A stretch of DNA of 64,000 nt. Source: Bacteroidota bacterium (lineage in GTDB: Bacteria > Bacteroidota > Bacteroidia > Chitinophagales > Chitinophagaceae). Location of the stretch: NCBI GenBank assembly GCA_018267875.1, contig JAFDXP010000023.1:1-64000 (forward strand). Direction: 5' to 3'. Positions 1 through 64,000 of the stretch are shown here, one piece after another. The notes beneath the pieces were generated by a model. The model was not told the DNA's origin. It made no database searches and saw only the letters and a list, made by a program, of their open reading frames with translations. Made by a program: the position numbers and the translations under genes. Each line of letters starts with the position of its first letter. Positions within the stretch are counted from its first letter, which is position 1.

Positions 1-1886
1 GCCGTTGGCATGGGTGGCTTCGGCGAAACGGTTACCGTTATTTGCTTGCGAGGGCTTTCGCAGCCATCTATGGTCTGTGATACATAAAACGTATAAGTGC
101 CGCCTATCGAAGTATTAATTACTGGACTTGGCCCGGCTACTCCGCCATTAGGTACTGTGTACCATTTTAAATTCAAACCAACTACATGAATCGAATCAAA
201 CGGATCGTTTTGACAATATGTAATGGTAGAGGCTCCCGATGGCATTGGCGGAACCGGATTGACCGTAAGCTGAACCAATCGAGGTGCAGAAGTGTCAACC
301 GGACTACCAGGGCAAGCACTAGCTTTTAAAAGATAGAGATAATAATTACCGCCTTGTGATGGTTGAATATTGTTGATGGTCAAAGTAGTTAAAGTATCCC
401 AAGTACCGTTGGGCTTTTTCCAAAGAAAGCTTGGTGTACCACCAAATAGACTTGATCCGGTAAGTGCCACATTAGACCCTGCACAATAAGTTCCTTGGTA
501 GTTTACTAATCCGGTACCGGTAACATTGGGTGCTTCTTGAATATTTACAACATAGTCTTCTGTTTCACCATAGGTACTGTTTTGGCAACCTGAAATACTG
601 GTTCCAGCTATATTATAAGCTAAAATCACGCGCATTCCTGTTATTCCAGTAAATGCCTGAACGGTTGGGATGGAAATAGTGCCTGGCACACTAAATGGTG
701 AAGCATTATACATTGATGCAGTTGCAAACACCCGTTCCGAAAGAGCATAGGTGCCATCTCCATCTAAATCTATAAATACAGCAACGCCATAAGAAAGTGA
801 ACTGGAACCACAATTGGTAGCTGTAATAGAAATCGGATACTGATCACCTTTAATTAAACGAGGTGCAGCAACAGTAGGGGCAAAATTGGTGTATCCACTG
901 GAGCAAATGGATGTATTATTAAGCGTACCAAGTGTTACGTTCGTAATATTATGATAGGTGCCATAAGTTGCGGCTGATGCGCAATAACAGGGGGATACTG
1001 AATTAACAAGAACAGCATTTGAAGTATCAGACTGACCGGAGGTTGTGCAAATTAAATATGCACGATAGCTGGTAGGCACAGACTGTGAGCCAATATTGTA
1101 AGCGTAATTTGTTGCCCCCGGAATATTTGTCCATGAACCCCCACAATTAATTTTCTTTTGCCATTGAATCGTCATATTAGCAGCGAAAGTGTTACCCGTA
1201 AGCTTAACCATAGCAGGACAACCAGGAACATAAGATGCAACACCCGGATTAGGCTTACCGGAACATGGAGTTGGAGGAATTAAATCAAACCCAAAGTCAA
1301 CTAATCCCGCTCCGGTTGATGAGCCAACGGTGCTTCCATAAGTTCCCCAAATACGTTGATTTCCGGTTCCATTTACTTGAGACACATAATTGCCTCCAGA
1401 AGAACTGGTAGTTAACTCAAAAACAAGCGACTGAGAAGGATTGTATAAGAAAAAGGTTGGTAAACTGACTGCATACCATGAATTAGCAGTAGCTCCCGTC
1501 ATTGTAAAACTGGCAGAATACAAGCACTGGGTCAATCCCGTTATGTAGGTATTGCTTGGAAATGTAGTTGTAGTTCCTACGTTTTGCCCAAGTGAAATTG
1601 TATAATCACTATAGGTAGAAGCCGTGGCAAGCGACCCTAATCTAAAATATACAGTTGTAATAAAACCCGCCGGCGCAGGTGTACCAGTAGATCCATTTGA
1701 ATTAAAAATACCTGCCCCATAAATCCATTGAACCTTGTTAGTAGTGCTTCCTAATGGAAAAACGTTTGAAGTATTTCCTGCATTACTATTAAAGTATTGG
1801 GGCTGACCAAAAGCAGTTGGAAAAAAGCTTATCAAAACAGCTATTAATAAAACAGCCGAACGGAATAATCTTATCATAGAGAGCAT
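1..1886 (-). CDS. Secreted GEVED/Ig-like surface protein (3' part outside window)
   Basis: The frame is open from an ATG at 1886 to the left edge, so at least 628 residues are encoded and the C-terminus is missing. The N-terminus MLSMIRLFRSAVLLIAVLIS followed by FFPTAFGQ is a signal peptide. Around residues 390-455 the protein has a GEVED-type domain: a DLDGDGTYALSERVF segment and, at its end, STYGETEDYVVNI. It is followed by Ig-like segments of the kind that start VTGTGLVNYQGTYCAGSNVAL. Such proteins in Bacteroidota are usually exported cell-surface proteins with a C-terminal type IX secretion sorting domain, but that end is not in view. Its substrate or ligand cannot be told. Confidence 0.75.
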   Translation of the reverse strand, partial: MLSMIRLFRSAVLLIAVLISFFPTAFGQPQYFNSNAGNTSNVFPLGSTTNKVQWIYGAGIFNSNGSTGTPAPAGFITTVYFRLGSLATASTYSDYTISLGQNVGTTTTFPSNTYITGLTQCLYSASFTMTGATANSWYAVSLPTFFLYNPSQSLVFELTTSSSGGNYVSQVNGTGNQRIWGTYGSTVGSSTGAGLVDFGFDLIPPTPCSGKPNPGVASYVPGCPAMVKLTGNTFAANMTIQWQKKINCGGSWTNIPGATNYAYNIGSQSVPTSYRAYLICTTSGQSDTSNAVLVNSVSPCYCASAATYGTYHNITNVTLGTLNNTSICSSGYTNFAPTVAAPRLIKGDQYPISITATNCGSSSLSYGVAVFIDLDGDGTYALSERVFATASMYNASPFSVPGTISIPTVQAFTGITGMRVILAYNIAGTSISGCQNSTYGETEDYVVNIQEAPNVTGTGLVNYQGTYCAGSNVALTGSSLFGGTPSFLWKKPNGTWDTLTTLTINNIQPSQGGNYYLYLLKASACPGSPVDTSAPRLVQLTVNPVPPMPSGASTITYCQNDPFDSIHVVGLNLKWYTVPNGGVAGPSPVINTSIGGTYTFYVSQTIDGCESPRKQITVTVSPKPPMPT

Positions 1887-2038
1887 ATTGATGCGGAAAA
1901 TTAACAAAATAGATTGAAAAACCATAATCCTATAGACTGAAATTTCATCGAATTCGTTTGATTAAAATTAATACACCGAATACCACTTTCTTACACATTC
2001 AATATCACCTAATTGTGAAACGACAATATTCTGTTGAT

Positions 2039-2046
2039 TATCTTCG
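2039..2046 (+). promoter_or_regulatory. -7 promoter element of pth
   Basis: TATCTTCG matches TAnnTTTG with one change. It ends 6 bases before the pth ATG, so transcription would start at or almost at the start codon (leaderless or nearly so). A TTG lies 23 bases further upstream. Confidence 0.4.
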
Positions 2047-2052
2047 CCCTTT

Positions 2053-2613
2053 ATGAAATTTCTAATTGTCGGACTCGGAAATATAGGCTTCGAGTACGAT
2101 TCTACAAGACACAATATTGGATTTGATGTAGCTGATGCTTTCGTCATAAAACATGGTGGAACCTTTCGGTTAGATAGACATGCACAAGTAGCAGACTGTC
2201 GTTGGAAAGGAAAATCATTTACGGTTTTAAAGCCTACTACCTTTATGAACCTTAGCGGGAAAGCTGTGAAATATTGGTTAGATAAAGAGAAGATTCCTTT
2301 GGAAAACCTATTAGTAATTGTAGATGAATTAGCTTTACCGCTTGGCACTATTCGTTTACGGGGCAGTGGTAGTTCAGGTGGACACAACGGGCTAAAAAAT
2401 ATAGAGTTACTGCTTCAAACAACACAGTATTCAAGGCTTCGATTTGGTATTGGAAATAATTTTCCCAAAGGAAAACAGATAGATTTTGTATTGGGAAAAT
2501 GGGACTTGAATGAACTCCCTACCGTAAAGGAAAATGTTCTGAAATCAATAGATGTCATTGAAAATTTTGTCACAGTGGGATTGGAACGAACCATGAATCA
2601 GTTTAACAAATAA
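2053..2613 (+). CDS. pth: Peptidyl-tRNA hydrolase
   Basis: This 186-residue protein has the usual Pth length and motifs. It cleaves the ester bond of peptidyl-tRNAs released by stalled ribosomes, recycling tRNA in the cytoplasm. Visible family residues are GLGN with Asn10, RHNIGF with the catalytic His20, FMNLSG with Asn66, DELALPLG with the partner Asp91, and GGHNGLK around residues 99-105. The residue before the catalytic Asp is Val where many homologues have His. The ATG at 2053 is fixed by the strict N-terminal motif MKFLIVGLGN. A lipoprotein gene begins 5 bases after the stop, so the two are probably co-transcribed. Confidence 0.97.
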   Translation: MKFLIVGLGNIGFEYDSTRHNIGFDVADAFVIKHGGTFRLDRHAQVADCRWKGKSFTVLKPTTFMNLSGKAVKYWLDKEKIPLENLLVIVDELALPLGTIRLRGSGSSGGHNGLKNIELLLQTTQYSRLRFGIGNNFPKGKQIDFVLGKWDLNELPTVKENVLKSIDVIENFVTVGLERTMNQFNK

Positions 2614-2618
2614 TCAAA

Positions 2619-3506
2619 ATGAGGTTGAACCACCTTCGAAATTTCTATTTCTCAGGAGCCGTTTTTCTATTCGCATTTATTTTCCAAAGCTGTAGTTCAC
2701 CACAACAAAAAACAGCTCCAATAAGTATAGGATTCAACTTTCATGACCATACAAAATTCATATACCTCACCGACTCTCGTATAAATATCACACAAACAGT
2801 TGCAGGACTAAATACAGAAATGCAACAACACATGCAGTTGCAATCTGCGTTTACGGTTGATAGCCTGAATGACTCTACCAATTCACTTACTGTTTCTTTT
2901 GAAAGATTCTATATTAAATCAAAAAGCAGCGAAATGATCATAGAATTTGACAGTAGAGATCGGAACAAACAACCGAATGAACTGCTTCGATTGGCAGATA
3001 TTGTCAACCAACCCTTTCGAGCTACAATTGATAAATGGGGGTGCATATCAACAATCACTCCCTTTGCTAAAGATACCTTTGTTTCTAAAACCAAAGCCTT
3101 TACAGACACGGCTATGCGTGGTTTGTTGGAGCCCTTAGTCAGCTTCTACCCTAACAAACGTGTAAGCATAGGAGATGAATGGCAAAGAAATTTTTACTCA
3201 AACGCCGGATTTGTAAACCTACGTATGACTCTACTCTTTCAGTTAGAGTCTGTTCATGATCATATTGCCAACATTTCTTTAAAAGGTGCCGCCACAAGCA
3301 TTGGTTCCGGCGACCCTCAAATGCGGGGTATGAAACTAAATCTAAGCGGCACTCAACAAGGAACTATAGAAATTGATACCAAAACCGGACTCATTCAGAA
3401 TGCTCATTTCATACAAAATATTTCAGGAACAATTTCAATTCCCAATACCGAAATCCCAATGTCTATTTCTTCTGACACAAGAATAGTTGGAAAAATAAGT
3501 ACTTAA
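2619..3506 (+). CDS. DUF6263-like lipoprotein
   Basis: A 295-residue predicted lipoprotein. The N-terminal hydrophobic segment ends in FQSCSS, giving a lipidated Cys25 after signal peptidase II cleavage. The body looks like the DUF6263 family: a beta-rich repeat with an EFDSRD segment near residue 110, a DKWGCISTI segment, and the FYPNKRVSIGDEW motif near residues 178-191. The family is common in Bacteroidota envelopes and has no known activity. It starts 5 bases after pth, which suggests a shared transcript but not a shared role. The family assignment is from memory of the motif pattern. Confidence 0.7.
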   Translation: MRLNHLRNFYFSGAVFLFAFIFQSCSSPQQKTAPISIGFNFHDHTKFIYLTDSRINITQTVAGLNTEMQQHMQLQSAFTVDSLNDSTNSLTVSFERFYIKSKSSEMIIEFDSRDRNKQPNELLRLADIVNQPFRATIDKWGCISTITPFAKDTFVSKTKAFTDTAMRGLLEPLVSFYPNKRVSIGDEWQRNFYSNAGFVNLRMTLLFQLESVHDHIANISLKGAATSIGSGDPQMRGMKLNLSGTQQGTIEIDTKTGLIQNAHFIQNISGTISIPNTEIPMSISSDTRIVGKIST

Positions 3507-3652
3507 TAAGTGGGCTTAAACAAATAATCCCAAGCAACCTGTCCGACAGAGCTTGGAATTAATGACAGCTTTAAAGCCGATTTACTTGGATGAAATTTAC
3601 TTTTTTTTCAACTTCCTATTCCTATTTTGTTTTAAGGCAAGAAGTATGCCAT

Positions 3653-4426
3653 TTATTCAATCTTCCCTTCGTCACGTTCGGCACCTTCATCATTCCATTC
3701 CACAATAAAGTTATTGCGACCAGTGCCAATGAGTATGTTTAAATATTTTTGTTGGACCAATTCCAACATAGCCAGAAAGGTAAAAATAGCGTGGATTCGA
3801 TTTTGACTTTGAGCAAAAATGGTTTCAAAAGCTGCTCGAGATTGATGCCTCATGTATTGCACCAAATACTCCCTTTGTCCTTCCTGACTCCAGTTATATT
3901 TTACCACCACATGCTGCGGTTTATTTTGCCTTTCTTGAAAACGCTTCATCACCTTTTCAAAAGCCTGCATCAGCTTAAACATGGTAATAGTTTGAATTTC
4001 GGTGCCTTCTGAATTTTCCTCGCTAATAGCCTCTATCTCTTTCTTGATATTTCCTCGTTTGGTTTGTAATAATCTTTCTGCTTCCATCAAACTCATAGCC
4101 TCCGATGCTTCCTTAAAGCGTTTATACTCTAAAATCTTATCTACTAACTCTTGACGTGGGTCTATTTCATTACCCAAAGCATCAATTTCCTTTCTAGGCA
4201 AAAGCATTTTTGCCTTAGTTCGCATCAAAGTGGAGATAAACAAAATAAACTCACTGGCAAGCTCGATATTGAGCGATTCCATTTGGTGGATATAAGTCAA
4301 GAAATCGTTCGTGAGCTGATGGATCGGAATGTTATAAATATCCAATTCATCTCGTTCTATAAAGAACAACAGCAGATCAAAAGGACCTTCAAACTGCGGT
4401 AATTTTATTTGATAAGTTGCAGACAT
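3653..4426 (-). CDS. scpA: Segregation and condensation protein A
   Basis: A 257-residue kleisin. ScpA bridges the SMC heads together with ScpB in the chromosome-condensing SMC complex. The N-terminal signature is clear: LPQFEGPFDLLLFFIERDEL at residues 9-28, followed by the helical DIYNIPIHQLTNDFLTYI segment. The C-terminal winged-helix part contains FLAMLELVQQKYLNI, the usual SMC-contacting region. Length is normal. scpB is not adjacent. Convergent with the DUF6263 gene, with 146 bases between them in which I see no feature. Confidence 0.95.
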   Translation of the reverse strand: MSATYQIKLPQFEGPFDLLLFFIERDELDIYNIPIHQLTNDFLTYIHQMESLNIELASEFILFISTLMRTKAKMLLPRKEIDALGNEIDPRQELVDKILEYKRFKEASEAMSLMEAERLLQTKRGNIKKEIEAISEENSEGTEIQTITMFKLMQAFEKVMKRFQERQNKPQHVVVKYNWSQEGQREYLVQYMRHQSRAAFETIFAQSQNRIHAIFTFLAMLELVQQKYLNILIGTGRNNFIVEWNDEGAERDEGKIE

Positions 4427-4531
4427 AACGAACTAACAAAAGCATTTAGTTGAAGATGCAATAATTTCACCTCTCAAACCATAGCGTTTGTTATCAAAAC
4501 GGGAAGATTGACTGATGCTTGTGCAAGCTAA

Positions 4532-5557
4532 TTATTTAAAGCGGTATTCAATGCCGATTGCCAGCAATTGCTTGATTTGCCACCATCCTAAGGCTGCTCC
4601 CGGTTCATCTTTCGCAATTACATTTCCAGTGCCGGGATCTGTATAAGTTGATGAATAAGGTAAGTCATTATCATACATAAATGTAGCCGCTAAGGTTAGG
4701 CTTAAGAATTTTGACATTTTGTAGGAGAAGAAGTTGTCCCACAGAATATCAATATTGCCCGGGTTATCACGCTTGAGTATGTTTCCAACTGAATCTTTTT
4801 GGTTTTTTGCCAAATAGTTTGTGTATAAATCAACCCTTGTTCTAAAAAATATTTTCTTAGCAGGATTTGTTTGAAAACGTCCTGTAAAATAGGCACCAAA
4901 TTCAAACTTGGAAGTCTTGTTATACGGAATACCGAACATGCCTTCAGGCTTTAAAGTAGTGTAATATTTATCAGCAACAATTACTCGTGCAGCTACCGGA
5001 GAAAGGAATAAGCTTAAGTTGTTTTGACGACGATATTCCATACCCACAGCACCCGTAAAATATCCCGGTGATAAGAAATTAGATGTTGGGTATTTTGTCC
5101 AATTTGGTACAGTGTAATCATATCCTTTCGTAAACTGGCTTTTAAAATTAAATAGACCCGAAAGATAAAAATGCTTTTTATCATCTATTTGTAGTCCATA
5201 TTTTGAAGTAAAATCTATTCGATCATCAATTTTTCTTGGAATAAAACTATTGGAATAACCATAGAACAACCCATAGGTCATGTCTAAATTGTTTGTCCAA
5301 ATATGGCGATGATAAATTCGATTTAAAAAACCGCTAAACTGTCCATTTATTGTAATAGAAGCTACTTCACCACCCGCTGTCCAGTTGTGTAAAAATCCTT
5401 GATTAATTCCCAGGTTTAACACACCGCCCTTAGCCCACATAACAGTGTCTTTACTATCTAAGGTAAGTGACTTTTTAACATCATCTATTTTCGAGAGTTG
5501 TGCTGTTGCGCTTAATGCAGCACTCATTGTTAGAAGGGTAAAAATTTTCTTGAGCAT
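4532..5557 (-). CDS. DUF3078 secreted protein, probable outer-membrane barrel
   Basis: A DUF3078 protein of 341 residues when started at the ATG at 5557. The longer frame opens at 5593, but only the internal start puts the signal peptide MLKKIFTLLTMSAALSATAQ at the N-terminus. The central signature LGINQGFLHNWTAGGE is near residues 48-63. Alternating aromatic strands and the closing EYRFK (terminal aromatic two residues before the end) fit an outer-membrane beta-barrel. The family is confined mostly to Bacteroidota and has no assigned function. It lies just downstream of the GldB-like gene (50 bases), so both may belong to one envelope-related transcript. Confidence 0.85.
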   Translation of the reverse strand: MLKKIFTLLTMSAALSATAQLSKIDDVKKSLTLDSKDTVMWAKGGVLNLGINQGFLHNWTAGGEVASITINGQFSGFLNRIYHRHIWTNNLDMTYGLFYGYSNSFIPRKIDDRIDFTSKYGLQIDDKKHFYLSGLFNFKSQFTKGYDYTVPNWTKYPTSNFLSPGYFTGAVGMEYRRQNNLSLFLSPVAARVIVADKYYTTLKPEGMFGIPYNKTSKFEFGAYFTGRFQTNPAKKIFFRTRVDLYTNYLAKNQKDSVGNILKRDNPGNIDILWDNFFSYKMSKFLSLTLAATFMYDNDLPYSSTYTDPGTGNVIAKDEPGAALGWWQIKQLLAIGIEYRFK

Positions 5558-5607
5558 GTAAACACTATTTTTATTGGAATAAATAATTAACAATAGTTTT
5601 TTAAGAA

Positions 5608-6684
5608 CTATCGTGGTTTGTATTTAGAATCTTGAAGAACTTTTTGGGCATCTGTTAATGAAAGAATCTGATGAAAATCAGCTTCGGGGTGCTTTTCAAC
5701 ATAGGTTTGTAAAATTCTATAGCCTAACCATGTTCCAATATTGCCGGGGCTTTCGGCAGGCATTCCTGTTGTTGACGGGCCATCAAAAACAAAACGATAA
5801 ACCTTGTTAGGGCTGGTTTCATACAAAAGGTTTTGGGCTATAAAGAAATTGTAAATCAACGCTTCGTTTTTTTCACACCAACTCAATTGATTTGCCGTAT
5901 ATCCCATCCGAATACTGTCTGGTGTATTGGGTAAAACTTGTGCTAAAAACCATTGTTCTTTCCCACGTTGAAGCATCAGTTGTAATAAGTTTTTATCTTC
6001 CATATCCACTGGATACCAATCTCTGAAAATAGCCTGAAATACGTTTGTAGAGATATATGCGGGGCTGCACTTACGAATTACATATTGAGGAATCTGAACA
6101 GCGTTATAAAAGGGATATTGCGAGCCGAGGTACATATCTAAACCTACCCCAATCAGGTTACTATCTAAGGTTATTGCCGACCATTGATTTAATCCAGAAA
6201 TAAAATAAACGATAGAAGGAATGTGAAAATGCGGAAAGTAATATTTAACATACTTAAACCCTTCAGTAAGAGATGATGTAGGAGCATCCACATTGGGGAA
6301 ATGCTTGTCAACCGTGTCAAATAAAGCACGAATATCAGGATGTGCTAAAAATGGACGTAAGCCCAAACGGATGCCCGTAGCCGTATCTGCATAATTTTCT
6401 CGAATACTAAAACCCATAAGCGTATCAAGATAGAAATCAAGAAATTCAGGATATTTTTTCTTGAGCAACACAAGCCCAGCCTCAATTTGAGCAGTATCCA
6501 ACGTTGCCAAATCACGATCAAAACGGAATACACTTGGCGAGACTTTAATATTTTTCACATCCGGACGACTACCCTGTCCCGAATTACAACCAACTAAGAG
6601 CCATAAACAAAAAAGCAAACCAATTGTTTGCTGAAACCTAATGTGAAAATTATCCATCTCCATCCCCCTTTTCATCTTTAACAT
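5608..6684 (-). CDS. gldB: GldB-like gliding-motility lipoprotein
   Basis: A 358-residue lipoprotein with lipobox LLVGC (Cys33 from the first ATG). The mature part opens with SPSVFRFDRDL, followed by KKKYPEFLDFYLDTLMG, both typical of GldB, a lipoprotein needed for gliding in Flavobacterium johnsoniae. Many non-gliding Bacteroidota also carry it. nadE lies divergently 1.1 kb away, and nadE-gldB proximity is a recurring arrangement in the phylum, which supports the call. The start is uncertain: ATGs at 6684, 6675, 6663 and 6657 are all in frame, and 6657 (MDNFHIRF) gives a tidy 24-residue lipoprotein signal. Confidence 0.8.
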   Translation of the reverse strand: MLKMKRGMEMDNFHIRFQQTIGLLFCLWLLVGCNSGQGSRPDVKNIKVSPSVFRFDRDLATLDTAQIEAGLVLLKKKYPEFLDFYLDTLMGFSIRENYADTATGIRLGLRPFLAHPDIRALFDTVDKHFPNVDAPTSSLTEGFKYVKYYFPHFHIPSIVYFISGLNQWSAITLDSNLIGVGLDMYLGSQYPFYNAVQIPQYVIRKCSPAYISTNVFQAIFRDWYPVDMEDKNLLQLMLQRGKEQWFLAQVLPNTPDSIRMGYTANQLSWCEKNEALIYNFFIAQNLLYETSPNKVYRFVFDGPSTTGMPAESPGNIGTWLGYRILQTYVEKHPEADFHQILSLTDAQKVLQDSKYKPR

Positions 6685-6685
6685 T

Positions 6686-6693
6686 TACCTTTG
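6686..6693 (+). promoter_or_regulatory. Possible -7 element of the outer-membrane barrel gene
   Basis: TACCTTTG on the plus strand fits TAnnTTTG exactly, 74 bases before the ATG at 6768. It overlaps the start of the divergent gldB gene and no clear upstream TTTG is visible, so this is only a candidate. Confidence 0.35.
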
Positions 6694-6698
6694 CCGCG

Positions 6699-6706
6699 CA
6701 AATTTA
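6699..6706 (-). promoter_or_regulatory. -7 promoter element of gldB-like gene
   Basis: TAAATTTG on the minus strand is an exact TAnnTTTG match, 14 bases before the first ATG of the GldB-like gene. It sits almost back to back with a plus-strand TACCTTTG, making a compact divergent promoter region. Confidence 0.5.
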
Positions 6707-6767
6707 GCATAACAAATGAAAGATGCTATATTGTTTGTCAATGACCCTCATTTAAAAACGCAAAATC

Positions 6768-7568
6768 ATGAAGAAGTTTTTTCTCTTATTGCTGGTTTCC
6801 GGCAGCCTTGCCCATCTTGCCTCTGCACAATATTATGAAGGCGAAACTTCTAAAACAGACCGCAAAATAGACATCAACCGAATACGATTAGGAGCTTATA
6901 TTGCTCCTACTATTTCGTGGATGAAGCCAACCTCTGCCAAAAGTGATAATGGCATCTTTAAAGTAAATTCTGGTGGTAGCAAAATCGGTTATACTTGGGG
7001 CTTAATGGTTGACTATTTCTTCGCCGAAAACTATGGCATTTCAACCGGATTTCAGCTTAACACCAGTGGAGGCACAATCCGATCTTCACGTATCAACCAA
7101 GATAGCATAATAAATAATGCTGTTTACAACGCTGACTTCAATTACACACTACAATATCTCGAAATTCCGTTTCAACTAAAACTCAGAAGCGACGAACTTA
7201 AATCCATTGGTGGAATGCGTGTATTTGGACAGCTTGGGCTAACCGGCGGATTCAATATCGGTAAAAAAGCTTCCTATTCTGTTGACTATACTGATGCCAA
7301 TGGCAAGCTCGCAACCACTCATGGAGATCATGAAAAAATGATTGGCTCATTTACCATTGCTCCATTTCTGCTTCAATTAAATATCGGTGCTGGTGTAGAA
7401 AAAACCATTTCAGATAAAATGTCTTTATATGGTGGTATCTTTTTTAACAATGCTTTTTTGCCTGATGTAACTAACCCTAATCAGTATGAATTCGGGTACA
7501 AGGGAACCTTTACAGACGGCAATATTCGATTGAATAATTTAGCTCTTCGAGTTGGGCTATTCTTTTAA
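6768..7568 (+). CDS. PorT-family outer-membrane beta-barrel protein
   Basis: A 266-residue exported protein. The signal peptide MKKFFLLLLVSGSLAHLASA ends before QYYEG. The rest is the small eight-to-ten-strand barrel pattern of the outer-membrane beta-barrel (porin/PorT-like) families: GAYIAPTISWM, YTWGLMVDYFFAENYGISTG, LQYLEIPFQLKLR, and a closing LRVGLFF with a terminal Phe. The function of such barrels is not predictable from sequence. A good intrinsic terminator follows at 7652, so it is probably a single-gene unit. Confidence 0.8.
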   Translation: MKKFFLLLLVSGSLAHLASAQYYEGETSKTDRKIDINRIRLGAYIAPTISWMKPTSAKSDNGIFKVNSGGSKIGYTWGLMVDYFFAENYGISTGFQLNTSGGTIRSSRINQDSIINNAVYNADFNYTLQYLEIPFQLKLRSDELKSIGGMRVFGQLGLTGGFNIGKKASYSVDYTDANGKLATTHGDHEKMIGSFTIAPFLLQLNIGAGVEKTISDKMSLYGGIFFNNAFLPDVTNPNQYEFGYKGTFTDGNIRLNNLALRVGLFF

Positions 7569-7651
7569 TTAATTCATCAATACAAGAGAAGAAAACTCTT
7601 GTAGTTGTAATTGCAACGATTAGCTTTGCAACTTCATTTAACCTAAACAAG

Positions 7652-7694
7652 TGCCCGTGCTAATTTTAATATTGTGCGGGCATTCTTTTTATTT
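7652..7694 (+). terminator. Intrinsic terminator after the barrel gene
   Basis: TGCCCGTGC (7652-7660) pairs with GTGCGGGCA (7674-7682), nine pairs including two wobbles, around a 13-base AT loop. TTCTTTTTATTT follows. Confidence 0.75.
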
Positions 7695-7797
7695 AGGGAT
7701 GTAATTTTCAATGAAAATATATTTTCCGTAGTTGCAATAAAACATCAAATAATTCAAGCTTCACTTAAACTCCTAAAATTCATTAATTCCATTTTCG

Positions 7798-9477
7798 ATG
7801 AAAATATTTCTTGCCCAGCAGAATTACCATATCGGAAACTTTGAAGCCAACACTCAAAAGATCATAGAGGCAATCAAAGCAGCTAAAGAACAACAAGGCG
7901 ATTTGATCGTCTTTTCAGAACTATGCGTTTGTGGATATCCACCGCGTGATTTTTTAGAGTTTGAAGATTTTATTGACAAAAGCTTACACGCTATAGACAC
8001 CCTTGCTCAATATGCAGACGGAATAGGAGTGATAGTGGGTGCACCGGCTCGTAATCCGGTTTTAGCAGGTAAAAACTTATATAATGCCGCTTACTTGTTG
8101 TATGACAAAGCCGTGCAAGGAACGGTTTTTAAAACCCTACTTCCTACCTATGACATCTTTGATGAATATCGGTATTTTGAACCAGCAAATGAATGGAAAG
8201 TATTAAATTTTAAGGGGCTAAAGCTTGCGCTTACTATTTGTGAAGACATTTGGAATTTGGAAGATGATCCTCTTTACCGAATATGCCCCATGGATCAGCT
8301 AATTAGTCAGCATCCCGATTTGATGATCAACATAAGTGCTTCACCTTTTGATTATACTCATGCTGATGGGCGATTTTCCATTATTGAAAAAAATGTAGCT
8401 CGCTATCAATTGCCAATCATCTATTGTAATACCGTAGGTGCTCAAACAGAAATAATATTTGACGGCGGATCATTAGTAATGGATGCAAAAGGCAAAACAG
8501 TAGCCCGTTTGAGTACTTTTGAAGAAGACATGCAATTTGTAGATTGGACAAAAGAGGGAACATTTCTTCAAGCCTCTGAAACATCTACTACTACTGATAT
8601 TCATTCATCTATTCCACAACAATTTAATCCAGAATCTGGCATCAATAATATACACGCTGCCTTAATTCTGGGTATTCGTGACTATTTCAAAAAGATGGGT
8701 TTCACCCAAGCTATTATAGCTTCATCTGGGGGCATAGATAGTGCTGTGGTGCTTGCATTGGCATGTGAAGCATTGGATAGTAAGCATGTGCAAGCATTAT
8801 TGATGCCTTCACCCTTTTCAAGCGACCATTCAGTAAAGGATGCTGTTCAGCTTTCCCAAAACTTAAATAACCATTTCGATATTCTGCCAATCAAATCTGT
8901 CTTTGATGCTTGCCAAGAAAGCCTCTCGCCCATTTTTAGGGATTTACCTTTTTCAGTTGCAGAAGAAAATTTACAATCACGTATTCGTGGATTATTAGTG
9001 ATGGCTTTGAGTAACAAATTCGGTTCAATATTGCTGAACACATCCAACAAAAGTGAATTAGCAACCGGCTATGGAACACTGTATGGTGATATGTCCGGCG
9101 GTTTGAGTGTATTGGGTGATTGCTATAAACAACAAGTTTATGCCTTGGCAAGGTTTATCAATCGAAATGGAGAAGTCATTCCACAAAACATTTTAGAGAA
9201 ACATCCCAGTGCCGAATTGCGACCCGGTCAAAAAGATTCTGACAGCTTGCCTGAATATACTATTCTCGATGAAATATTGTATCAATACATTGAACGCCGA
9301 CAAGGACCTAAAGAAATAATAGCACTTGGCTTTGAACCAGCATTAGTTCAACGAATTTTAAAGCTTGTGAACACAAATGAATATAAGCGAAATCAATTTT
9401 GCCCAATCATTCGTGTTTCACCCAAAGCTTTTGGTGTAGGTAGGCGCATACCAATTGTTGGTAGGTATTTATACTGA
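7798..9477 (+). CDS. nadE: Glutamine-dependent NAD+ synthetase
   Basis: A 559-residue two-domain enzyme that makes NAD+ from deamido-NAD+, ATP and glutamine in the last step of NAD biosynthesis. The N-terminal nitrilase-like glutaminase domain (about 1-265) shows the catalytic triad: Glu41 in FSELCVCGYPP, Lys112 in FKTLLPTYDIFDEYRYF and Cys148 in LTICEDIW. The C-terminal synthetase domain carries the ATP-binding P-loop SSGGIDS at residues 309-315 and the NTSNKSELATGYGTLYGD segment. Length is normal for the glutamine-dependent type. It is divergent from gldB, as is common in the phylum. Confidence 0.97.
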   Translation: MKIFLAQQNYHIGNFEANTQKIIEAIKAAKEQQGDLIVFSELCVCGYPPRDFLEFEDFIDKSLHAIDTLAQYADGIGVIVGAPARNPVLAGKNLYNAAYLLYDKAVQGTVFKTLLPTYDIFDEYRYFEPANEWKVLNFKGLKLALTICEDIWNLEDDPLYRICPMDQLISQHPDLMINISASPFDYTHADGRFSIIEKNVARYQLPIIYCNTVGAQTEIIFDGGSLVMDAKGKTVARLSTFEEDMQFVDWTKEGTFLQASETSTTTDIHSSIPQQFNPESGINNIHAALILGIRDYFKKMGFTQAIIASSGGIDSAVVLALACEALDSKHVQALLMPSPFSSDHSVKDAVQLSQNLNNHFDILPIKSVFDACQESLSPIFRDLPFSVAEENLQSRIRGLLVMALSNKFGSILLNTSNKSELATGYGTLYGDMSGGLSVLGDCYKQQVYALARFINRNGEVIPQNILEKHPSAELRPGQKDSDSLPEYTILDEILYQYIERRQGPKEIIALGFEPALVQRILKLVNTNEYKRNQFCPIIRVSPKAFGVGRRIPIVGRYLY

Positions 9478-9502
9478 AATTTTTTGTCGTACAAAAAGAA
9501 TG

Positions 9503-9534
9503 TTTGCAGTTATATATTTAGATAATTACTTTTG
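9503..9534 (+). promoter_or_regulatory. Complete -33/-7 promoter
   Basis: TTTG at 9503-9506, 20 bases, then TACTTTTG at 9527-9534. This is one of the best examples in the window of the Bacteroidota sigma-A promoter. The lipoprotein ATG follows 34 bases later, which also argues against the longer frame that opens at 9455. Confidence 0.65.
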
Positions 9535-9568
9535 TACATTCATTTATCCTCATTCAAACATTTTAAAC

Positions 9569-10183
9569 ATGAAGAAAGCAATTTTATCACTCGGTCTAAT
9601 GGCAATTGCCGGCAGCATGATTTCACTACAATCATGCAACAAAGTAAAAGATGCCGTTCTTAAAAACATCAATCCTTTTGACTTTTCAATGCAAAGTTTT
9701 GTTGTCAATGTAGATCCAACACCTTCCGGTATGGACTCTCTCAACACAGGTGCTGTAAGCACCAAGCTCAATTTGCAAGACAGCATCAACAAGTATATTC
9801 CGTCCGGTTTATCTCTTTCTTTAAATGACGTGAAAGAAGTTCGTTTAAAAACCGTGACAGTATCGCCCGAAACCGGATTTACCGGCGGATCAACTGGCAA
9901 TAATTTTACCAACATTTCTGATGTAGCAGCCTTGTTTAATAGCAATGTAGGTGCTTCTGCCGGCTTGCAAAACATTGGCCAATGGCTCAATATTCCACAA
10001 AGCAGCGAACGTGAAATGCAACCACTTGTTTTTGATTATTCATCCAATCCGGTTAACTTAAAAAACTATTTCAACACATCGGGAGAAACAGAAATTCGCT
10101 ATTTTTTACGTGGCAAACTACGCCGTGCCGTAACTGCTCCATTACAAGTAAGAGTTACCGTTCAGTACACGATTGTACCTTAA
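9569..10183 (+). CDS. Hypothetical lipoprotein
   Basis: A 204-residue protein I do not recognise. The ATG at 9569 is chosen because it follows a complete promoter and starts a lipoprotein signal, MKKAILSLGLMAIAGSMISL, ending in QSC with Cys23. The mature part is rich in short polar strands (LRGKLRRAVTAPLQVRVTVQYTIVP at the end), suggesting a single beta-sandwich domain anchored in the envelope. The reading frame continues upstream into nadE only as chance open sequence. A strong hairpin without a U-tract follows at 10207. Confidence 0.75.
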   Translation: MKKAILSLGLMAIAGSMISLQSCNKVKDAVLKNINPFDFSMQSFVVNVDPTPSGMDSLNTGAVSTKLNLQDSINKYIPSGLSLSLNDVKEVRLKTVTVSPETGFTGGSTGNNFTNISDVAALFNSNVGASAGLQNIGQWLNIPQSSEREMQPLVFDYSSNPVNLKNYFNTSGETEIRYFLRGKLRRAVTAPLQVRVTVQYTIVP

Positions 10184-10206
10184 TCAAAATCGTTTTTTTC
10201 TTTAGT

Positions 10207-10232
10207 AATGGCAATCCAAACGGGTTGCCATT
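10207..10232. other. Perfect 11-bp inverted repeat
   Basis: AATGGCAATCC and GGGTTGCCATT flank AAAC and form an 11-pair stem (one G-T). It lies just after the lipoprotein stop. There is no T-run on its plus-strand 3' side; the T-rich stretch precedes it. It could protect the mRNA 3' end rather than terminate transcription. Confidence 0.5.
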
Positions 10233-10252
10233 GCCATGTTAGCTGAACCCTC

Positions 10253-10260
10253 TATATTTG
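10253..10260 (+). promoter_or_regulatory. -7 promoter element of doxX-like gene
   Basis: TATATTTG is an exact TAnnTTTG match, 21 bases before the ATG at 10282. Because the in-frame TTG at 10258 is part of this element, translation must begin at the ATG. Confidence 0.5.
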
Positions 10261-10281
10261 AGCAAACATATTTTCAACGCT

Positions 10282-10689
10282 ATGGCAATATTATCTTCTG
10301 CCTCTAAATTTTCCAACTTTGGTTTGCTGGTTTTAAGAATAGGCTTAGGTGCTATGATGATCATACACGGATTTCCTAAACTAATAGGCGGGCCAGAAAA
10401 ATGGGCAGCAGTAGGAAGTGCTATGACACACATGGGCATTTCCGGCTATTTTGCCTTGTTTGGCTTTTTAGCTGCTATTTCAGAAGCCATTGGTGGCGCA
10501 TTAATCATTCTTGGCTTAGCCTTTCGTCCGGCCTGCTTAATGCTGATAGGAACCATGGTTGTAGCTGCAACTATGCACATAAAATCAGGAGATGGCATCG
10601 GCACTGCTTCTCATGCAATAGAATTAGCATTTGTATTTTTCGGTTTGTTCTTTGTTGGACCGGGCAGACTTTCCATTGATAAAGGATAA
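10282..10689 (+). CDS. DoxX family membrane protein
   Basis: A 135-residue membrane protein of the DoxX family. After a short N-terminus it shows the family opening LLVLRIGLGAMMIIHGFPKL, then three further hydrophobic helices around GYFALFGFLAAISEAIGGAL, ACLMLIGTMVVAATMHI and AIELAFVFFGLFFVG. The HG of the first helix and the E-IGG of the second are typical. DoxX proteins have been linked to redox or quinone processes, but the role of most members is unknown. The start was moved from a TTG at 10258 to the ATG because the TTG lies inside the promoter. Confidence 0.85.
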   Translation: MAILSSASKFSNFGLLVLRIGLGAMMIIHGFPKLIGGPEKWAAVGSAMTHMGISGYFALFGFLAAISEAIGGALIILGLAFRPACLMLIGTMVVAATMHIKSGDGIGTASHAIELAFVFFGLFFVGPGRLSIDKG

Positions 10690-10730
10690 ACAATTCGTGA
10701 CGAATTATTTATCTTGCCCAAAATTTTTCA

Positions 10731-11156
10731 ATGAAGCGGATTTTAATTTCATTTTCCTTTTTGCTTTTTGTATGCATTGCCGTTGCACAGTCTTCCAAAA
10801 ACATTCCTTGCATAAATGGTAAAAGACTAAAAAATGAAGCTTCCGATAAAATGGTGGTGAAGGAACCCAAAGTGCATTTTACTTCTAAAGAGGAAAAAGT
10901 GTATGCGGTGGTACAAGGTACTATTCGCATGGTTTCCAATTTCAATGTAGTGATTGAATCAGACGGTAAATACTTCATCTATCAAGATGTTAAGGGCGTT
11001 CCAGAACAATTGAATAAAGAAGTAAAACGTGGCGATGAAATAGGCACTATGTATTTTAACGAAGATAAAAAATTGTATGGACTGTTTATTTCTGTGATGA
11101 CCGCTCCTAAAAAATATCTTAGTTACGAAGAGATTGTAAAAGCAATTAAGGGCTAA
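10731..11156 (+). CDS. Secreted protein with degenerate LytM/M23-like fold
   Basis: A 141-residue exported protein; signal peptide MKRILISFSFLLFVCIAVA. The mature part follows the layout of LytM/M23 peptidase domains: KVYAVVQGTI like the opening V-A-x-x-x-G strand, then NVVIESDGKYFIYQDV where active enzymes have VVIDHGNG...Y, then VKRGDEIG like VKxGQxIG, and GLFISVM where active enzymes have HLHFEI. The zinc-binding His and Asp residues of M23 are all absent, so it should not be a peptidase. It may bind or regulate, as EnvC-type dead LytM domains do. This fold assignment is my own pattern match. Confidence 0.55.
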   Translation: MKRILISFSFLLFVCIAVAQSSKNIPCINGKRLKNEASDKMVVKEPKVHFTSKEEKVYAVVQGTIRMVSNFNVVIESDGKYFIYQDVKGVPEQLNKEVKRGDEIGTMYFNEDKKLYGLFISVMTAPKKYLSYEEIVKAIKG

Positions 11157-11388
11157 TTTAAGGGGGGTGGGCTATTCAATACTCATCCTTTCTCTAATTC
11201 ATTTTTTCGCACAAGCTAAAGCACTCGGTTTTCTGAAATTGTATAATCCTCTTTCGGTTATTTGATTTATGGTTTTTTTTAAGTGCTACCCATGTGTCGT
11301 TTACACTTTCATGTCTTTATTGTATTTTGCCACCGTTAGCAAAGTACATCTGTAACTTTTTTTCTTTACACCCGAAAATTGAACTTGT

Positions 11389-13782
11389 ATGCTCGCTCAG
11401 GAATCTCCGGTTTCGTCTAATGGTCGCTTGTCTTTTGAAGAATTTAAGCAAGAAGTGTTGAAAGATTATCGCATGGCAATAGCCAGCCGTGAAGCCAGTT
11501 TGATTGGGCGGCGCGAAGTGCTTACCGGAAAAGCTAAATTTGGCATTTTTGGTGATGGGAAAGAATTAGCTCAAATAGCAGCATCTAAATGTATGCAACC
11601 CGGCGATATCCGTTCAGGATACTACCGCGATCAAACATTAATGTTTGCAACCGGCATGAGCGATATTGAAAAGTTTTTTGCCCAATTGTACGCTAATCCT
11701 GATATTAATGATGAACCATCAACCGGTGGACGAATGATGAACGGACACTATGGCACTCGTTGGTTAGACGATGATGGAGAATGGAAAGACCTAACGGCTG
11801 CGCCTCAATCTTCAAGCGATATATCTCCTACTGCAGGGCAAATGGTTCGTGCATTGGGGCTTGCTTTTGCCTCTAAATGCTATCGAAATATTCCGGAGCT
11901 TCAAAAGGGCTTTGAAAAATTTTCAAAAAAAGGAAATGAGGTTGTCTTTTGTACCATTGGCGATGCCTCTACTTCCGAAGGTTTATTTTGGGAAACGGTT
12001 AATGCAGCCGGAGTTTTACAGGTTCCCCTGGCGGTGTTTGTATGGGATGATGGTTATGGAATTTCTGTACCACGTAAATATCAAACGACCAAAAACTCAA
12101 TTTCCGATGCGCTATCCGGTATGCAATATGATAGCAAAAAAGGGGGTATCAATATTTACACAGTTAAAGGTTGGGACTATCCAGCTTTAGTTCAAACCAT
12201 TCAACATGGTATTTCAAGAGTACGCGAAACCCATATCCCAGCTATATTTCACGTGCAAGAAGTAACTCAACCGCAAGGACACTCTACTTCCGGATCGCAT
12301 GAGCGTTACAAGAGTAAAGAACGCCTTGAATGGGAAAAAGAATTCGATTGTCTTGCCAAGATGAAAGAGTTTTTGCTTGAAAATGAAATTGCCCCTGCCG
12401 AAGAAATTGATGTATTGGAACAAGAAGCCAAGCAAGAAGCACGCGATGGAAAACAACGTGCCTGGGATAAGTTTATTAATCCGATCAAACAACAAGTAGA
12501 ACAAGCTGCTAATCTTTGCCAGCAGGTTGTGTATGAAGGCGGTGCTAATTCTGTAATTGTTGCCGAAATGATTCAAAGGCTAAAATCCATCAAAGAGCCT
12601 ATTCGCAAAGACATCATGCAAACACTAAGTAAGGTAGTTTCCCTTGCTTATAGCAATACAGAAGCCATCAGATCCGTAAATAATTTTTACGACCACTTAA
12701 AGGCAGAAAACAAAGAAAAATTCAGTTCGCATCTATATTCACAATCCGCCCAAAGCGTGAGGAAGGTGAAAGAAGTGCCGGCAATTTTCAGTGGTGAAGT
12801 AGCTAATGGCTATGAAATTCTCAATAAATATTTCGACTTAATATTTGCCAATAATGCTTCTGTTGTGGCGTTTGGTGAAGATCTCGGTAAAATTGGAGAT
12901 GTCAACCAAGGTTTTGCCGGATTACAAGAAAAATACGGTGAACAGCGCATTTTTGATACAGGTATTCGTGAAGCAACCATTATTGGACAAGGTTTAGGAA
13001 TGGCTATGCGCGGTTTGCGGCCAATAGCAGAAATTCAATATCTCGACTATTTACTGTATGGCTTGCAACCCCTAAGTGATGATGTAGCAACTATGCTATA
13101 TCGCACCAGAGGCGGACAAAAATGCCCACTCATTGTTCGTACTCGTGGTCATCGTTTGGAAGGCATTTGGCATAGCGGATCACCCATTGGCATGATCATT
13201 AATAGTCTGCGTGGCATGTATTTATGTGTGCCTCGCAACATGGCACAAGCAGCAGGCATGTACAACACCTTGTTGCAAAGCGACGAGCCGGGTATTGTCA
13301 TTGAATGCCTGAATGGATATCGCCTTAAAGAACCTATGCCCGCCAATCTGGATAGTTATACAGTTCCTTTTGGTATTCCTGAAATAGTGCGCGAAGGAGA
13401 AGATATCACCATTGTTTCTTACGGCTCTACTTTACGTGTTATTGAAGAAGCCATAGTCAACTATTTAGAACCAGCCGGCATTTCGTGTGAGGTAGTTGAC
13501 GTGCGAACACTTTTACCCTTCGATATCAACCATAAGATTGTTGAGTCACTGAAAAAAACGAGTAGAATTGTCTTTATTGATGAAGACGTTCCGGGTGGTG
13601 CATCTGCTTATATGTTCCAACAAGTAATGGAAAATCAAGGTGGGTTCAAATGGCTGGATGCCACACCACGCACGCTTACTGCTCAACCGCATCGTCCTGC
13701 TTATGCTACTGATGGAGATTATTTTTCAAAGCCAAATGCAGAAGACATTTCAACAATCGTAAAAGAAATCATGGCTGAATAA
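11389..13782 (+). CDS. Fused alpha/beta 2-oxo acid dehydrogenase E1
   Basis: A 797-residue natural fusion of E1 alpha and beta chains, the thiamine-diphosphate decarboxylase of a 2-oxo acid dehydrogenase complex (branched-chain oxo acid type most likely). The alpha part (about 1-390) has GYYRDQT near residue 81 and the ThDP/Mg motif GDASTSEGLFWETVNAAG. The beta part (about 460-797) has FGEDLGKIGDVNQGFAGLQ, the ThDP-contacting Glu region, and IVRTRGHRLEGIWHSGSP. Such fusions are typical in Bacteroidota. Its E2 and E3 are not adjacent; the odhB at 31.5 kb looks like a 2-oxoglutarate-type E2. The substrate is inferred from family, not shown. Confidence 0.85.
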   Translation: MLAQESPVSSNGRLSFEEFKQEVLKDYRMAIASREASLIGRREVLTGKAKFGIFGDGKELAQIAASKCMQPGDIRSGYYRDQTLMFATGMSDIEKFFAQLYANPDINDEPSTGGRMMNGHYGTRWLDDDGEWKDLTAAPQSSSDISPTAGQMVRALGLAFASKCYRNIPELQKGFEKFSKKGNEVVFCTIGDASTSEGLFWETVNAAGVLQVPLAVFVWDDGYGISVPRKYQTTKNSISDALSGMQYDSKKGGINIYTVKGWDYPALVQTIQHGISRVRETHIPAIFHVQEVTQPQGHSTSGSHERYKSKERLEWEKEFDCLAKMKEFLLENEIAPAEEIDVLEQEAKQEARDGKQRAWDKFINPIKQQVEQAANLCQQVVYEGGANSVIVAEMIQRLKSIKEPIRKDIMQTLSKVVSLAYSNTEAIRSVNNFYDHLKAENKEKFSSHLYSQSAQSVRKVKEVPAIFSGEVANGYEILNKYFDLIFANNASVVAFGEDLGKIGDVNQGFAGLQEKYGEQRIFDTGIREATIIGQGLGMAMRGLRPIAEIQYLDYLLYGLQPLSDDVATMLYRTRGGQKCPLIVRTRGHRLEGIWHSGSPIGMIINSLRGMYLCVPRNMAQAAGMYNTLLQSDEPGIVIECLNGYRLKEPMPANLDSYTVPFGIPEIVREGEDITIVSYGSTLRVIEEAIVNYLEPAGISCEVVDVRTLLPFDINHKIVESLKKTSRIVFIDEDVPGGASAYMFQQVMENQGGFKWLDATPRTLTAQPHRPAYATDGDYFSKPNAEDISTIVKEIMAE

Positions 13783-13942
13783 GGCAATCTATATTGGACA
13801 AAACATAAATGACGCTTAACACAAATATTATACCAGATAGGTGTTGCAATTCTGTTTTAAGTATCTCGTGTTAGGCTTTGATTTATCTATTCTTGGTCAT
13901 CTTTTTTTGAGATTCCGGCTGTAACATTGCGGCTCGAAAAAA

Positions 13943-14347
13943 ATGCTCGCTCAAAACAATTGGAAAAACGCTCTAAGGTTCAGAAGATGGAGTCGTAAGT
14001 CTTACGCTTCCTTTCTGACTATTGGCAAGCACATAACCATTGGTAGGCTAAAAAGCATCGTTGCTGACACCCTATTATCTAAAAATAATAAGCCTGAAAA
14101 CCCATCCAACCTAAACCCATTTACCGGTATCTTTTCTGAAAAAGAAATAGACGATCCGCCCATACTTACTTCGGCTTGGCTACTCGCTCCCTTTGCGCTT
14201 ATAGAATCCTCAAAACAAGAGGAAAGAAACATTTTTTTAAACACAACCAATCCGTTTGTTTATCTGGCTGAAAGTTGCTGCACAAGCACCTTTCAGCCAT
14301 TCTTATTTTTATTAACCATCAAAAAGATTTTGAAATACAAACAACAA
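13943..14347 (+). CDS. In-frame leader ORF before the TonB receptor
   Basis: From an ATG at 13943 the frame stays open without a stop into the TonB receptor, adding 135 residues ahead of that protein's signal peptide. The first 45 residues are strongly basic and aromatic (RFRRWSRKSYASF, then IGKHITIGRL) and look like real protein. I recall similar WSRKxYAxF...TIG peptides encoded near cobalamin receptor genes in Bacteroidota, but could not check. The later part reads like non-coding sequence and contains a 13-pair hairpin. It may be a separate leader peptide, part of an attenuator, or an N-terminal extension. A -7-like TAACATTG lies at 13922. Confidence 0.4.
14266..14310 (+). terminator. Attenuator-like hairpin before the TonB receptor
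   Basis: GGCTGAAAG (14266-14274) pairs with CTTTCAGCC (14290-14298), extended inside by TGCT/AGCA after one mismatch, loop GCACA. ATTCTTATTTTT follows. It lies about 50 bases before the receptor ATG and inside the open leader frame, so it would act as a conditional terminator rather than a gene end. Confidence 0.6.
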
Positions 14348-16273
14348 ATGAATTGCAAAACACTTCTGAAAATATCCATGCTGATATTGGGGTACACAAA
14401 CCAAACTTATGCACAAATACAAACGCTGGATCCCATAACTGTAACTGCCTCATTAAGCGAAGCTCGAAGTTCAGAAACCGGGCGAAATATCGTTATTATA
14501 TCCGGTGCTGAAATTTCAAAATTACCAGTACATTCTTTAGATGAATTACTAAAATATGTTCCTGGTGTAGAAGTGCAATTGCGCGGCCCGCAAGGTTCTC
14601 AAAGCGACATTAGTATTCGGGGAGGCACATATCAACAAGTGTTAGTCATTTTAGACGGATTGCGTTTAAACGATCCTAATACCGGACATTTTTCAGCGTA
14701 CATACCCATCACACCGGCACAAATTGACCGTATAGAAGTGCTAAAAGGTGCGTCAGCAGCTATTTATGGCGCAGATGCGGTAGGCGGAGTAATCAATATC
14801 ATTACTAAAACTTTCAACAATGCACAACAACCCAATAAACAAGTTGCTATTGCTCAAGTAGGCATAGGCGATTTCAACTTAACTAACATGAATGTTGGCG
14901 GCTATTTTCAAGGGCAACAGTTCAGCCTGGACGGTGGTTATATGTCCAATCAATCAATAGGCAGTCAGCAACGTGGAGAAAATGGATATTTCTATAACAC
15001 TACCGGCTCAATTGGTCTTCATTATCACATCTCAAAACACTGGAATCTCTCAGCACGCAGCACTTATGACAACAGAAATTTTGCAGCTCAGAATTACTAT
15101 ACCACTTTTGTTTCAGATACAGCAACCGAAAAAGTAAGTAGTTGGTGGTATCAAGCAAAACTAAATTATGAGAATAAAAACTCTCATTTTAGCATCCATG
15201 CAGGATATAAAAGTTTAAATGATCAGTACACCTACAATGCCTTTTCAACTGCCAATAAAAATCAATCATCCTATTTCCAAACCTTAGTCCTTTTTCAACA
15301 AAAAATCAATCAACAACTATATTTCACAGCAGGCTATAATTTTCAAAACAAAGGAATTGTATCTAACGACAGAGGGAATCATCAAATTCAACAACATGCA
15401 CTCTTAGCAAGCGCACAATACAAAATTTTTAATTATTTAAACCTAATGCCTTCTACACGAATTGAATTTATAGGCAACAATAATGTAGAAATATTACCTC
15501 AAATTAATGTATCATGGCATTTGCATCCGTTTCAAATACGCGCCAGTGGCGGAAGAAGCATTCGTGATGCAGACTTTACTGAAAGGTATAACAACTACAA
15601 CAAACCTTTAGTTACTGGAGGAAGCATCGGTGATCCCTATTTAGTTCCCGAAGTAGCGTGGAGCTATGAAGCAGGTGCGGATTGGTTTTATGGAACTCAA
15701 TTAAAGTTATCAGCTACCTTTTTTCAACGATTTCAAAGTAAGCTCATAGATTGGGTTTCCACTCCCTACATTGATATGCCTCGAAAAGATAACCTTACTT
15801 CAACAGGTAGTTACGCATTAGCCACCAACATAGCAGAAGTAAACACTACCGGTACTGAAATGGATATGCAATACACTAAAGCCATTTCATCCAAACAAAA
15901 ATTTAAACTCAATGCAGGCTTGTTGTGGCTACATAGCACCAGTAGTGAAAATAATCCTTCCTTCTACATTTCTTCACATGCCAACTTCTTAGCCAACTTC
16001 AATCTTCAATACCAAATAGGCAAAGTATCAGTCAGCTTCACGGGTATCTATAAAAATCGTAAGCCTCAACAAGCTACTGCCATAGATGCAACAGTAAGTG
16101 AAACCTATTTTGTGTTAAACGGAAGAACCACTTATTCTATTTGGAGAAATTATTTTAATGCCTTTGTACAGGTGGACAATTTGTTCAATCAATCATACAG
16201 TGATCTATTAGGTGCAAAAATGCCGAGACGATGGTTGCAAGGCGGAATTAGTATAAATTGGGCCAAAAAATGA
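14348..16273 (+). CDS. btuB: TonB-dependent receptor, cobalamin/BtuB-like
   Basis: A 641-residue outer-membrane active transporter. The ATG at 14348 is chosen because it begins a signal peptide (MNCKTLLKISMLILGYTNQT ending YAQ). A plug domain follows with ITVTASLSEARSSETGRN, LDELLKYVPGVEVQLRGPQG, DISIRGGTYQQVLVILDGLR and IEVLKGASAAIYGADAVGGV, then a 22-strand-type barrel ending in GISINWAKK. Plug sequence and small size resemble BtuB-type vitamin B12 receptors. No ABC or other uptake genes are adjacent. An attenuator-like hairpin and a leader ORF precede it, suggesting regulation by premature termination. The substrate remains an inference. Confidence 0.8.
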   Translation: MNCKTLLKISMLILGYTNQTYAQIQTLDPITVTASLSEARSSETGRNIVIISGAEISKLPVHSLDELLKYVPGVEVQLRGPQGSQSDISIRGGTYQQVLVILDGLRLNDPNTGHFSAYIPITPAQIDRIEVLKGASAAIYGADAVGGVINIITKTFNNAQQPNKQVAIAQVGIGDFNLTNMNVGGYFQGQQFSLDGGYMSNQSIGSQQRGENGYFYNTTGSIGLHYHISKHWNLSARSTYDNRNFAAQNYYTTFVSDTATEKVSSWWYQAKLNYENKNSHFSIHAGYKSLNDQYTYNAFSTANKNQSSYFQTLVLFQQKINQQLYFTAGYNFQNKGIVSNDRGNHQIQQHALLASAQYKIFNYLNLMPSTRIEFIGNNNVEILPQINVSWHLHPFQIRASGGRSIRDADFTERYNNYNKPLVTGGSIGDPYLVPEVAWSYEAGADWFYGTQLKLSATFFQRFQSKLIDWVSTPYIDMPRKDNLTSTGSYALATNIAEVNTTGTEMDMQYTKAISSKQKFKLNAGLLWLHSTSSENNPSFYISSHANFLANFNLQYQIGKVSVSFTGIYKNRKPQQATAIDATVSETYFVLNGRTTYSIWRNYFNAFVQVDNLFNQSYSDLLGAKMPRRWLQGGISINWAKK

Positions 16274-16495
16274 AGACGGAATCTGACTGACAAAATAGAT
16301 GGTGTAGAAGTTATAGTTAATTTCAGTTGAATCATTACTTAATGTCTAAATAAAACGCATTTACATTTTCAAGTCAGGTTTGTTTACTAAACTTGTTATA
16401 TAATCTTGATTGATTAAAAACTGTATCATTCTTTTCTCGCCCAAAGCACGCCAAGTATTTCGCAAGGCACACTCAGGGCTTTTCCTTTGAAACTT

Positions 16496-16855
16496 TTAAA
16501 GGTTGTTGACTATTTTTTGTTTTCCATCTGTCAAAAGTTTAGAGTTGAAATTAATTAGCAAAGCCATTTTTTGATCTACTAATTTGACATAGGTAAGTTT
16601 TTGTGCAAAATGAACAGGTGCAAGGATTTCTAATGATTTTAGTTCTATAATGAACTTGTTTTCTACGAGTAAATCAATTCGGTATCCAATATCTTGTTTC
16701 ACTTCTTTATACGCCAAAGGCATAACAACTTGTATCATTACCTCCAATTCCATTTCTCTTAAATCATAAGACAGGGCTTTTTCATACGCAGATTCTCACA
16801 GTCACTGCCCATGAGTTTTATGCCAATCCACCTTTCTTCCAACTCATTAATGCCG
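16496..16855 (-). pseudogene. Decayed GxxExxY-family gene
   Basis: The intact 3' part (start codon possible at 16753) encodes GYRIDLLVENKFIIELKSLE and AQKLTYVKLVDQKMALLINF, the PD-(D/E)XK-like core of GxxExxY proteins. The same frame extends upstream as ESAYEKALSYDLRE, the family's defining stretch, but is then blocked by two TGA codons. Further upstream, in another frame, INELEERWIGI matches the family N-terminus, with the GxG segment that should lie between deformed. A frameshift plus a small deletion near 16800-16830 therefore broke the gene. The family's role is unknown. Confidence 0.75.
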
Positions 16856-17055
16856 AATTGCTAATCCCAAGCCCTTAGACTACTTCTTTTACTCTGCCTC
16901 GTAAATTGCTTAATTCCATAGCTTGCTGTTTGAATGCTAAACTGTATTTTTTTGTTCTTGCTCCGTTTTGTTAATTTATCATGAAGGGCTAATTTTATTT
17001 TGCCCACTCAAATCCAGTAACTCCAACACCGAGTTTATGACCATATACAGCGCAC
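16856..17055. other. Intergenic stretch, nothing recognised
   Basis: Together with 16274-16495 this flanks the GxxExxY remnant. Both stretches are AT-rich with stops in all frames and no RNA gene or repeat that I can see; they may be remains of the same decayed insertion. Confidence 0.4.
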
Positions 17056-17086
17056 CAAAAAAATTGCCTTCCGATGGAAGGCAATT
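17056..17086 (-). terminator. Terminator of rpsP
   Basis: AATTGCCTTCC (17062-17072) and GGAAGGCAATT (17076-17086) form a perfect 11-pair stem with a 3-base loop. On the minus strand it is followed by TTTTTGG. Confidence 0.9.
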
Positions 17087-17114
17087 GGCAAAAGATTTGG
17101 ATAGATAAGTGACT

Positions 17115-17630
17115 CTATTCACCTTCAGCAGGTGCTGCTTGTTCTTCCGTGCTGCCTTCTTCGGAAGGAGCTGCGGTTGCTTCTGCTGCGCGAGCTGCAT
17201 TTTTTTCTTCCACACGACGTACCGACTCAGTTACAATAGCATGACGTTTATCTTGCTTGTGCTTGCGGTGAGCTTCTTGGCGGCGAGCAACTACTTCTTC
17301 GTGCTCACCATTCCAATTTTCAAATTTTTCCCACGCAGTCTTTTCATCAAAAAGACCAAGGGTTACGCCACGCATCAAATGTTTCAGGAATAAAACTCCT
17401 TTGAAAGATAGGATACGGCGGCAAGTGTTTGTAGGCTGTGCACCCTTTTGCAACCAATGCAGGCTACGCTCACGACTTAAACGAACTGTGGCAGGTACAG
17501 AAAGAGGGTTGTACGTACCGAGTTTTTCGATGAATTTACCATCACGCGGGGCAGTGCTGTTTGCAACTACAATAAAGTAAAAAGGGCGTTTCTTGGAGCC
17601 ATGTCGCTGTAAGCGAATTTTAACGGACAT
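17115..17630 (-). CDS. rpsP: 30S ribosomal protein S16, long form
   Basis: A 171-residue S16. The conserved first 80 residues contain [34 protein letters not shown] and [14 protein letters not shown]-type contacts with 16S rRNA. The usual bacterial S16 is about 80-90 residues; this one continues with a Lys/Arg-rich helix ([18 protein letters not shown]) and an Ala/Glu-rich tail ([19 protein letters not shown]), a known Bacteroidota trait. Unlike in many bacteria, rimM, trmD and rplS are not downstream; a strong terminator follows at once, so it is monocistronic. Confidence 0.95.
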
Positions 17631-17676
17631 AAATAATAGAAATTATTTGTGTTGAACAAAAATGGTTTTTGGAGTG

Positions 17677-17684
17677 CGAAGATA
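17677..17684 (-). promoter_or_regulatory. -7 promoter element of rpsP
   Basis: TATCTTCG on the minus strand, one change from TAnnTTTG, with a 46-base leader before the rpsP ATG. Confidence 0.45.
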
Positions 17685-17725
17685 GTAAAAAGTTTTGAGC
17701 AAGAAAAGTTTTTTGAAAAACATTT

Positions 17726-19072
17726 TTATCTCTTGCCAAAAGGCATTCCCATACCCGGCATTCCCATACCCGGCATCATGCCTTTCATTTTACCCATTTG
17801 TCCCATCATTTGCCGCATTTGATCAAATTGTTTCATAAAGGCATTTACTTCTGTTACTTCTTTACCGCTTCCTTTAGCAATTCGCTTTCGACGGCTTCCA
17901 TCAATAATATCCGGGTTTTGCCGTTCTTGTGGTGTCATGGAGTTAATGATGGACTCAATTCCTTTGAAAGCATCGTCGGATATGTCAATATCTTTTATTG
18001 CCTTTCCAATTCCGGGAATCATGGCAAGTAGATCTTTTAGGTTTCCCATCTTTTTAATTTGCTGCAATTGCTCTTTGAAGTCCTCGAAATCAAATTTATT
18101 TTGGCGAATTTTCTTTTCTAATTTCTTTGCCTGTACTTCATCAAATTGAGCTTGGGCACGTTCTACAAGGGTTGTGATGTCTCCCATGCCGAGAATTCGT
18201 TGCGCCATCCGTTCCGGGTAGAACACATCAAGGGTGTCTAACTTTTCACCCATGCTTACAAACTTGATAGGCTTATCTACCGTATATTTGATTGATATTG
18301 CCGCACCACCTCTTGTATCACCATCTAATTTTGTAAGTACTACGCCTGTAAAGTCAAGGCGATCATTAAAAGCTTTGGCTGTATTGACTGCATCTTGTCC
18401 TGTCATGGAATCTACGACAAACAAGATTTCTTGTGGATTCACGGCTGCTTTGATGTTGGCGACCTCTGTCATCATCACTTCATCTACTGCTAAGCGTCCT
18501 GCCGTGTCAATGATGACAACGCGATTTCCATTTTGTTTTGCTTCAGCTAACGCATTTTGAACAATAGCAACTGCATTTTTGTTTTCAGGTTCGCTATAAA
18601 CAGGCACTTTCACTTGCTCGCCTAACACTTTCAATTGATCTATGGCTGCGGGGCGATAAATGTCACCCGCTACCAGCAAGGGATTTAGTCCTTTTTTGCT
18701 TTTAAGAAAATTTGCCAACTTACCAGAAAAAGTTGTCTTACCACTTCCTTGTAAACCTGCAATCAAAATGATGGTAGGTCGCACAGAAAGATCAATTTCT
18801 GTTTCTGTTCCACCCATCAACTCAGCTAACTCATCTTTTACGATTTTCACCATCAACTGTCCGGGCGAAACGGCTGTAAGTACTTTTTCGCCCATTGCCT
18901 TATCCTTTACTTTATCCGTAAATTCTTTGGCAATTTTATAATTCACATCTGCATCTACCAGCGCACGACGAATTTCCTTAATTGTACTGGCGACATTAAT
19001 ATCGGTGATACGTCCTTCACCTTTTAGCTGTTTAAATGCGGAGTCGAGCCGCTCACTTAGGTTATCAAACAT
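17726..19072 (-). CDS. ffh: Signal recognition particle protein
   Basis: A 448-residue SRP GTPase that binds SRP RNA and signal sequences and delivers ribosomes to FtsY at the membrane. The N helical bundle opens with MFDNLSERLDSAFKQLKGEG. The G domain shows GLQGSGKTTFSGKLA near residue 107 (G1), DTAGRLAVDE (G3), TKLDGDTRGGAA (G4/G5 region) and GMGDITTLVERAQ closing it. The C-terminal M domain contains RRKRIAKGSG, the SRP RNA contact, and a Met/Gly tail (MMPGMGMPGMGMPFGKR) that is common in the family. Length is normal. The SRP RNA gene was not seen here. Confidence 0.97.
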   Translation of the reverse strand: MFDNLSERLDSAFKQLKGEGRITDINVASTIKEIRRALVDADVNYKIAKEFTDKVKDKAMGEKVLTAVSPGQLMVKIVKDELAELMGGTETEIDLSVRPTIILIAGLQGSGKTTFSGKLANFLKSKKGLNPLLVAGDIYRPAAIDQLKVLGEQVKVPVYSEPENKNAVAIVQNALAEAKQNGNRVVIIDTAGRLAVDEVMMTEVANIKAAVNPQEILFVVDSMTGQDAVNTAKAFNDRLDFTGVVLTKLDGDTRGGAAISIKYTVDKPIKFVSMGEKLDTLDVFYPERMAQRILGMGDITTLVERAQAQFDEVQAKKLEKKIRQNKFDFEDFKEQLQQIKKMGNLKDLLAMIPGIGKAIKDIDISDDAFKGIESIINSMTPQERQNPDIIDGSRRKRIAKGSGKEVTEVNAFMKQFDQMRQMMGQMGKMKGMMPGMGMPGMGMPFGKR

Positions 19073-19098
19073 TGTTATTTACTTAAAATTTCGGAGCG

Positions 19099-19106
19099 CA
19101 AATTTA
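19099..19106 (-). promoter_or_regulatory. -7 promoter element of ffh
   Basis: TAAATTTG on the minus strand, exact match to TAnnTTTG, 26 bases before the ffh ATG. Confidence 0.5.
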
Positions 19107-19283
19107 GCAATTGCTCCCTTTACGATAAATCTATTTCTAAACTATTTCTACTTTTCTTACTCATACCGCAGCAACAAAAAAATGAATTGTTAAGCCGCTT
19201 GTTAACGAGTGGTTAAGCAGATGTAAAGTTGATGATTGAATCTGCGGCACATTGTTATTTCGCCTTCAAGAAAAACAACTGTC

Positions 19284-19490
19284 ATGCAACAAGACCTTAT
19301 TCAAAAACTACATCAAGATAAATATCAATCAACTATGTCTGCTGATCAATATTCAGCAAGTGTTCAATCTGGATTCGACAGCTTACTGCAAAATGGTTTT
19401 GAATCTACTTCATGCAATAACAGAGAATCTGTAAACATGGCTCTTGAATATAATGAAGAGCTTATGTTGAACCTTTTGCGCTCGCTTTAA
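19284..19490 (+). CDS. Small hypothetical protein
   Basis: A 68-residue protein I do not recognise, beginning at the ATG at 19284 (MQQDLIQKLHQDKYQ); the frame opens at a TTG at 19236 but that part looks non-coding. It is Gln/Ser/Asn-rich with no Trp, no membrane segment and no known motif, and ends in EYNEELMLNLLRSL, probably an amphipathic helix. It is flanked by AT-rich intergenic DNA, with ffh divergent upstream. Whether it is expressed is uncertain. Confidence 0.4.
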   Translation: MQQDLIQKLHQDKYQSTMSADQYSASVQSGFDSLLQNGFESTSCNNRESVNMALEYNEELMLNLLRSL

Positions 19491-19708
19491 ATAAACACCT
19501 TGACTATTTAACAGCTATGGCTTTATTGCAAAAAAGTGATTGCAGAAATATTCAAGCTATTTTATAGATGCTTATTATACCATTTTAAGAAATGTATTGT
19601 AGGCTAAAATATTTCTTAATACCTAAAGGCGGAAAAGATGCTTAATCATATCTCTGCTATCTGATAAAGCATTTAGGAGTTTCTATAAACTATAATTGAT
19701 TCAACAAT

Positions 19709-19942
19709 TTATAAGACCGGTTCATAAACAGAATCATGTTTAAACTCCTTTAAAAAACGAATTATATCGGTAGCCTCGTTAACAAAAAGGTCTTTAACGT
19801 TTACAGTACGACCTTTAGTAAAATCAGAAATAAGGTTGTCTTTTTTCAAAGTAAGGCGCTTTTCAGCAATCATTTTATTGATGCATATTAGCTGACCGGT
19901 TGTAAGTTTTGTTTCAAAAAGTTTACACTTTGTTTCGGACAT
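19709..19942 (-). CDS. Small hypothetical protein, phage-accessory-like
   Basis: A 77-residue cytosolic protein with a proper -7 element 15 bases upstream, which supports it as a real gene. The pattern TTGQLICINKMIAEKRLTLK, then ISDFTKGRTVNVKDL, then EATDIIRFLKEF resembles short 'T-x-x-Q ... F-x-x-G-R-T ... EA-x-x-(I/L)I' modules that I associate with phage recombination proteins and mobile elements. No phage genes are nearby, so this is a weak inference. Charged, no Trp, no membrane segment. Confidence 0.55.
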   Translation of the reverse strand: MSETKCKLFETKLTTGQLICINKMIAEKRLTLKKDNLISDFTKGRTVNVKDLFVNEATDIIRFLKEFKHDSVYEPVL

Positions 19943-19957
19943 CTTGATTTTTTTTTA

Positions 19958-19965
19958 CAAATTTA
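19958..19965 (-). promoter_or_regulatory. -7 promoter element of the 77-residue ORF
   Basis: TAAATTTG on the minus strand, exact TAnnTTTG match, 15 bases before the ATG at 19942. Confidence 0.45.
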
Positions 19966-20043
19966 GGAAAATTTTCCGAATTAGGCACAAATTTCACCAA
20001 TTCGTTGTAAATAGGGCGCATTATCCCTTTCAGCAAGAATTAC

Positions 20044-20793
20044 TTAATCACGAACAGATCGTCCGGTGTAATGCAAAAAAACATCTTCCAAACGTTGACA
20101 ATTTGGTAGATTCAAAATAAGATTTTCAGGAGTTCCGCTCACAATCAACTTGCCTTCATCCACAATCACAACTTCATCGCACAATGTTTCTGCTTCATCA
20201 AGATGGTGAGAGGTGTAGAGAATGGTGTTCCCTTTTTGATTGTAATCTGTCAGAAAACTATGAATCAATGCACGGCTTTGTACATCAACGCCTGCTGTTG
20301 GTTCATCTAAAATCAACAATTCGGGTTCGTGCAGTAATGAGGCTATAATGTTTGCCCGTCTTCTCATTCCTCCACTATATCTACCCACCCGTTTATCGGC
20401 ATGGGCTGCCAATCCTAATCGGTCTAATAAGTGGTTGGCTCTGCTTTTGATATTCGCATCCGAAAGGTTATATAATCGTCCGATGTAGGAAAAATTTTCC
20501 CAAGCAGTAAGGTTGCTAAACAAGGCAATTTGTTGAGGCACAACGCCTATCAACGATCGGATTTTTTGAATTTCATTACGGCAATTTTTCCCCAACACAA
20601 GGGCATCTCCTTCATCTGCACTTACTAATCCACAAAGAATATTGATACAAGTTGTTTTACCTGCTCCATTCGGACCCAAAAGCCCCATGATTTTTCCACG
20701 TTGCACTTGTAGCGACAGCCCGTCCAATGCGGGCTGCCATCCACCGGTGTATTTTTTTTTCAGATTTGAAATTTCGATTGCTAAGGATTGCAT
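20044..20793 (-). CDS. ABC transporter ATP-binding protein (CcmA/NatA type)
   Basis: A 249-residue ATPase subunit of the ABC-2 export type. It shows Walker A GPNGAGKTT near residue 40, the Q-loop VVPQQIALF, the signature YSGGMRRR, Walker B LLILDEPTAGVD and the switch His in YTSHHLDEAE. The ATG at 20793 overlaps the kynA stop as TGATG, so translation is coupled to kynA; the TTG one codon earlier is less likely. No ABC-2 permease gene is adjacent, so its membrane partner lies elsewhere. The MacB-like permease upstream in the same run uses a different ATPase class. Confidence 0.9.
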   Translation of the reverse strand: MQSLAIEISNLKKKYTGGWQPALDGLSLQVQRGKIMGLLGPNGAGKTTCINILCGLVSADEGDALVLGKNCRNEIQKIRSLIGVVPQQIALFSNLTAWENFSYIGRLYNLSDANIKSRANHLLDRLGLAAHADKRVGRYSGGMRRRANIIASLLHEPELLILDEPTAGVDVQSRALIHSFLTDYNQKGNTILYTSHHLDEAETLCDEVVIVDEGKLIVSGTPENLILNLPNCQRLEDVFLHYTGRSVRD

Positions 20794-21830
20794 CAATGAT
20801 TGTAACTAAGGTCGCGCACCAATGCTTCCGGCAGCTCAGGCAGCATGTGTCGAGGTAATAAAAAGGAAGTAAGTTCTGCCACTTCGCTGAAAATATAATG
20901 ACTGTCTGCTGCTGCTTTTAGATATTCGGCACCACTACTGCCGCCGGTACCTGCTCGTTTTCCTATAGTACGTTGCACCATGTGAATATGCCTATGTCGC
21001 CAAAGACTCAACATTTCATCTACTTCCAACAGCATGGCAAGCAGTTCATACGGCAAATGAAGCAAAGGATAATCGCGGTAAAGCATGATAAACAAAGCAT
21101 TTCTGTTTGCATCAGCACTAAAGTTACGCTCAGCCGAATAGGCTTCGCCACCCATAAAAATCTTGTCAAAATTTTCCAAATTGTTCAATTCTCCTTCTTG
21201 CAAACTATCAGCATAGGCATCTCTATAAATTTTCCAAAATGGTGCATCGCCCTGTTCGTTTTTCCAATAATTTTTAGATTTGATAAATGGCATACGTTCT
21301 AACCAACGATTGATTAAGATGACCAAACTTTCTTCTGCTTCTGCGTTCTTTACTCGCTCTACATCTTCGGGTGTCAGTTGAGAAAGATAGTATTGCTGTC
21401 CATGCCTTTTTTGAAATTTTAGACCTAACGATGCTTCTATCATTTTAAACTGGATGCTTTGAAAACCGGAAGCCGGTCGAAGCAAATCTCTAAAGTCCAG
21501 AAAATCAAGTGGGGTCATCGTTTCAATTACTGCAAGTTGGTTGACACCTAATTCTAAAATGGTGCAAATTCTTTTCAGACGATGTACACAATTATACACA
21601 TCGGGGCTATTATTTGGAATATTGGGTTGCTTAAAAACGTTTCGGACAATATTCAATTCATGCAATACTTGTTTAAACCAAAGTTCATAAGCTTGGTGAA
21701 TGATGATAAAAAGCATTTCATCATCTGCTCTGATTCCTTCTTTGGAACTTTCCGGAGCTTGTGCATTCAATAATTTATCGAGTTGCAAATACTCACTATA
21801 ATAAACCGGTTTACGTAGTTTTTTTTCCAT
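20793..21830 (-). CDS. kynA: Tryptophan 2,3-dioxygenase
   Basis: A 345-residue haem dioxygenase that opens the indole ring of tryptophan to N-formylkynurenine, the first step of the kynurenine route. Motifs are YSEYLQLDKLLNAQ near the start, DDEMLFIIIHQAYELWFKQ containing the active-site His, SGFQSIQFKMIE, and RHIHMVQRTIGKRAGTGGSS with the haem-binding His and substrate-binding GTGGSSG loop. It is longer than the short bacterial type, and its end (FLLPRHMLPELP) resembles the animal enzyme. Other kynurenine genes are not adjacent. It precedes the ABC ATPase with a one-base overlap. Confidence 0.96.
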   Translation of the reverse strand: MEKKLRKPVYYSEYLQLDKLLNAQAPESSKEGIRADDEMLFIIIHQAYELWFKQVLHELNIVRNVFKQPNIPNNSPDVYNCVHRLKRICTILELGVNQLAVIETMTPLDFLDFRDLLRPASGFQSIQFKMIEASLGLKFQKRHGQQYYLSQLTPEDVERVKNAEAEESLVILINRWLERMPFIKSKNYWKNEQGDAPFWKIYRDAYADSLQEGELNNLENFDKIFMGGEAYSAERNFSADANRNALFIMLYRDYPLLHLPYELLAMLLEVDEMLSLWRHRHIHMVQRTIGKRAGTGGSSGAEYLKAAADSHYIFSEVAELTSFLLPRHMLPELPEALVRDLSYNH

Positions 21831-21901
21831 GATTGCTAAGGTAATAAAAGGATTGAAGAATATTTTTTAGGGGGTAACAAAATGAATTGGCGTTTTGGCG
21901 A

Positions 21902-22867
21902 TTAAGGCTTTTCATAAAAAGCTACTTCTTCGCCTCCTTCACTGTTTCGCATGGCGCGATACATGCCCGAAGAATTGAAAGAGAAATAATGGTTTCCCAT
22001 TGCATCAACTGAAATTAATCCGCCTTCGCCCCCCAGCTTGTTGAGCTTGTTGTGTACTACTTCATCACATGCTTGTTGAAGAGAATATCCCTTGTACTCC
22101 ATCATACAAGAAACATCGTAAGCAACAACAGAACGAAGGAAAAATTCGCCATGACCGGTGCAAGAAATGGCACAAGTTTGATTATTGGCATAAGTGCCTG
22201 CACCAATTACGGGACTATCGCCAATTCTACCGAAACGCTTATTGGTCATACCTCCGGTTGAGGTGCCTGCTGCAAGATTTCCGTTCACATCACAAGCCAC
22301 TGCGCCAACTGTTCCAAATTTATGATCTGTGTTTATAGGAATGCCTTTCAGGTTATCATCCTTATGATCAAGTTGATAAAAATCACTGTCTCGAATAGCT
22401 ATCCATTGATCATATCTCTCTTTGTTGAAAAAATAATCGTCAGGAGCAAATTCCAATTTTCGATTCAAAGCAAATTCGCCTGCACCTTTTCCACTTAAAA
22501 AAACATGACCGGAATGAAGCATGATTTCACGTGCTAACACGATTGGGTTTTTAATATTTCGCACACCGGCAACTGCCCCTGCTGCAAGGCTGGTTCCATC
22601 CATCACAGCAGCATCCATTTCATGCAATCCCTTTTTGGTAAAAACGGATCCTTTTCCAGCATTGAAAAGCGGATTGTCTTCTAATGAACTGATAGCTGCC
22701 ACAACAGCATCCATAGCGACACCGCCCTTTTCCAAAATATGGTAACCTGCTTGTAGAGCAGTTTTTAGCGATTGTCTGTAGCTTTCTTCTTGTTCTACAT
22801 TCATCATGGATCGATTGATATTTCCGGCTCCACCGTGAATGCAAAGTGTTGTCATATTCTTATTCAT
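21902..22867 (-). CDS. iaaA: Isoaspartyl peptidase / plant-type L-asparaginase
   Basis: A 321-residue Ntn-hydrolase precursor. It cleaves beta-aspartyl (isoaspartyl) dipeptides and asparagine after autocleavage. The N-terminal CIHGGAGNI motif and the LEDNPLFNAGKGSVFTKKG stretch are typical. The autoproteolysis site lies before the nucleophile Thr in HKFGTVGAVACD, and the substrate pocket residues follow in STGGMTNKRFGRIGDSPVIG. Length is normal for the family, and no signal peptide is seen, so it should act in the cytoplasm. It sits 30 bases after the phosphoribosyltransferase gene in a minus-strand run. Confidence 0.95.
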   Translation of the reverse strand: MNKNMTTLCIHGGAGNINRSMMNVEQEESYRQSLKTALQAGYHILEKGGVAMDAVVAAISSLEDNPLFNAGKGSVFTKKGLHEMDAAVMDGTSLAAGAVAGVRNIKNPIVLAREIMLHSGHVFLSGKGAGEFALNRKLEFAPDDYFFNKERYDQWIAIRDSDFYQLDHKDDNLKGIPINTDHKFGTVGAVACDVNGNLAAGTSTGGMTNKRFGRIGDSPVIGAGTYANNQTCAISCTGHGEFFLRSVVAYDVSCMMEYKGYSLQQACDEVVHNKLNKLGGEGGLISVDAMGNHYFSFNSSGMYRAMRNSEGGEEVAFYEKP

Positions 22868-22897
22868 TTCTTCCGATTTGGCAAAGTGTTTTGAAGA

Positions 22898-23395
22898 TTA
22901 TTGTAAATAAGCACCTTTAATTTCATCTCCCTCACATACCACCTCAATATGGTCTTGTAAAGTAGTGGCTATCGTATGTCCTACGATATCGGGAGAAACT
23001 GGAAATGATTTGTGTTTTCGATCAACCAAAACAGCAATAATGATACTATGCGGCATATAAGTCAGTAGCGGTTTCATGGCATACAACAAGGTTTTTCCAC
23101 TATTTGCCACATCGTCAATCAGAACAACCGATTTATCATTTAGATTTTCTAAAAATTGGGCTGGATGTTTTAATGGATCTCGCTTGTCAATTGGCAATGA
23201 ATGAAAATGGATTTTTAACGGACTGATTTCCGTCAAATGGTTTGCCAGTTGGCGTGCAACATGAATACCCGTACCCTCCACAGCTACAAAATGCAAGGTA
23301 GATTCTTTGCAATGTCGTTCCCAAATTTCATAAGCCATACGTCTTATTTTTCTTTGGATACGCTCTTTATCAAGGATTAAAATTTTGTTGTCCAT
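22898..23395 (-). CDS. PyrR-like phosphoribosyltransferase
   Basis: A 165-residue type I phosphoribosyltransferase. The PRPP-binding loop is VVLIDDVANSGKTLLYAM. The following AVLVDRKHKSFPVSPDIVGHTI closely parallels the PyrR stretch VDRGHRELPIRADFVGK, so PyrR-like fits better than purine salvage enzymes. PyrR is a pyrimidine-operon attenuation regulator with weak uracil phosphoribosyltransferase activity, but here no pyr genes are near and the regulatory role is unproven. It starts 9 bases after the upstream permease gene and is followed by the asparaginase. Confidence 0.8.
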   Translation of the reverse strand: MDNKILILDKERIQRKIRRMAYEIWERHCKESTLHFVAVEGTGIHVARQLANHLTEISPLKIHFHSLPIDKRDPLKHPAQFLENLNDKSVVLIDDVANSGKTLLYAMKPLLTYMPHSIIIAVLVDRKHKSFPVSPDIVGHTIATTLQDHIEVVCEGDEIKGAYLQ

Positions 23396-23404
23396 GAAAC
23401 CATA

Positions 23405-24661
23405 TTAATTGGATCGAATGGCTACTACGGGATCTAATTTTGCTGCAGCATTAGCCGGCACAATTCCGGCAACTAACCCAACGAAAATAGATACTCCCAT
23501 GCCAATCATAAAATTTTTTACTGAGAGAATTATCGGATAATCAAAGCTGTAAGTCATTAATAAACTCAAGGTAAACACGGCAATAATGCCCAGCAAACCA
23601 CCTGTCAAACAAAGTGCTACTGCTTCCACCAAAAACTCCAATAAGATGCTGGCAGAACGTGCGCCTATAGCCTTTTTTAATCCTATAATTTTAGTTCTCT
23701 CTTTTACGGTAACAAACATAATGTTTGCAATACCAAAACCACCTACTAAAAGCGAAAATCCAGCAATTACCCAGCCGATTATATTAATTGTTCCAAACAG
23801 CAGATCAAGCCTTTCGGTTATTTGACTCAGTTGGTTAATGGCAAAATTATTATTAGCACCGGGTTTCACCTTTCTTGCCTGACGCAAAGCACCTTCAACT
23901 TCATATTTCAAATCAGATGTGTTGGCACCGGTTCTTGCTTTTACTATCAGGAAAGGATCGTAGTTTAGTGATTTCACATCAAAAAGAGATACTGCTGCAA
24001 AATAGGGAATAATCATTCCGTCATCGAAATCGAAACCGGCCATATTTTGCCCTACTTTTTTCATTACACCGACTATTTTAAGATGCTTTCCCTGCAAGGA
24101 TACGGTTTCTCCAATTGGGTTAGTATTTCCCGGAAAAAGTTGTTGGTATGCATCATAACCCAACACACAAACCCCCACTCCGCCAGTCAATTCCGCCATG
24201 TTGAGGTAACGACCGATTTCAATTTCAATATTTTGCAGCTTATCAAAATTTTCAGTGGTAGCATACACACTAATACCTGAAATTTCGTTGCTATTTCGTT
24301 TTAAATTCTGTCCATTTACATTTAGGCAAAGGGTGGAAAGTGCTGCAGAGGGTACATTTTTTTCTACCACACGAAGTTCATTTAAGGTCATACTGGGACG
24401 ACGCCAAAATTCCCACCATTTATATTCTCCACCTTCATCCATCCAAGGCCAGCGTCCTACATACAAAACATCGCTACCTAATGAATTCATCTCCTTTTTG
24501 ATGTTGTTTTTCATGCTATCTACAACGGTCAAAACGGCTATAATACAAAAAATGCCAATAGTGATACCCAAAAGAGAAAGAAAAGTGCGTAGTTTATTGA
24601 CAGCTAATTCCTGAAAGGCTTGAAGAATACTTGTCTTGAAAATGTGCCTGTGGAAAAGCAT
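23405..24661 (-). CDS. MacB/FtsX-type ABC transporter permease
   Basis: A 418-residue permease of the mechanotransmission (type VII) class. One membrane helix lies near the N-terminus (LRTFLSLLGITIGIFCIIAV), then a large periplasmic MacB core domain (about 50-270), then three helices near the C-terminus (IGWVIAGFSLLVGGFGIANI, AVALCLTGGLLGIIAVFTL, GVSIFVGLVAGIVPA). It ends with AAKLDPVVAIRSN, the typical MacB ending. Such permeases export peptides or lipoproteins, or transmit force. Its cognate MacB-type ATPase is not beside it. The -7 element lies 5 bases before the ATG. Confidence 0.9.
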   Translation of the reverse strand: MLFHRHIFKTSILQAFQELAVNKLRTFLSLLGITIGIFCIIAVLTVVDSMKNNIKKEMNSLGSDVLYVGRWPWMDEGGEYKWWEFWRRPSMTLNELRVVEKNVPSAALSTLCLNVNGQNLKRNSNEISGISVYATTENFDKLQNIEIEIGRYLNMAELTGGVGVCVLGYDAYQQLFPGNTNPIGETVSLQGKHLKIVGVMKKVGQNMAGFDFDDGMIIPYFAAVSLFDVKSLNYDPFLIVKARTGANTSDLKYEVEGALRQARKVKPGANNNFAINQLSQITERLDLLFGTINIIGWVIAGFSLLVGGFGIANIMFVTVKERTKIIGLKKAIGARSASILLEFLVEAVALCLTGGLLGIIAVFTLSLLMTYSFDYPIILSVKNFMIGMGVSIFVGLVAGIVPANAAAKLDPVVAIRSN

Positions 24662-24666
24662 AGCAA

Positions 24667-24674
24667 CAAATTTA
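24667..24674 (-). promoter_or_regulatory. -7 promoter element of the permease run
   Basis: TAAATTTG on the minus strand, exact match, ending 5 bases before the permease ATG, with TTTG 24 bases further upstream (24699-24702). Implies a leaderless or nearly leaderless mRNA. Confidence 0.5.
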
Positions 24675-24767
24675 GGGAGAAGGTTTAAAAAGTACTATCA
24701 AAAAAATAAAGAGAATTACAAAATTGCATAGTGGCTATTGAAATGTTTATAGGAGTTAAATCACGGT

Positions 24768-24775
24768 TACATTTG
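24768..24775 (+). promoter_or_regulatory. -7 promoter element of the MFS gene
   Basis: TACATTTG, exact match, 16 bases before the TTG start at 24792. It limits the start to this TTG because no ATG lies between. Confidence 0.5.
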
Positions 24776-24791
24776 TACACAAAAACCGATT

Positions 24792-26057
24792 TTGAATTTT
24801 GCTTTAAAATTTCTGATTAAAAACAAATCCTTACATCATAGTTTATTTAGGCGATATCTTAGTCAGCGTTTCTCAATCATCCTTGCTCTTTTCATTCAAA
24901 ACACCATTCTTGTATATTGGCTTTATACCATCACCAATGATGTTTGGTCTATTGGTAAATTAGGTTTGTTTGAAGCCATTCCTGCTATTGGGTTTTCGTT
25001 GTTTTCAGGTCACTTAGTGGAGCGTAGAGAGAAACGAACTGTTTTAGTGATATGTACTATCAGCTATGTCATCTTGACTGCTGGCTATGTAGCATTGATA
25101 ACTCTTGCTGAAAGAAATATGTGGTCAGTTCATAGCATTACAGATTGGGTGTATGCTGGTTTTTTTATTAATGGAGCAATACGTGCCTTTCTTAGTCCTT
25201 CTTCATTTTCTTTATTAGGGTTATTGGTTCCCAGAAAAAGGTTAGCCAATGCAGCTACGTGGAGTTCTACATCTTGGCAAACGGGGGCTGTGGTAGGACC
25301 TTTAACCGGTGGTGTATTGATTGCTCTAATATCGGTATCCAAAAGCCTTTGGGTGGTTTTGATAATTGAGCTATTGGCGTTGGTAGCTATTATATCTATT
25401 CCCAAACAGGCAATTATTAAAAAGGAAAAAGAGCCTGTATTAAAAAGTTTGCGTCAGGGGTTACAATTTGTATTCGGCACTCAAATTATTTTGGCAGCAT
25501 TAGCATTAGATATGTTTGCTGTCTTATTTGGTGGGGCAACTGCCCTTTTGCCTGCATACGCAAGAGATATTTTAAAAATAGGCGAAGTTGGATATGGCTG
25601 GCTTCGGGCTGCACCAGGCATTGGTGCTATCTTAATGTTTATGGGTTTGGCTTGGCTGCCCTTGAGGCGACATCCGGGCAGAAAATTATTAATCAGCATA
25701 TTTGGTTTTGGGCTTTGTATGATTGTGTTTGGTATATCAAAGAATGCCTATCTTTCGTTTGGTATATTAGTGCTAAGTGGCATGTTGGATGCTGTAAGTG
25801 TAGTGGTTAGAAGCACCATTTTGCAGCTTTATACTCCGGATGAGATGAAGGGAAGAGTGTCTGCTGTAAACACGATGTTTATTTCATCAAGCAATGAAAT
25901 TGGTGAAGTAGAAAGCGGCTTGACGGCAAAGTGGATGGGAACTGTTCCCGCCGTAGTATTTGGCGGGTGCATGACCTTAGTTGTTGTGGGTATTACTTGG
26001 ATAGTGGCACCTTCTATTCGAAAATTCAAACTGGAAGATATAGAGCGTTCAAACTAA
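24792..26057 (+). CDS. MFS transporter (EntS/DHA3-like)
   Basis: A 421-residue major facilitator with about 12 hydrophobic helices. Recognisable parts are VWSIGKLGLFEAIPAIGFSL followed by the loop HLVERREKRTVL (the conserved MFS loop 2-3), RAFLSPSSFSLLGLLVPRK and the second-half GWLRAAPGIGAILMF. The overall pattern is that of the MFS_3/EntS-type exporters; the substrate is unknown. The start is a TTG at 24792 following a good promoter element, since the first ATG would remove the first helix. Divergent from the permease run. Confidence 0.88.
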   Translation: MNFALKFLIKNKSLHHSLFRRYLSQRFSIILALFIQNTILVYWLYTITNDVWSIGKLGLFEAIPAIGFSLFSGHLVERREKRTVLVICTISYVILTAGYVALITLAERNMWSVHSITDWVYAGFFINGAIRAFLSPSSFSLLGLLVPRKRLANAATWSSTSWQTGAVVGPLTGGVLIALISVSKSLWVVLIIELLALVAIISIPKQAIIKKEKEPVLKSLRQGLQFVFGTQIILAALALDMFAVLFGGATALLPAYARDILKIGEVGYGWLRAAPGIGAILMFMGLAWLPLRRHPGRKLLISIFGFGLCMIVFGISKNAYLSFGILVLSGMLDAVSVVVRSTILQLYTPDEMKGRVSAVNTMFISSSNEIGEVESGLTAKWMGTVPAVVFGGCMTLVVVGITWIVAPSIRKFKLEDIERSN

Positions 26058-26401
26058 GACGGCTTTTGGTAAAACATGAAATAAACTGCTCCAAAAATGA
26101 AAAGAAAAGCAACCAAATAGTTCCAACGAAATGGCTCTTTTAAAAAAAGCACGGCAAACAAGCAGAAAATAACGAGGGAAATAACTTCTTGAATCGTTTT
26201 TAGTTGAAAGGGTGAATACCCTTCTTTTATTGCAAAACGATTATGAGCGGGAACCATAAATAGGTATTCAAAAAATGCAACTGCCCAACTTAGTAACACT
26301 AATTTTAGCAAAGGCATATTAGAGGTATCTTTTTTCAAGTGTCCATACCAAGCATAGGTCATAAAGCAGTTTGAAATCAGCAAACATAAAATAGTACGCA
26401 T
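26054..26401 (-). CDS. DUF486 / DMT-like membrane protein
   Basis: A 115-residue protein starting at the ATG at 26401 (MRTILCLLISNCFMTYAWYG); the longer frame upstream is not family-like. It has four hydrophobic helices and the DUF486 features WAVAFFEYLFMVPAHNRF, KTIQEVISLVIFCLFAV and FLKEPFRWNYLVAFLFIFGAV-like ending, which resemble one half of a DMT transporter. Function is unknown. Its end overlaps the MFS gene's stop by 4 bases on the opposite strand. Confidence 0.85.
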   Translation of the reverse strand: MRTILCLLISNCFMTYAWYGHLKKDTSNMPLLKLVLLSWAVAFFEYLFMVPAHNRFAIKEGYSPFQLKTIQEVISLVIFCLFAVLFLKEPFRWNYLVAFLFIFGAVYFMFYQKPS

Positions 26402-26421
26402 AGGAAAATTTGATAAAAAAA

Positions 26422-26450
26422 CAGGCAACTTATCAGTGCCTGCAAATGTA
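26422..26450 (-). promoter_or_regulatory. -7 element plus leader hairpin of DUF486 gene
   Basis: TACATTTG on the minus strand at 26443-26450, followed directly by an inverted repeat, CAGGCA (26437-26442 on that strand) with TGCCTG (26422-26427). The hairpin would form at the 5' end of the mRNA. Confidence 0.4.
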
Positions 26451-26548
26451 CTATGATGCTTTGTACTAGTTATTAAAGAAGAATATCTATCGGGTTTAAT
26501 AAAAATAAATCGATAGATATTCATTTACTTTCAGCTCAATTGAGAAAA

Positions 26549-26902
26549 TTATTTTTTCTCAAGATTGCGCTTATACTTGTCTAATTTTCCGGGTTCTACA
26601 TAACCCTCATACATTTTCCAACGCCAATTATCAATTTCGGCTAATTGAGTTTGTTTATCTTGAGGATTAGCATTGATAACATTCATGGATCTTCTTTCGG
26701 CAGAACAATTTATTTCTAGTACTGTTTCAAATTGGCGCTTATCCAAGTGTAAAGTTGAATTCATTTTGTTCGCATCTGCAATTGCTCTTTCAATATAAGG
26801 CTTTTCAGCTTCATTCTGTGGTTTTGCAAAGCGAGGCAAATCTTGGGCATTGGTCATAGCCGCGCCAAGAAGAAGTGTTAAAGCTAACGCGATCTTTTTC
26901 AT
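26549..26902 (-). CDS. Small secreted protein, Spy/CpxP-like, paralogue of next gene
   Basis: A 117-residue exported protein with signal peptide MKKIALALTLLLGAAMTNAQ. The mature part is all-helical and charged: STLHLDKRQFETVLEINCSAERR, then LAEIDNWRWKMYEGYVEPGKLDKYKRNLEKK. It aligns by eye with the neighbour at 26991 over the whole length, so the pair arose by duplication. The L-x-L-x-x-x-Q helix followed by repeated helices recalls the LTxxQ periplasmic chaperones Spy and CpxP, but I cannot confirm this. It sits downstream of clpB and its paralogue on the same strand. Confidence 0.65.
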   Translation of the reverse strand: MKKIALALTLLLGAAMTNAQDLPRFAKPQNEAEKPYIERAIADANKMNSTLHLDKRQFETVLEINCSAERRSMNVINANPQDKQTQLAEIDNWRWKMYEGYVEPGKLDKYKRNLEKK

Positions 26903-26990
26903 TTGATATTGACTTTTCGATTATTTAGAGAAAACAAAGTTGCTTAATACAAAAGACATAAACAACAATAATTTGGTTGGGGATTTGAAT

Positions 26991-27356
26991 TTATCTTTTA
27001 CGCATTATTTCCTTCAATTTTGTCATTTGCTCACCATTCAAAACATTTCCGTACATGTTTAATTTTGCATTATCCAATTCGCGCAGAGAACGTTCATTGG
27101 CATTCCCGGTACGATTCAGATATTCTTTTCGTTCAGCCAAATTCCTATTTACATTCAAAATAGCTCCTCTCTGATTAGGTGTTAAGTCTATTAGCTTTCC
27201 AAGTTGCTCTGTTTCTTTTATTGCTTCTTGCTCAATGGTTGCTCGATCTGCTGTTACTGCTACTTTTTCTGTTTTTTTCAAAGACTTTGCATCTTGAGCA
27301 TGAGCTACAAAAGACAAGCTTGAAACAGCCATTATTACAAACGCAATTTTTTTCAT
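26991..27356 (-). CDS. Small secreted protein, Spy/CpxP-like
   Basis: A 121-residue exported protein. The ATG at 27356 is chosen over the frame start at 27386 because it starts the signal peptide MKKIAFVIMAVSSLSFVAHA. The mature part contains LIDLTPNQRGAILNVNRNLA, in which LTPNQ matches the LTxxQ motif of Spy/CpxP chaperones, followed by ERKEYLNRTGNANERSLREL and LNMYGNVLNGEQMTKLKEIM. Its neighbour at 26549 is a paralogue. Placed 96 bases after clpB on the same strand, it may belong to an envelope-stress group. Confidence 0.65.
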   Translation of the reverse strand: MKKIAFVIMAVSSLSFVAHAQDAKSLKKTEKVAVTADRATIEQEAIKETEQLGKLIDLTPNQRGAILNVNRNLAERKEYLNRTGNANERSLRELDNAKLNMYGNVLNGEQMTKLKEIMRKR

Positions 27357-27452
27357 TTTTGGAAGCAATTTATTTTCGTTGTTCAAGTTATTGACTTATT
27401 TTCATAAAAAGTAGAATAGTCAACTGCTTTTTTAAAATTTTTAAGAAAAAAC

Positions 27453-30059
27453 TTACTGTTTATCATTTCTGATGACCACCACGCCATCAAATACATCAAT
27501 CAACACCGGCATTAATTTATGAATTTCACCGGCAATAATTTTTTTACTCAAAAGGTTAATGATATCTTTTTGAATTAGACGTTTTAGTGGTCTGGCACCA
27601 TATTGAGGATCAAACCCTCGTTGTGACAAATAATCTAACACATAGTCTGTGAATTGAAGTTCAATTCCTTGTTCCAACAATTGTTTTTGAAGAATTTCTA
27701 ATTGAATTTTGATAATCCCTTTAATTTCTTTTCGCAACAAGGGTTGAAACATAATAATATCATCTACGCGGTTTAAGAATTCGGGGCGCATAGTTTCTTT
27801 CAACAAGGTCATCACTTCATCTTTAGTTGATTCTACTACGTCTTCAATGTTTTTCCCTTCCAAGTTTGCAAAGTTTTCTTGAATGATCTGAGAGCCCATA
27901 TTTGAAGTCATGATGATGATGGTGTTTTTAAAATTCACTACTCTTCCTTTGTTGTCGGTAAGCCTTCCATCATCCAGCACTTGTAATAGTACATTAAAAG
28001 TATCAGGGTGAGCCTTTTCAATTTCATCAAGTAGAATTACGGAGTATGGTTTTCTTCGAACTGCTTCGGTTAATTGTCCACCTTCATCATAACCTACATA
28101 TCCCGGAGGTGCGCCTACCAGTCGGCTAACGCTGTGCTTCTCTTGATATTCGCTCATGTCAATGCGGGTCATCATGTGTTCATCATCAAACAACACTTCG
28201 GCTAAAGCCTTTGCCAGCTCTGTTTTCCCTACTCCTGTGGTTCCCAAAAATATGAATGAACCAATGGGTTTTCGAGGGTCTTGCAATCCGGCACGCCCGC
28301 GTCGAATAGCATCTGCCACAGCTACAATAGCCTCATCTTGGCCAATAACACGCTTATGTAGTTCGTCTTCCAGGTTGAGTAATTTTTCTCGTTCACTTTG
28401 CATCATTCTTTGCACCGGAATACCGGTTGCTTTGGCTACATTTTCTGCAATATCTTCGGCATCTACTTCCTCTTTCAACAAACGTTTGTGTTGGGCATCC
28501 ATCGCATGGAGTTTAGCCGAGGATTCGGCTATATTTTGCTCTTCTTCTTTTATTTTTCCATATCGTATTTCAGCTACCTTTCCATAGTCGCCTTCTCGCT
28601 CAGCTTTTTCTGCTTCTGTTTTTAGGTTTTCAATGTTGGCTTTTGATTTGTTGATTTGTTCAACTATTTCCTTTTCATCAAGCCATTTTGCTTTTAGTGT
28701 ATCTCGTTGCACATTTAGCAAGGAAATTTCTTGGCTAAGTGCTTTTAATTTTTCTTCATCATTTTCTCTTTTAATGGCTTCGCGTTCAATTTCTAATTGT
28801 CTGATTCGGCGTTCTAACTCGTCCAACTCTTCTGGCATAGAATTCATTTCCAGTTTGAGTTTTGCGGCACTTTCATCAATCAAGTCAATAGCTTTATCCG
28901 GCAAAAAACGATCGGTGATATAGCGGTTTGAGAGTTCAACTGCAGCTATGATTGCTTCATCTTTAATACGGACATGATGGTGGTTTTCATATCGCTCTTT
29001 CAGCCCGCGCAAAATAGAAATAGCATCTTCCGGTGTTGGTTCATCTACTATTACCTTTTGAAAACGACGTTCAAGTGCTTTATCCTTCTCGAAATATTTT
29101 TGGTATTCATTGAGTGTTGTAGCACCTATGGCTCGAAGTTCTCCTCTTGCTAAGGCGGGTTTCAAAATATTGGCGGCATCCATAGCTCCTTCCATAGCGC
29201 CTGCACCAATCAATGTGTGAATCTCGTCAATAAATAAGATGATTTCACCATTGCTTTCTGCTACTTCTTTAATCACTCCTTTCAGGCGTTCTTCAAATTC
29301 GCCTCTATATTTTGCGCCGGCCATCAGGGAACCCATATCCAGTGCATAAATCAACTTACTCTTTAGATTTTCCGGCACATCACCATTAATGATTCGATGT
29401 GCCAAACCTTCTACTATTGCGGTTTTGCCCACACCTGGTTCGCCGACAAGGATGGGGTTATTTTTCGATCTTCTTGACAAGATGTGTAGGGTGCGTCGTA
29501 TTTCTTCATCACGTCCTATGACGGGATCAAGTTTGCCGTTTCTTGCCAGATCATTGAGGTTTTTAGAGTAGCGTTGCAATGCTTGATATTGTTGTTCCGC
29601 AGTTTGAGAATTTACGGTTGATCCTTTACGCAACTCTTTGATAGCTGATATCAATCCTTTTTCTGTAAGCCCAGCATCTTTTAAAAGCTTTCCAACTTCA
29701 TCATTCACTTGCAAAATACCAATGAGCAGATGCTCCGGCGTAACAAACTCGTCGCCAAAATCTTTAAGAATGGCCCCAGATTTTAGTACAACATTGTTAA
29801 GTTCACGGCTAATATTTTGAGCCGGTTCGCCGTTTTGAACTTTAGGTAATCGTTCAATCAGCTCTTCCAATTTTTTAGCAATAAATCCAATATTGACATT
29901 ATTTTTCTTTAGCAAAAATTGAATTGGGGCATCTTCATCGTCCAACAATGCTTTAAGCAAATGGGCTGTTTCAATATTAGGGCTTTGATGGTTGAATGCA
30001 GTTTGTTGAGATTGAGCGATCAACTCTTGTGCTTTCACGGTGAAATTATTCAAGTTCAT
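27453..30059 (-). CDS. clpB: ATP-dependent chaperone ClpB
   Basis: An 868-residue Hsp100 disaggregase that works with DnaK to rescue aggregated proteins. The start was moved to the ATG at 30059 ([19 protein letters not shown]), where the Clp N domain begins. First AAA+ module: [15 protein letters not shown] near residue 206 and [15 protein letters not shown] coiled-coil middle domain (about 410-530, [15 protein letters not shown] onwards) distinguishes ClpB from ClpA and ClpC. Second module: [16 protein letters not shown] near 608 and [13 protein letters not shown]. No ClpP-binding loop is evident. Heat-shock regulation is likely, but no operator is visible. Confidence 0.97.
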
Positions 30060-30353
30060 GTTTTTAAATTTTAAGGTTAATTCCGAGAATTCGCCTATCA
30101 ATAAAGCATTTGCTTATGTTTATTGGCTATATTTCTCTGCATTCGAATGCTACAATTCTTTGACCAGTGAAGAAAAACGGACAACTTTTCACATTGCTTT
30201 GAAAACATTGCGCCATTCCGTCTAAAATCAAACTGTGTATCAGAAATTTTTTCCTGCTAATTTTTAAAATACTGCCTTACTGTCGTTGTCATTGAATTGA
30301 AATTATGCAATCCCATTTTCATTCAATAATTTGTCATCAAGAAAATTGTCTGG

Positions 30354-31238
30354 ATGAAACCTTTTTTTCTTTTATTATCCATCCTTTGGCTGATAGCTGA
30401 TTCCGTGTGTGCACAAAAGAAGAACGACACTTTTTCTGTTTATTTTGATTTAGATATTGCTCAGTTAAATCGGGAAGCTCATGATCGAATAGACTCCTTG
30501 CTCTACTTCAACCAGATTCATACAGGCGTTCCGATTTCAATTATTGGTTATGCTGATTTCCTTAACACCGATGAGTATAACCTCACCCTTTCAAGGAGCC
30601 GAGCAGCTAATGTGCGCGATTACTTATTGCAAGCAGGCCTTGACAGTAAAAATATTAAATTGTTGATTGGTAAAGGAGAAGTAAAACGAACAGATACTTT
30701 AGGAAAAAGAAAGGGTATTCCTAAAGATCGGAGAGTGGATATTGTGATGGAATATGTGCGAAAAACAAACAAGCCGCAAGATGTTCATATCAACATGAAA
30801 CCATCTGACAAGCTGATTATTCCACCGTCCACCAGTGATCCGAATTTTGATATTTCCAATATACCTACCGGTAAAACGTTTATTCTTAAAAACATTTATT
30901 TTCCAATGGGAAGGCATTTTCCCAAACAAAATTCTTATGAAGATTTAGATCTGCTGCTTCGAGCTATGAATGAAAACCCTGACATGGCAATACAAATTGA
31001 AGGTCATGTATGTTGTGTTGTCAATATGCCCGATGCCTTAGATTTAGATAGCCATGAAATAGACCTTTCAATCAATAGAGCTCGATTTATATATGAATGG
31101 CTTCGAGCCAGAGGAATTTCACCCAATCGGATCAAATATGTTGGATATGGGCGTAGCCGTCCTATCATTGACGATGAACAAACAGAAGAAGAAGCCTCTA
31201 TTAATAGACGAGTAGAAATTAGAATTTTACGAAAATAG
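30354..31238 (+). CDS. Exported protein with two tandem OmpA-like domains
   Basis: A 294-residue protein with signal peptide MKPFFLLLSILWLIADSVCA. It contains two OmpA-like peptidoglycan-binding domains. The first (about 28-135) opens SVYFDLDIAQLN and has GYADFLNTDEYNLTLSRSRA and KDRRVDI. The second (about 175-293) opens KNIYFPMGRHFPK and has IEGHVC, DLSINRARFIYEWLRARGI and NRRVEIRI. Both keep the Asp and Arg positions that bind diaminopimelate in the family. There is no beta-barrel or lipobox, so it would be a soluble periplasmic wall-binding protein, possibly a cross-linker. Lies divergent from clpB, with 294 featureless bases between. Confidence 0.85.
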   Translation: MKPFFLLLSILWLIADSVCAQKKNDTFSVYFDLDIAQLNREAHDRIDSLLYFNQIHTGVPISIIGYADFLNTDEYNLTLSRSRAANVRDYLLQAGLDSKNIKLLIGKGEVKRTDTLGKRKGIPKDRRVDIVMEYVRKTNKPQDVHINMKPSDKLIIPPSTSDPNFDISNIPTGKTFILKNIYFPMGRHFPKQNSYEDLDLLLRAMNENPDMAIQIEGHVCCVVNMPDALDLDSHEIDLSINRARFIYEWLRARGISPNRIKYVGYGRSRPIIDDEQTEEEASINRRVEIRILRK

Positions 31239-31400
31239 ATACCCTAAATAAGTAGCTGAAAAAATGAACGTTCTCAGTATAGACTAAAATTATTGTTCAA
31301 GCTTTTTATCCCAATCACTTCAATGGATTCAAAAGTTTGACAGGCGATAAAAATCAGAGGTTTTACTTGTTAAATTGAGTGTTTACTTGATAATTTTTCA

Positions 31401-31429
31401 TAAAAAAAGCAACGACTATAGATCGTTGC
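31401..31429 (-). terminator. Terminator of odhB
   Basis: GCAACGA (31409-31415) and TCGTTGC (31423-31429) form a 7-pair stem. On the minus strand TTTTTTT follows. Confidence 0.85.
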
Positions 31430-31462
31430 AAAATATATTTTTTGGGGATAGAAATCATCTTT

Positions 31463-32689
31463 TTAGATTTCTAATAGAGCCTGTACAGGATCTTTACCAA
31501 TCAATAGCAATTCGGGGTTTTCCAACAACTCTTTTACGCGAACTAAGAAGCTAACCGACTCACGTCCGTCAATAATTCTATGATCGTAAGAAAGCGCGAG
31601 ATACATCATTGGGCGCGCTTCAATCTTTCCGTTTATTACCATTGGTCGTTCTTGAATTTTGTGCATTCCTAGAATAGCACTTTGCGGAATATTGATAATT
31701 GGAGTGCTCATCAAAGAGCCAAACACACCACCATTAGTTATGGTAAAAGTGCCTCCAGTCATTTCTTCCATACTCAATTTATTTTCACGAGCTTTTTTGG
31801 CTAATTCTACAATTTTACTCTCTATTTCAGCCATGGAAAGGCTTTCTGCATTTCTGATTACAGGAACTACCAAACCTTTGGGGGCAGAAACTGCAATTGA
31901 AATATCACAGTAGTCGTGGTAAATAATTTCATCACCATCAATATAAGCATTGACAGCTTGCCACTCTTGAAGAGCATAGCAGCAGGCTTTTGTAAAGAAT
32001 GACATAAAACCAAGGTTTACACCATGAACCTCTTTAAAAGCATCTTTGCTTTTGGCTCTAATTTCCATGATGCGGCTCATGTCCACTTCATTGAAAGTAG
32101 TGAGCATTGCTGTGCTATTTTTGGCTTCAACTAAGCGACGTGAAACAGTCTTACGTAAGTTGCTCATTTTTTCACGGCGGTCATTTCGACTAAATGCATC
32201 TGTACTTCCTTTTCTTCCGGGGTTGGCTAAGGCTTCGAGTACATCATGTTTTAAGATACGTCCGTGTGTTCCGGATCCTTTCACTTCAGTTGCTGGCAAG
32301 TGTTTGTCAGCCATGATCGATTTGGCTACCGGCGTGGCTTTTACCTGTTCGGCTGATTGAGGAGCAGCACTTGTTTCTTGTCTTTTTTCTTCGACTTTTG
32401 CTGGGGTTGCTGCCTTTTTTGTTTTTTCGGGAGCAGCAGTGTTGTTAGGCTTGTTTGCTTTTTCGTCAATTTTACAAGCCAAGTCGCCAATATTTAACGT
32501 AGCACCTTCTTGAGCTACAATATTCAATGTTCCTGCTTGTTCTGCATTCAGTTCAAAGGTTGCTTTTTCTGATTCCAATTCACACAACAATTCATCTCGT
32601 TCTACCCATTCGCCTTCTTTTTTCAACCATTTTACGAGGGTAACTTCTTTGATGGATTCGCCAACCGGAGGAACTTTAATATCAATCAT
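31463..32689 (-). CDS. odhB: 2-oxoglutarate dehydrogenase E2 (dihydrolipoyl succinyltransferase)
   Basis: A 408-residue E2 that transfers succinyl groups to CoA in the TCA cycle. The start is set at the ATG at 32689 ([13 protein letters not shown]), where the lipoyl domain begins. It contains the lipoyl Lys in [11 protein letters not shown], an Ala/Pro/Lys-rich linker (about 80-130), a peripheral subunit-binding domain ([21 protein letters not shown]-like) and the catalytic domain ending with [20 protein letters not shown], whose His and Asp are catalytic. [19 protein letters not shown] is succinyltransferase-like. The E1 partner sucA is not adjacent. A strong terminator follows. Confidence 0.95.
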
Positions 32690-32829
32690 GGAACAATAAA
32701 ACGTTTTTTTAAGCACCGCTAAATTAGCATAGTAGGGCTGATTTAGCAAAAGACAGCATATTCCATCCTTACAATGATTTTCGTCAGCTTAACACAAAAG
32801 TATAGTGTAAAACAATTTAGAATTTAGCC

Positions 32830-33321
32830 TTAATGAATATCAGAAGGTAAATCTAAAAATTCGCTACCAAAAGAGAATGGCAAAAGATACTGGGCATCAT
32901 CAACTATAATAATGGTTCCATCAGGTGCACACATATATACCGTAATGGGTTTGTTTTGCCATTGTTGAACTTCCAGAATGGTTTGCCGACAAATGCCACA
33001 AGGCGAAATAGGTTTGGCTAAATGATCGTTACTTAGATAAGTTACTGCAATTGCTACTACATGTTGCGATTTGTTGCTCATATTTAAATTAGAAAGAGCA
33101 GCTCTTTCAGCACAAACGCCTGCTGGATAAGCTGCATTTTCATGATTACAGCCAGTCAACAGATTACCATCTTGCAATAGAACTGCTGCTCCAACTTTGA
33201 AATGAGAATATGGAGCATAGGCTTTATAAGCAGTTTGTTCTGCTGCTTCAATCAGAGATTGAAAATGGGGAGGTAATTTTGATTTAAGGGTTGTTTGAAA
33301 ATTGAATTGAAAGTGTTTCAT
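32830..33321 (-). CDS. cdd: Cytidine deaminase
   Basis: A 163-residue zinc enzyme converting cytidine and deoxycytidine to uridines for pyrimidine salvage. The start at 33321 (MKHFQFNFQTTLK) avoids overlap with fluC; an upstream in-frame ATG exists. Motifs are APYSHFKVGAAVLL, the NxENAAYPAG substrate stretch, CAERAA with the zinc Cys and catalytic Glu, and SPCGICRQ with the other two zinc Cys. Length is slightly above the usual 130-140 residues because of N- and C-terminal extensions. It lies 16 bases after fluC, probably co-transcribed. Confidence 0.95.
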   Translation of the reverse strand: MKHFQFNFQTTLKSKLPPHFQSLIEAAEQTAYKAYAPYSHFKVGAAVLLQDGNLLTGCNHENAAYPAGVCAERAALSNLNMSNKSQHVVAIAVTYLSNDHLAKPISPCGICRQTILEVQQWQNKPITVYMCAPDGTIIIVDDAQYLLPFSFGSEFLDLPSDIH

Positions 33322-33337
33322 TAGTTTATTTAGTGTT

Positions 33338-33718
33338 TTAGAAAACGACATTAGCAATAAACATTCCAAAACGACATAGAGCAAGGCCTAACACAACACT
33401 CATCAGCGTATAAAAAGTAGCTGAAAGAAATTGTGTTTGTTGTATCAATCCCACATTTTCTAAAGCAAATGTAGAAAAGGTTGTAAAGCCGCCACAGAAG
33501 CCTGTTGCCAGTAGGAGGAGTATATTTCCTTGCATCCAAGCTTGCTTGTCAGCTAACCCAAACAAGAAGCCTATAAGCAAGCAACCAAGTAGATTAATAA
33601 AGAGCGTAGATAAAGGGAAAGAGTGTTGAAAATAACGTTGAAAAAACAGTCCTATTGCAAAGCGCAACATGCTGCCAGTGGCACCTCCCACACCTACCAT
33701 AATAAATGCACGAAACAT
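33338..33718 (-). CDS. fluC: Fluoride channel FluC (CrcB)
   Basis: A 126-residue dual-topology membrane channel that expels fluoride. Family motifs are GGATGSMLRF near residue 9, TLFINLLGCLLIGFL with the conserved Asn, and TGFCGGFTTFSTFALE with the pore Phe/Thr residues and Na+ site. Four hydrophobic helices fit the family. No fluoride riboswitch is recognisable in the 126 bases upstream. cdd follows closely. Confidence 0.95.
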   Translation of the reverse strand: MFRAFIMVGVGGATGSMLRFAIGLFFQRYFQHSFPLSTLFINLLGCLLIGFLFGLADKQAWMQGNILLLLATGFCGGFTTFSTFALENVGLIQQTQFLSATFYTLMSVVLGLALCRFGMFIANVVF

Positions 33719-33790
33719 AAAATCTAAATAGACACAAACATAACAGATTCAAACCAACAGTACACTAAAGATTAAGAAAGTATAACGCAC

Positions 33791-33819
33791 AAAAAAGCCG
33801 CACGATTGGTTCGTGCGGC
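33791..33819 (-). terminator. Terminator of the rplKAJL operon
   Basis: GCCGCACGA (33797-33805) and TCGTGCGGC (33811-33819) form a perfect 9-pair stem with loop ATTGG/ACCAA. On the minus strand TTTTTTG follows. It lies 26 bases after the rplL stop and isolates the cluster from any rpoB downstream. Confidence 0.92.
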
Positions 33820-33844
33820 ATTTATTTAATTCAGGTGGGAGCAA

Positions 33845-34219
33845 TTAAGCGATTTCCACTTCAGCACCAGCTTCTGTAAGCTTAGCTTTCAGGTCTTCTG
33901 CTTCTGCTTTACTAACACCTTCTTTTACATTTTTAGGTGCGCCATCAACCAATTCTTTTGCTTCTTTCAAGCCAAGACCAGTCAATTCTTTTACAATCTT
34001 AACAACGTTAAGTTTTGAAGCACCTGCACTCTTCAATACTACATTGAAAGCAGTTTTTTCTTCAACAGCTGCACCGCCGCCATCACCACCAGCACTTACT
34101 ACTACTGCTGCAGCAGCAGGCTCAATGCCATATTCAGCTTTCAATACGTCTGCTAATTCTTGCACTTCTTTCACGGTAAGTGCAACTAATGATTCTGCTA
34201 ATGCTTTTACGTCAGCCAT
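33845..34219 (-). CDS. rplL: 50S ribosomal protein L7/L12
   Basis: A 124-residue stalk protein. L7/L12 dimers bind L10 and recruit translation GTPases. N-terminal dimerisation helices ([20 protein letters not shown]), a short Ala/Gly-rich hinge ([21 protein letters not shown]) and the C-terminal domain with [20 protein letters not shown] and VEGAPK-like [11 protein letters not shown]. Length is normal. rpoB does not follow; a strong terminator does. A GC-rich hairpin (CCGCC/GGCGG, 34236-34265) lies in its leader. Confidence 0.98.
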
Positions 34220-34357
34220 GTGTTTTACTTTTTAACCGCCTTCATTGCCATTCATGCTCCGGCGGCATGGTTAATAAATATTGCCTTATTTGAACCTCAA
34301 AGGTATTGGTTTATCGTTTGGTCAACACACCAAAAAGTGTGTTGAAAAAATACTTGA

Positions 34358-34873
34358 TTATTCAGCAGCAGCGCCTTCATTCTGCTTTTCGTGATGGTGC
34401 AACAAGGCAGCCAATACACGTTTAGCAGGCGATTGCAACAAGCCGATAACTTCGCCGATAAGCTCGTTTTTCGTCTTGATATTAGTAAGCGCAACCAATT
34501 GGTTGTCACCGCTATAAACTTCGCCACCAATATAAGCAGCCTTCAATACTGGCTTTTCACCTTTTGCTGCTTTACGGAAAGATGAAATGATGAGAGCCGG
34601 TTCTTTAGGGCTTTCACTAAACATCAATGCCGTAACGTTATGCAGGGCATCATACACACCGGCATACTTTTCGCTATCAAGGCTTTCGAGTGCTTTTTTG
34701 ATAAGCGTATTTTTGGCTACTTTCATTTCCACTTGCTTGTCAAAACAATGACGGCGAAGTGTGCTCACTTGTTGCACGGTGAGTGATTCTGTATCGGTAA
34801 TGTAGAAGTTATTGTACTGAGAGAACTTCTCTTTCAGCATCTCGATTACTTCATTTTTTTGAGCAGTTGTCAT
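34358..34873 (-). CDS. rplJ: 50S ribosomal protein L10
   Basis: A 171-residue stalk base protein that anchors L7/L12 to 23S rRNA. The family stretches are KNEVIEMLKEKFSQYNNFYI, LRRHCFDKQVEMKVAKNTLI and KNELIGEVIGLLQSPAKRVL; the C-terminal helix that binds L12 dimers (AALLHHHEKQ) is short. Followed after 138 bases by rplL; that gap contains an 8-pair stem, CAACACAC/GTGTGTTG (34323-34344), a possible control structure for L10-L12 autoregulation. Confidence 0.97.
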   Translation of the reverse strand: MTTAQKNEVIEMLKEKFSQYNNFYITDTESLTVQQVSTLRRHCFDKQVEMKVAKNTLIKKALESLDSEKYAGVYDALHNVTALMFSESPKEPALIISSFRKAAKGEKPVLKAAYIGGEVYSGDNQLVALTNIKTKNELIGEVIGLLQSPAKRVLAALLHHHEKQNEGAAAE

Positions 34874-34961
34874 TTTTTTAGTTTGCTAATGTGCCAATTG
34901 TTGATTTTACAATCCTGCACACTGGTGAAACAAATTAATTCTTATCAGGCAATTGAACTGA

Positions 34962-35651
34962 TTATCCAACAGATTTCGTGTCAATTGCTAATCCCGGACT
35001 CATGGTGCTAGCCATGCTGATTCCTTTTAGATAAATACCTTTAGCGGTTGCAGGTTTCATGCGCACAAGTGTGTTAATTAATTCTTGAGCGTTTTCTGCA
35101 ATTTTTTCGGGTGTAAAAGAAATCCGTCCAATAGATGCGTGGATGATTCCGGCCTTATCTATTTTAAATGCAATTTTACCACCTTTTACATCCGTTACAG
35201 CTGCGGCAACATCATTGGTTACAGTTCCGGTTTTAGGATTGGGCATCAAGTTGCGCGGACCGAGAATTTTACCAAGACGACCAATTTTGGGCATCACTGA
35301 CGGTGTAGCGATGATTACATCAATATCAGTCCAACCGCCATCAATTTTTTGAACAAATTCGTCAAGCCCTACATAATCAGCACCAGCAGCTTTTGCTTCT
35401 GCTTCTTTATCGGGCGTACAAAGCACCAATACGCGTTTTGTTTTTCCGGTTCCATGTGGTAGGGTAACTGTTCCGCGAATTGCCTGATCTGCTTTCTTAG
35501 GATCTACACCCAAACGGATGTGCATATCTACCGAGCTGTCGAATTTAGTGAGGTTTACGTCTTTTACTAAGGTAGCAGCCTCAGACAGTGTGTATTGTTT
35601 GTTTTTATCGAGTTTAGCCTCTACAGCCTTTCTTTTCTTTGTAATAGCCAT
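34962..35651 (-). CDS. rplA: 50S ribosomal protein L1
   Basis: A 229-residue protein that forms the L1 stalk, guiding deacylated tRNA out of the E site, and often represses its own operon. Motifs are [38 protein letters not shown], the conserved [20 protein letters not shown]-like segment around [16 protein letters not shown], and [18 protein letters not shown] at the end. Length is normal. It lies 33 bases after rplK. Confidence 0.98.
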
Positions 35652-35684
35652 TGCTACAAGATTTTAATGAGGTGAATCAATGGA

Positions 35685-36128
35685 TTATTGTGCACTTGGT
35701 TTTTCGCCTTCAACAGTAAGACCCATGCTGCGTGCTGTGCCTGCAACCATACTCATGGCACTTTCCACAGTGAAACAGTTTAGATCTGCCATTTTATCTT
35801 TAGCGATTTCTGTAACCTGAGCCCAAGAAACCTTTCCAACCTTGTTGCGGTTTGGCTCTTTAGAACCCGATTGAATTTTTGCAGCTTCCATCAATTGAAC
35901 AGCAGCCGGCGGTGTTTTAATAACAAAGTCGAATGACTTGTCCGTATAAACAGTAAGCACTACCGGAAGCACCTTGCCCATTTTGTCTTGTGTGCGGGCA
36001 TTAAACTGCTTGCAGAATTCCATGATGTTTACGCCCTTGGAACCGAGCGCGGGACCGATTGGCGGTGCCGGATTGGCTTGTCCTCCTTTTACTTGGAGTT
36101 TTACAAAGCCAGAGATTTCTTTAGCCAT
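35685..36128 (-). CDS. rplK: 50S ribosomal protein L11
   Basis: A 147-residue protein of the GTPase-associated centre. The N-terminal domain has [20 protein letters not shown] and [20 protein letters not shown]; the rRNA-binding C-terminal domain has [20 protein letters not shown]. It is the first gene of rplKAJL. nusG and secE, its usual upstream partners, are missing; an EVE-domain gene lies upstream instead. A complete promoter is visible at 36232-36261, and a small CCCGA/TCGGG hairpin lies in the leader. Confidence 0.98.
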
Positions 36129-36231
36129 TGTACCTTTCTTTTGGTATTAACGATTGTTTTTACACTAATCTCCCAAATGCAACTTTATAAGAGCAACCCG
36201 ATTTTTACTTCGGGGTAGAGAAATTGGAGCG

Positions 36232-36261
36232 CAAAAGTAAGGTATTTTAAAATAATACAAA
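36232..36261 (-). promoter_or_regulatory. Promoter of rplKAJL
   Basis: On the minus strand TTTG (36258-36261), 18 bases, then TACTTTTG (36232-36239), an exact -33/-7 pair, 103 bases before the rplK ATG. Confidence 0.65.
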
Positions 36262-36302
36262 AACTTTTTTTGAACAAACCCGCAACTTTTGCCTTACCAC
36301 TA

Positions 36303-36710
36303 CTAAAGACCTCCTAATTTCAATACTTTTTTGAATTCCTTTTCTTTTACTATGCTTACAGACAGCCGTGAAAGGCGTACCAGATCCATATTTTCTAATT
36401 CTTTAGTTTGTTTGATGACCGATAATGAAACAGATTTGGGTAGGGGTTGTAATGGTTTTAGGTCAACCACAACCCAATTAACATCTTCAGTTGTAGGGTC
36501 TTGGTATGCTTCTTTTACCACTTCTGCTATACCCACAATAGCTAAACCTTCGTTGCTATGGTAAAAAAGCACTTTGTCGCCTATTTTCATTGCTTTCAGA
36601 TTATTACGAGCACCATAGTTTCTAACGCCGTCCCAAAAAGTGTGTCCATCGGCTACAAACTGCTCCCAGCTATACTTAAATGGTTCTGATTTCACTAACC
36701 AGTATTGCAT
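36303..36710 (-). CDS. EVE domain protein
   Basis: A 135-residue single EVE domain, related to the PUA fold and to the thymocyte nuclear protein family. Signature segments are MQYWLVKSEPFKYSWEQF, TFWDGVRNYGARNNLKAMK, GDKVLFYHSNEG and IVGIAEVVKEAYQDPT. EVE domains are thought to bind modified bases in DNA or RNA; many occur in restriction or RNA-modification contexts, but this stand-alone form is common in genomes and has no known partner here. Its tail is ordinary. Located between rplK and the polyprenyl synthase, without a clear promoter. Confidence 0.92.
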   Translation of the reverse strand: MQYWLVKSEPFKYSWEQFVADGHTFWDGVRNYGARNNLKAMKIGDKVLFYHSNEGLAIVGIAEVVKEAYQDPTTEDVNWVVVDLKPLQPLPKSVSLSVIKQTKELENMDLVRLSRLSVSIVKEKEFKKVLKLGGL

Positions 36711-36784
36711 TTTGATCCGTTTTCTTAGTTTAATTAATTAAAAACAAAATGGGTATTTTATGATTTGGTGTGACATTTATACAC

Positions 36785-37750
36785 CTATTGATCGCGCAAT
36801 AAGAGATAAGAAGCAAGATCATGTAAATGTTTTTTTCGATTGCTCATAACAGCAACCTCTTCTAAAGAATTGAAAGCTGCGGCTGAATAGAATTCTACTG
36901 CGGCTCTACAAGCTAAATCAGCACCGGTAGTTCGAAAAATATCAAGTACGGCAGGGACTTTGGCTTCGTCATTTCGTTTAGACCATTCGGTTAATTCGGA
37001 ACGATGGTTATCCTTGCCTAATTCCCAAGCTTTGAGCCATAAATACGTTTTTTTGTTGGCAAGAATATCACCTCCGCTTTGCTTGCCAATTCGCTCGCTG
37101 GATCCAAATGCATCTAAATAATCATCTTGCAACTGAAAAGCAATACCTAAGTTTTTTCCAAAGTCGTACAATTTTTGGGCATTTCCTTCGGACGAGCCGC
37201 CCAGAAGTCCACCCATTTTTAAACTACAAGCAATGAGGACAGATGTTTTGAGGGTTATCATTTCGATATATTCATCAATTGATACAATGCTTCGGCTTTC
37301 ATAATCCATGTCTAATTGCTGCCCTTCGCAAACCTCTATTGCTGTTGTGTTGAACAGATGAAGTATTTGAGAAAGTGAATGGTTGATGTTGGCTAATTGT
37401 TCATAGGCATATATGCTCATGACATCTCCGCAAAGAATGCCGGCTGTCAATCCGTTTCGTTCATGTACGGTTGACATATTTCTGCGTAAAGGTGCCTTAT
37501 CCATAATGTCATCATGAATCAGCGTGAAATTGTGAAACAGTTCGATGCCCATTGCTGCGTGCCAAGCATCATTGCTTAATGGTTCAAAAAGTTCATGAGC
37601 CATTAGGCATACTACAGGGCGAACGCGCTTTCCTCCAATGGTTAGAAAATAGCGGCAAGGCTCATAAAGGGTTGTTGGATTTTGCGGAAAGGGTAATGTG
37701 TTGGCAAATCTTTGCTCGAATGCCGATACCAATTCGTTAAATGAGTGCAT
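36785..37750 (-). CDS. Polyprenyl diphosphate synthase
   Basis: A 321-residue trans-isoprenyl synthase that condenses isopentenyl diphosphate onto allylic primers. The first Asp-rich motif is HDDIMDKAPLRR near residue 80 and the second is QDDYLDAFG, with the GGKRVRPVV substrate-binding stretch. The product chain length (geranyl, farnesyl or geranylgeranyl) is not certain. The promoter element lies only 5 bases before the ATG. Nearby genes do not identify a pathway. Confidence 0.93.
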   Translation of the reverse strand: MHSFNELVSAFEQRFANTLPFPQNPTTLYEPCRYFLTIGGKRVRPVVCLMAHELFEPLSNDAWHAAMGIELFHNFTLIHDDIMDKAPLRRNMSTVHERNGLTAGILCGDVMSIYAYEQLANINHSLSQILHLFNTTAIEVCEGQQLDMDYESRSIVSIDEYIEMITLKTSVLIACSLKMGGLLGGSSEGNAQKLYDFGKNLGIAFQLQDDYLDAFGSSERIGKQSGGDILANKKTYLWLKAWELGKDNHRSELTEWSKRNDEAKVPAVLDIFRTTGADLACRAAVEFYSAAAFNSLEEVAVMSNRKKHLHDLASYLLLRDQ

Positions 37751-37755
37751 AGGCG

Positions 37756-37763
37756 CAAAGGTA
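37756..37763 (-). promoter_or_regulatory. -7 promoter element of the polyprenyl synthase gene
   Basis: TACCTTTG on the minus strand, exact match, ending 5 bases before the ATG, with TTTG 22 bases upstream (37786-37789). Implies a leaderless mRNA. Confidence 0.55.
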
Positions 37764-37874
37764 ATTTTCCGTTAGTTAAAGAAGGCAAATAGATAGAAAA
37801 GAGGGTAGTGAAAAGATATAATTAAGCGAAAACTTGAAAATATTTAAAAATTACTTTCTTAAAAAAATACAGCT

Positions 37875-37924
37875 TAAAAAAGTAAAAGCCGCAAAATGTT
37901 GATAATCAAACATTTGCGGCTTTT
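37875..37924 (-). terminator. Terminator of the tRNA unit
   Basis: AACATTTGCGGCTTTT (37909-37924) pairs with AAAAGCCGCAAAATGTT (37884-37900) with one bulged A. On the minus strand it follows tRNA-Pro directly and leads into TTTTACTTTTTT. Confidence 0.85.
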
Positions 37925-37929
37925 GAGTG

Positions 37930-38003
37930 TCGGGAAGACAGGATTCGAACCTGCGACCCCCTGGTCCCAAACCAGATGCGCTACCGGCCTGCGCTACTTC
38001 CCG
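37930..38003 (-). tRNA. tRNA-Pro (TGG)
   Basis: 74 bases. The acceptor stem CGGGAAG pairs with CTTCCCG and the discriminator is A. The anticodon arm CTGGT-TTTGGGA-ACCAG gives anticodon TGG. The T arm contains GGTTCGAATCC. CCA is not encoded. Second gene of a two-tRNA transcript. Confidence 0.95.
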
Positions 38004-38016
38004 AATAAAATTGCTG

Positions 38017-38105
38017 CGGTGAGGGGGGGATTCGAACCCCCGGTACAGTTTAACCCGTACGACAGTTTAGCAAACTATTGGTTTCAGCCACTCACCCACC
38101 TCACC
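38017..38105 (-). tRNA. tRNA-Ser (GCT)
   Basis: 89 bases with the long variable arm typical of serine tRNAs. The acceptor stem GGTGAGG pairs with CCTCACC and the discriminator is G. The anticodon loop TTGCTAA gives GCT. The T arm contains GGTTCGAATCC. CCA is not encoded. It lies 13 bases before tRNA-Pro. Confidence 0.95.
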
Positions 38106-38178
38106 AGTATGAATGCTGCCGGCGGTATGGCAGCTATTCTTTTAAGAACTTTTACTTTCCCGTTTTTCTAAGGGACTG

Positions 38179-38208
38179 CAAAGATAGTTGTCCTTCCGAT
38201 TTTTCAAA
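38179..38208 (-). promoter_or_regulatory. Promoter of the tRNA-Ser/tRNA-Pro unit
   Basis: On the minus strand TTTG (38205-38208), 18 bases, then TATCTTTG (38179-38186): an exact pair. It lies 73 bases before tRNA-Ser, just after the dnaA stop. Confidence 0.65.
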
Positions 38209-38228
38209 ATAAATTTTGTATTTCCTGC

Positions 38229-39701
38229 TTAAATACTTGCCAGTTGCACCTTTTGCTGCAATTCTAAGAGGTTTTCTTTGTATTCACCATCAGTGTGCAT
38301 GAGGTTTTCAACCGTTTGGCAGGAGTGGATTACAGTTGTGTGATCGAAACCGCCAAAATGTTCTCCTATATTTTTCAGTGAACTTTTCGTGAATTTCTTT
38401 GCTAAAAACATAGTGATTTGTCGTGCTTGCACCACTTCTCTTTTTCGTGTTTTAGCCAACAATCTATCGTAGGGAATATGAAAGTATTCGCACACCAATT
38501 TTTGTATATTTTCTATGGTTAATTCGCGTGCGGCTGTTTTTACAAAATTCTTCATAACTCGTTTTGCCAAATCCAGATCTACTTCTTTTCTGTTGAGCGT
38601 AGATTGAGCAAATAAAGCAATCAATGCACCTTCCAACTCGCGCACATTAGATTGTACGTTGTAGGCAATATACTTTACTACATCATCAGGTAAATCCAAC
38701 CCTTCTCGCCTCATTCTTTGACGTAGAATTTCTTGTCGGGTTTCAAAACCAGGTGCTTGAATATCAGCATTTAATCCCCAACGAAAACGGCTAAGCAGGC
38801 GTTCCTGAATGCCTTCCATATCTTTTGGAGGGGTATCGCTTGTGAGGATAATTTGCTTGCCACTTTGATGCAAATGATTAAAAATGGCAAAAAACACATC
38901 CTGAGATTTAGCTGCTGGCACAAACAAATGAATATCATCCAATATCAGCACATCAATGAGCTGATAGAAGTGAATGAAATCGTTTACTTCATTGTTTTTG
39001 GAATGATCAATAAATTGGTTGATAAATTTATCGGCACTTACATAAAGTACTGCTTTATTTGGATGCAACCTGCGAACTTCATTTCCTATTGCTTGAGCTA
39101 AATGGGTTTTCCCCCAGCCAACTCCACCAAAGATAACCAATGGATTAAATGAAGTTGCACCGGGTTTTTGTGCTACGTGTAATCCGGCAGAACGAGCTAC
39201 CCTATTGCAGTCTCCTTCTACATAGTTTTCAAACGTATAATTAGCGTTTAATTGCGGATCTATTTGCATTCGCTTCAATCCGGGAATAGCATAAGGTGTT
39301 TTTATGTTGGACGGATCATCCCATTTGAGCGGCATGTCCACATAGTTTGAATCTTTTGACGGTTTATGATAGTTGCTAGCAGGAATATTGATGGCGGCGG
39401 GATTTCGTTGAGTAGCAGCACCTTCCATCAGGATACGATATTCCAACTGACCTTCGCGTCCTAAAACACGTTTAATAGTTTTTCCCATCAACTCTACATA
39501 ATGTTCTTCCAACCACTCATAAAAAAACTGACTGGGTACTTGCAAGGTTAATACTGCGCCTGATAAGGCAGCTGCCTTTATTGGTTCAAACCAAGTTTGA
39601 TAGGTTCTCCAGTTCAGATTATCTTTGATGATACTCAAACATTTTGCCCATACTGCTTCAGCTTCATTTTTTGATGTTATATTATAGTGGTGCTTGTCCA
39701 T
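38229..39701 (-). CDS. dnaA: Chromosomal replication initiator DnaA
   Basis: A 490-residue initiator that binds DnaA boxes and opens oriC. Domain I (about 10-85) has WAKCLSIIKDNLNWRTYQTWFEPI; domain II is a linker; domain III (AAA+) shows Walker A GGVGWGKTHLAQAIGN near residue 195 and Walker B VLILDDIHLF; domain IV has the DNA-binding signature FDHTTVIHSCQTV. The Walker A Trp and LILDDIHLF replace the commoner Leu and LLIDDIQFL, without losing any catalytic residue. dnaN and recF are not adjacent, and I see no DnaA-box cluster in the 236 bases upstream. Confidence 0.97.
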   Translation of the reverse strand: MDKHHYNITSKNEAEAVWAKCLSIIKDNLNWRTYQTWFEPIKAAALSGAVLTLQVPSQFFYEWLEEHYVELMGKTIKRVLGREGQLEYRILMEGAATQRNPAAINIPASNYHKPSKDSNYVDMPLKWDDPSNIKTPYAIPGLKRMQIDPQLNANYTFENYVEGDCNRVARSAGLHVAQKPGATSFNPLVIFGGVGWGKTHLAQAIGNEVRRLHPNKAVLYVSADKFINQFIDHSKNNEVNDFIHFYQLIDVLILDDIHLFVPAAKSQDVFFAIFNHLHQSGKQIILTSDTPPKDMEGIQERLLSRFRWGLNADIQAPGFETRQEILRQRMRREGLDLPDDVVKYIAYNVQSNVRELEGALIALFAQSTLNRKEVDLDLAKRVMKNFVKTAARELTIENIQKLVCEYFHIPYDRLLAKTRKREVVQARQITMFLAKKFTKSSLKNIGEHFGGFDHTTVIHSCQTVENLMHTDGEYKENLLELQQKVQLASI

Positions 39702-39937
39702 GTTTTGTTAACCTGTATTCCTGAAAATTACTAATTTTTAAAGCAAAAGTGACCTTTGCAGCAACAAAATTGCCCCCGCTTCAAATATTTCTTAAAAAAC
39801 CGTTCTATTTAATTAAAGCTTAACCCAGAGTCTTATCAGCAAACTACAAAAATCGCGCTGACATTATTAAAAATACGCCTTTAATTTACTTTGGCGGGGA
39901 AACGAAATTGCCAACATTCTGTTGAAAAAAAAAATCC

Positions 39938-40870
39938 TCAACCCCTTGTTTGTTTCCTAACGATTACAGATTGAGCATTGGTAAGTTTGGAACTCTTTTT
40001 GCTGTCAAACTCATAATCTAATCTACCCAAACGAATACCTGCCCAACCTACTTGATTTACAATAACATCCTTTTGCTTTTTGTTTTTTAATAATGTTGGT
40101 TCATCTAAAAAGGTATGTGTATGTCCTCCTATAATAAGATCTATGTTTTCTGATTCTTTGGCTAATATAAGGTCATTTACCTTTCTACCGTTTGAGTGAT
40201 ATCCAAGATGGGAGAGGCAAATAATGAAGTCGCATTTTTCTTCTTTTTTTAGTCGTTCGGCAGTACGATTTGCCATTTGAATGGGTTCTAAATAAACTGT
40301 TTTTCCATAGGCATCGTCCGGCACTAATCCTTTGAGTTCTATGCCCAATCCAAAGACACCCACTTTGATAGCACCTTTTTTAAATGTTTTATAGGGTTGG
40401 GTTTTCCCCTCTAAAGCAGTAGCCGTAAAATCGTAGTTAGCTGTCAGGATAGGAAAATTTGCGTGAACCAATTGCTTGGCAAAGCCTTCTACACCTGCAT
40501 CAAAGTCATGATTACCCATTGTAGCGGCATCGTATCCCATCAGGCTCATAGCTTTCATTTCCGGTTCTCCTTTGAATAGATTGAAGTAAGGAGTTCCCTG
40601 AAAAATATCGCCGGCATCTAGCAACAGCACATGTTCAGTTTCCTTTCGAATGCTATTAATCAAAGAGGTACGCTCTGCCACACCACCTTCACCTTGATAT
40701 TTACTTCCATCCAAAGGGAAAGGCTCCAATCTACTATGCACATCATTGGTGTGTAAAATAGTCAACTTGTGTATGGCACTACCGGCAAGGCTTTCAAAGG
40801 GAAATGCTCCTCCTAAAAGCAAGGCACCCCCGGTTGCGCCTAATTTCAAAAAAGATCTTCTACTCTGCAT
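39938..40870 (-). CDS. 5'-nucleotidase catalytic half, Tat-exported
   Basis: A 310-residue metallophosphatase equal to the N-terminal half of UshA-type 5'-nucleotidases. A twin-arginine-like start (SRRSFLKLGATGGALLLGG) suggests Tat export. Metal-binding motifs are ILHTNDVHSRLEPF, LLLDAGDIFQGTPYF, TMGNHDFDAG, ICLSHLGYHSNGRK and IIGGHTHTF. The substrate-binding C-terminal domain is missing from this protein but is encoded by the preceding gene, whose 3' end overlaps this start by 11 bases. The two probably act together in the periplasm to release phosphate or nucleosides. Confidence 0.93.
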   Translation of the reverse strand: MQSRRSFLKLGATGGALLLGGAFPFESLAGSAIHKLTILHTNDVHSRLEPFPLDGSKYQGEGGVAERTSLINSIRKETEHVLLLDAGDIFQGTPYFNLFKGEPEMKAMSLMGYDAATMGNHDFDAGVEGFAKQLVHANFPILTANYDFTATALEGKTQPYKTFKKGAIKVGVFGLGIELKGLVPDDAYGKTVYLEPIQMANRTAERLKKEEKCDFIICLSHLGYHSNGRKVNDLILAKESENIDLIIGGHTHTFLDEPTLLKNKKQKDVIVNQVGWAGIRLGRLDYEFDSKKSSKLTNAQSVIVRKQTRG

Positions 40871-41609
40871 ATTTCACTCTCTTTTCAATGTTAGGATGAA
40901 GGTGTATGTTTTTGGCTTGTAGTTGCTCTACATATTCAATCATAGCATCTCGAATAAAAACTCCCGTGTTTTTTCTTTTAAGCGGTCGTATAAAATCTGC
41001 ATTATCGCCACCATTAGCTATATAATCTCCCATAGCTATTTTGTACACAATATTATCATTTAAGGGCAATCCATCTACCAAAATATTGGCTGCTGTTTTA
41101 TCTTTTATAACATAGGTAATACCACTTATTGGCCAACCTTTTCGAACAGCCATAAAATCGCAAAATTGACGCAAATCGCTTCCGGGCATTTCTACAATAG
41201 TCAGTACATTATCAAAGGGCATCAATTCGTACATTTTGCCACGAGTTAATGCGCCCGGAGCTACATACGGCAATCGTACTCCACCATAATTGACAACAGA
41301 TCCTACGACTTTTTTATCAATTGATTGTGCTTTTTTCAATTGTGCATCTGCCATAAAATTTCCCAGCGTAGATTCGGGTTGTGCCTTGGTTAGTGGTACG
41401 TCTGAATATCCAATTACTACTTGCATTTGTGTATCTACACCAATTTTATAGGGTCGTAGCATTTGCACCATACTACTATCTGCCGCATAACGATTGGATA
41501 TGGTATAAAATTGATTGGTGTGGCTGCTGATGAAAAGTGGCTTGTGGCAGGCATTCAGAAATGTTGCCATTGCCATAAGCAGGGAGAAAAAAAGATGTTT
41601 ATATTTCAT
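40860..41609 (-). CDS. 5'-nucleotidase C-terminal-domain lipoprotein
   Basis: A 249-residue lipoprotein (lipobox LNAC, Cys21) consisting only of the UshA-type C-terminal domain. Family segments are VVIGYSDVPLTKAQPESTLG, the NFMADAQL nucleotide-binding entry, GSVVNYGGVRLP, ALTRGKMYELMPFDN and MGDYIANGGDNADF. The domain normally follows the catalytic half in one chain; here it is upstream and separate, with an 11-base overlap that implies coupled translation. It would anchor the complex to a membrane while its partner comes through Tat. Confidence 0.9.
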   Translation of the reverse strand: MKYKHLFFSLLMAMATFLNACHKPLFISSHTNQFYTISNRYAADSSMVQMLRPYKIGVDTQMQVVIGYSDVPLTKAQPESTLGNFMADAQLKKAQSIDKKVVGSVVNYGGVRLPYVAPGALTRGKMYELMPFDNVLTIVEMPGSDLRQFCDFMAVRKGWPISGITYVIKDKTAANILVDGLPLNDNIVYKIAMGDYIANGGDNADFIRPLKRKNTGVFIRDAMIEYVEQLQAKNIHLHPNIEKRVKYAE

Positions 41610-41793
41610 TCGGGTTTGATTGTTTTTAGTTTCGAACCGGAAAAGATGCAGCCCTTTTGCTTAATTTAAAAATAGGAAAGTTAAAGTGAAATACATTTAC
41701 ATCATTATGGAGATCAACATTTATTCTTTTTCACCTATCCAGTTGCATTAACTTCATTGAAGCTCGTCCATTTTTTTCCCAAAACCTTCGTAT

Positions 41794-42996
41794 ATGATAC
41801 CATATTCTGACAAAAAAGATTCATCTAATTCAATTTTGTGGAGTATCCGTCAATTGTTCAAAGATAGCAGAATGGTGGGCGTATTATTGCTCTTTTGCAC
41901 TTCAATTTCTCTTCTTTTGTCAAATGTCAGTGGTGGAGCAACTTATCTTTCTTTTTGGAACAAAGATTTAGAAATAGCTGGAGGAATGCTATATCTGCCA
42001 CATTCCACTTTGCATTGGGTGAATGATGGGCTAATGGCAATTTTCTTTTTTTTAGTAGGGTTGGAAATAAAACGAGAACTCCTAATAGGGGATCTGACCA
42101 GTTTTAAAAAATCCATGTTACCTATTGCTGGAGCCATAGGCGGGATGGTTGTCCCTGCACTATTTTATACAGTTTGGTGCGGCAGCTCTGTTTATAGTCA
42201 CGGTTGGGGAATACCCATGGCTACGGATATTGCATTTTCATTGGGCATTCTATCCTTATTGGGAAACAGAGTGCCTGCTTCATTACGAATATTACTTACG
42301 GCCTTAGCTATTATTGATGATTTAGGCGGTATTCTTACCATTGCCCTATTTTATACTCATGATATTCGCTTAAACTACTTGCTATATGCCGGAATGGTTA
42401 CTTCAATTCTCGTCCTTCTAAATATTTTTAACGTTCGAAAACTGGTATTGTATTTTCTTTTGGGTATCTTATTGTGGTATTTGGTTTTCAACTCGGGCGT
42501 TCATGCTACCATTGCCGGAGTGTTACTTGCGTTTTGCCTTCCGTTAGACAAGGGAGAAAAAGTTGAACATTGGTTTCATAAACCTGTCAATTTTTTGATA
42601 CTCCCCGTTTTTGCCTTAGCCAATACAGCTATTGAACTCCCAGAAAAAATGTCTTTCGTTTTCCAATCTAACTTACATCATGGCATCACGATGGGATTAG
42701 TGTTAGGCAAACCGATTGGTATTTTTGGTTGCTGCCTTTTGGTGGTCAAAACAGGAATAGCTCAAAAATCTGAAAATGTTAGCTGGATGCAAATTTTGGG
42801 AATGAGTATTCTTGCCGGAGTAGGCTTTACAATTTCAATTTTTATCTCTACGCTTGCCTTTGCAGATATTGCCGGACAAACCATAGCCAAAGTCAGTGTG
42901 ATGACGGCTTCGTTAATCGCTGCTGTATTGGGTTTACTTTTTCTACTTTGGCAAACAAATACCCTTAATTCAAACAAAAGTATTGTTAGAAAGTGA
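41794..42996 (+). CDS. nhaA: Na+/H+ antiporter NhaA
   Basis: A 400-residue, about 12-helix antiporter that exports Na+ (or Li+) in exchange for two H+. Segments are HWVNDGLMAIFFFLVGLEIK, ELLIGDLTSFKKSMLPI, ATDIAFSLGILSLLG and the catalytic ALAIIDDLGGI with its Asp-Asp pair, then FLILPVFALANTAI. The pH-sensor-type C-terminal helices end in VLGLLFLLWQT. Length is normal. It is followed 39 bases later by the SCO gene. Confidence 0.96.
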   Translation: MIPYSDKKDSSNSILWSIRQLFKDSRMVGVLLLFCTSISLLLSNVSGGATYLSFWNKDLEIAGGMLYLPHSTLHWVNDGLMAIFFFLVGLEIKRELLIGDLTSFKKSMLPIAGAIGGMVVPALFYTVWCGSSVYSHGWGIPMATDIAFSLGILSLLGNRVPASLRILLTALAIIDDLGGILTIALFYTHDIRLNYLLYAGMVTSILVLLNIFNVRKLVLYFLLGILLWYLVFNSGVHATIAGVLLAFCLPLDKGEKVEHWFHKPVNFLILPVFALANTAIELPEKMSFVFQSNLHHGITMGLVLGKPIGIFGCCLLVVKTGIAQKSENVSWMQILGMSILAGVGFTISIFISTLAFADIAGQTIAKVSVMTASLIAAVLGLLFLLWQTNTLNSNKSIVRK

Positions 42997-43008
42997 GCGT
43001 ATGAACGG

Positions 43009-43016
43009 TAACTTTG
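43009..43016 (+). promoter_or_regulatory. -7 promoter element of the SCO gene
   Basis: TAACTTTG, exact match, 19 bases before the ATG, with TTG 23 bases upstream. It lies just after the nhaA stop, so the SCO gene can be transcribed on its own. Confidence 0.5.
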
Positions 43017-43035
43017 CCGCGCGAAATACAAGGAG

Positions 43036-43665
43036 ATGCAAAATAAAAAGACCACACTCATTCTGCTCAGTTTCTTTATTCTACTAAGTGCTGCTTTTAT
43101 GACCTATTACTACAAGGTTAATAGAGAGCAACCCAAACGATTGCCTACATTAGGGGAAGGTGATCATCGAGTTCGTTCCTTTTCCTTTATTGACCAAGAT
43201 GGCAAAACAGTAACAGATAAAGATGTTCTTGGCAAAACTTATGTTGTTGAATATTTCTTCACTACCTGCAAAGGTATTTGCCCAAAGATGAACGAAAACA
43301 TGCACAAGGTATATGAAGCTTTTCGAGGGAATAATCAAGTCATGATTTTATCACACACAGTTGACCCTTTAAAAGACACAATAGCTGCTTTAAAAGAATA
43401 TTCTCTTCGCTATGAAGCTGATCCAAAACAGTGGAAATTCTTGACTGGCGACAAAAAAGAATTATACGACATGGCGCGGTATAGCTATTTGGTTACTGCT
43501 GCAGATGATACAGCAACTACAGATATTCAGAGCGACTTTATACACACTGATCGTTTCGTTCTGGTGGACAAAACCGGACATATCCGCGGTCAATATGAAG
43601 GAACCAATGTGGGTTCGGTAAACCAACTGATCGGAGATCTTAAAGCTCTTTTACAAGAGCCATAA
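43036..43665 (+). CDS. SCO1/SenC family copper chaperone
   Basis: A 209-residue membrane-anchored thioredoxin-fold protein. One N-terminal helix (TLILLSFFILLSAAFMTYYY) anchors it. The copper-binding Cys pair is in TTCKGICPKMN and a His ligand lies in FIHTDRFVLVDKTG; the ILSHTVDP stretch is typical. SCO proteins deliver copper to the CuA site of cytochrome oxidase or act as thiol oxidoreductases. Oxidase genes are not nearby. Convergent with chrA, 6 bases apart. Confidence 0.92.
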   Translation: MQNKKTTLILLSFFILLSAAFMTYYYKVNREQPKRLPTLGEGDHRVRSFSFIDQDGKTVTDKDVLGKTYVVEYFFTTCKGICPKMNENMHKVYEAFRGNNQVMILSHTVDPLKDTIAALKEYSLRYEADPKQWKFLTGDKKELYDMARYSYLVTAADDTATTDIQSDFIHTDRFVLVDKTGHIRGQYEGTNVGSVNQLIGDLKALLQEP

Positions 43666-43671
43666 TCCAGC

Positions 43672-44886
43672 TCAATAAGAGTTCATAGCCCAACCCAAAA
43701 GCAGCCACCCCAAAACTATCAGTGGTGGTGGAATTTTAGTAAATTTCAATAGGGCAAACGTGATCAGCACCACAACCACATTGAGCCATTCAAATTTCAT
43801 GACTTGAAACAAAACAATGCCTGATGCCATGATAATCCCTACCACAGCGGCATTGAGCCCTTCGAGTGCACGATAAATAACTACGTGTTGTCGAAGATTT
43901 TGATAAAGGGGGAATAAGAAAAATAGCAACAGTGTACTGGGCAAAAACACACCTACTGTACCGATTATACAGCCTAAAATTTGCCAAGACGTACCATAAG
44001 GGCTCATCACCATTCCACCAACATAACTACAAACTGAAAAAACAGGTCCCGGAACCGCCTGCACCATTCCATAGCCGGTGAGTAGCTCAGCGGATGTTAG
44101 CAAAGGTTCCCGGTGTAACTGAAGCGGATGATTGACAAACTGATATAGCATCATGGGCACTAATGCTTGCCCACCACCAAAAACAATGGCACCAAACCGA
44201 TAGAAATTCTCAAACAAATTGAATAAAATAGCGTGCTTCCAATGATGGGCGCGTGCTAATTCTGACAAAATACCTGCAATCAGAAATACCACTGCAAAAA
44301 GCCAGATATTAACCCATCGAATAGGCTTGGGCTTTTCATTAGTTGCTGGAATTCGATTGCTACTAAAATTGCTGATAGTGCCTGCAAGCAAAAGAATAAC
44401 AGGGAAAATCCAAGGTGAACGAATTAATATAGTGATAATTGCAGCACCGACCATGATAGCACTTGTTGCAAAATGAGAAACGCTCGACTTCATCATTTTT
44501 ACTGCTGCATAAGCAATAAAGCCAACAGACATAGGCTGTACATACATGAATAAATTGGGAAGAATTTCCTTAGCATTGAAATAATAAATCAGAAAAGAAA
44601 AAAGCCCCATTAAGCTTGCAGCAGGCAAAACCCAAAGCAATAAAGTAAGAATAGCCAAGGGAATGCCTCCTCGCTTCATGGCTATCAGCATTACTGTTTG
44701 AGTAGAAGATGGCCCAGGCAACATTTGGCAAAACGCATTATATTCCAGCAACTCCTCTTCGGTAACATCATGGCGTTTTTGCACAAAACTTTTTACCATC
44801 ATGCCAATATGACCTTGCGGCCCACCAAAGGCCGTGAGCGCATAAAAAAATACCGTCTTTAGAAATGATACATGGCGTAAAAGCAT
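43672..44886 (-). CDS. chrA: Chromate transporter
   Basis: A 404-residue bidomain CHR transporter, usually a chromate exporter. The first half carries [20 protein letters not shown] and [15 protein letters not shown]; the second half carries [16 protein letters not shown] and [18 protein letters not shown], the duplicated family motifs. About 10-12 helices. Family members may move other oxyanions such as sulfate. No chrB regulator is adjacent. Monocistronic by position. Confidence 0.93.
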
Positions 44887-44992
44887 GAAGTTGCAATGCT
44901 ATGATGCGGGAAATTAATCACAAAAAGCTAAAAATTCACCCTATCTGTTTTTTGATAGTGTTTTGTATCTTGCGGCAAATTTATTCACAGCA

Positions 44993-45136
44993 ATGAAAGG
45001 CATACTACTCAATGCGTTTTACGATTCTATTCAATACCATATTGGTTGGACATTAACTTACATTTTCACCATCCTGCTTGCCATTGAAATCATTTATGTT
45101 ATGGCAAAATATTTAGGATCACGTACTGACAAATAG
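44993..45136 (+). CDS. Small single-helix membrane protein
   Basis: A 47-residue ORF too short for ordinary gene finding. MKGILLNAFYDSIQYHIG is followed by the hydrophobic helix WTLTYIFTILLAIEIIYVMA and the basic end KYLGSRTDK. The positive C-terminus suggests a cytoplasmic C-terminal side. It ends with TAG and the pdxH start begins one base later, and a -7-like TATCTTGC lies about 20 bases before its ATG, which supports a real co-transcribed gene. Function unknown. Confidence 0.6.
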   Translation: MKGILLNAFYDSIQYHIGWTLTYIFTILLAIEIIYVMAKYLGSRTDK

Positions 45137-45137
45137 A

Positions 45138-45785
45138 TTGAACTTGTCTTCAAAACACATAGCTGACATCCGAACGGATTATCGCTTGGCTAAGCTGGAT
45201 GAAAACGAGACCGGTAGCGATCCTTTAATGTTTTTTGCCCGATGGTTCGCAGAAGCAGAACAGGCAGATGTACGTGAAGTAAATGCCATGACTTTGGCTA
45301 CGGTTGATAACAATTTTCAACCTCATGCCCGGATTGTTTTATTGAAAGCACTCGACAAAAGAGGATTCGTTTTTTTTAGTAATTACGATAGTGACAAAGG
45401 GCATCAACTTGATGTCAAAAATGCAGCAGCTTTAGTGTTTTTTTGGCCGGAATTAGAACGACAAGTACGTATTGAAGGTTTGGTAGAAAAAATTTCTGAA
45501 GCAGAAAGTGATGAATACTTCCTATCTAGACCTGAAGGCAGTCGAATTGGCGCATGGGCATCACCACAAAGCCGACCAATTTCTAACCGAGCAGAAATAG
45601 AAAAAAACTATTCTAAATACACCAAGCAATTTGGAAAAAACATCCCACGACCTGCTTTTTGGGGCGGGTTTCGAGTTTTGCCAAATCGTATTGAGTTCTG
45701 GCAGGGCAGAAGTAGCCGATTGCATGATAGAATTTGCTTTACCTTATACAATGACAGTTGGAGTCGAGTTCGCTTAGCTCCCTAA
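45138..45785 (+). CDS. pdxH: Pyridoxamine 5'-phosphate oxidase
   Basis: A 215-residue FMN flavoprotein that oxidises pyridoxamine and pyridoxine phosphates to pyridoxal 5'-phosphate. Motifs are MTLATVDNNFQPHARIVLLK, FVFFSNYDSDKGHQL, FFWPELERQVRIEGLVEK and RPISNRAEIEKNYSKY, ending in FWQGRSSRLHDRICF and RLAP, the family terminus. It starts with TTG (45138 or 45144), since no ATG is available before the conserved N-terminus. Preceded by the 47-residue membrane protein. Confidence 0.95.
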   Translation: MNLSSKHIADIRTDYRLAKLDENETGSDPLMFFARWFAEAEQADVREVNAMTLATVDNNFQPHARIVLLKALDKRGFVFFSNYDSDKGHQLDVKNAAALVFFWPELERQVRIEGLVEKISEAESDEYFLSRPEGSRIGAWASPQSRPISNRAEIEKNYSKYTKQFGKNIPRPAFWGGFRVLPNRIEFWQGRSSRLHDRICFTLYNDSWSRVRLAP

Positions 45786-46097
45786 ACAGATGTCTGCCTT
45801 AAGATATGCAACAATAATCCTAATTGACAGTGTATTTATAGCAACGCAAATAAATATTCATACTATAATTGAGCTCCAATGAATCAATCGCTCACAACAA
45901 GTGGATAACTTGTTGATAACTACAAGTTAGCACTTAATTTCATTAAGATATTATTCAGTTTTCAGTTTATTTTGCAAAGCAATAAAAAAAGTGAGAGAAC
46001 CTGAGAGATAGGAGGAGTGCAATCAAACTATTAGAACGTGGTTGAATGGCACCAAAATGAAAAAGTATTTTTTTATCGCACAGCAACTTACGCACCC
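45786..46097. promoter_or_regulatory. Leader region of the polysaccharide locus
   Basis: 312 bases without a gene, upstream of the export lipoprotein. It contains CAACAAG (45895-45901) with CTTGTTG (45909-45915), and the second arm can instead pair ACTTGT (45908-45913) with ACAAGT (45922-45927), so two hairpins exclude each other. The same stretch holds AGTGGATAA and TGTTGATAA, each one base off a DnaA box. A GA-rich tract (about 45990-46018) follows. No clear -7 element. Confidence 0.4.
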
Positions 46098-46913
46098 ATG
46101 CACCGAATATATGTTTCCCTTATAGCAATTGTACTACTATCCATGTCATGTACAGGACCCAAAAGGAGTGTTTACTTTCGAGAAAATACCCCCTTAGATC
46201 CAACTGTTACAACGCAAAAAATGGATCGTTTTAAAGAAGCAATTATTCAGCCTGACGACATATTAGCCATCAATGTAACTTCTCCCAGTTCATTAGTGGA
46301 AGACAAGGGAAACACAACAGTAGCTATTTTTAATGGTGGCGGAACGCCCTTTGCCACTACAGCCACATTAGGAGGCGCAAGTGCTAATGCAAATGGTTAT
46401 TTAGTAGATGCTTCCGGCTTAATAGATTATCCATTTTTGGGAAAAACAAAGGTTGGTGGATTAACCATTCGTCAAGCAAAAGATGCCATTTCTGGTAAAC
46501 TTCGAAGCATCGTAAAAGATCCCGTAGTGGAAATCAGAATAGTAAACTATCGAATTACGATACTCGGGGAAGTAAACAGACCTGGAACCATTATGGCTCC
46601 CAACCATAAAATCAGTATCATAGATGCCATAGCTGCCGCGGGCGACATACCAATTACTGGACGAAAAGATAACATCACAATTATTCGGGAAAATGAAGGG
46701 GTTCGAGAATTTGCACACATCAACTTAAACAGCAAAGAAGCATTTAATAGCCCTTATTTCTATTTAAAGCAAAACGATGTCATATATGTTGAGCCGGCAC
46801 GTTCTCGTAAACAAGAAGGTAGTGATTTCTTCAGATTCTATCTTCCTGCCATAAGTTCATTAATGTCCACTTTATTAGCAGTTTACGGTATCATACAACT
46901 CACTACTAAATAA
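46098..46913 (+). CDS. Polysaccharide export lipoprotein (Wza/BexD-like)
   Basis: A 271-residue outer-membrane lipoprotein. The ATG at 46098 is chosen because it starts the lipoprotein signal MHRIYVSLIAIVLLSM with Cys18; the longer frame from 46038 does not. The polysaccharide-export domain includes IIQPDDILAINVTSP and DASGLIDYPFLGKTKVGGLT, followed by a SLBB-type segment, YRITILGEVNRPGTIMAPNH, and a C-terminal helix FFRFYLPAISSLMSTLLAVY. It works with the Wzc-like kinase 20 bases downstream to export polysaccharide. Confidence 0.92.
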   Translation: MHRIYVSLIAIVLLSMSCTGPKRSVYFRENTPLDPTVTTQKMDRFKEAIIQPDDILAINVTSPSSLVEDKGNTTVAIFNGGGTPFATTATLGGASANANGYLVDASGLIDYPFLGKTKVGGLTIRQAKDAISGKLRSIVKDPVVEIRIVNYRITILGEVNRPGTIMAPNHKISIIDAIAAAGDIPITGRKDNITIIRENEGVREFAHINLNSKEAFNSPYFYLKQNDVIYVEPARSRKQEGSDFFRFYLPAISSLMSTLLAVYGIIQLTTK

Positions 46914-46933
46914 CCCTATTGCCTACCGCGCCC

Positions 46934-49339
46934 ATGGAGAACAACCAAATATCGGACACGCTCAGGCAGATAAATTCCGGGATTGATTTCAAACGGATTT
47001 TAGGTGCATTGGTCAGTAAGTGGCATTGGTTTATTATTTCATTAATAATCACAACTGCTTGTGGCTATTTGTATTTGCGTTATACCACTCCACTTTATTC
47101 CATTTCCAGCATGTTGCTTGTGGAAGACAAACAAAAATCAGGTGTAGGAAGTGTGGTAAACAAATTGGGCGATAATACAGATCCTGCTACAGCAGCAGCC
47201 CCCAATTTATTTAATGAAATTTTCTTATTAACTTCTCAAGACCTTGTCGGAACTGCTGTTGACTCGCTCAAAATGAATATTCAATATTGGGCAAAAGGGC
47301 GTGTTCGGCTTGATGAGCTTTACGATAAATCACCCATCATTATACAGTTTGACTCACTGGGATATATTGGAAGTATCTTACAAGAAGTCAAAATTCGACA
47401 AATTGTTGAAGGAATGTTTGAGTTTACAGAAGGAGAAACACAAACCAATGTATTGTTTGGCACTTGGATAAAACGCCCTTGGGGACGATTTAAAATAGTT
47501 TATCGCAAAGGGGCAAATGTAAACAAAGGATATCTACAAAACCGAACAGAGATTATAGTACATGTAATGCCTTTAAAAAATGCAGTTAAGCAAACACTTT
47601 CTGTGTTAAAGGTAAACGTTAGTGATGGTCGTACCAGCCTTTTAAATCTTGCCTATACCGACAATATTCCTATTCGTGGCGTTGATTTCATGAACGTTTT
47701 GATTTATTATTATCGAAAAAAAGAATTAGAAGACCTCAATCAATCGGCAGAAAAAACACGAGAATTTATCAATCTTCAAACACACAATTATATAGATGAA
47801 TTACAAGCTCGTGATTCAGTTGAGGAGGAAATAAAAACACAAAATCAGATTGTAGATTTAAAATCACAAGCAAGTGCTATCCTAACAGGCAAAGCTGCTG
47901 AACAAGACAAGGTGCAAGCTCTGTTAGCTCAAAAACAATCGGTGCAAGCCTTAAAGGATAATGCCATTGACGGTGCCGGAAGTCGGTATGAATTTATAGC
48001 CGGCGTGGGCATTGCTGATCCAGTGATTTTAGGGTTGGTAACAGAATATAATGCCTTAGTTGAAAAAAAGCAATTATTGGAGCGAAATGTAGAATACATG
48101 CACCCTTCATTGCTAAAAATCAAAAATGATATTGCAGCTTCTCGAAAAAATATTGCTGATGCTTGCGATAGAGTCATAGCCTCTTTGAATACCAGCATAC
48201 AAAACGCATCACGGAGTATAGCCGAATATTCAGCATCTATGTCAACCATTCCATCTGCTGAACGTAGCATTAATAATACAAAGCGAGAATATCCTTTACT
48301 GCAACAAATTTACTTATACCTCTATCAAAGAGGAGTAGAAAATGACATAGCCCAATATGCGGCAACCAATAAGTCAAAGGTTGTTGTGGCACCTTATGCT
48401 TTAGATGGAGCTATTCAGCCTGTTCGTAAAAATGTATATGCTCTAGTATTTTTATTGGGTTTGTTAGCACCGGGCGTTGTGATTGTTACTCGTGTGATGT
48501 TAAACAACAAAGTGATTAACGAAAAAGATATTGAAGGCACAACAGCTATCCCCATCATTGGATCAATAGCTCGATCACCCAATGGAGAGAAAAAGCAAAT
48601 TGTTGTTGGACCACATATTCGAACCGGAGTAGCCGAACAGTTTCGCTTGATTCGCGCTAACCTTGAGTTTATGTCAGCCGCTCAAAGCAAAAAAGTATAT
48701 TTAGTTACTTCCAGCATGAGTGGTGAAGGAAAAACCTTTATATCTTTAAACCTTGGCATCACCATGACCTTAGCAAAAAAACGGGTTGTGATAATGGAGT
48801 ACGATTTACGAAAGCCCAAACTATCCAGCTATTTAGGACTACATAATGAAGGTGGAATCAGTTCTTATTTAGCAGGCATTTCAGGCATTGAAAAAGTAAT
48901 CAAAGCATCCGGCGTTCATGAAAATTTGTATATTGCTAATTGCGGTCCAATCCCTCCAAACCCCGGCGAACTCTTAGTATTGCCATCTGCTCAACAATTG
49001 ATTGATGAACTACAAGAAATGTTTGATGTTATCATAATGGATACGGCACCTATCGGCTTGGTTTCTGATGCCCTTATTCTATCAAAACAATCGGATATAA
49101 ACCTATTTGTAGTTCGCCAGTCCTATACTATGAAAGACCAAATCAGCCTATTTGACACGCTATATCGTGAACAAAAAATCACCAATGCTGCTATTGTTTT
49201 CAATGGAGTTGAATATCTAAAAAAATACGGTTACGGTTATGGCGGTTCTTATGGCTATGGCTATCATTACAATGGCGGTTATTTTGATGAAGAAACAGAA
49301 GGAAAACGAACAATCGTTGACAAACTCTTTAAAAAATAA
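46934..49339 (+). CDS. Wzc-like tyrosine autokinase / chain-length regulator
   Basis: An 801-residue inner-membrane bacterial tyrosine kinase of the PCP-2a class. A Wzz domain lies between two helices (about 32-52 and 500-520), with a coiled-coil GNVR-type region around 240-440. The cytoplasmic kinase has Walker A SSMSGEGKTF near 595, Walker A' VVIMEYDLRKPKLS and Walker B DVIIMDTAP near 698. The Tyr/Gly-rich tail YGYGYGGSYGYGYHYNGGYF is the expected autophosphorylation cluster. The start is the ATG at 46934, not the TTG at 46919. It controls polymer length and export with the Wza-like protein. Confidence 0.95.
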   Translation: MENNQISDTLRQINSGIDFKRILGALVSKWHWFIISLIITTACGYLYLRYTTPLYSISSMLLVEDKQKSGVGSVVNKLGDNTDPATAAAPNLFNEIFLLTSQDLVGTAVDSLKMNIQYWAKGRVRLDELYDKSPIIIQFDSLGYIGSILQEVKIRQIVEGMFEFTEGETQTNVLFGTWIKRPWGRFKIVYRKGANVNKGYLQNRTEIIVHVMPLKNAVKQTLSVLKVNVSDGRTSLLNLAYTDNIPIRGVDFMNVLIYYYRKKELEDLNQSAEKTREFINLQTHNYIDELQARDSVEEEIKTQNQIVDLKSQASAILTGKAAEQDKVQALLAQKQSVQALKDNAIDGAGSRYEFIAGVGIADPVILGLVTEYNALVEKKQLLERNVEYMHPSLLKIKNDIAASRKNIADACDRVIASLNTSIQNASRSIAEYSASMSTIPSAERSINNTKREYPLLQQIYLYLYQRGVENDIAQYAATNKSKVVVAPYALDGAIQPVRKNVYALVFLLGLLAPGVVIVTRVMLNNKVINEKDIEGTTAIPIIGSIARSPNGEKKQIVVGPHIRTGVAEQFRLIRANLEFMSAAQSKKVYLVTSSMSGEGKTFISLNLGITMTLAKKRVVIMEYDLRKPKLSSYLGLHNEGGISSYLAGISGIEKVIKASGVHENLYIANCGPIPPNPGELLVLPSAQQLIDELQEMFDVIIMDTAPIGLVSDALILSKQSDINLFVVRQSYTMKDQISLFDTLYREQKITNAAIVFNGVEYLKKYGYGYGGSYGYGYHYNGGYFDEETEGKRTIVDKLFKK

Positions 49340-49357
49340 AGCCGGAAAACAACACAC

Positions 49358-51127
49358 ATGAAATTAAAAGACAACAATGTCTTCTCGGCATTAAGAAAGT
49401 TGCACGCCATTTTTGCTCCTGCTCAAAAGAAAAAATTCAAGTGGTTAGTTTTCTTTACTTTCCTTAGCTCATTAAGCGATCTGATCGGACTTGGTTTCGT
49501 TATCCCCGTTGTAGGCTTGGTGCTATCTGAAACTTTTCAAACAAGATTGGTAAAAGCAGTTCCTATTTTTGCCCCCCTTTCAAAAGAACAACTTCTTTTA
49601 ACAGCAGTCGGGCTTTTCTTTTTATTGATTATTCTTAAAAACCTTTTTGGACTTTATATCAATAAGCTTCAAGTAAATTTTGTCCGAAGTTTGTTTGTCA
49701 GTTCTACTGAAAATGTTTTAAACAAAGTCTATGAACGCCCCCTTCACGAAATCTTAGACAAATCGTCAAACTCTTGGGTCAATAAAATGGTAGAACTACA
49801 AGCCGCGCTTTGCAGCAACATGGCTATTTCCATGATGATTATCATCAATGAGGCTATGATTTTTTTGTTGACTACCATCGTTGTTTGCTTTTGGAACTGG
49901 CAATTGTTTTTGCTATTGGTTTGTGTTCTCATTCCGTCAGTTGGTTATTTTTATTATCGAGTGAAACATTTGTTAGTGCAAGCCGGTTATGAAAAAAATC
50001 ATAGCTTTATTTACCTTCATGCTCGTGCTCAAGAAATGATTTTTGGATATACTGACATTAAGATTGCCGGTACAGAAAAAAACTTTAAAAGTCGGTTTAT
50101 GGCAATCGCCAAAAAATATAGTAACCTTCAAGCTAAAGTAGATTTCATTTTATTTATCCCTACGCGCATTATTGAAGTTGCTGTATTTCTTTGCATCATC
50201 GTTATTCTGCTTTTTGGAGTCTATGTAATTAAAGATGTCAATACCATCGTTACTACTATCACATTATTTTCTGTTATTGCCTATCGTAGCATTCCCTCTG
50301 TGAATCGTTTTGTAGTGGCTATGAATAACATCACTTCATCTGAGTTCATTTTAAAAGACCCGGACTTTTCACGAACAACCGAACCGATGTTTGATAATGG
50401 TTCTAATGAACCAATGACTTTTCATCATCAAATTCAATTTGACAATGTCTCTTATCACTATCCCAATTCTGATAAGCGCGTATTGAAACATTGCAATCTC
50501 ACCATTCGAAAAGGAGAAAAAATAGGCATCATCGGGCAATCAGGTTCCGGAAAATCAACTTTAGTTAACAATATTCTTGGCTTCTTGCAACCAACAGAAG
50601 GAACCATTCATGTAGATGATACCGTACTAAACAATGACAACTTTAAAAACTGGTGGAAAATTGTAGGCTATGTGCGTCAAGATGCTTTTATACTCAACAC
50701 AACCTTTGCTGAAAATATTGCACTTGGAGAAACTTATGAAGCGATAGATCAAGCAAAACTGCATCATGCAATCAACCTATCCAGTTTGCGCACTTTGATT
50801 GACGAATTGCCCGAGGGCGACAAAACAATTCTCACTGAACGCGGCAACAACCTTTCAGGTGGACAGAAGCAACGTATTGCTATTGCAAGAGCAATTTATA
50901 AAGGTGCACAAGTTTTAGTATTTGATGAAGCCACTTCTGCCCTCGACACTAAAACAGAAGAAGAAATAACCGAAGCAATCAATCAGCTTGGAAATGAAAA
51001 TTTAACTATCATCATCATTGCTCATAGATATACTTCACTCAGATTTTGTCAAAAAATTTACAAACTTAACGAAGGCATCATGGGCGATACTTACACTTAT
51101 GAAGACCTATTAAAATCAATTCATTAA
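49358..51127 (+). CDS. ABC exporter, transmembrane/ATPase fusion
   Basis: A 589-residue ABC half-transporter of the MsbA/PglK type. The membrane domain (about 1-330) has six hydrophobic helices; the nucleotide-binding domain shows Walker A GQSGSGKST near 393, signature LSGGQKQRIA near 497, Walker B VLVFDEATSALD near 520 and the switch His in IIIAHRYTS. In this polysaccharide locus it most likely flips a lipid-linked glycan, replacing a Wzx flippase. Starts 18 bases after the kinase. Confidence 0.9.
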   Translation: MKLKDNNVFSALRKLHAIFAPAQKKKFKWLVFFTFLSSLSDLIGLGFVIPVVGLVLSETFQTRLVKAVPIFAPLSKEQLLLTAVGLFFLLIILKNLFGLYINKLQVNFVRSLFVSSTENVLNKVYERPLHEILDKSSNSWVNKMVELQAALCSNMAISMMIIINEAMIFLLTTIVVCFWNWQLFLLLVCVLIPSVGYFYYRVKHLLVQAGYEKNHSFIYLHARAQEMIFGYTDIKIAGTEKNFKSRFMAIAKKYSNLQAKVDFILFIPTRIIEVAVFLCIIVILLFGVYVIKDVNTIVTTITLFSVIAYRSIPSVNRFVVAMNNITSSEFILKDPDFSRTTEPMFDNGSNEPMTFHHQIQFDNVSYHYPNSDKRVLKHCNLTIRKGEKIGIIGQSGSGKSTLVNNILGFLQPTEGTIHVDDTVLNNDNFKNWWKIVGYVRQDAFILNTTFAENIALGETYEAIDQAKLHHAINLSSLRTLIDELPEGDKTILTERGNNLSGGQKQRIAIARAIYKGAQVLVFDEATSALDTKTEEEITEAINQLGNENLTIIIIAHRYTSLRFCQKIYKLNEGIMGDTYTYEDLLKSIH

Positions 51128-51158
51128 CCTTCCGCGCCAGCCAAAGCCAAAAGGCAAT

Positions 51159-52349
51159 ATGAAAGAAAAAATTCTGATCATTTCTTTTCAGTCTCTTACC
51201 TCAAACAGCGGTGCTGGCATGGCTAAAGTAGGCTACAACCTTGCTCAACAATTTTTTACCAAGGACAAACTTGAGGCTTTTATTGTCTCATCCAAAGGCA
51301 AGTTTAATACACCCTTTCCATCAAAACCGGTTAGTAAACTTTCGCGTTACTATTTATTTTTGATAAACAAGCTTGAAAGATTTTTAAAGCCCCCTTCCTA
51401 TCTTTCCCGCTATGCTCAAGAATTATTGTTCGATATATTTTGTCAGAATCATATTCATTGCAATCTCACTAAAATAGTTGCCACAACTCCCTATTTGTTT
51501 CGCACTTTTTCAAAAGCAAAAAAATTAGGGATACCCATCTATTTCATTCCGGGAAATCCGGAAGACAATTGGATAGAGCGGTTAGTACAGTCTGAAAATT
51601 TAAAATTTGGCATAAACGATATAGATGCCTACACATTTCGTCCCAGACTTAACAATTACAACAAGTCTATTTCTTTAGTTAACCATATCATCACCTACAC
51701 TTCTATCCTTGAAGAGAGTTACAAAGCTAGTTCTTGTGCACAAAAAGTTATCGCTACAAGAGGCATTTTGAAACCCAATCAGATAACAATCACGAAAGAA
51801 AGACCTCCACTTGGATCAATCATGAAGATTGGATTTCTTGCCCATATTGTATTACTAAAAGGACTTCAAACTCTGTTAGATGCGTGGGAAGGATGTCAGA
51901 ACTTCAATATGGAATTGCATATTGGAGGTGCTATGGACAAAAATATGCAACATCTTATCCATGAACGCTATGCTCATTTAAAGCATATTATCTTTCATGG
52001 GAAAGTAACCAATGTACCACAATTTTTTTCTGAAATATCACTATTTGTTTGCCCCAGCCTTGTTGATGGTGCACCCGTAACAGTATATGAAGCAATGCAA
52101 AACAAGGTTGCTGTTATCGTCTCTGACAATTGTGGTGCGAAAGATGTAGTTGTAGAAGGGGAAACCGGATGGATTGTACCAACAGGAAATGTAGATGCTC
52201 TGAAAGAAAAAATATTAGAGGCTTATCAAGATCAACATCGTGTTTTTGAAATGGGGTTGCACGCTCAAACAACCATTAGTAATTACAATACCCAAACTTT
52301 CTACACAAATCTCAAAAACATAATAGAGGAGAAAACTTTGTCCATTTGA
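51159..52349 (+). CDS. Glycosyltransferase family 4
   Basis: A 396-residue GT-B glycosyltransferase. The N-terminal part has the open SGAGMAKVGYNLAQQFF entry; the C-terminal GT4 domain (about 215-385) has KIGFLAHIVLLKGLQTLLDA, VCPSLVDGAPVTVYEAMQN with the nucleotide-sugar-binding Glu, and GAKDVVVEGETGWIVPTGN. The sugar donor is unknown. It lies 31 bases after the ABC exporter in the polysaccharide operon. Confidence 0.92.
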   Translation: MKEKILIISFQSLTSNSGAGMAKVGYNLAQQFFTKDKLEAFIVSSKGKFNTPFPSKPVSKLSRYYLFLINKLERFLKPPSYLSRYAQELLFDIFCQNHIHCNLTKIVATTPYLFRTFSKAKKLGIPIYFIPGNPEDNWIERLVQSENLKFGINDIDAYTFRPRLNNYNKSISLVNHIITYTSILEESYKASSCAQKVIATRGILKPNQITITKERPPLGSIMKIGFLAHIVLLKGLQTLLDAWEGCQNFNMELHIGGAMDKNMQHLIHERYAHLKHIIFHGKVTNVPQFFSEISLFVCPSLVDGAPVTVYEAMQNKVAVIVSDNCGAKDVVVEGETGWIVPTGNVDALKEKILEAYQDQHRVFEMGLHAQTTISNYNTQTFYTNLKNIIEEKTLSI

Positions 52350-52463
52350 TTTTTAGTAAACAACCTGTTAATGCAGCATTAAAACAGAATGTCAATCTTA
52401 AAATAGTGGATTATTGCACCCCAAACTAAAAAGCAACTTTGCTCAAGGGTTAAATAAAATATA

Positions 52464-53399
52464 ATGACGGTCAGCATTATCATGTGTGCTTACAACGTAA
52501 GCGAATTTATTGACAGAGCTATTCAAAGCATCCTGACACAAACTTATCAGCAATGGGAACTTATCATTTGTGATGATGCCTCTACAGACGATACAGTAAA
52601 CAAGATAAAGCCCTATTTATCCGACAAGCGAATTCATTTGCATGTTCAGCCTCAAAACATAGGCTATCTTAAAAATAAAAACCACGCTTTTACGCTATAT
52701 TCCGGCGACTTGCTAACACAACTTGACGCAGATGACACCTGTCCGCCCGAAAGGCTGGAAAAGCAAGTTGACGTGTTTTTAAAACATCCAGAAATAAAAA
52801 TTTGCGGATCTAATTTTCAGCAAATAGATTTAAACGATTGCCCTTTGGAATCAGTTGCCTATAAAGAAGATTTAATAATCTCAAAAATTCAAGACAACTA
52901 TCCTTTTTGGTTTCCGGGATTAATGTTTCGTACCGATCTGATTCAAGAATTTGGTTTGTTTTCAGAATATTTTATAGGCATTTTTGGGGATGATAATTAT
53001 TGGGCTGTTCGAGTCAATCGAAAATACCCGATCTACTTCATCAAAGATGTGTTGTATAACTATCGAATCAACCCAAATTCACTTACCAATGTATTCAACA
53101 ACCCTCGCAAACTGATTGTGATGGAAATTGTTCAAAAACTGATTGACCAACAACGCAATACCGGAACAGATTGGCTGGAACAAAACCAAGAATCTGACAT
53201 GCACTCATTCGAACAACAACTTTTAAACAACAAAAAGTTGATGGCAGAAAAATATCGTTTATGGTGTGCCAAAGCAATTGATAAAAATGATTTAAAACAA
53301 GCCAAATCATTACTAAGTCTATCATTCAGCTTACAACGTACCAACACCGCCACATTGAAAACAGCATTTTATTATTTACGCCGAAAACTATTTAACTAA
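52464..53399 (+). CDS. Glycosyltransferase family 2
   Basis: A 311-residue GT-A glycosyltransferase. The N-terminal nucleotide-binding part is VSIIMCAYNVSEFIDRAIQS, with ICDDASTDDT and the metal-binding LDADDTCPPERL near residues 86-97. The rest is variable acceptor domain; no transmembrane helix. The donor and acceptor are unknown. Its stop overlaps the next ATG as TAATG, so translation is coupled to the GT61 gene. Confidence 0.93.
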   Translation: MTVSIIMCAYNVSEFIDRAIQSILTQTYQQWELIICDDASTDDTVNKIKPYLSDKRIHLHVQPQNIGYLKNKNHAFTLYSGDLLTQLDADDTCPPERLEKQVDVFLKHPEIKICGSNFQQIDLNDCPLESVAYKEDLIISKIQDNYPFWFPGLMFRTDLIQEFGLFSEYFIGIFGDDNYWAVRVNRKYPIYFIKDVLYNYRINPNSLTNVFNNPRKLIVMEIVQKLIDQQRNTGTDWLEQNQESDMHSFEQQLLNNKKLMAEKYRLWCAKAIDKNDLKQAKSLLSLSFSLQRTNTATLKTAFYYLRRKLFN

Positions 53400-54478
53400 T
53401 GACTTCCCTACGCGAAAAAATAAACTTTTGGATTGCACCTTATGTTTGGAAAAAGAAACCAGCACCAAACCGTAAAGACATCGTAAACATTATTGAAAAA
53501 CCTTTTTTTAATGATGAGCCAAAAGTGTTGGAACCCGCTGCCGTAGCCTCTTTCATTCATGACAATAAAAAATGGGAACATAAAGAACACATCTTTGAAG
53601 TGAAGGGCAATTTGATCATTGACCCCTATTCTGGATTGCTGGTTGATGAAGATAATCAGATCATTCAAGAAAGCATGGTTTTTGATCATTTTGGTGTGTA
53701 TCCCGAGAAATTCAGAAGAAGTAATACATACCAAACCCAACTGGATGCAGCCGTTATATTTGACCATTTTTGGTCAGAAAACTATTTCCACTTTTATTCA
53801 GATATTTTTCCAAAGATTCGGCTTATCATCCAGAAAGCACCACATCTGAAAACGCTACCCTTAGTAGTCAGTGAGTTAGTGAGTAAGACAAGAGTATTTC
53901 GCTTTTTTATGCAATTTCCCGAAGTGGCATCCATGAATTGGTATGTACAAAAGCCTAACGAAGTCATCAAAATGAAAATGGCTTATGTACTTCAACCCAT
54001 GCCTTATGATTATGACCATTGGATGTTTACCAAGTCTTTGACCAAACAATATTTAAAACCGTTTAACCCCGATCGGAAAATATTTATAAACCGCCCAGCC
54101 AAAACCGGAAGACACATTGCCAACTTTCAGGAAATTGAACCTATTTTGAAAAAAGAAGGTTTTGAAATAGTAGAGCTCGAGGGCAAAAGCATAGAAGAAC
54201 AGATTGCCCTTTTTTCCTCTGCGGGTATTATTGCTGCCATTCATGGCGCAGCTTTAGCCAATTTGGTGTATTGTGACCCTCGTTGCAAAGTGCTGGAAAT
54301 CATGTCTGACGGTCATTTGAACACACACTATTATTGGCTGTCCAAAGCACTCAAATTGCAACGATATCATTGTTTGTTAGGGTATAATTTTGAAGTTAAT
54401 CGTTTATTCTATCCTAAAGGACGTTTTTGGTTAAACGCTGCACACACTCAAGAATTGATTCAGGAAATAAAAGCTTAA
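53399..54478 (+). CDS. GT61-family glycosyltransferase
   Basis: A 359-residue protein of the DUF563/GT61 family. Segments are AVIFDHFWSENYFHFYSDIF, KIFINRPAKTGRHIANFQEI and the signature IIAAIHGAALANLVYC followed by VLEIMSDGHLN. GT61 includes xylosyl-, arabinosyl- and other inverting transferases; bacterial members are found in capsule loci. The donor is not predictable. Last gene of the polysaccharide operon; coupled to the GT2 gene by a 1-base overlap. Confidence 0.88.
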   Translation: MTSLREKINFWIAPYVWKKKPAPNRKDIVNIIEKPFFNDEPKVLEPAAVASFIHDNKKWEHKEHIFEVKGNLIIDPYSGLLVDEDNQIIQESMVFDHFGVYPEKFRRSNTYQTQLDAAVIFDHFWSENYFHFYSDIFPKIRLIIQKAPHLKTLPLVVSELVSKTRVFRFFMQFPEVASMNWYVQKPNEVIKMKMAYVLQPMPYDYDHWMFTKSLTKQYLKPFNPDRKIFINRPAKTGRHIANFQEIEPILKKEGFEIVELEGKSIEEQIALFSSAGIIAAIHGAALANLVYCDPRCKVLEIMSDGHLNTHYYWLSKALKLQRYHCLLGYNFEVNRLFYPKGRFWLNAAHTQELIQEIKA

Positions 54479-54634
54479 ATTTTTTGGAGTGTTAACACAT
54501 TCGGCTTAACAATATGAAGGAATTACAGAACAAGTGTGTATGTAAAACGGAGCTTTAATTTTACACTTAATTGGGTAGTGTTTTTTCCTGCATAATAGTC
54601 ATTTGCAACCGAGATAATTTGCAATCATGGTACA

Positions 54635-54668
54635 CAAAAACAGCCCACTCAAGTTGAATGGACTGTTT
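54635..54668 (-). terminator. Terminator of pnp
   Basis: A long stem, AACAGCCCACTCAA (54639-54652) with TTGAATGGACTGTT (54653-54666), with G-T wobbles. On the minus strand TTTTTG follows. Confidence 0.8.
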
Positions 54669-54693
54669 AAAAAAGTCAAACTCAAATAAAAAA

Positions 54694-57060
54694 TCAAAGC
54701 ATCAAATCTGCATCATCTGCTTTGGGAGAATTGGTTTGTTCTTGTTCCGTAGTTGGTTGAGCAGATGAGGGCATTTCACCTTGTGGACGTTCGTTGCGAT
54801 CACGACGATCATTTCCGGAGCGACGATCTCCACCACCATTACGGCGATCATTTCCACCTCTACGATCTCTATCTCCGCCACCACCTTCACGACGTTCTTT
54901 TTTTTCAGGTTCTACATATCCTTCCGGCTTTGGCATCAACACTTTTCGACTCAGACGAAGCTTACCGGTTTTGGGATCGGTGCCCACCAATTTAATCTTC
55001 ACAGTATCGCCTTCTTTCATAACGCCTTCCAACGAATCAAGTCTTTTCCAGCTTACTTCAGAAATGTGCAACAATCCTTGTTTTCCCGGTAAAAATTCTA
55101 TGAAAGCACCAAAAGGAACAATACTTTTTACGGTACCTTCATACGTTTCACCTATTTCAGGAACGGCAACAATTCCTTTTATCTTAGCCTTAGCCTGTTC
55201 AATACTATCTTTATTGGAAGAGAAAATTTTAATGATACCAAATTCACCTACTTCTTCAATATTGATAGTGGTTCCGGTTTCACGTTGCATTTCTTGAATG
55301 ATTTTTCCACCCGGACCTATCACAGCACCAATAAATTCGCGGTCAATCTCTAATTGCTCGATGCGTGGCGCATGTGGTTTCAGTTCCACTCGAGGCTCCG
55401 GCATACATTGATACATGGCATCTAAAATGTGCATTCGTCCACGACGTGCCTGAGCTAATGCTTGGCGCATAATATCCATACTCAGACCATCCACCTTAAT
55501 GTCCATTTGAATTCCGCAAATACCATCGCGGGTTCCGGTTACTTTAAAGTCCATATCGCCCAAGTGATCCTCATCACCAAGAATGTCTGTCAATACAGCC
55601 CATTTTTTATCACTGCTACGAGAAATGAGTCCCATAGCTACACCGCCTACGTGTTTAGGAAAAGGAGTACCCGCATCCATCAAGGCAAGTGAACCGGCAC
55701 AAACAGTTGCCATAGACGAAGAACCATTTGATTCTAAAATGTCTGAAACAACTCGAACGGTGTATGGAAAATTCGTTTCTGAAGGCATCATCTGCTTCAG
55801 CGAGCGCATAGCTAAATTTCCATGCCCTACTTCTCTACGGCCGGGTGCACGAAGAAATTTCACTTCACCGGTAGAAAAGGGCGGGAAATTATAGTGTAAA
55901 ATAAATTTAGCATATTCTGAGGTTGCGGCACTTTCTTGCAACAACTCATCATCGGTTGTTCCTAATGTAACGGTAGTCAGCGATTGTGTTTCTCCACGAG
56001 TGAAAAGTGCCGAACCATGTGGTGAAGGCAACAAATCCACTTCCATTGTCAATGGTCTTACGTCCTCTAATCCGCGACCATCCAGACGGCGACTCTCATC
56101 AAGAATCATATTTCGGACAGAATAATATTGAAGATCTTCAAAGTATTTCTTCATCAATTTTTTATCCTCATCCGGCATTCCGGCTTCCTCAGGGTATGTA
56201 GAAATAATGTGCGCTTCTAAATCAGCAAACAATTGTTTGAAAGCTTCGGTGCGTTCGTGTTTTGCAGAAGCACTACGAGAAATTTCCGACATGCGAGCAG
56301 CCGAAAATACATCTACTTTCTTTTCTAATTCTTCATTGACAGAAGGTTTAGCATAAGCACGCTTTTCGGTAATGCCTTTTTTATCGCGAAGTTGTTTTTG
56401 GGCTTGAATTTGTACACGAATTGCCTCATGTGCCAATTCAATTGTTTTAATCAGATCTTCTTCTTGACATTCTTTCGCTTCGCCTTCTACCATCATAATA
56501 TTTTTGTCAGTAGCGGCAATAATGAAATCCATATCCGCATCTTTCATTTCAGAGCGTGTAGGATTGATGCGATATTCTCCATTGATTCGAGCAACACGCA
56601 CCTCAGAAATAATCTCCTGAATAGGAACATCTGAAACCGCCAAAGCAGCCGAAGCAGCCAGGCAAGCCAACGCATCAGGCATCACTTCTGGATCAGAAGA
56701 AATAAGGGTAACAATAACTTGTACATCACAGAAATAATCTTCCGGAAACAAGGGACGTAAAGCACGGTCAATCAAGCGTGATATCAACACTTCGTAGTCG
56801 CTCAGACGACCTTCCCGCTTAAAAAATGAACCGGGAATTCGTCCGGCAGAAGCAAATTTTTCTTGGTAATCAACAGTCAGCGGAAAAAACGATTGTCCGG
56901 GTTTGGGTTCAGAATTAGCCACCACCGTAGCAAGGAGCATACAGTTACCCATACGCACTACGGCAGCACCATCAGCTTGGCGCGCAAGTTTTCCCGTTTC
57001 AATCGAGATTTCTCGTCCATCGCTTAGCTTAAACGAAACGGAAATTGGATTGGGAATCAT
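54694..57060 (-). CDS. pnp: Polyribonucleotide nucleotidyltransferase
   Basis: A 788-residue 3'-5' phosphorolytic RNase. Two RNase PH domains (about 1-225 and 320-550) have GSFFKREGRLSDYEVLISRL and LFTRGETQSLTTVTLG; between them is the helical linker. Then a KH domain with IGPGGKIIQEMQ near 585 and an S1 domain (YEGTVKSIVPFGAFIEFLPG). The end is an Arg/Asp/Gly-rich tail (GGGGDRDRRGGNDRRNGG and similar) of about 70 residues, not part of the core enzyme. It follows rpsO after a hairpin, the classic rpsO-pnp pair. Confidence 0.97.
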   Translation of the reverse strand: MIPNPISVSFKLSDGREISIETGKLARQADGAAVVRMGNCMLLATVVANSEPKPGQSFFPLTVDYQEKFASAGRIPGSFFKREGRLSDYEVLISRLIDRALRPLFPEDYFCDVQVIVTLISSDPEVMPDALACLAASAALAVSDVPIQEIISEVRVARINGEYRINPTRSEMKDADMDFIIAATDKNIMMVEGEAKECQEEDLIKTIELAHEAIRVQIQAQKQLRDKKGITEKRAYAKPSVNEELEKKVDVFSAARMSEISRSASAKHERTEAFKQLFADLEAHIISTYPEEAGMPDEDKKLMKKYFEDLQYYSVRNMILDESRRLDGRGLEDVRPLTMEVDLLPSPHGSALFTRGETQSLTTVTLGTTDDELLQESAATSEYAKFILHYNFPPFSTGEVKFLRAPGRREVGHGNLAMRSLKQMMPSETNFPYTVRVVSDILESNGSSSMATVCAGSLALMDAGTPFPKHVGGVAMGLISRSSDKKWAVLTDILGDEDHLGDMDFKVTGTRDGICGIQMDIKVDGLSMDIMRQALAQARRGRMHILDAMYQCMPEPRVELKPHAPRIEQLEIDREFIGAVIGPGGKIIQEMQRETGTTINIEEVGEFGIIKIFSSNKDSIEQAKAKIKGIVAVPEIGETYEGTVKSIVPFGAFIEFLPGKQGLLHISEVSWKRLDSLEGVMKEGDTVKIKLVGTDPKTGKLRLSRKVLMPKPEGYVEPEKKERREGGGGDRDRRGGNDRRNGGGDRRSGNDRRDRNERPQGEMPSSAQPTTEQEQTNSPKADDADLML

Positions 57061-57085
57061 AAAATTTTTTTTGCATCATGAACAT

Positions 57086-57119
57086 AAAACTATTCCCAAC
57101 CGAATTAGTTGGGAATAGC
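57086..57119 (-). terminator. Hairpin between rpsO and pnp
   Basis: CTATTCCCAAC (57090-57100) and GTTGGGAATAG (57109-57119) form a perfect 11-pair stem. On the minus strand TTTTATG follows. A short U-tract suggests partial termination, letting some transcripts continue into pnp. Confidence 0.75.
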
Positions 57120-57136
57120 GTAACTTTTTTGGCAGC

Positions 57137-57409
57137 TTACTTACGCAGACCTAATTTTTCTATCAGGGCACGATATCCGGTAAGGTTCGTGCGGCTCATA
57201 TATTGCAACAAGCGCCTTCTACGACCTACTAATTGCATCAACCCACGATGAGTTGAAAAATCCTTTTTATTTTTTTGAAGGTGGTTTGAGATGTGGTTAA
57301 TACGCTCCGTCATCTGCGCAATTTGCGCTTCGATAGAACCTGTATTTTTTTCATTGCCACCGAATGTAGTGTAAATGCTTTTCTTTTGCTCAGCAGATAA
57401 ATGCGACAT
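57137..57409 (-). CDS. rpsO: 30S ribosomal protein S15
   Basis: A 90-residue primary 16S rRNA-binding protein of the platform. Motifs are SIEAQIAQMTERINHISNHL, KDFSTHRGLMQLVGRRRRLL and YRALIEKLGLRK at the end. Length is exactly normal. It is followed by a hairpin and pnp. A -7 element lies 32 bases upstream. Confidence 0.98.
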   Translation of the reverse strand: MSHLSAEQKKSIYTTFGGNEKNTGSIEAQIAQMTERINHISNHLQKNKKDFSTHRGLMQLVGRRRRLLQYMSRTNLTGYRALIEKLGLRK

Positions 57410-57441
57410 TGTAAAACTTATTTTCTATTTTTTTGAGAGTG

Positions 57442-57449
57442 CAAAGATA
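57442..57449 (-). promoter_or_regulatory. -7 promoter element of rpsO
   Basis: TATCTTTG on the minus strand, exact match, with TTTG 16 bases upstream (57466-57469). Confidence 0.55.
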
Positions 57450-57558
57450 CATCTGAATCAAACATCAAACTTTTTTTGAAAAAAATTTTTTCTATTGATT
57501 ATCAATAAGTTGTGAAATTTGTAAACTAATTAGTTGCCTTTATAAAGCTATCTTTTCA

Positions 57559-57566
57559 TAAATTTG
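57559..57566 (+). promoter_or_regulatory. -7 promoter element of the HTH gene
   Basis: TAAATTTG, exact match, 36 bases before the ATG at 57603; a TTG lies 22 bases upstream. Confidence 0.45.
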
Positions 57567-57602
57567 GAACATCAAGCTGATTTGTTATTTAGCCTTTGAA
57601 AC

Positions 57603-57893
57603 ATGCGCCAACAAAAAACTTACGAAGAGTTATTAGATATTAAATATGGTGAACCGGGTACGCCTAAACGAAAAGAATTTGAAGGAAAGGCTACCATTTT
57701 TGCTGTTGGTGTAATGCTACGGGATGCCAGAAAGGAATCAGGTTTAACCCAAGAACAATTAGCCGTTCGATTGGGAACCAAAAAAGCATACATATCGCGT
57801 ATTGAGAATGGGAAAAGCGATATTCAATTATCCACGCTTTATCGTATTTTTGAAGAAGGACTTGGAAAAAAAGTTAGCATTTCCATAGACTAA
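57603..57893 (+). CDS. XRE-family HTH protein, antitoxin-like
   Basis: A 96-residue DNA-binding protein. The HTH (about 35-85) is LRDARKESGLTQEQLAVRLG, TKKAYISRIENGKSDIQLST, a typical Cro/CI fold. The N-terminal KTYEELLDIKYGEPGTPKRK stretch recalls HTH antitoxins that normally pair with a RelE/HigB-type toxin gene, but no toxin ORF lies on either side. It is followed 17 bases later by a DUF721 gene. A promoter element is at 57559. I infer an orphan regulator. Confidence 0.85.
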   Translation: MRQQKTYEELLDIKYGEPGTPKRKEFEGKATIFAVGVMLRDARKESGLTQEQLAVRLGTKKAYISRIENGKSDIQLSTLYRIFEEGLGKKVSISID

Positions 57894-57910
57894 ATTAAAA
57901 ACTGCACCAA

Positions 57911-58192
57911 ATGGGATCATACAGTATAGGTGAAGCATTAAACTTATTGATTGAAAAATCAAAATGGAAGCCTAAAATTCAGGGTCTTAGAATACAACAA
58001 GAATGGGAGCAAATTGTTGGTAAAACCATTGCTAAATATACTCGAAATGTAATTTTGAACGGTGAAACCATTATTATCTATACGGATGTAGCTGCCCTCA
58101 AACAAGAACTTCACTTCGGGAAACAACAACTCATAGAGCGCATCAATGAATATTTTGAGGAAAGAGTGGTGAGCGATATGGTTGTGAAATGA
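57911..58192 (+). CDS. DUF721 protein, DciA-like
   Basis: A 93-residue protein of the DUF721 family: IGEALNLLIEKSKWKPKIQG near the N-terminus, QEWEQIVGKTIAKYTRNV and the strand region TIIIYTDVAALKQELHFGKQ. DciA proteins of this family load the replicative helicase DnaB in bacteria lacking DnaC. Whether this short Bacteroidota form does so is inferred. It follows the HTH gene, but dnaA is about 18 kb away. Confidence 0.85.
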   Translation: MGSYSIGEALNLLIEKSKWKPKIQGLRIQQEWEQIVGKTIAKYTRNVILNGETIIIYTDVAALKQELHFGKQQLIERINEYFEERVVSDMVVK

Positions 58193-58379
58193 GTGTATTC
58201 AATTAGGTATAATAAACCCAACTGTATCCTTTATAATATCAATAAAACATCAAGAATACCTTTTTATTATCCCTACTTCAAAGTCCGGTTTGATGTATTA
58301 ATTCATAGCCATTAAAGTAGAATATTTTTTTCCTAAAAGGCTTACGCTATTCTGCTTTATGTTTTTTGGTGTAATCTGC

Positions 58380-58387
58380 TATCTTTG
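58380..58387 (+). promoter_or_regulatory. -7 promoter element of hppA
   Basis: TATCTTTG, exact match, 27 bases before the hppA ATG at 58415, which fixes that start against the TTG at 58385. Confidence 0.55.
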
Positions 58388-58414
58388 CGCCACTTTTTAA
58401 CAGATAATAAATAC

Positions 58415-60595
58415 ATGAAATCTATTTTTTACCTCGTGCCTGCCTTTGGTGTTTTAGCTTTAGTGTACACGATGATTAAGGGTTCGTGGGTTAGCAAACA
58501 AGACCCCGGCAACGACCGAATGAAAGAAATTGCAAGGTATATAGCCGAAGGTGCTATGGCCTTTCTAAAAGCTGAGTACAAAATTTTGAGTTACTATGTA
58601 GTCATTGCAGCCCTTTTGTTAGGATTTATGGGATATAGCAATGCTGAAAGTCATTGGTCAATTGCAATTGCATTTATTGTAGGAGCTGTATTTAGTGCCT
58701 TAGCTGGCTTTTTGGGAATGCGAATTGCAACGAAAGCAAATGTCCGAACTGCCAATGCTGCACGAACCAGCCTTAGCAAAGCATTAGCCGTTTCTTTTGG
58801 CGGTGGTGCTGTGATGGGGTTAGGTGTTGCCGGATTAGCAGTACTTGGCTTAGGTGGATTGTTTATCATTTTAAAAATGATCTTTGCTCCCGAAGCAGCT
58901 GTGGATAGTGCTGAAATGGCCAGAACGATTGAGGTATTAACTGGATTTTCGCTTGGAGCAGAAAGCATTGCCTTATTTGCCCGTGTAGGTGGTGGAATTT
59001 ATACCAAGGCTGCTGATGTGGGTGCTGACTTAGTAGGAAAAGTAGAAGCTGGTATTCCAGAAGATGATCCGCGCAACCCTGCAACGATTGCGGATAACGT
59101 AGGCGACAATGTAGGTGATGTTGCCGGAATGGGCGCTGACTTGTTCGGTTCTTATGTAGCAACAGTTTTGGCAACTATGGTGCTGGGACGTGAAACTATT
59201 TCGTCAGATAACTTTGGTGGAATGGCTCCTATATTATTGCCTATGCTGATAGCCGGAACAGGCATCATTTTTTCCATCATTGGCACTTGGTTCGTGCGTG
59301 TATCGGATAGTGTTGGCGTAAGTACAACAGCTGTTCAAAAGGCTTTAAATATGGGTAACTGGGGTTCCATTGTCTTAACCGCAATTTCAGCTTATTTCCT
59401 TTGCAATTATATACTGCCCGAGTCTATGACCTTACGTGGTTTCGACTTTACCAAAATGGATGTGTTTTATGCTATCATCATTGGATTAATTGTAGGCACG
59501 CTGATGAGCATCATCACAGAATACTATACAGCAATGGGTAAGCGCCCTGTGATGTCAATCGTTCGTCAGTCTGCAACAGGACATGCCACAAATGTAATTG
59601 GCGGATTAGCGGTCGGAATGGAAAGTACATTCCTTCCTATTTTAGTATTGGCAGGTGGAATCTATGGTTCATATCATGTTGCCGGATTGTATGGTGTGGC
59701 AATTGCCGCAGCTGGCATGATGGCCACTACTGCTATGCAACTTGCCATAGATGCTTTTGGACCGATTGCTGATAATGCCGGTGGTATTGCTGAAATGAGT
59801 GAGCTACCTAAAGATGTTCGCGAAAAAACAGACACTTTAGATGCCGTAGGAAATACAACTGCCGCTACAGGTAAGGGATTTGCCATCGCTTCGGCTGCAT
59901 TAACTGCTTTAGCATTATTTGCAGCTTATGTAGGTGTTGCGGGCATTCAAGGAATTGATATTTACAAAGCACAGGTACTATCCGCCCTATTTTTGGGAGG
60001 CATGATCCCATTTATTTTTTCTTCTCTTGCCATTCGTGCCGTTGGCGAAGCAGCCATGAGTATGGTGGAAGAGGTTCGTCGTCAGTTTCGTGAAATTCCC
60101 GGCATCATGGAAGGAAAAGGGAAGCCCGAGTATGAAAAATGTGTGGCTATTTCTACCCAAGCATCTATTGCTAAAATGGTTTTACCAGGTGCTATCGCCT
60201 TAGTTTCTCCTTTGCTCGTTGGCTTTCTGATGGGACCTGAAGCTTTAGGCGGAATGCTTGCTGGAGCAACGGTAAGTGGTGTCTTGATGGGAATGTTTCA
60301 AAACAATGCAGGTGGTGCTTGGGATAATGCAAAAAAATCTTTTGAAAAGGGTGTAGAAATTAATGGTGAGATTTACTATAAAAAATCAGAGCCACATAAA
60401 GCATCTGTAACCGGTGATACCGTGGGTGATCCATTTAAAGACACATCAGGCCCTTCAATGAACATCTTAATCAAATTGATGTCTATTGTGGCTTTAGTTA
60501 TTGCTCCTACATTAGGTCACTTATTTGGAACTAAACCAAATACTTTAAGTCAGAAAGCACCGATTCAAAAAGAAATAGTGGTAAAAACGAAATAA
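58415..60595 (+). CDS. hppA: K+-dependent membrane pyrophosphatase
   Basis: A 726-residue, about 16-helix ion pump driven by pyrophosphate hydrolysis. The start is the ATG at 58415. The catalytic loop includes [14 protein letters not shown] and [20 protein letters not shown] near residue 214, and [30 protein letters not shown] near residue 479 has Ala where K+-independent enzymes have Lys, so it belongs to the K+-dependent group, many of which pump Na+; which ion this one moves is not certain. A strong terminator follows. Confidence 0.96.
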
Positions 60596-60618
60596 TTTTT
60601 CCCTTCAAATTTCAAAAG

Positions 60619-60648
60619 TCCCAACAGTATTTGTTGGGATTTTTTTTA
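60619..60648 (+). terminator. Terminator of hppA
   Basis: TCCCAACA (60619-60626) and TGTTGGGA (60632-60639) form a perfect 8-pair stem followed by TTTTTTTT. Confidence 0.93.
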
Positions 60649-60854
60649 TTTAGGACAAACACGGCCTTTTCCTCTTTATAACAAACCATCATTTTCATCT
60701 GTAAACTACAACACAAATAAAATATAATCTCAATATCAAAAATGCTTCTTTTAAAAATTACAATCCCTTTCTCTTGACTTTGTTAACATACCTTTCTACC
60801 TTGTTTGCACAATAAATGATTTGAATAGTCGTTTATTTTTAAAATCATTCTTTC

Positions 60855-61055
60855 ATGATTAAAATGCTACTCCAACAACCATTACCAAACAAAGAAACTA
60901 CGCAAAAGGAAATAGGAAATAGTGGGGGATCTTTACAAAGTTTGACTAAGCAAATGTCTGAGCATTTGCAAACCGCCGCAATAGATTTGCTTCAGCCTCG
61001 TCAACAAACTATTGATGCAATCCTGAAAATAGCTAAGTCAACTCTATCAAGGTAA
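60855..61055 (+). CDS. Small hypothetical protein
   Basis: A 66-residue protein I do not recognise, starting at the ATG at 60855 (or 60864). It is Gln/Lys/Thr-rich, with no Trp or Cys, no membrane helix and no motif; the end TIDAILKIAKSTLSR looks like an amphipathic helix. Its last 23 bases overlap the convergent metallophosphoesterase gene. It is preceded by 206 AT-rich bases after the hppA terminator. Expression uncertain. Confidence 0.4.
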   Translation: MIKMLLQQPLPNKETTQKEIGNSGGSLQSLTKQMSEHLQTAAIDLLQPRQQTIDAILKIAKSTLSR

Positions 61056-62277
61056 TTTCAGGCAAGATGCCAATTCTTCCAGGATATCCCAAAAAACCAA
61101 AACCACGGTTTACGTAAAGATGCTGCTTGCCGACCTTGTACAACCCTGCCCATTTTGAATAAACATACTGAATTGGACTCCATTTCAGTCCAGGAATTTC
61201 CACCCCAAATTGCATACCATGCGTATGCCCGCTCAACGTAAGATCAATATCGGGATATTGTGGAACAACTTGTGCATCAAAATGAGAGGGATCGTGAGAT
61301 AAAAGAATTTTAAATGGCACATTAGCCTCGGGTACACCTTGATAGGCCTTTCTCATGTCGCCATATTTGGGGAAACCTGCTTTGGCTCCCCAATTTTCAA
61401 TACCAATAACGGCAATTTTTTCGCTTCCTTTTTCTATCAATACATGTTCGTTCATCAGCAGCCGCCAACCCATTTCTGCATGATACTTTTTGAGTGTTTG
61501 CAAATTTTCTTTTTTTGCTTCTGCTGAAGTCCATGATATATAGTCTCCATAATCATGATTGCCCAATGTAGAATATACGCCCATTGGGGCTTTCAGCTTT
61601 GAAAAAATATCGAGATAAGGCACTATTTCATCGGCTTTATTATTCACCAAATCACCGGTAAAAAAGATGATATCGGGTTTTAGATTTAAAACCATTTCAA
61701 CACCTCTTGCAACTGCGGTTCGTTGATCAAAACTACCTGAGTGAATATCTGAAATTTGCACTATTCTCAGCCCTCGAAATGAAACAGGTAAATGATCGAA
61801 ACGAATTGCCAGTTTACGCACACGATATTTATAGCGATTACTAATGCCATAGACAAAGCCACTAATTGAAATGCCCCCAACGATCAAGGCAAGGGATTTC
61901 AGAAACTGAGAACGATTCATACCTGACCGCGACTCTGTATTTAGTATTGACCCACCAGCAATTTTGAGCGATAACCATAAAACAATTCGCCTCAAATCGT
62001 CTATCAACATAATGGTAGCAACCAAAATTTTAGCCACAAAAAAGCCCAGCGTAAAGGCTACAAAAATATTTCGAGATAAATGTGGGAGATGAGCCCAATC
62101 TATTTTTCGAAAAAAGATGAGGCTAGCCCAAGTCAAAGCAGTTACCAAAATATAAAATCCAAATAGGAACGAACGCCAAGGGTTGGGCAAGGAGCGAACA
62201 GAGGACCGAACTAATATAAAACTATATACCTCACCCAGAATAAAGAGTGTGAGAATAATCAGAAAGCGCTTTTGCAT
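61033..62277 (-). CDS. Membrane-anchored metallophosphoesterase
   Basis: A 414-residue protein. Four hydrophobic helices lie in the first 150 residues. The calcineurin-like phosphoesterase domain (about 165-414) shows all metal motifs: QISDIHSGSFD, FFTGDLVNN, TLGNHDYGDY, LLSHDPSHFDAQ and LSGHTHGMQF. Homologues (YkuE/YaeI-like) include lipid phosphatases, but the substrate here is unknown. It ends in PGRIGILPEITLIEL. It lies 4 bases after the FMN reductase gene, probably co-transcribed. Confidence 0.93.
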   Translation of the reverse strand: MQKRFLIILTLFILGEVYSFILVRSSVRSLPNPWRSFLFGFYILVTALTWASLIFFRKIDWAHLPHLSRNIFVAFTLGFFVAKILVATIMLIDDLRRIVLWLSLKIAGGSILNTESRSGMNRSQFLKSLALIVGGISISGFVYGISNRYKYRVRKLAIRFDHLPVSFRGLRIVQISDIHSGSFDQRTAVARGVEMVLNLKPDIIFFTGDLVNNKADEIVPYLDIFSKLKAPMGVYSTLGNHDYGDYISWTSAEAKKENLQTLKKYHAEMGWRLLMNEHVLIEKGSEKIAVIGIENWGAKAGFPKYGDMRKAYQGVPEANVPFKILLSHDPSHFDAQVVPQYPDIDLTLSGHTHGMQFGVEIPGLKWSPIQYVYSKWAGLYKVGKQHLYVNRGFGFLGYPGRIGILPEITLIELT

Positions 62278-62281
62278 GAAT

Positions 62282-62782
62282 TTAATACTTCAAAAATTCG
62301 TCAATTTGATGTCGAATAACTGCTTCAGTGGTGGGTTTCAAAAGCATTCCTTCGGGTGATATTTCTTCATTTATTCGAGATAAAGGAAGTTTGTTGTATA
62401 GCACGTTCATTCTCATATAATGAAGAATACCGGTCAGGTGGTCAATACCGCGCAAGTTGCCCCCTCGCCCATCTGCTACGCCCACTATTGCAGCTTTTTT
62501 ATGCCACCAACATTTTCTTATATCCGAATTGTCAATCAACATTTTAAGGATACCCGGAAAACTTCCATTATATTCGGGCATGACAAACAAAAACTTTTCT
62601 GAGGGAATCAGTATTTCACGCTCAAGAGCAAGAAAACTGTCGTGCCTTTCCCATACATTCATCCCTTCAAGTGATATCAATTTCACATTAGGTTCATAAA
62701 TTGAAATCATCTGATGGTAAAGTTGAGCAACTCGTAGCGTCATGCTACCTACTCGATTGGTGCCTGAAATAATGGTCATCAT
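62282..62782 (-). CDS. NADPH-dependent FMN reductase family protein
   Basis: A flavodoxin-fold protein of about 166 residues. The P-loop-like FMN site is TIISGTNRVGSMTLRVA near the start, then FVMPEYNGSFPGILKMLIDN and AAIVGVADGRGGNLRGI. The frame opens at a TTG at 62791, but this lies inside the -7 element, so the ATG at 62782 or 62779 is the real start. The family reduces FMN or quinones; the partner is unknown. Followed by the metallophosphoesterase. Confidence 0.88.
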   Translation of the reverse strand: MMTIISGTNRVGSMTLRVAQLYHQMISIYEPNVKLISLEGMNVWERHDSFLALEREILIPSEKFLFVMPEYNGSFPGILKMLIDNSDIRKCWWHKKAAIVGVADGRGGNLRGIDHLTGILHYMRMNVLYNKLPLSRINEEISPEGMLLKPTTEAVIRHQIDEFLKY

Positions 62783-62788
62783 GAAATG

Positions 62789-62796
62789 CAAAGTTA
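62789..62796 (-). promoter_or_regulatory. -7 promoter element of the FMN reductase gene
   Basis: TAACTTTG on the minus strand, exact match, ending 6 bases before the ATG at 62782. Implies a leaderless or nearly leaderless mRNA. Confidence 0.5.
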
Positions 62797-62959
62797 CATG
62801 CTACATTTGGGCGAATAAAAATAGGTGGGTTGAAAAATACAATAATGTCAACCTTAAAAAAAAATCGGATAACTTAAAGTTTGAGCAATTCTCTAAATTA
62901 CAACTAAACGTCTTTTCCACATTCCTATGAAGTTCTATTAAAAATCGGCTTTCGAGCGT

Positions 62960-62967
62960 TAATTTTG
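62960..62967 (+). promoter_or_regulatory. -7 promoter element of the UPF0173 gene
   Basis: TAATTTTG, exact TAnnTTTG match, 58 bases before the ATG at 63026. Confidence 0.4.
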
Positions 62968-63025
62968 TTGCGATACCAAGTTTATTGATTTCACAACAAT
63001 CTCGATAATTAAAATAAAGACCGCC

Positions 63026-63706
63026 ATGCGTTTTACCTACTATGGACAATCGTGTTTTTTGGTAGAAATATCGGGCAAAAAGTTATTGTTCGACCCCTTC
63101 ATCACTGGAAATCCACAAGCTAAGGATATTTCGGCTGATTCTATTGAGGCTGATTACATCCTTGTTTCACATGGACATGGCGATCATGTTGCTGATTTAG
63201 TATCAATTGCCAAACGAACCGGTGCATTGGTTTTAGGTGCTTTTGAAATTACAGAATGGCTTGCCAAACAAGGAGTAACCCACACCCATCCACTAAATTT
63301 TGGAGGGCGAAAACAATTGGATTTCGGTATCGTAAAATTCGTACACGCAATGCACAGTAGCGTGTTGCCTGATGGCACTTATGGCGGCAATCCGGGCGGG
63401 TTTGTTATTACTTCGCAAGAAGGCAATTTTTATTATAGTGGCGACACCTCGTTGATGCTCGACATGCAGTTAATACCACGATATGCAAAACTAAATTTTG
63501 CCATTCTACCAGTTGGTGACAACTTTACAATGGGCATTGACGATGCAGTGATAGCTGCCGAATTTATTCAATGTTCGAAAATAATAGGCGTTCATTTCGA
63601 CACCTTTCCCTATATTGAAATTAATCATGACGAAGCAAGAAATAAATTCACTTCAGCCGGACTAAACCTAACATTACCCAACATCGGAGAAACCATTTCT
63701 CTATAA
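63026..63706 (+). CDS. UPF0173 metal-dependent hydrolase
   Basis: A 226-residue metallo-beta-lactamase-fold protein of the UPF0173 family. Motifs are [28 protein letters not shown], the zinc motif [12 protein letters not shown] near residue 50, [20 protein letters not shown] and [12 protein letters not shown], with [11 protein letters not shown] near the end. Substrate unknown. Length is normal. The ParA gene follows 52 bases later. Confidence 0.94.
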
Positions 63707-63758
63707 TTCATACTTGAGAAACCACATTGATACAAGCAGGAAAAATGACACAAGCAGC

Positions 63759-64000
63759 ATGGCAAAAATCATAGCAATAGCCAACCAAAAAGGCGGCGTA
63801 GGAAAAACTACCACAGCAATTAACTTGGCAGCTAGTCTTGCCATATTAGAATACAAAACACTACTCGTAGATGGCGACCCCCAGGCAAACAGTACGACCG
63901 GAAACGGCTTTGACTTGAAAAACGTTCAACTTAGCCTTTACGATTGCTTGGTCAATGACATCCCTGCATCACAAGTGATTTTAGAAACAGAAACACCAAA
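63759..64000 (+). CDS. parA: ParA-family ATPase (3' part outside window)
   Basis: The first 80 residues of a Soj/ParA chromosome-partitioning ATPase. The ATG at 63759 begins [20 protein letters not shown], containing the deviant Walker A KGGVGKTT with the signature Lys. The A' motif [14 protein letters not shown] follows near residue 36. The rest and any parB lie beyond the right edge. ParA with ParB usually segregates the origin region, which suggests oriC is not far away. Confidence 0.95.

Follow-up and report, generated by a model that had tools for sequence, protein, structure and literature searches.

Leader peptides of the TnaC type (tna operon) combine a short upstream frame, conservation at the peptide level and control of termination downstream, and in attenuators of the trpL/hisL type the translation of a leader decides whether an intrinsic terminator forms. 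The Sec/YidC arrest peptides SecM, MifM and VemP (PMC10987492) are likewise encoded in upstream frames, with conserved residues, a function-matched gene and a patchy distribution. Biotin synthesis is controlled by the repressors BirA, BioR, BioQ and BioL (BioL: PMC12915131), and the Cobalamin riboswitch (RF00174) before BtuB-type receptors exemplifies leader control of a vitamin TonB receptor. The leader frame described here has traits in common with all of these systems but departs from each of them. Its peptide differs from TnaC, and its terminator is enclosed by a long leader frame, where TnaC has a short frame followed by a Rho site; the proposed signal is biotin, and the putative arrest would mean OFF instead of ON. 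Unlike trpL/hisL leaders it contains no run of one regulatory codon and conserves a specific peptide, and the corresponding antiterminator pairing was not found in the window. In contrast to SecM, MifM and VemP, the conserved core is N-terminal, basic/aromatic and linked to a vitamin pathway, and has no RAPP motif. BirA, BioR, BioQ and BioL are DNA-binding proteins, whereas the leader is encoded in cis and the BirA proteins of leader genomes are of ligase size only. Finally, unlike RF00174, the window leader is coding, is without an RNA match and is associated with biotin. In our view the leader peptide probably acts in cis and is tied to the supply of biotin in Bacteroidota, as a switch that has so far gone unrecognised, rather than serving vitamin B12 control; its coding status, its architecture and its association with biotin genes are computed. 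A search of open-licence papers found no earlier description of the leader, and PMC7366714 treats leader-like small frames in the 5′ regions of B. thetaiotaomicron in general terms only.

The window is the whole stretch of DNA that was analysed, 64,000 nt of a Chitinophagaceae contig, and the features of the locus are as follows.

13888..13895, + strand: possible Bacteroidota −7 element TATTCTTG, 48 nt 5′ of the leader ATG
13943..14347, + strand: leader frame of 135 codons, in frame into the receptor (ORF reading; openness kept in relatives)
13973..14083, + strand: conserved peptide core, residues 11–47, LRFRRWSRKSYASFLTIGKHITIGRLKSIVADTLLSK (codon-position constraint, alignments, codon diversity at invariant residues)
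14090..14264, + strand: leader spacer, an open frame without protein-level conservation, core–terminator gap ∼175 nt
14265..14299, + strand: hairpin of terminator/attenuator type within the leader frame, −21.0 kcal/mol, at the same position in loci L045, L099 and L047
14300..14313, + strand: T-rich tract 3′ of the hairpin, TTCTTATTTTTATT
14348..16273, + strand: TonB-dependent receptor of 641 aa, BtuB-like family (Pfam Plug and barrel)

The sequence-only reading had placed an ATG at 13943 that opens a 135-codon stop-free frame into the receptor, and this frame was confirmed: the ORF at 13943–16273 (776 codons) is free of internal stops, and the receptor ATG and signal peptide lie at 14348. The in-frame entry holds for the window and is not general, as in the near relative L045 (same locus as genome G006) indels give a net frame shift, and the leader stop there forms TAATG with the receptor start. 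The Bacteroidota −7 consensus is TAnnTTTG, from which TATTCTTG differs by one mismatch; the element is weak in the window itself, and roughly half of the related loci have an exact TAnnTTTG ahead of the core match, mostly at a distance of 36–84 nt. A simple consensus scan gave no sigma-70 promoter at the window leader, as expected in Bacteroidota.

To compare constraint along the frame, the window leader was aligned with that of L045, and substitutions were counted per codon position 1/2/3. Codons 1–49 exhibit 0.04/0.08/0.27 and the receptor 0.08/0.04/0.33, whereas codons 50–135 exhibit 0.17/0.26/0.23, which indicates selection on the encoded protein in codons 1–49 but not in the remainder of the leader. 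The codon-constrained evolution on which the earlier reading had staked its leader peptide is thus present, and only in this first part: residues 1–49 behave as the real peptide that was described for residues 1–45, while the later frame stays open and its sequence drifts. In the alignment of relatives the core has the consensus LRFRRWSRKxYAxFxSxxRxVTIGxLxxxVADxxLxK (∼38 residues), and its conserved R, G, V, T and L positions use many synonymous codons. An upstream frame under protein-level selection, as found in leader-peptide transcription attenuators, therefore precedes the receptor, and this selection suggests that the leader is translated.

Constraint at the nucleotide level is also apparent in the core, and RNA may therefore take part. 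Among the related cores, the codon of Phe6 is TTC in 50/52 as compared with 22/52 for Phe17, a small consensus hairpin is predicted over the RFRRWSRK codons L4–K12 (window 13973–13999; 53 related cores), and among 351 wobble pairs excess pairing is greatest for L4–R11, with codons 4/13 nearly equal to it. Such traits are what an RNA sensor, a biotin riboswitch of a new kind that overlaps the coding frame and leaves the peptide irrelevant to regulation, would produce. This explanation is nevertheless quite unlikely, as variability is highest at third codon positions (entropy 1.09, 0.85 and 1.67 at positions 1, 2 and 3) in a protein-like substitution pattern, the frame is open to the gene, the covariation term of the consensus fold of the core is about zero, and no Rfam family matches. 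At the related loci the only Rfam match is to an unrelated RNA, Acido-Lenti-1 (48 bits; L083:3490-3535, − strand), on a Flavobacteriales contig near a leader–receptor locus.

Downstream of the core, a 13-pair hairpin with a T-rich tract ∼50 bases before the receptor had been proposed, and a hairpin of 14 pairs (10 pairs, one mismatch, 4 pairs) was found whose end lies 48 nt before the receptor ATG; because of the internal mismatch it was missed by a simple consensus scan. Relative to the window, the hairpin sequence is partly different in L045 and L099 and wholly different in L047. With terminator-like defined as a hairpin at −9 kcal/mol or better followed by a T tract, such structures occur between core and gene start in 32/42 loci as compared with 19/420 dinucleotide shuffles (4.5%). 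An intrinsic terminator between leader core and gene, as in leader-peptide transcription attenuators, is thus present in the window and in these 32 loci, and across genera the terminator sequences vary, with the arrangement constant. In contrast, trp-type antiterminator pairing with the 5′ arm of the window terminator was no better than in shuffles. At most loci the leader frame passes through the hairpin, and in L089 and L100 the leader stop falls within its 5′ arm. Over 36 loci, 10 stops occur in the leader frame versus 134 and 116 in the other two frames, and 27/36 loci are stop-free in the leader frame versus 1 and 4 in the others. In 12 loci the leader stop and the start of the next gene overlap, and in 10 the two frames are fused. 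Of the architectural signals, the strongest are a frame that stays open across the terminator and its overlap with the following start, and both agree with a translation-coupled leader without any ligand-dependent arrest. Translation of such a leader would prevent early termination, and regulation would either read the general status of translation or transcription or act on leader initiation. We regard this account as unlikely, since it leaves unexplained why a specific peptide of ∼38 residues is kept across families only before biotin or receptor genes.

The core is present in 58 Bacteroidota loci besides the window, in line with the similar leaders elsewhere in the phylum to which the sequence-only reading had pointed. 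Three genomes gave strong matches to the window leader, two from its genus and one from its family. A scan that took a single genome for each species yielded 46 loci, mostly of Bacteroides, Phocaeicola, Parabacteroides and Porphyromonas, and a class-wide search added further loci. The loci are phylogenetically related, and their counts therefore overstate independence; Bacteroides and Parabacteroides dominate, and many loci stem from a single scan that started from the window family. Any hit at E≤0.01 was obtained in 10/396 genomes of the phylum and 7/299 of the order, several of them weak, in searches that were a loose first look in which copies may be missed; most sampled genomes are without a hit, and the distribution is thus patchy. 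Weak hits at E 0.02–1 and at E about 0.001–0.01, mostly short or interrupted by stops, were taken as chance. Within Chitinophagaceae, the leader is absent before 13 receptor orthologues and before all 21 sampled bioB genes.

Of the 58 assignable loci, window included, 46 have the biotin operon downstream and the other 12 a TonB receptor; L087, whose sequence ends too soon, was left out of this count. By alignment, the core is followed by bioB at 44 loci and by a TonB receptor at 7, and further contexts are L098 before bioA, L090 fused to BioB, and L092–L096 fused to receptor signal peptides. Bacteroidales loci have the order bioB-bioA-bioF-bioG-bioC, with bioD where the stretch is long enough. 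BioB, BioA and BioG score above curated cut-offs, BioF has TIGR00858 as its best match (407 bits versus 426), and the two remaining products are those that we take to be BioC and BioD from sequence and gene order. An element before genes of biotin synthesis or transport, as in a biotin regulon, is thereby present, with transport the putative role of the receptors. In Parabacteroides and Porphyromonas (L055:2042-4815 and equivalents), a transporter-like gene of 500–550 aa and a secreted protein of ∼355 aa are conserved directly 5′ of the bio leader. In Niabella ginsengisoli (L046:5614-7324), the leader-led receptor matches in separate pieces, as if frameshifted by sequencing error or decay.

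Fusions of the core to the gene product bear on what the core does. Seven bioB loci have the core fused 31–49 nt before the BioB start, which leaves no space for a terminator, and five receptors have it as the beginning of their signal peptide; transcription attenuation could therefore not be the sole output. In L092–L096, which are some Bacteroidales receptors, the core forms an extended n-region, such that one sequence would be both regulatory and signal peptide. The fusions to BioB in several Bacteroides and to signal peptides in L092–L096 are also what would be seen if the core were a functional small protein, an N-terminal domain or an extended signal peptide and not a regulator. We hold this to be very unlikely, because at most loci the core frame is different from that of the next gene, which it overlaps or abuts, with a terminator between them, and because no model in Pfam or NCBIfam covers the core.

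The window leader had been read as a cobalamin-responsive peptide attenuator before a B12 receptor, in place of a riboswitch. In line with this, the best PDB sequence matches of the receptor are BtuB and its best NCBIfam model is TonB-B12. Against the B12-receptor model TIGR01779, however, it scores 134.8 bits, far below the curated cut-off of 599.7, and falls outside that family. Rfam gave no riboswitch over the window leader region even at permissive settings, and thus no Rfam riboswitch model, RF00174 included, accounts for the hairpin. The single Cobalamin riboswitch of the genome lies on contig C68 before a DUF4465/DUF5074/TonB-receptor operon, and a cobalamin riboswitch at the window leader was ruled out on these two grounds. 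The riboswitch-led operon (L198:2449-7427) encodes a DUF4465 protein, a secreted sorting-domain protein, a DUF5074 protein and its own TonB receptor, and is the better candidate for B12 uptake. In the receptor tree, leader-bearing receptors form two clades apart from riboswitch-led receptors, although branches are long and the deep joins unsure. Most leader homologues, moreover, stand before biotin genes, and on all these grounds cobalamin control of the leader is most improbable. Peptide-mediated attenuation as first proposed thus keeps its selected leader peptide and its positionally kept attenuator-type hairpin, and loses the link to cobalamin. On the opposite strand 3′ of the receptor (16496–16753, −), an 85-aa frame has, by eye only, the look of a short or truncated GxxExxY-type protein.

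The distribution of bioB is consistent with a role of the leader-led receptors in biotin supply. The window genome (G000; 99.2% complete) has no bioB above cut-off, and bioB is absent from 10/10 leader–receptor genomes (G000, G004, G006, G028, G172, G236, G237, G266, G453 and G472), whereas it is present in 6/6 genomes with the leader before bio genes (G132, G205, G321, G345, G412 and G433), a figure that, unlike the 10/10, is partly built in. Two of these, G132 (leader–bio) and G172 (leader–receptor), are species of one genus. Among 46 Chitinophagaceae, bioB occurs in 3/17 genomes with an orthologue of the window receptor versus 18/29 without (Fisher p=0.005, which ignores relatedness); in G032, an L083-type receptor is followed by bioB and bioF in a row. 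On the basis of bioB absence and of a score far below the B12-receptor cut-off, the window receptor is probably an importer of biotin or a vitamer. BioY, as an inner-membrane partner, is absent from G000 and most leader genomes. The BirA open frames of leader genomes are only 253–293 aa (ligase model, 235 positions) and leave no space for a repressor domain; the N-terminal DNA-binding domain that marks BirA-regulated operons was accordingly not found in these genomes. In Elizabethkingia the BirA repressor domain is reported to be likewise lost, with the repressor BioL controlling the biotin genes (PMC12915131). The open-licence literature gave no account of how biotin genes are controlled in those Bacteroidia that have neither a BirA repressor nor the MocR repressor BioL.

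For a cis-acting leader peptide tied to biotin supply, we propose the following mechanism. The core of ∼38 residues sits near the start of a leader frame of 100–170 codons and is kept at the protein level. Past the core the frame remains open across the intrinsic terminator, and it either stops where the downstream gene begins, at its start or within it, or continues into that gene as a fusion. Full translation of the leader would have the effect of disrupting the terminator and handing translation to the downstream gene (ON), whereas arrest of the ribosome by the nascent core, presumably when biotin is plentiful, would let the terminator form and transcription stop (OFF). The arrested ribosome would sit >100 nt short of the hairpin, and since a ribosome at ∼14090 cannot reach a hairpin ∼175 nt further on, arrest would equal termination and passage expression. 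That the frame stays open while its sequence drifts implies that passage of the ribosome through the spacer matters. In direct fusions of the core to BioB or to the signal peptide of a receptor, arrest would prevent synthesis of the gene product itself, with no need for a terminator. Biotin makers would thus place the bio operon under the leader, and genomes without bioB a TonB receptor. Arrest, biotin as its signal, the direction of the response and the receptor substrate are what we infer here, with the genes served pointing to biotin as the cause of arrest. It is possible, if doubtful, that biotin or biotinyl-AMP is sensed by the nascent core itself within the ribosome and that the core then arrests translation; such a peptide would replace BirA repression in Bacteroidia and would have been taken up independently by the bio operon and by two lineages of outer-membrane receptors.

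The leader provides a specific candidate for biotin control in common gut genera. Its context leads one to expect a biotin receptor where a species has no bioB, and speaks for correcting the B12 label that such BtuB-like receptors attract. If the core does sense biotin, it would become the first arrest peptide known to respond to biotin, and a vitamin would join the short list of nascent-chain ligands.
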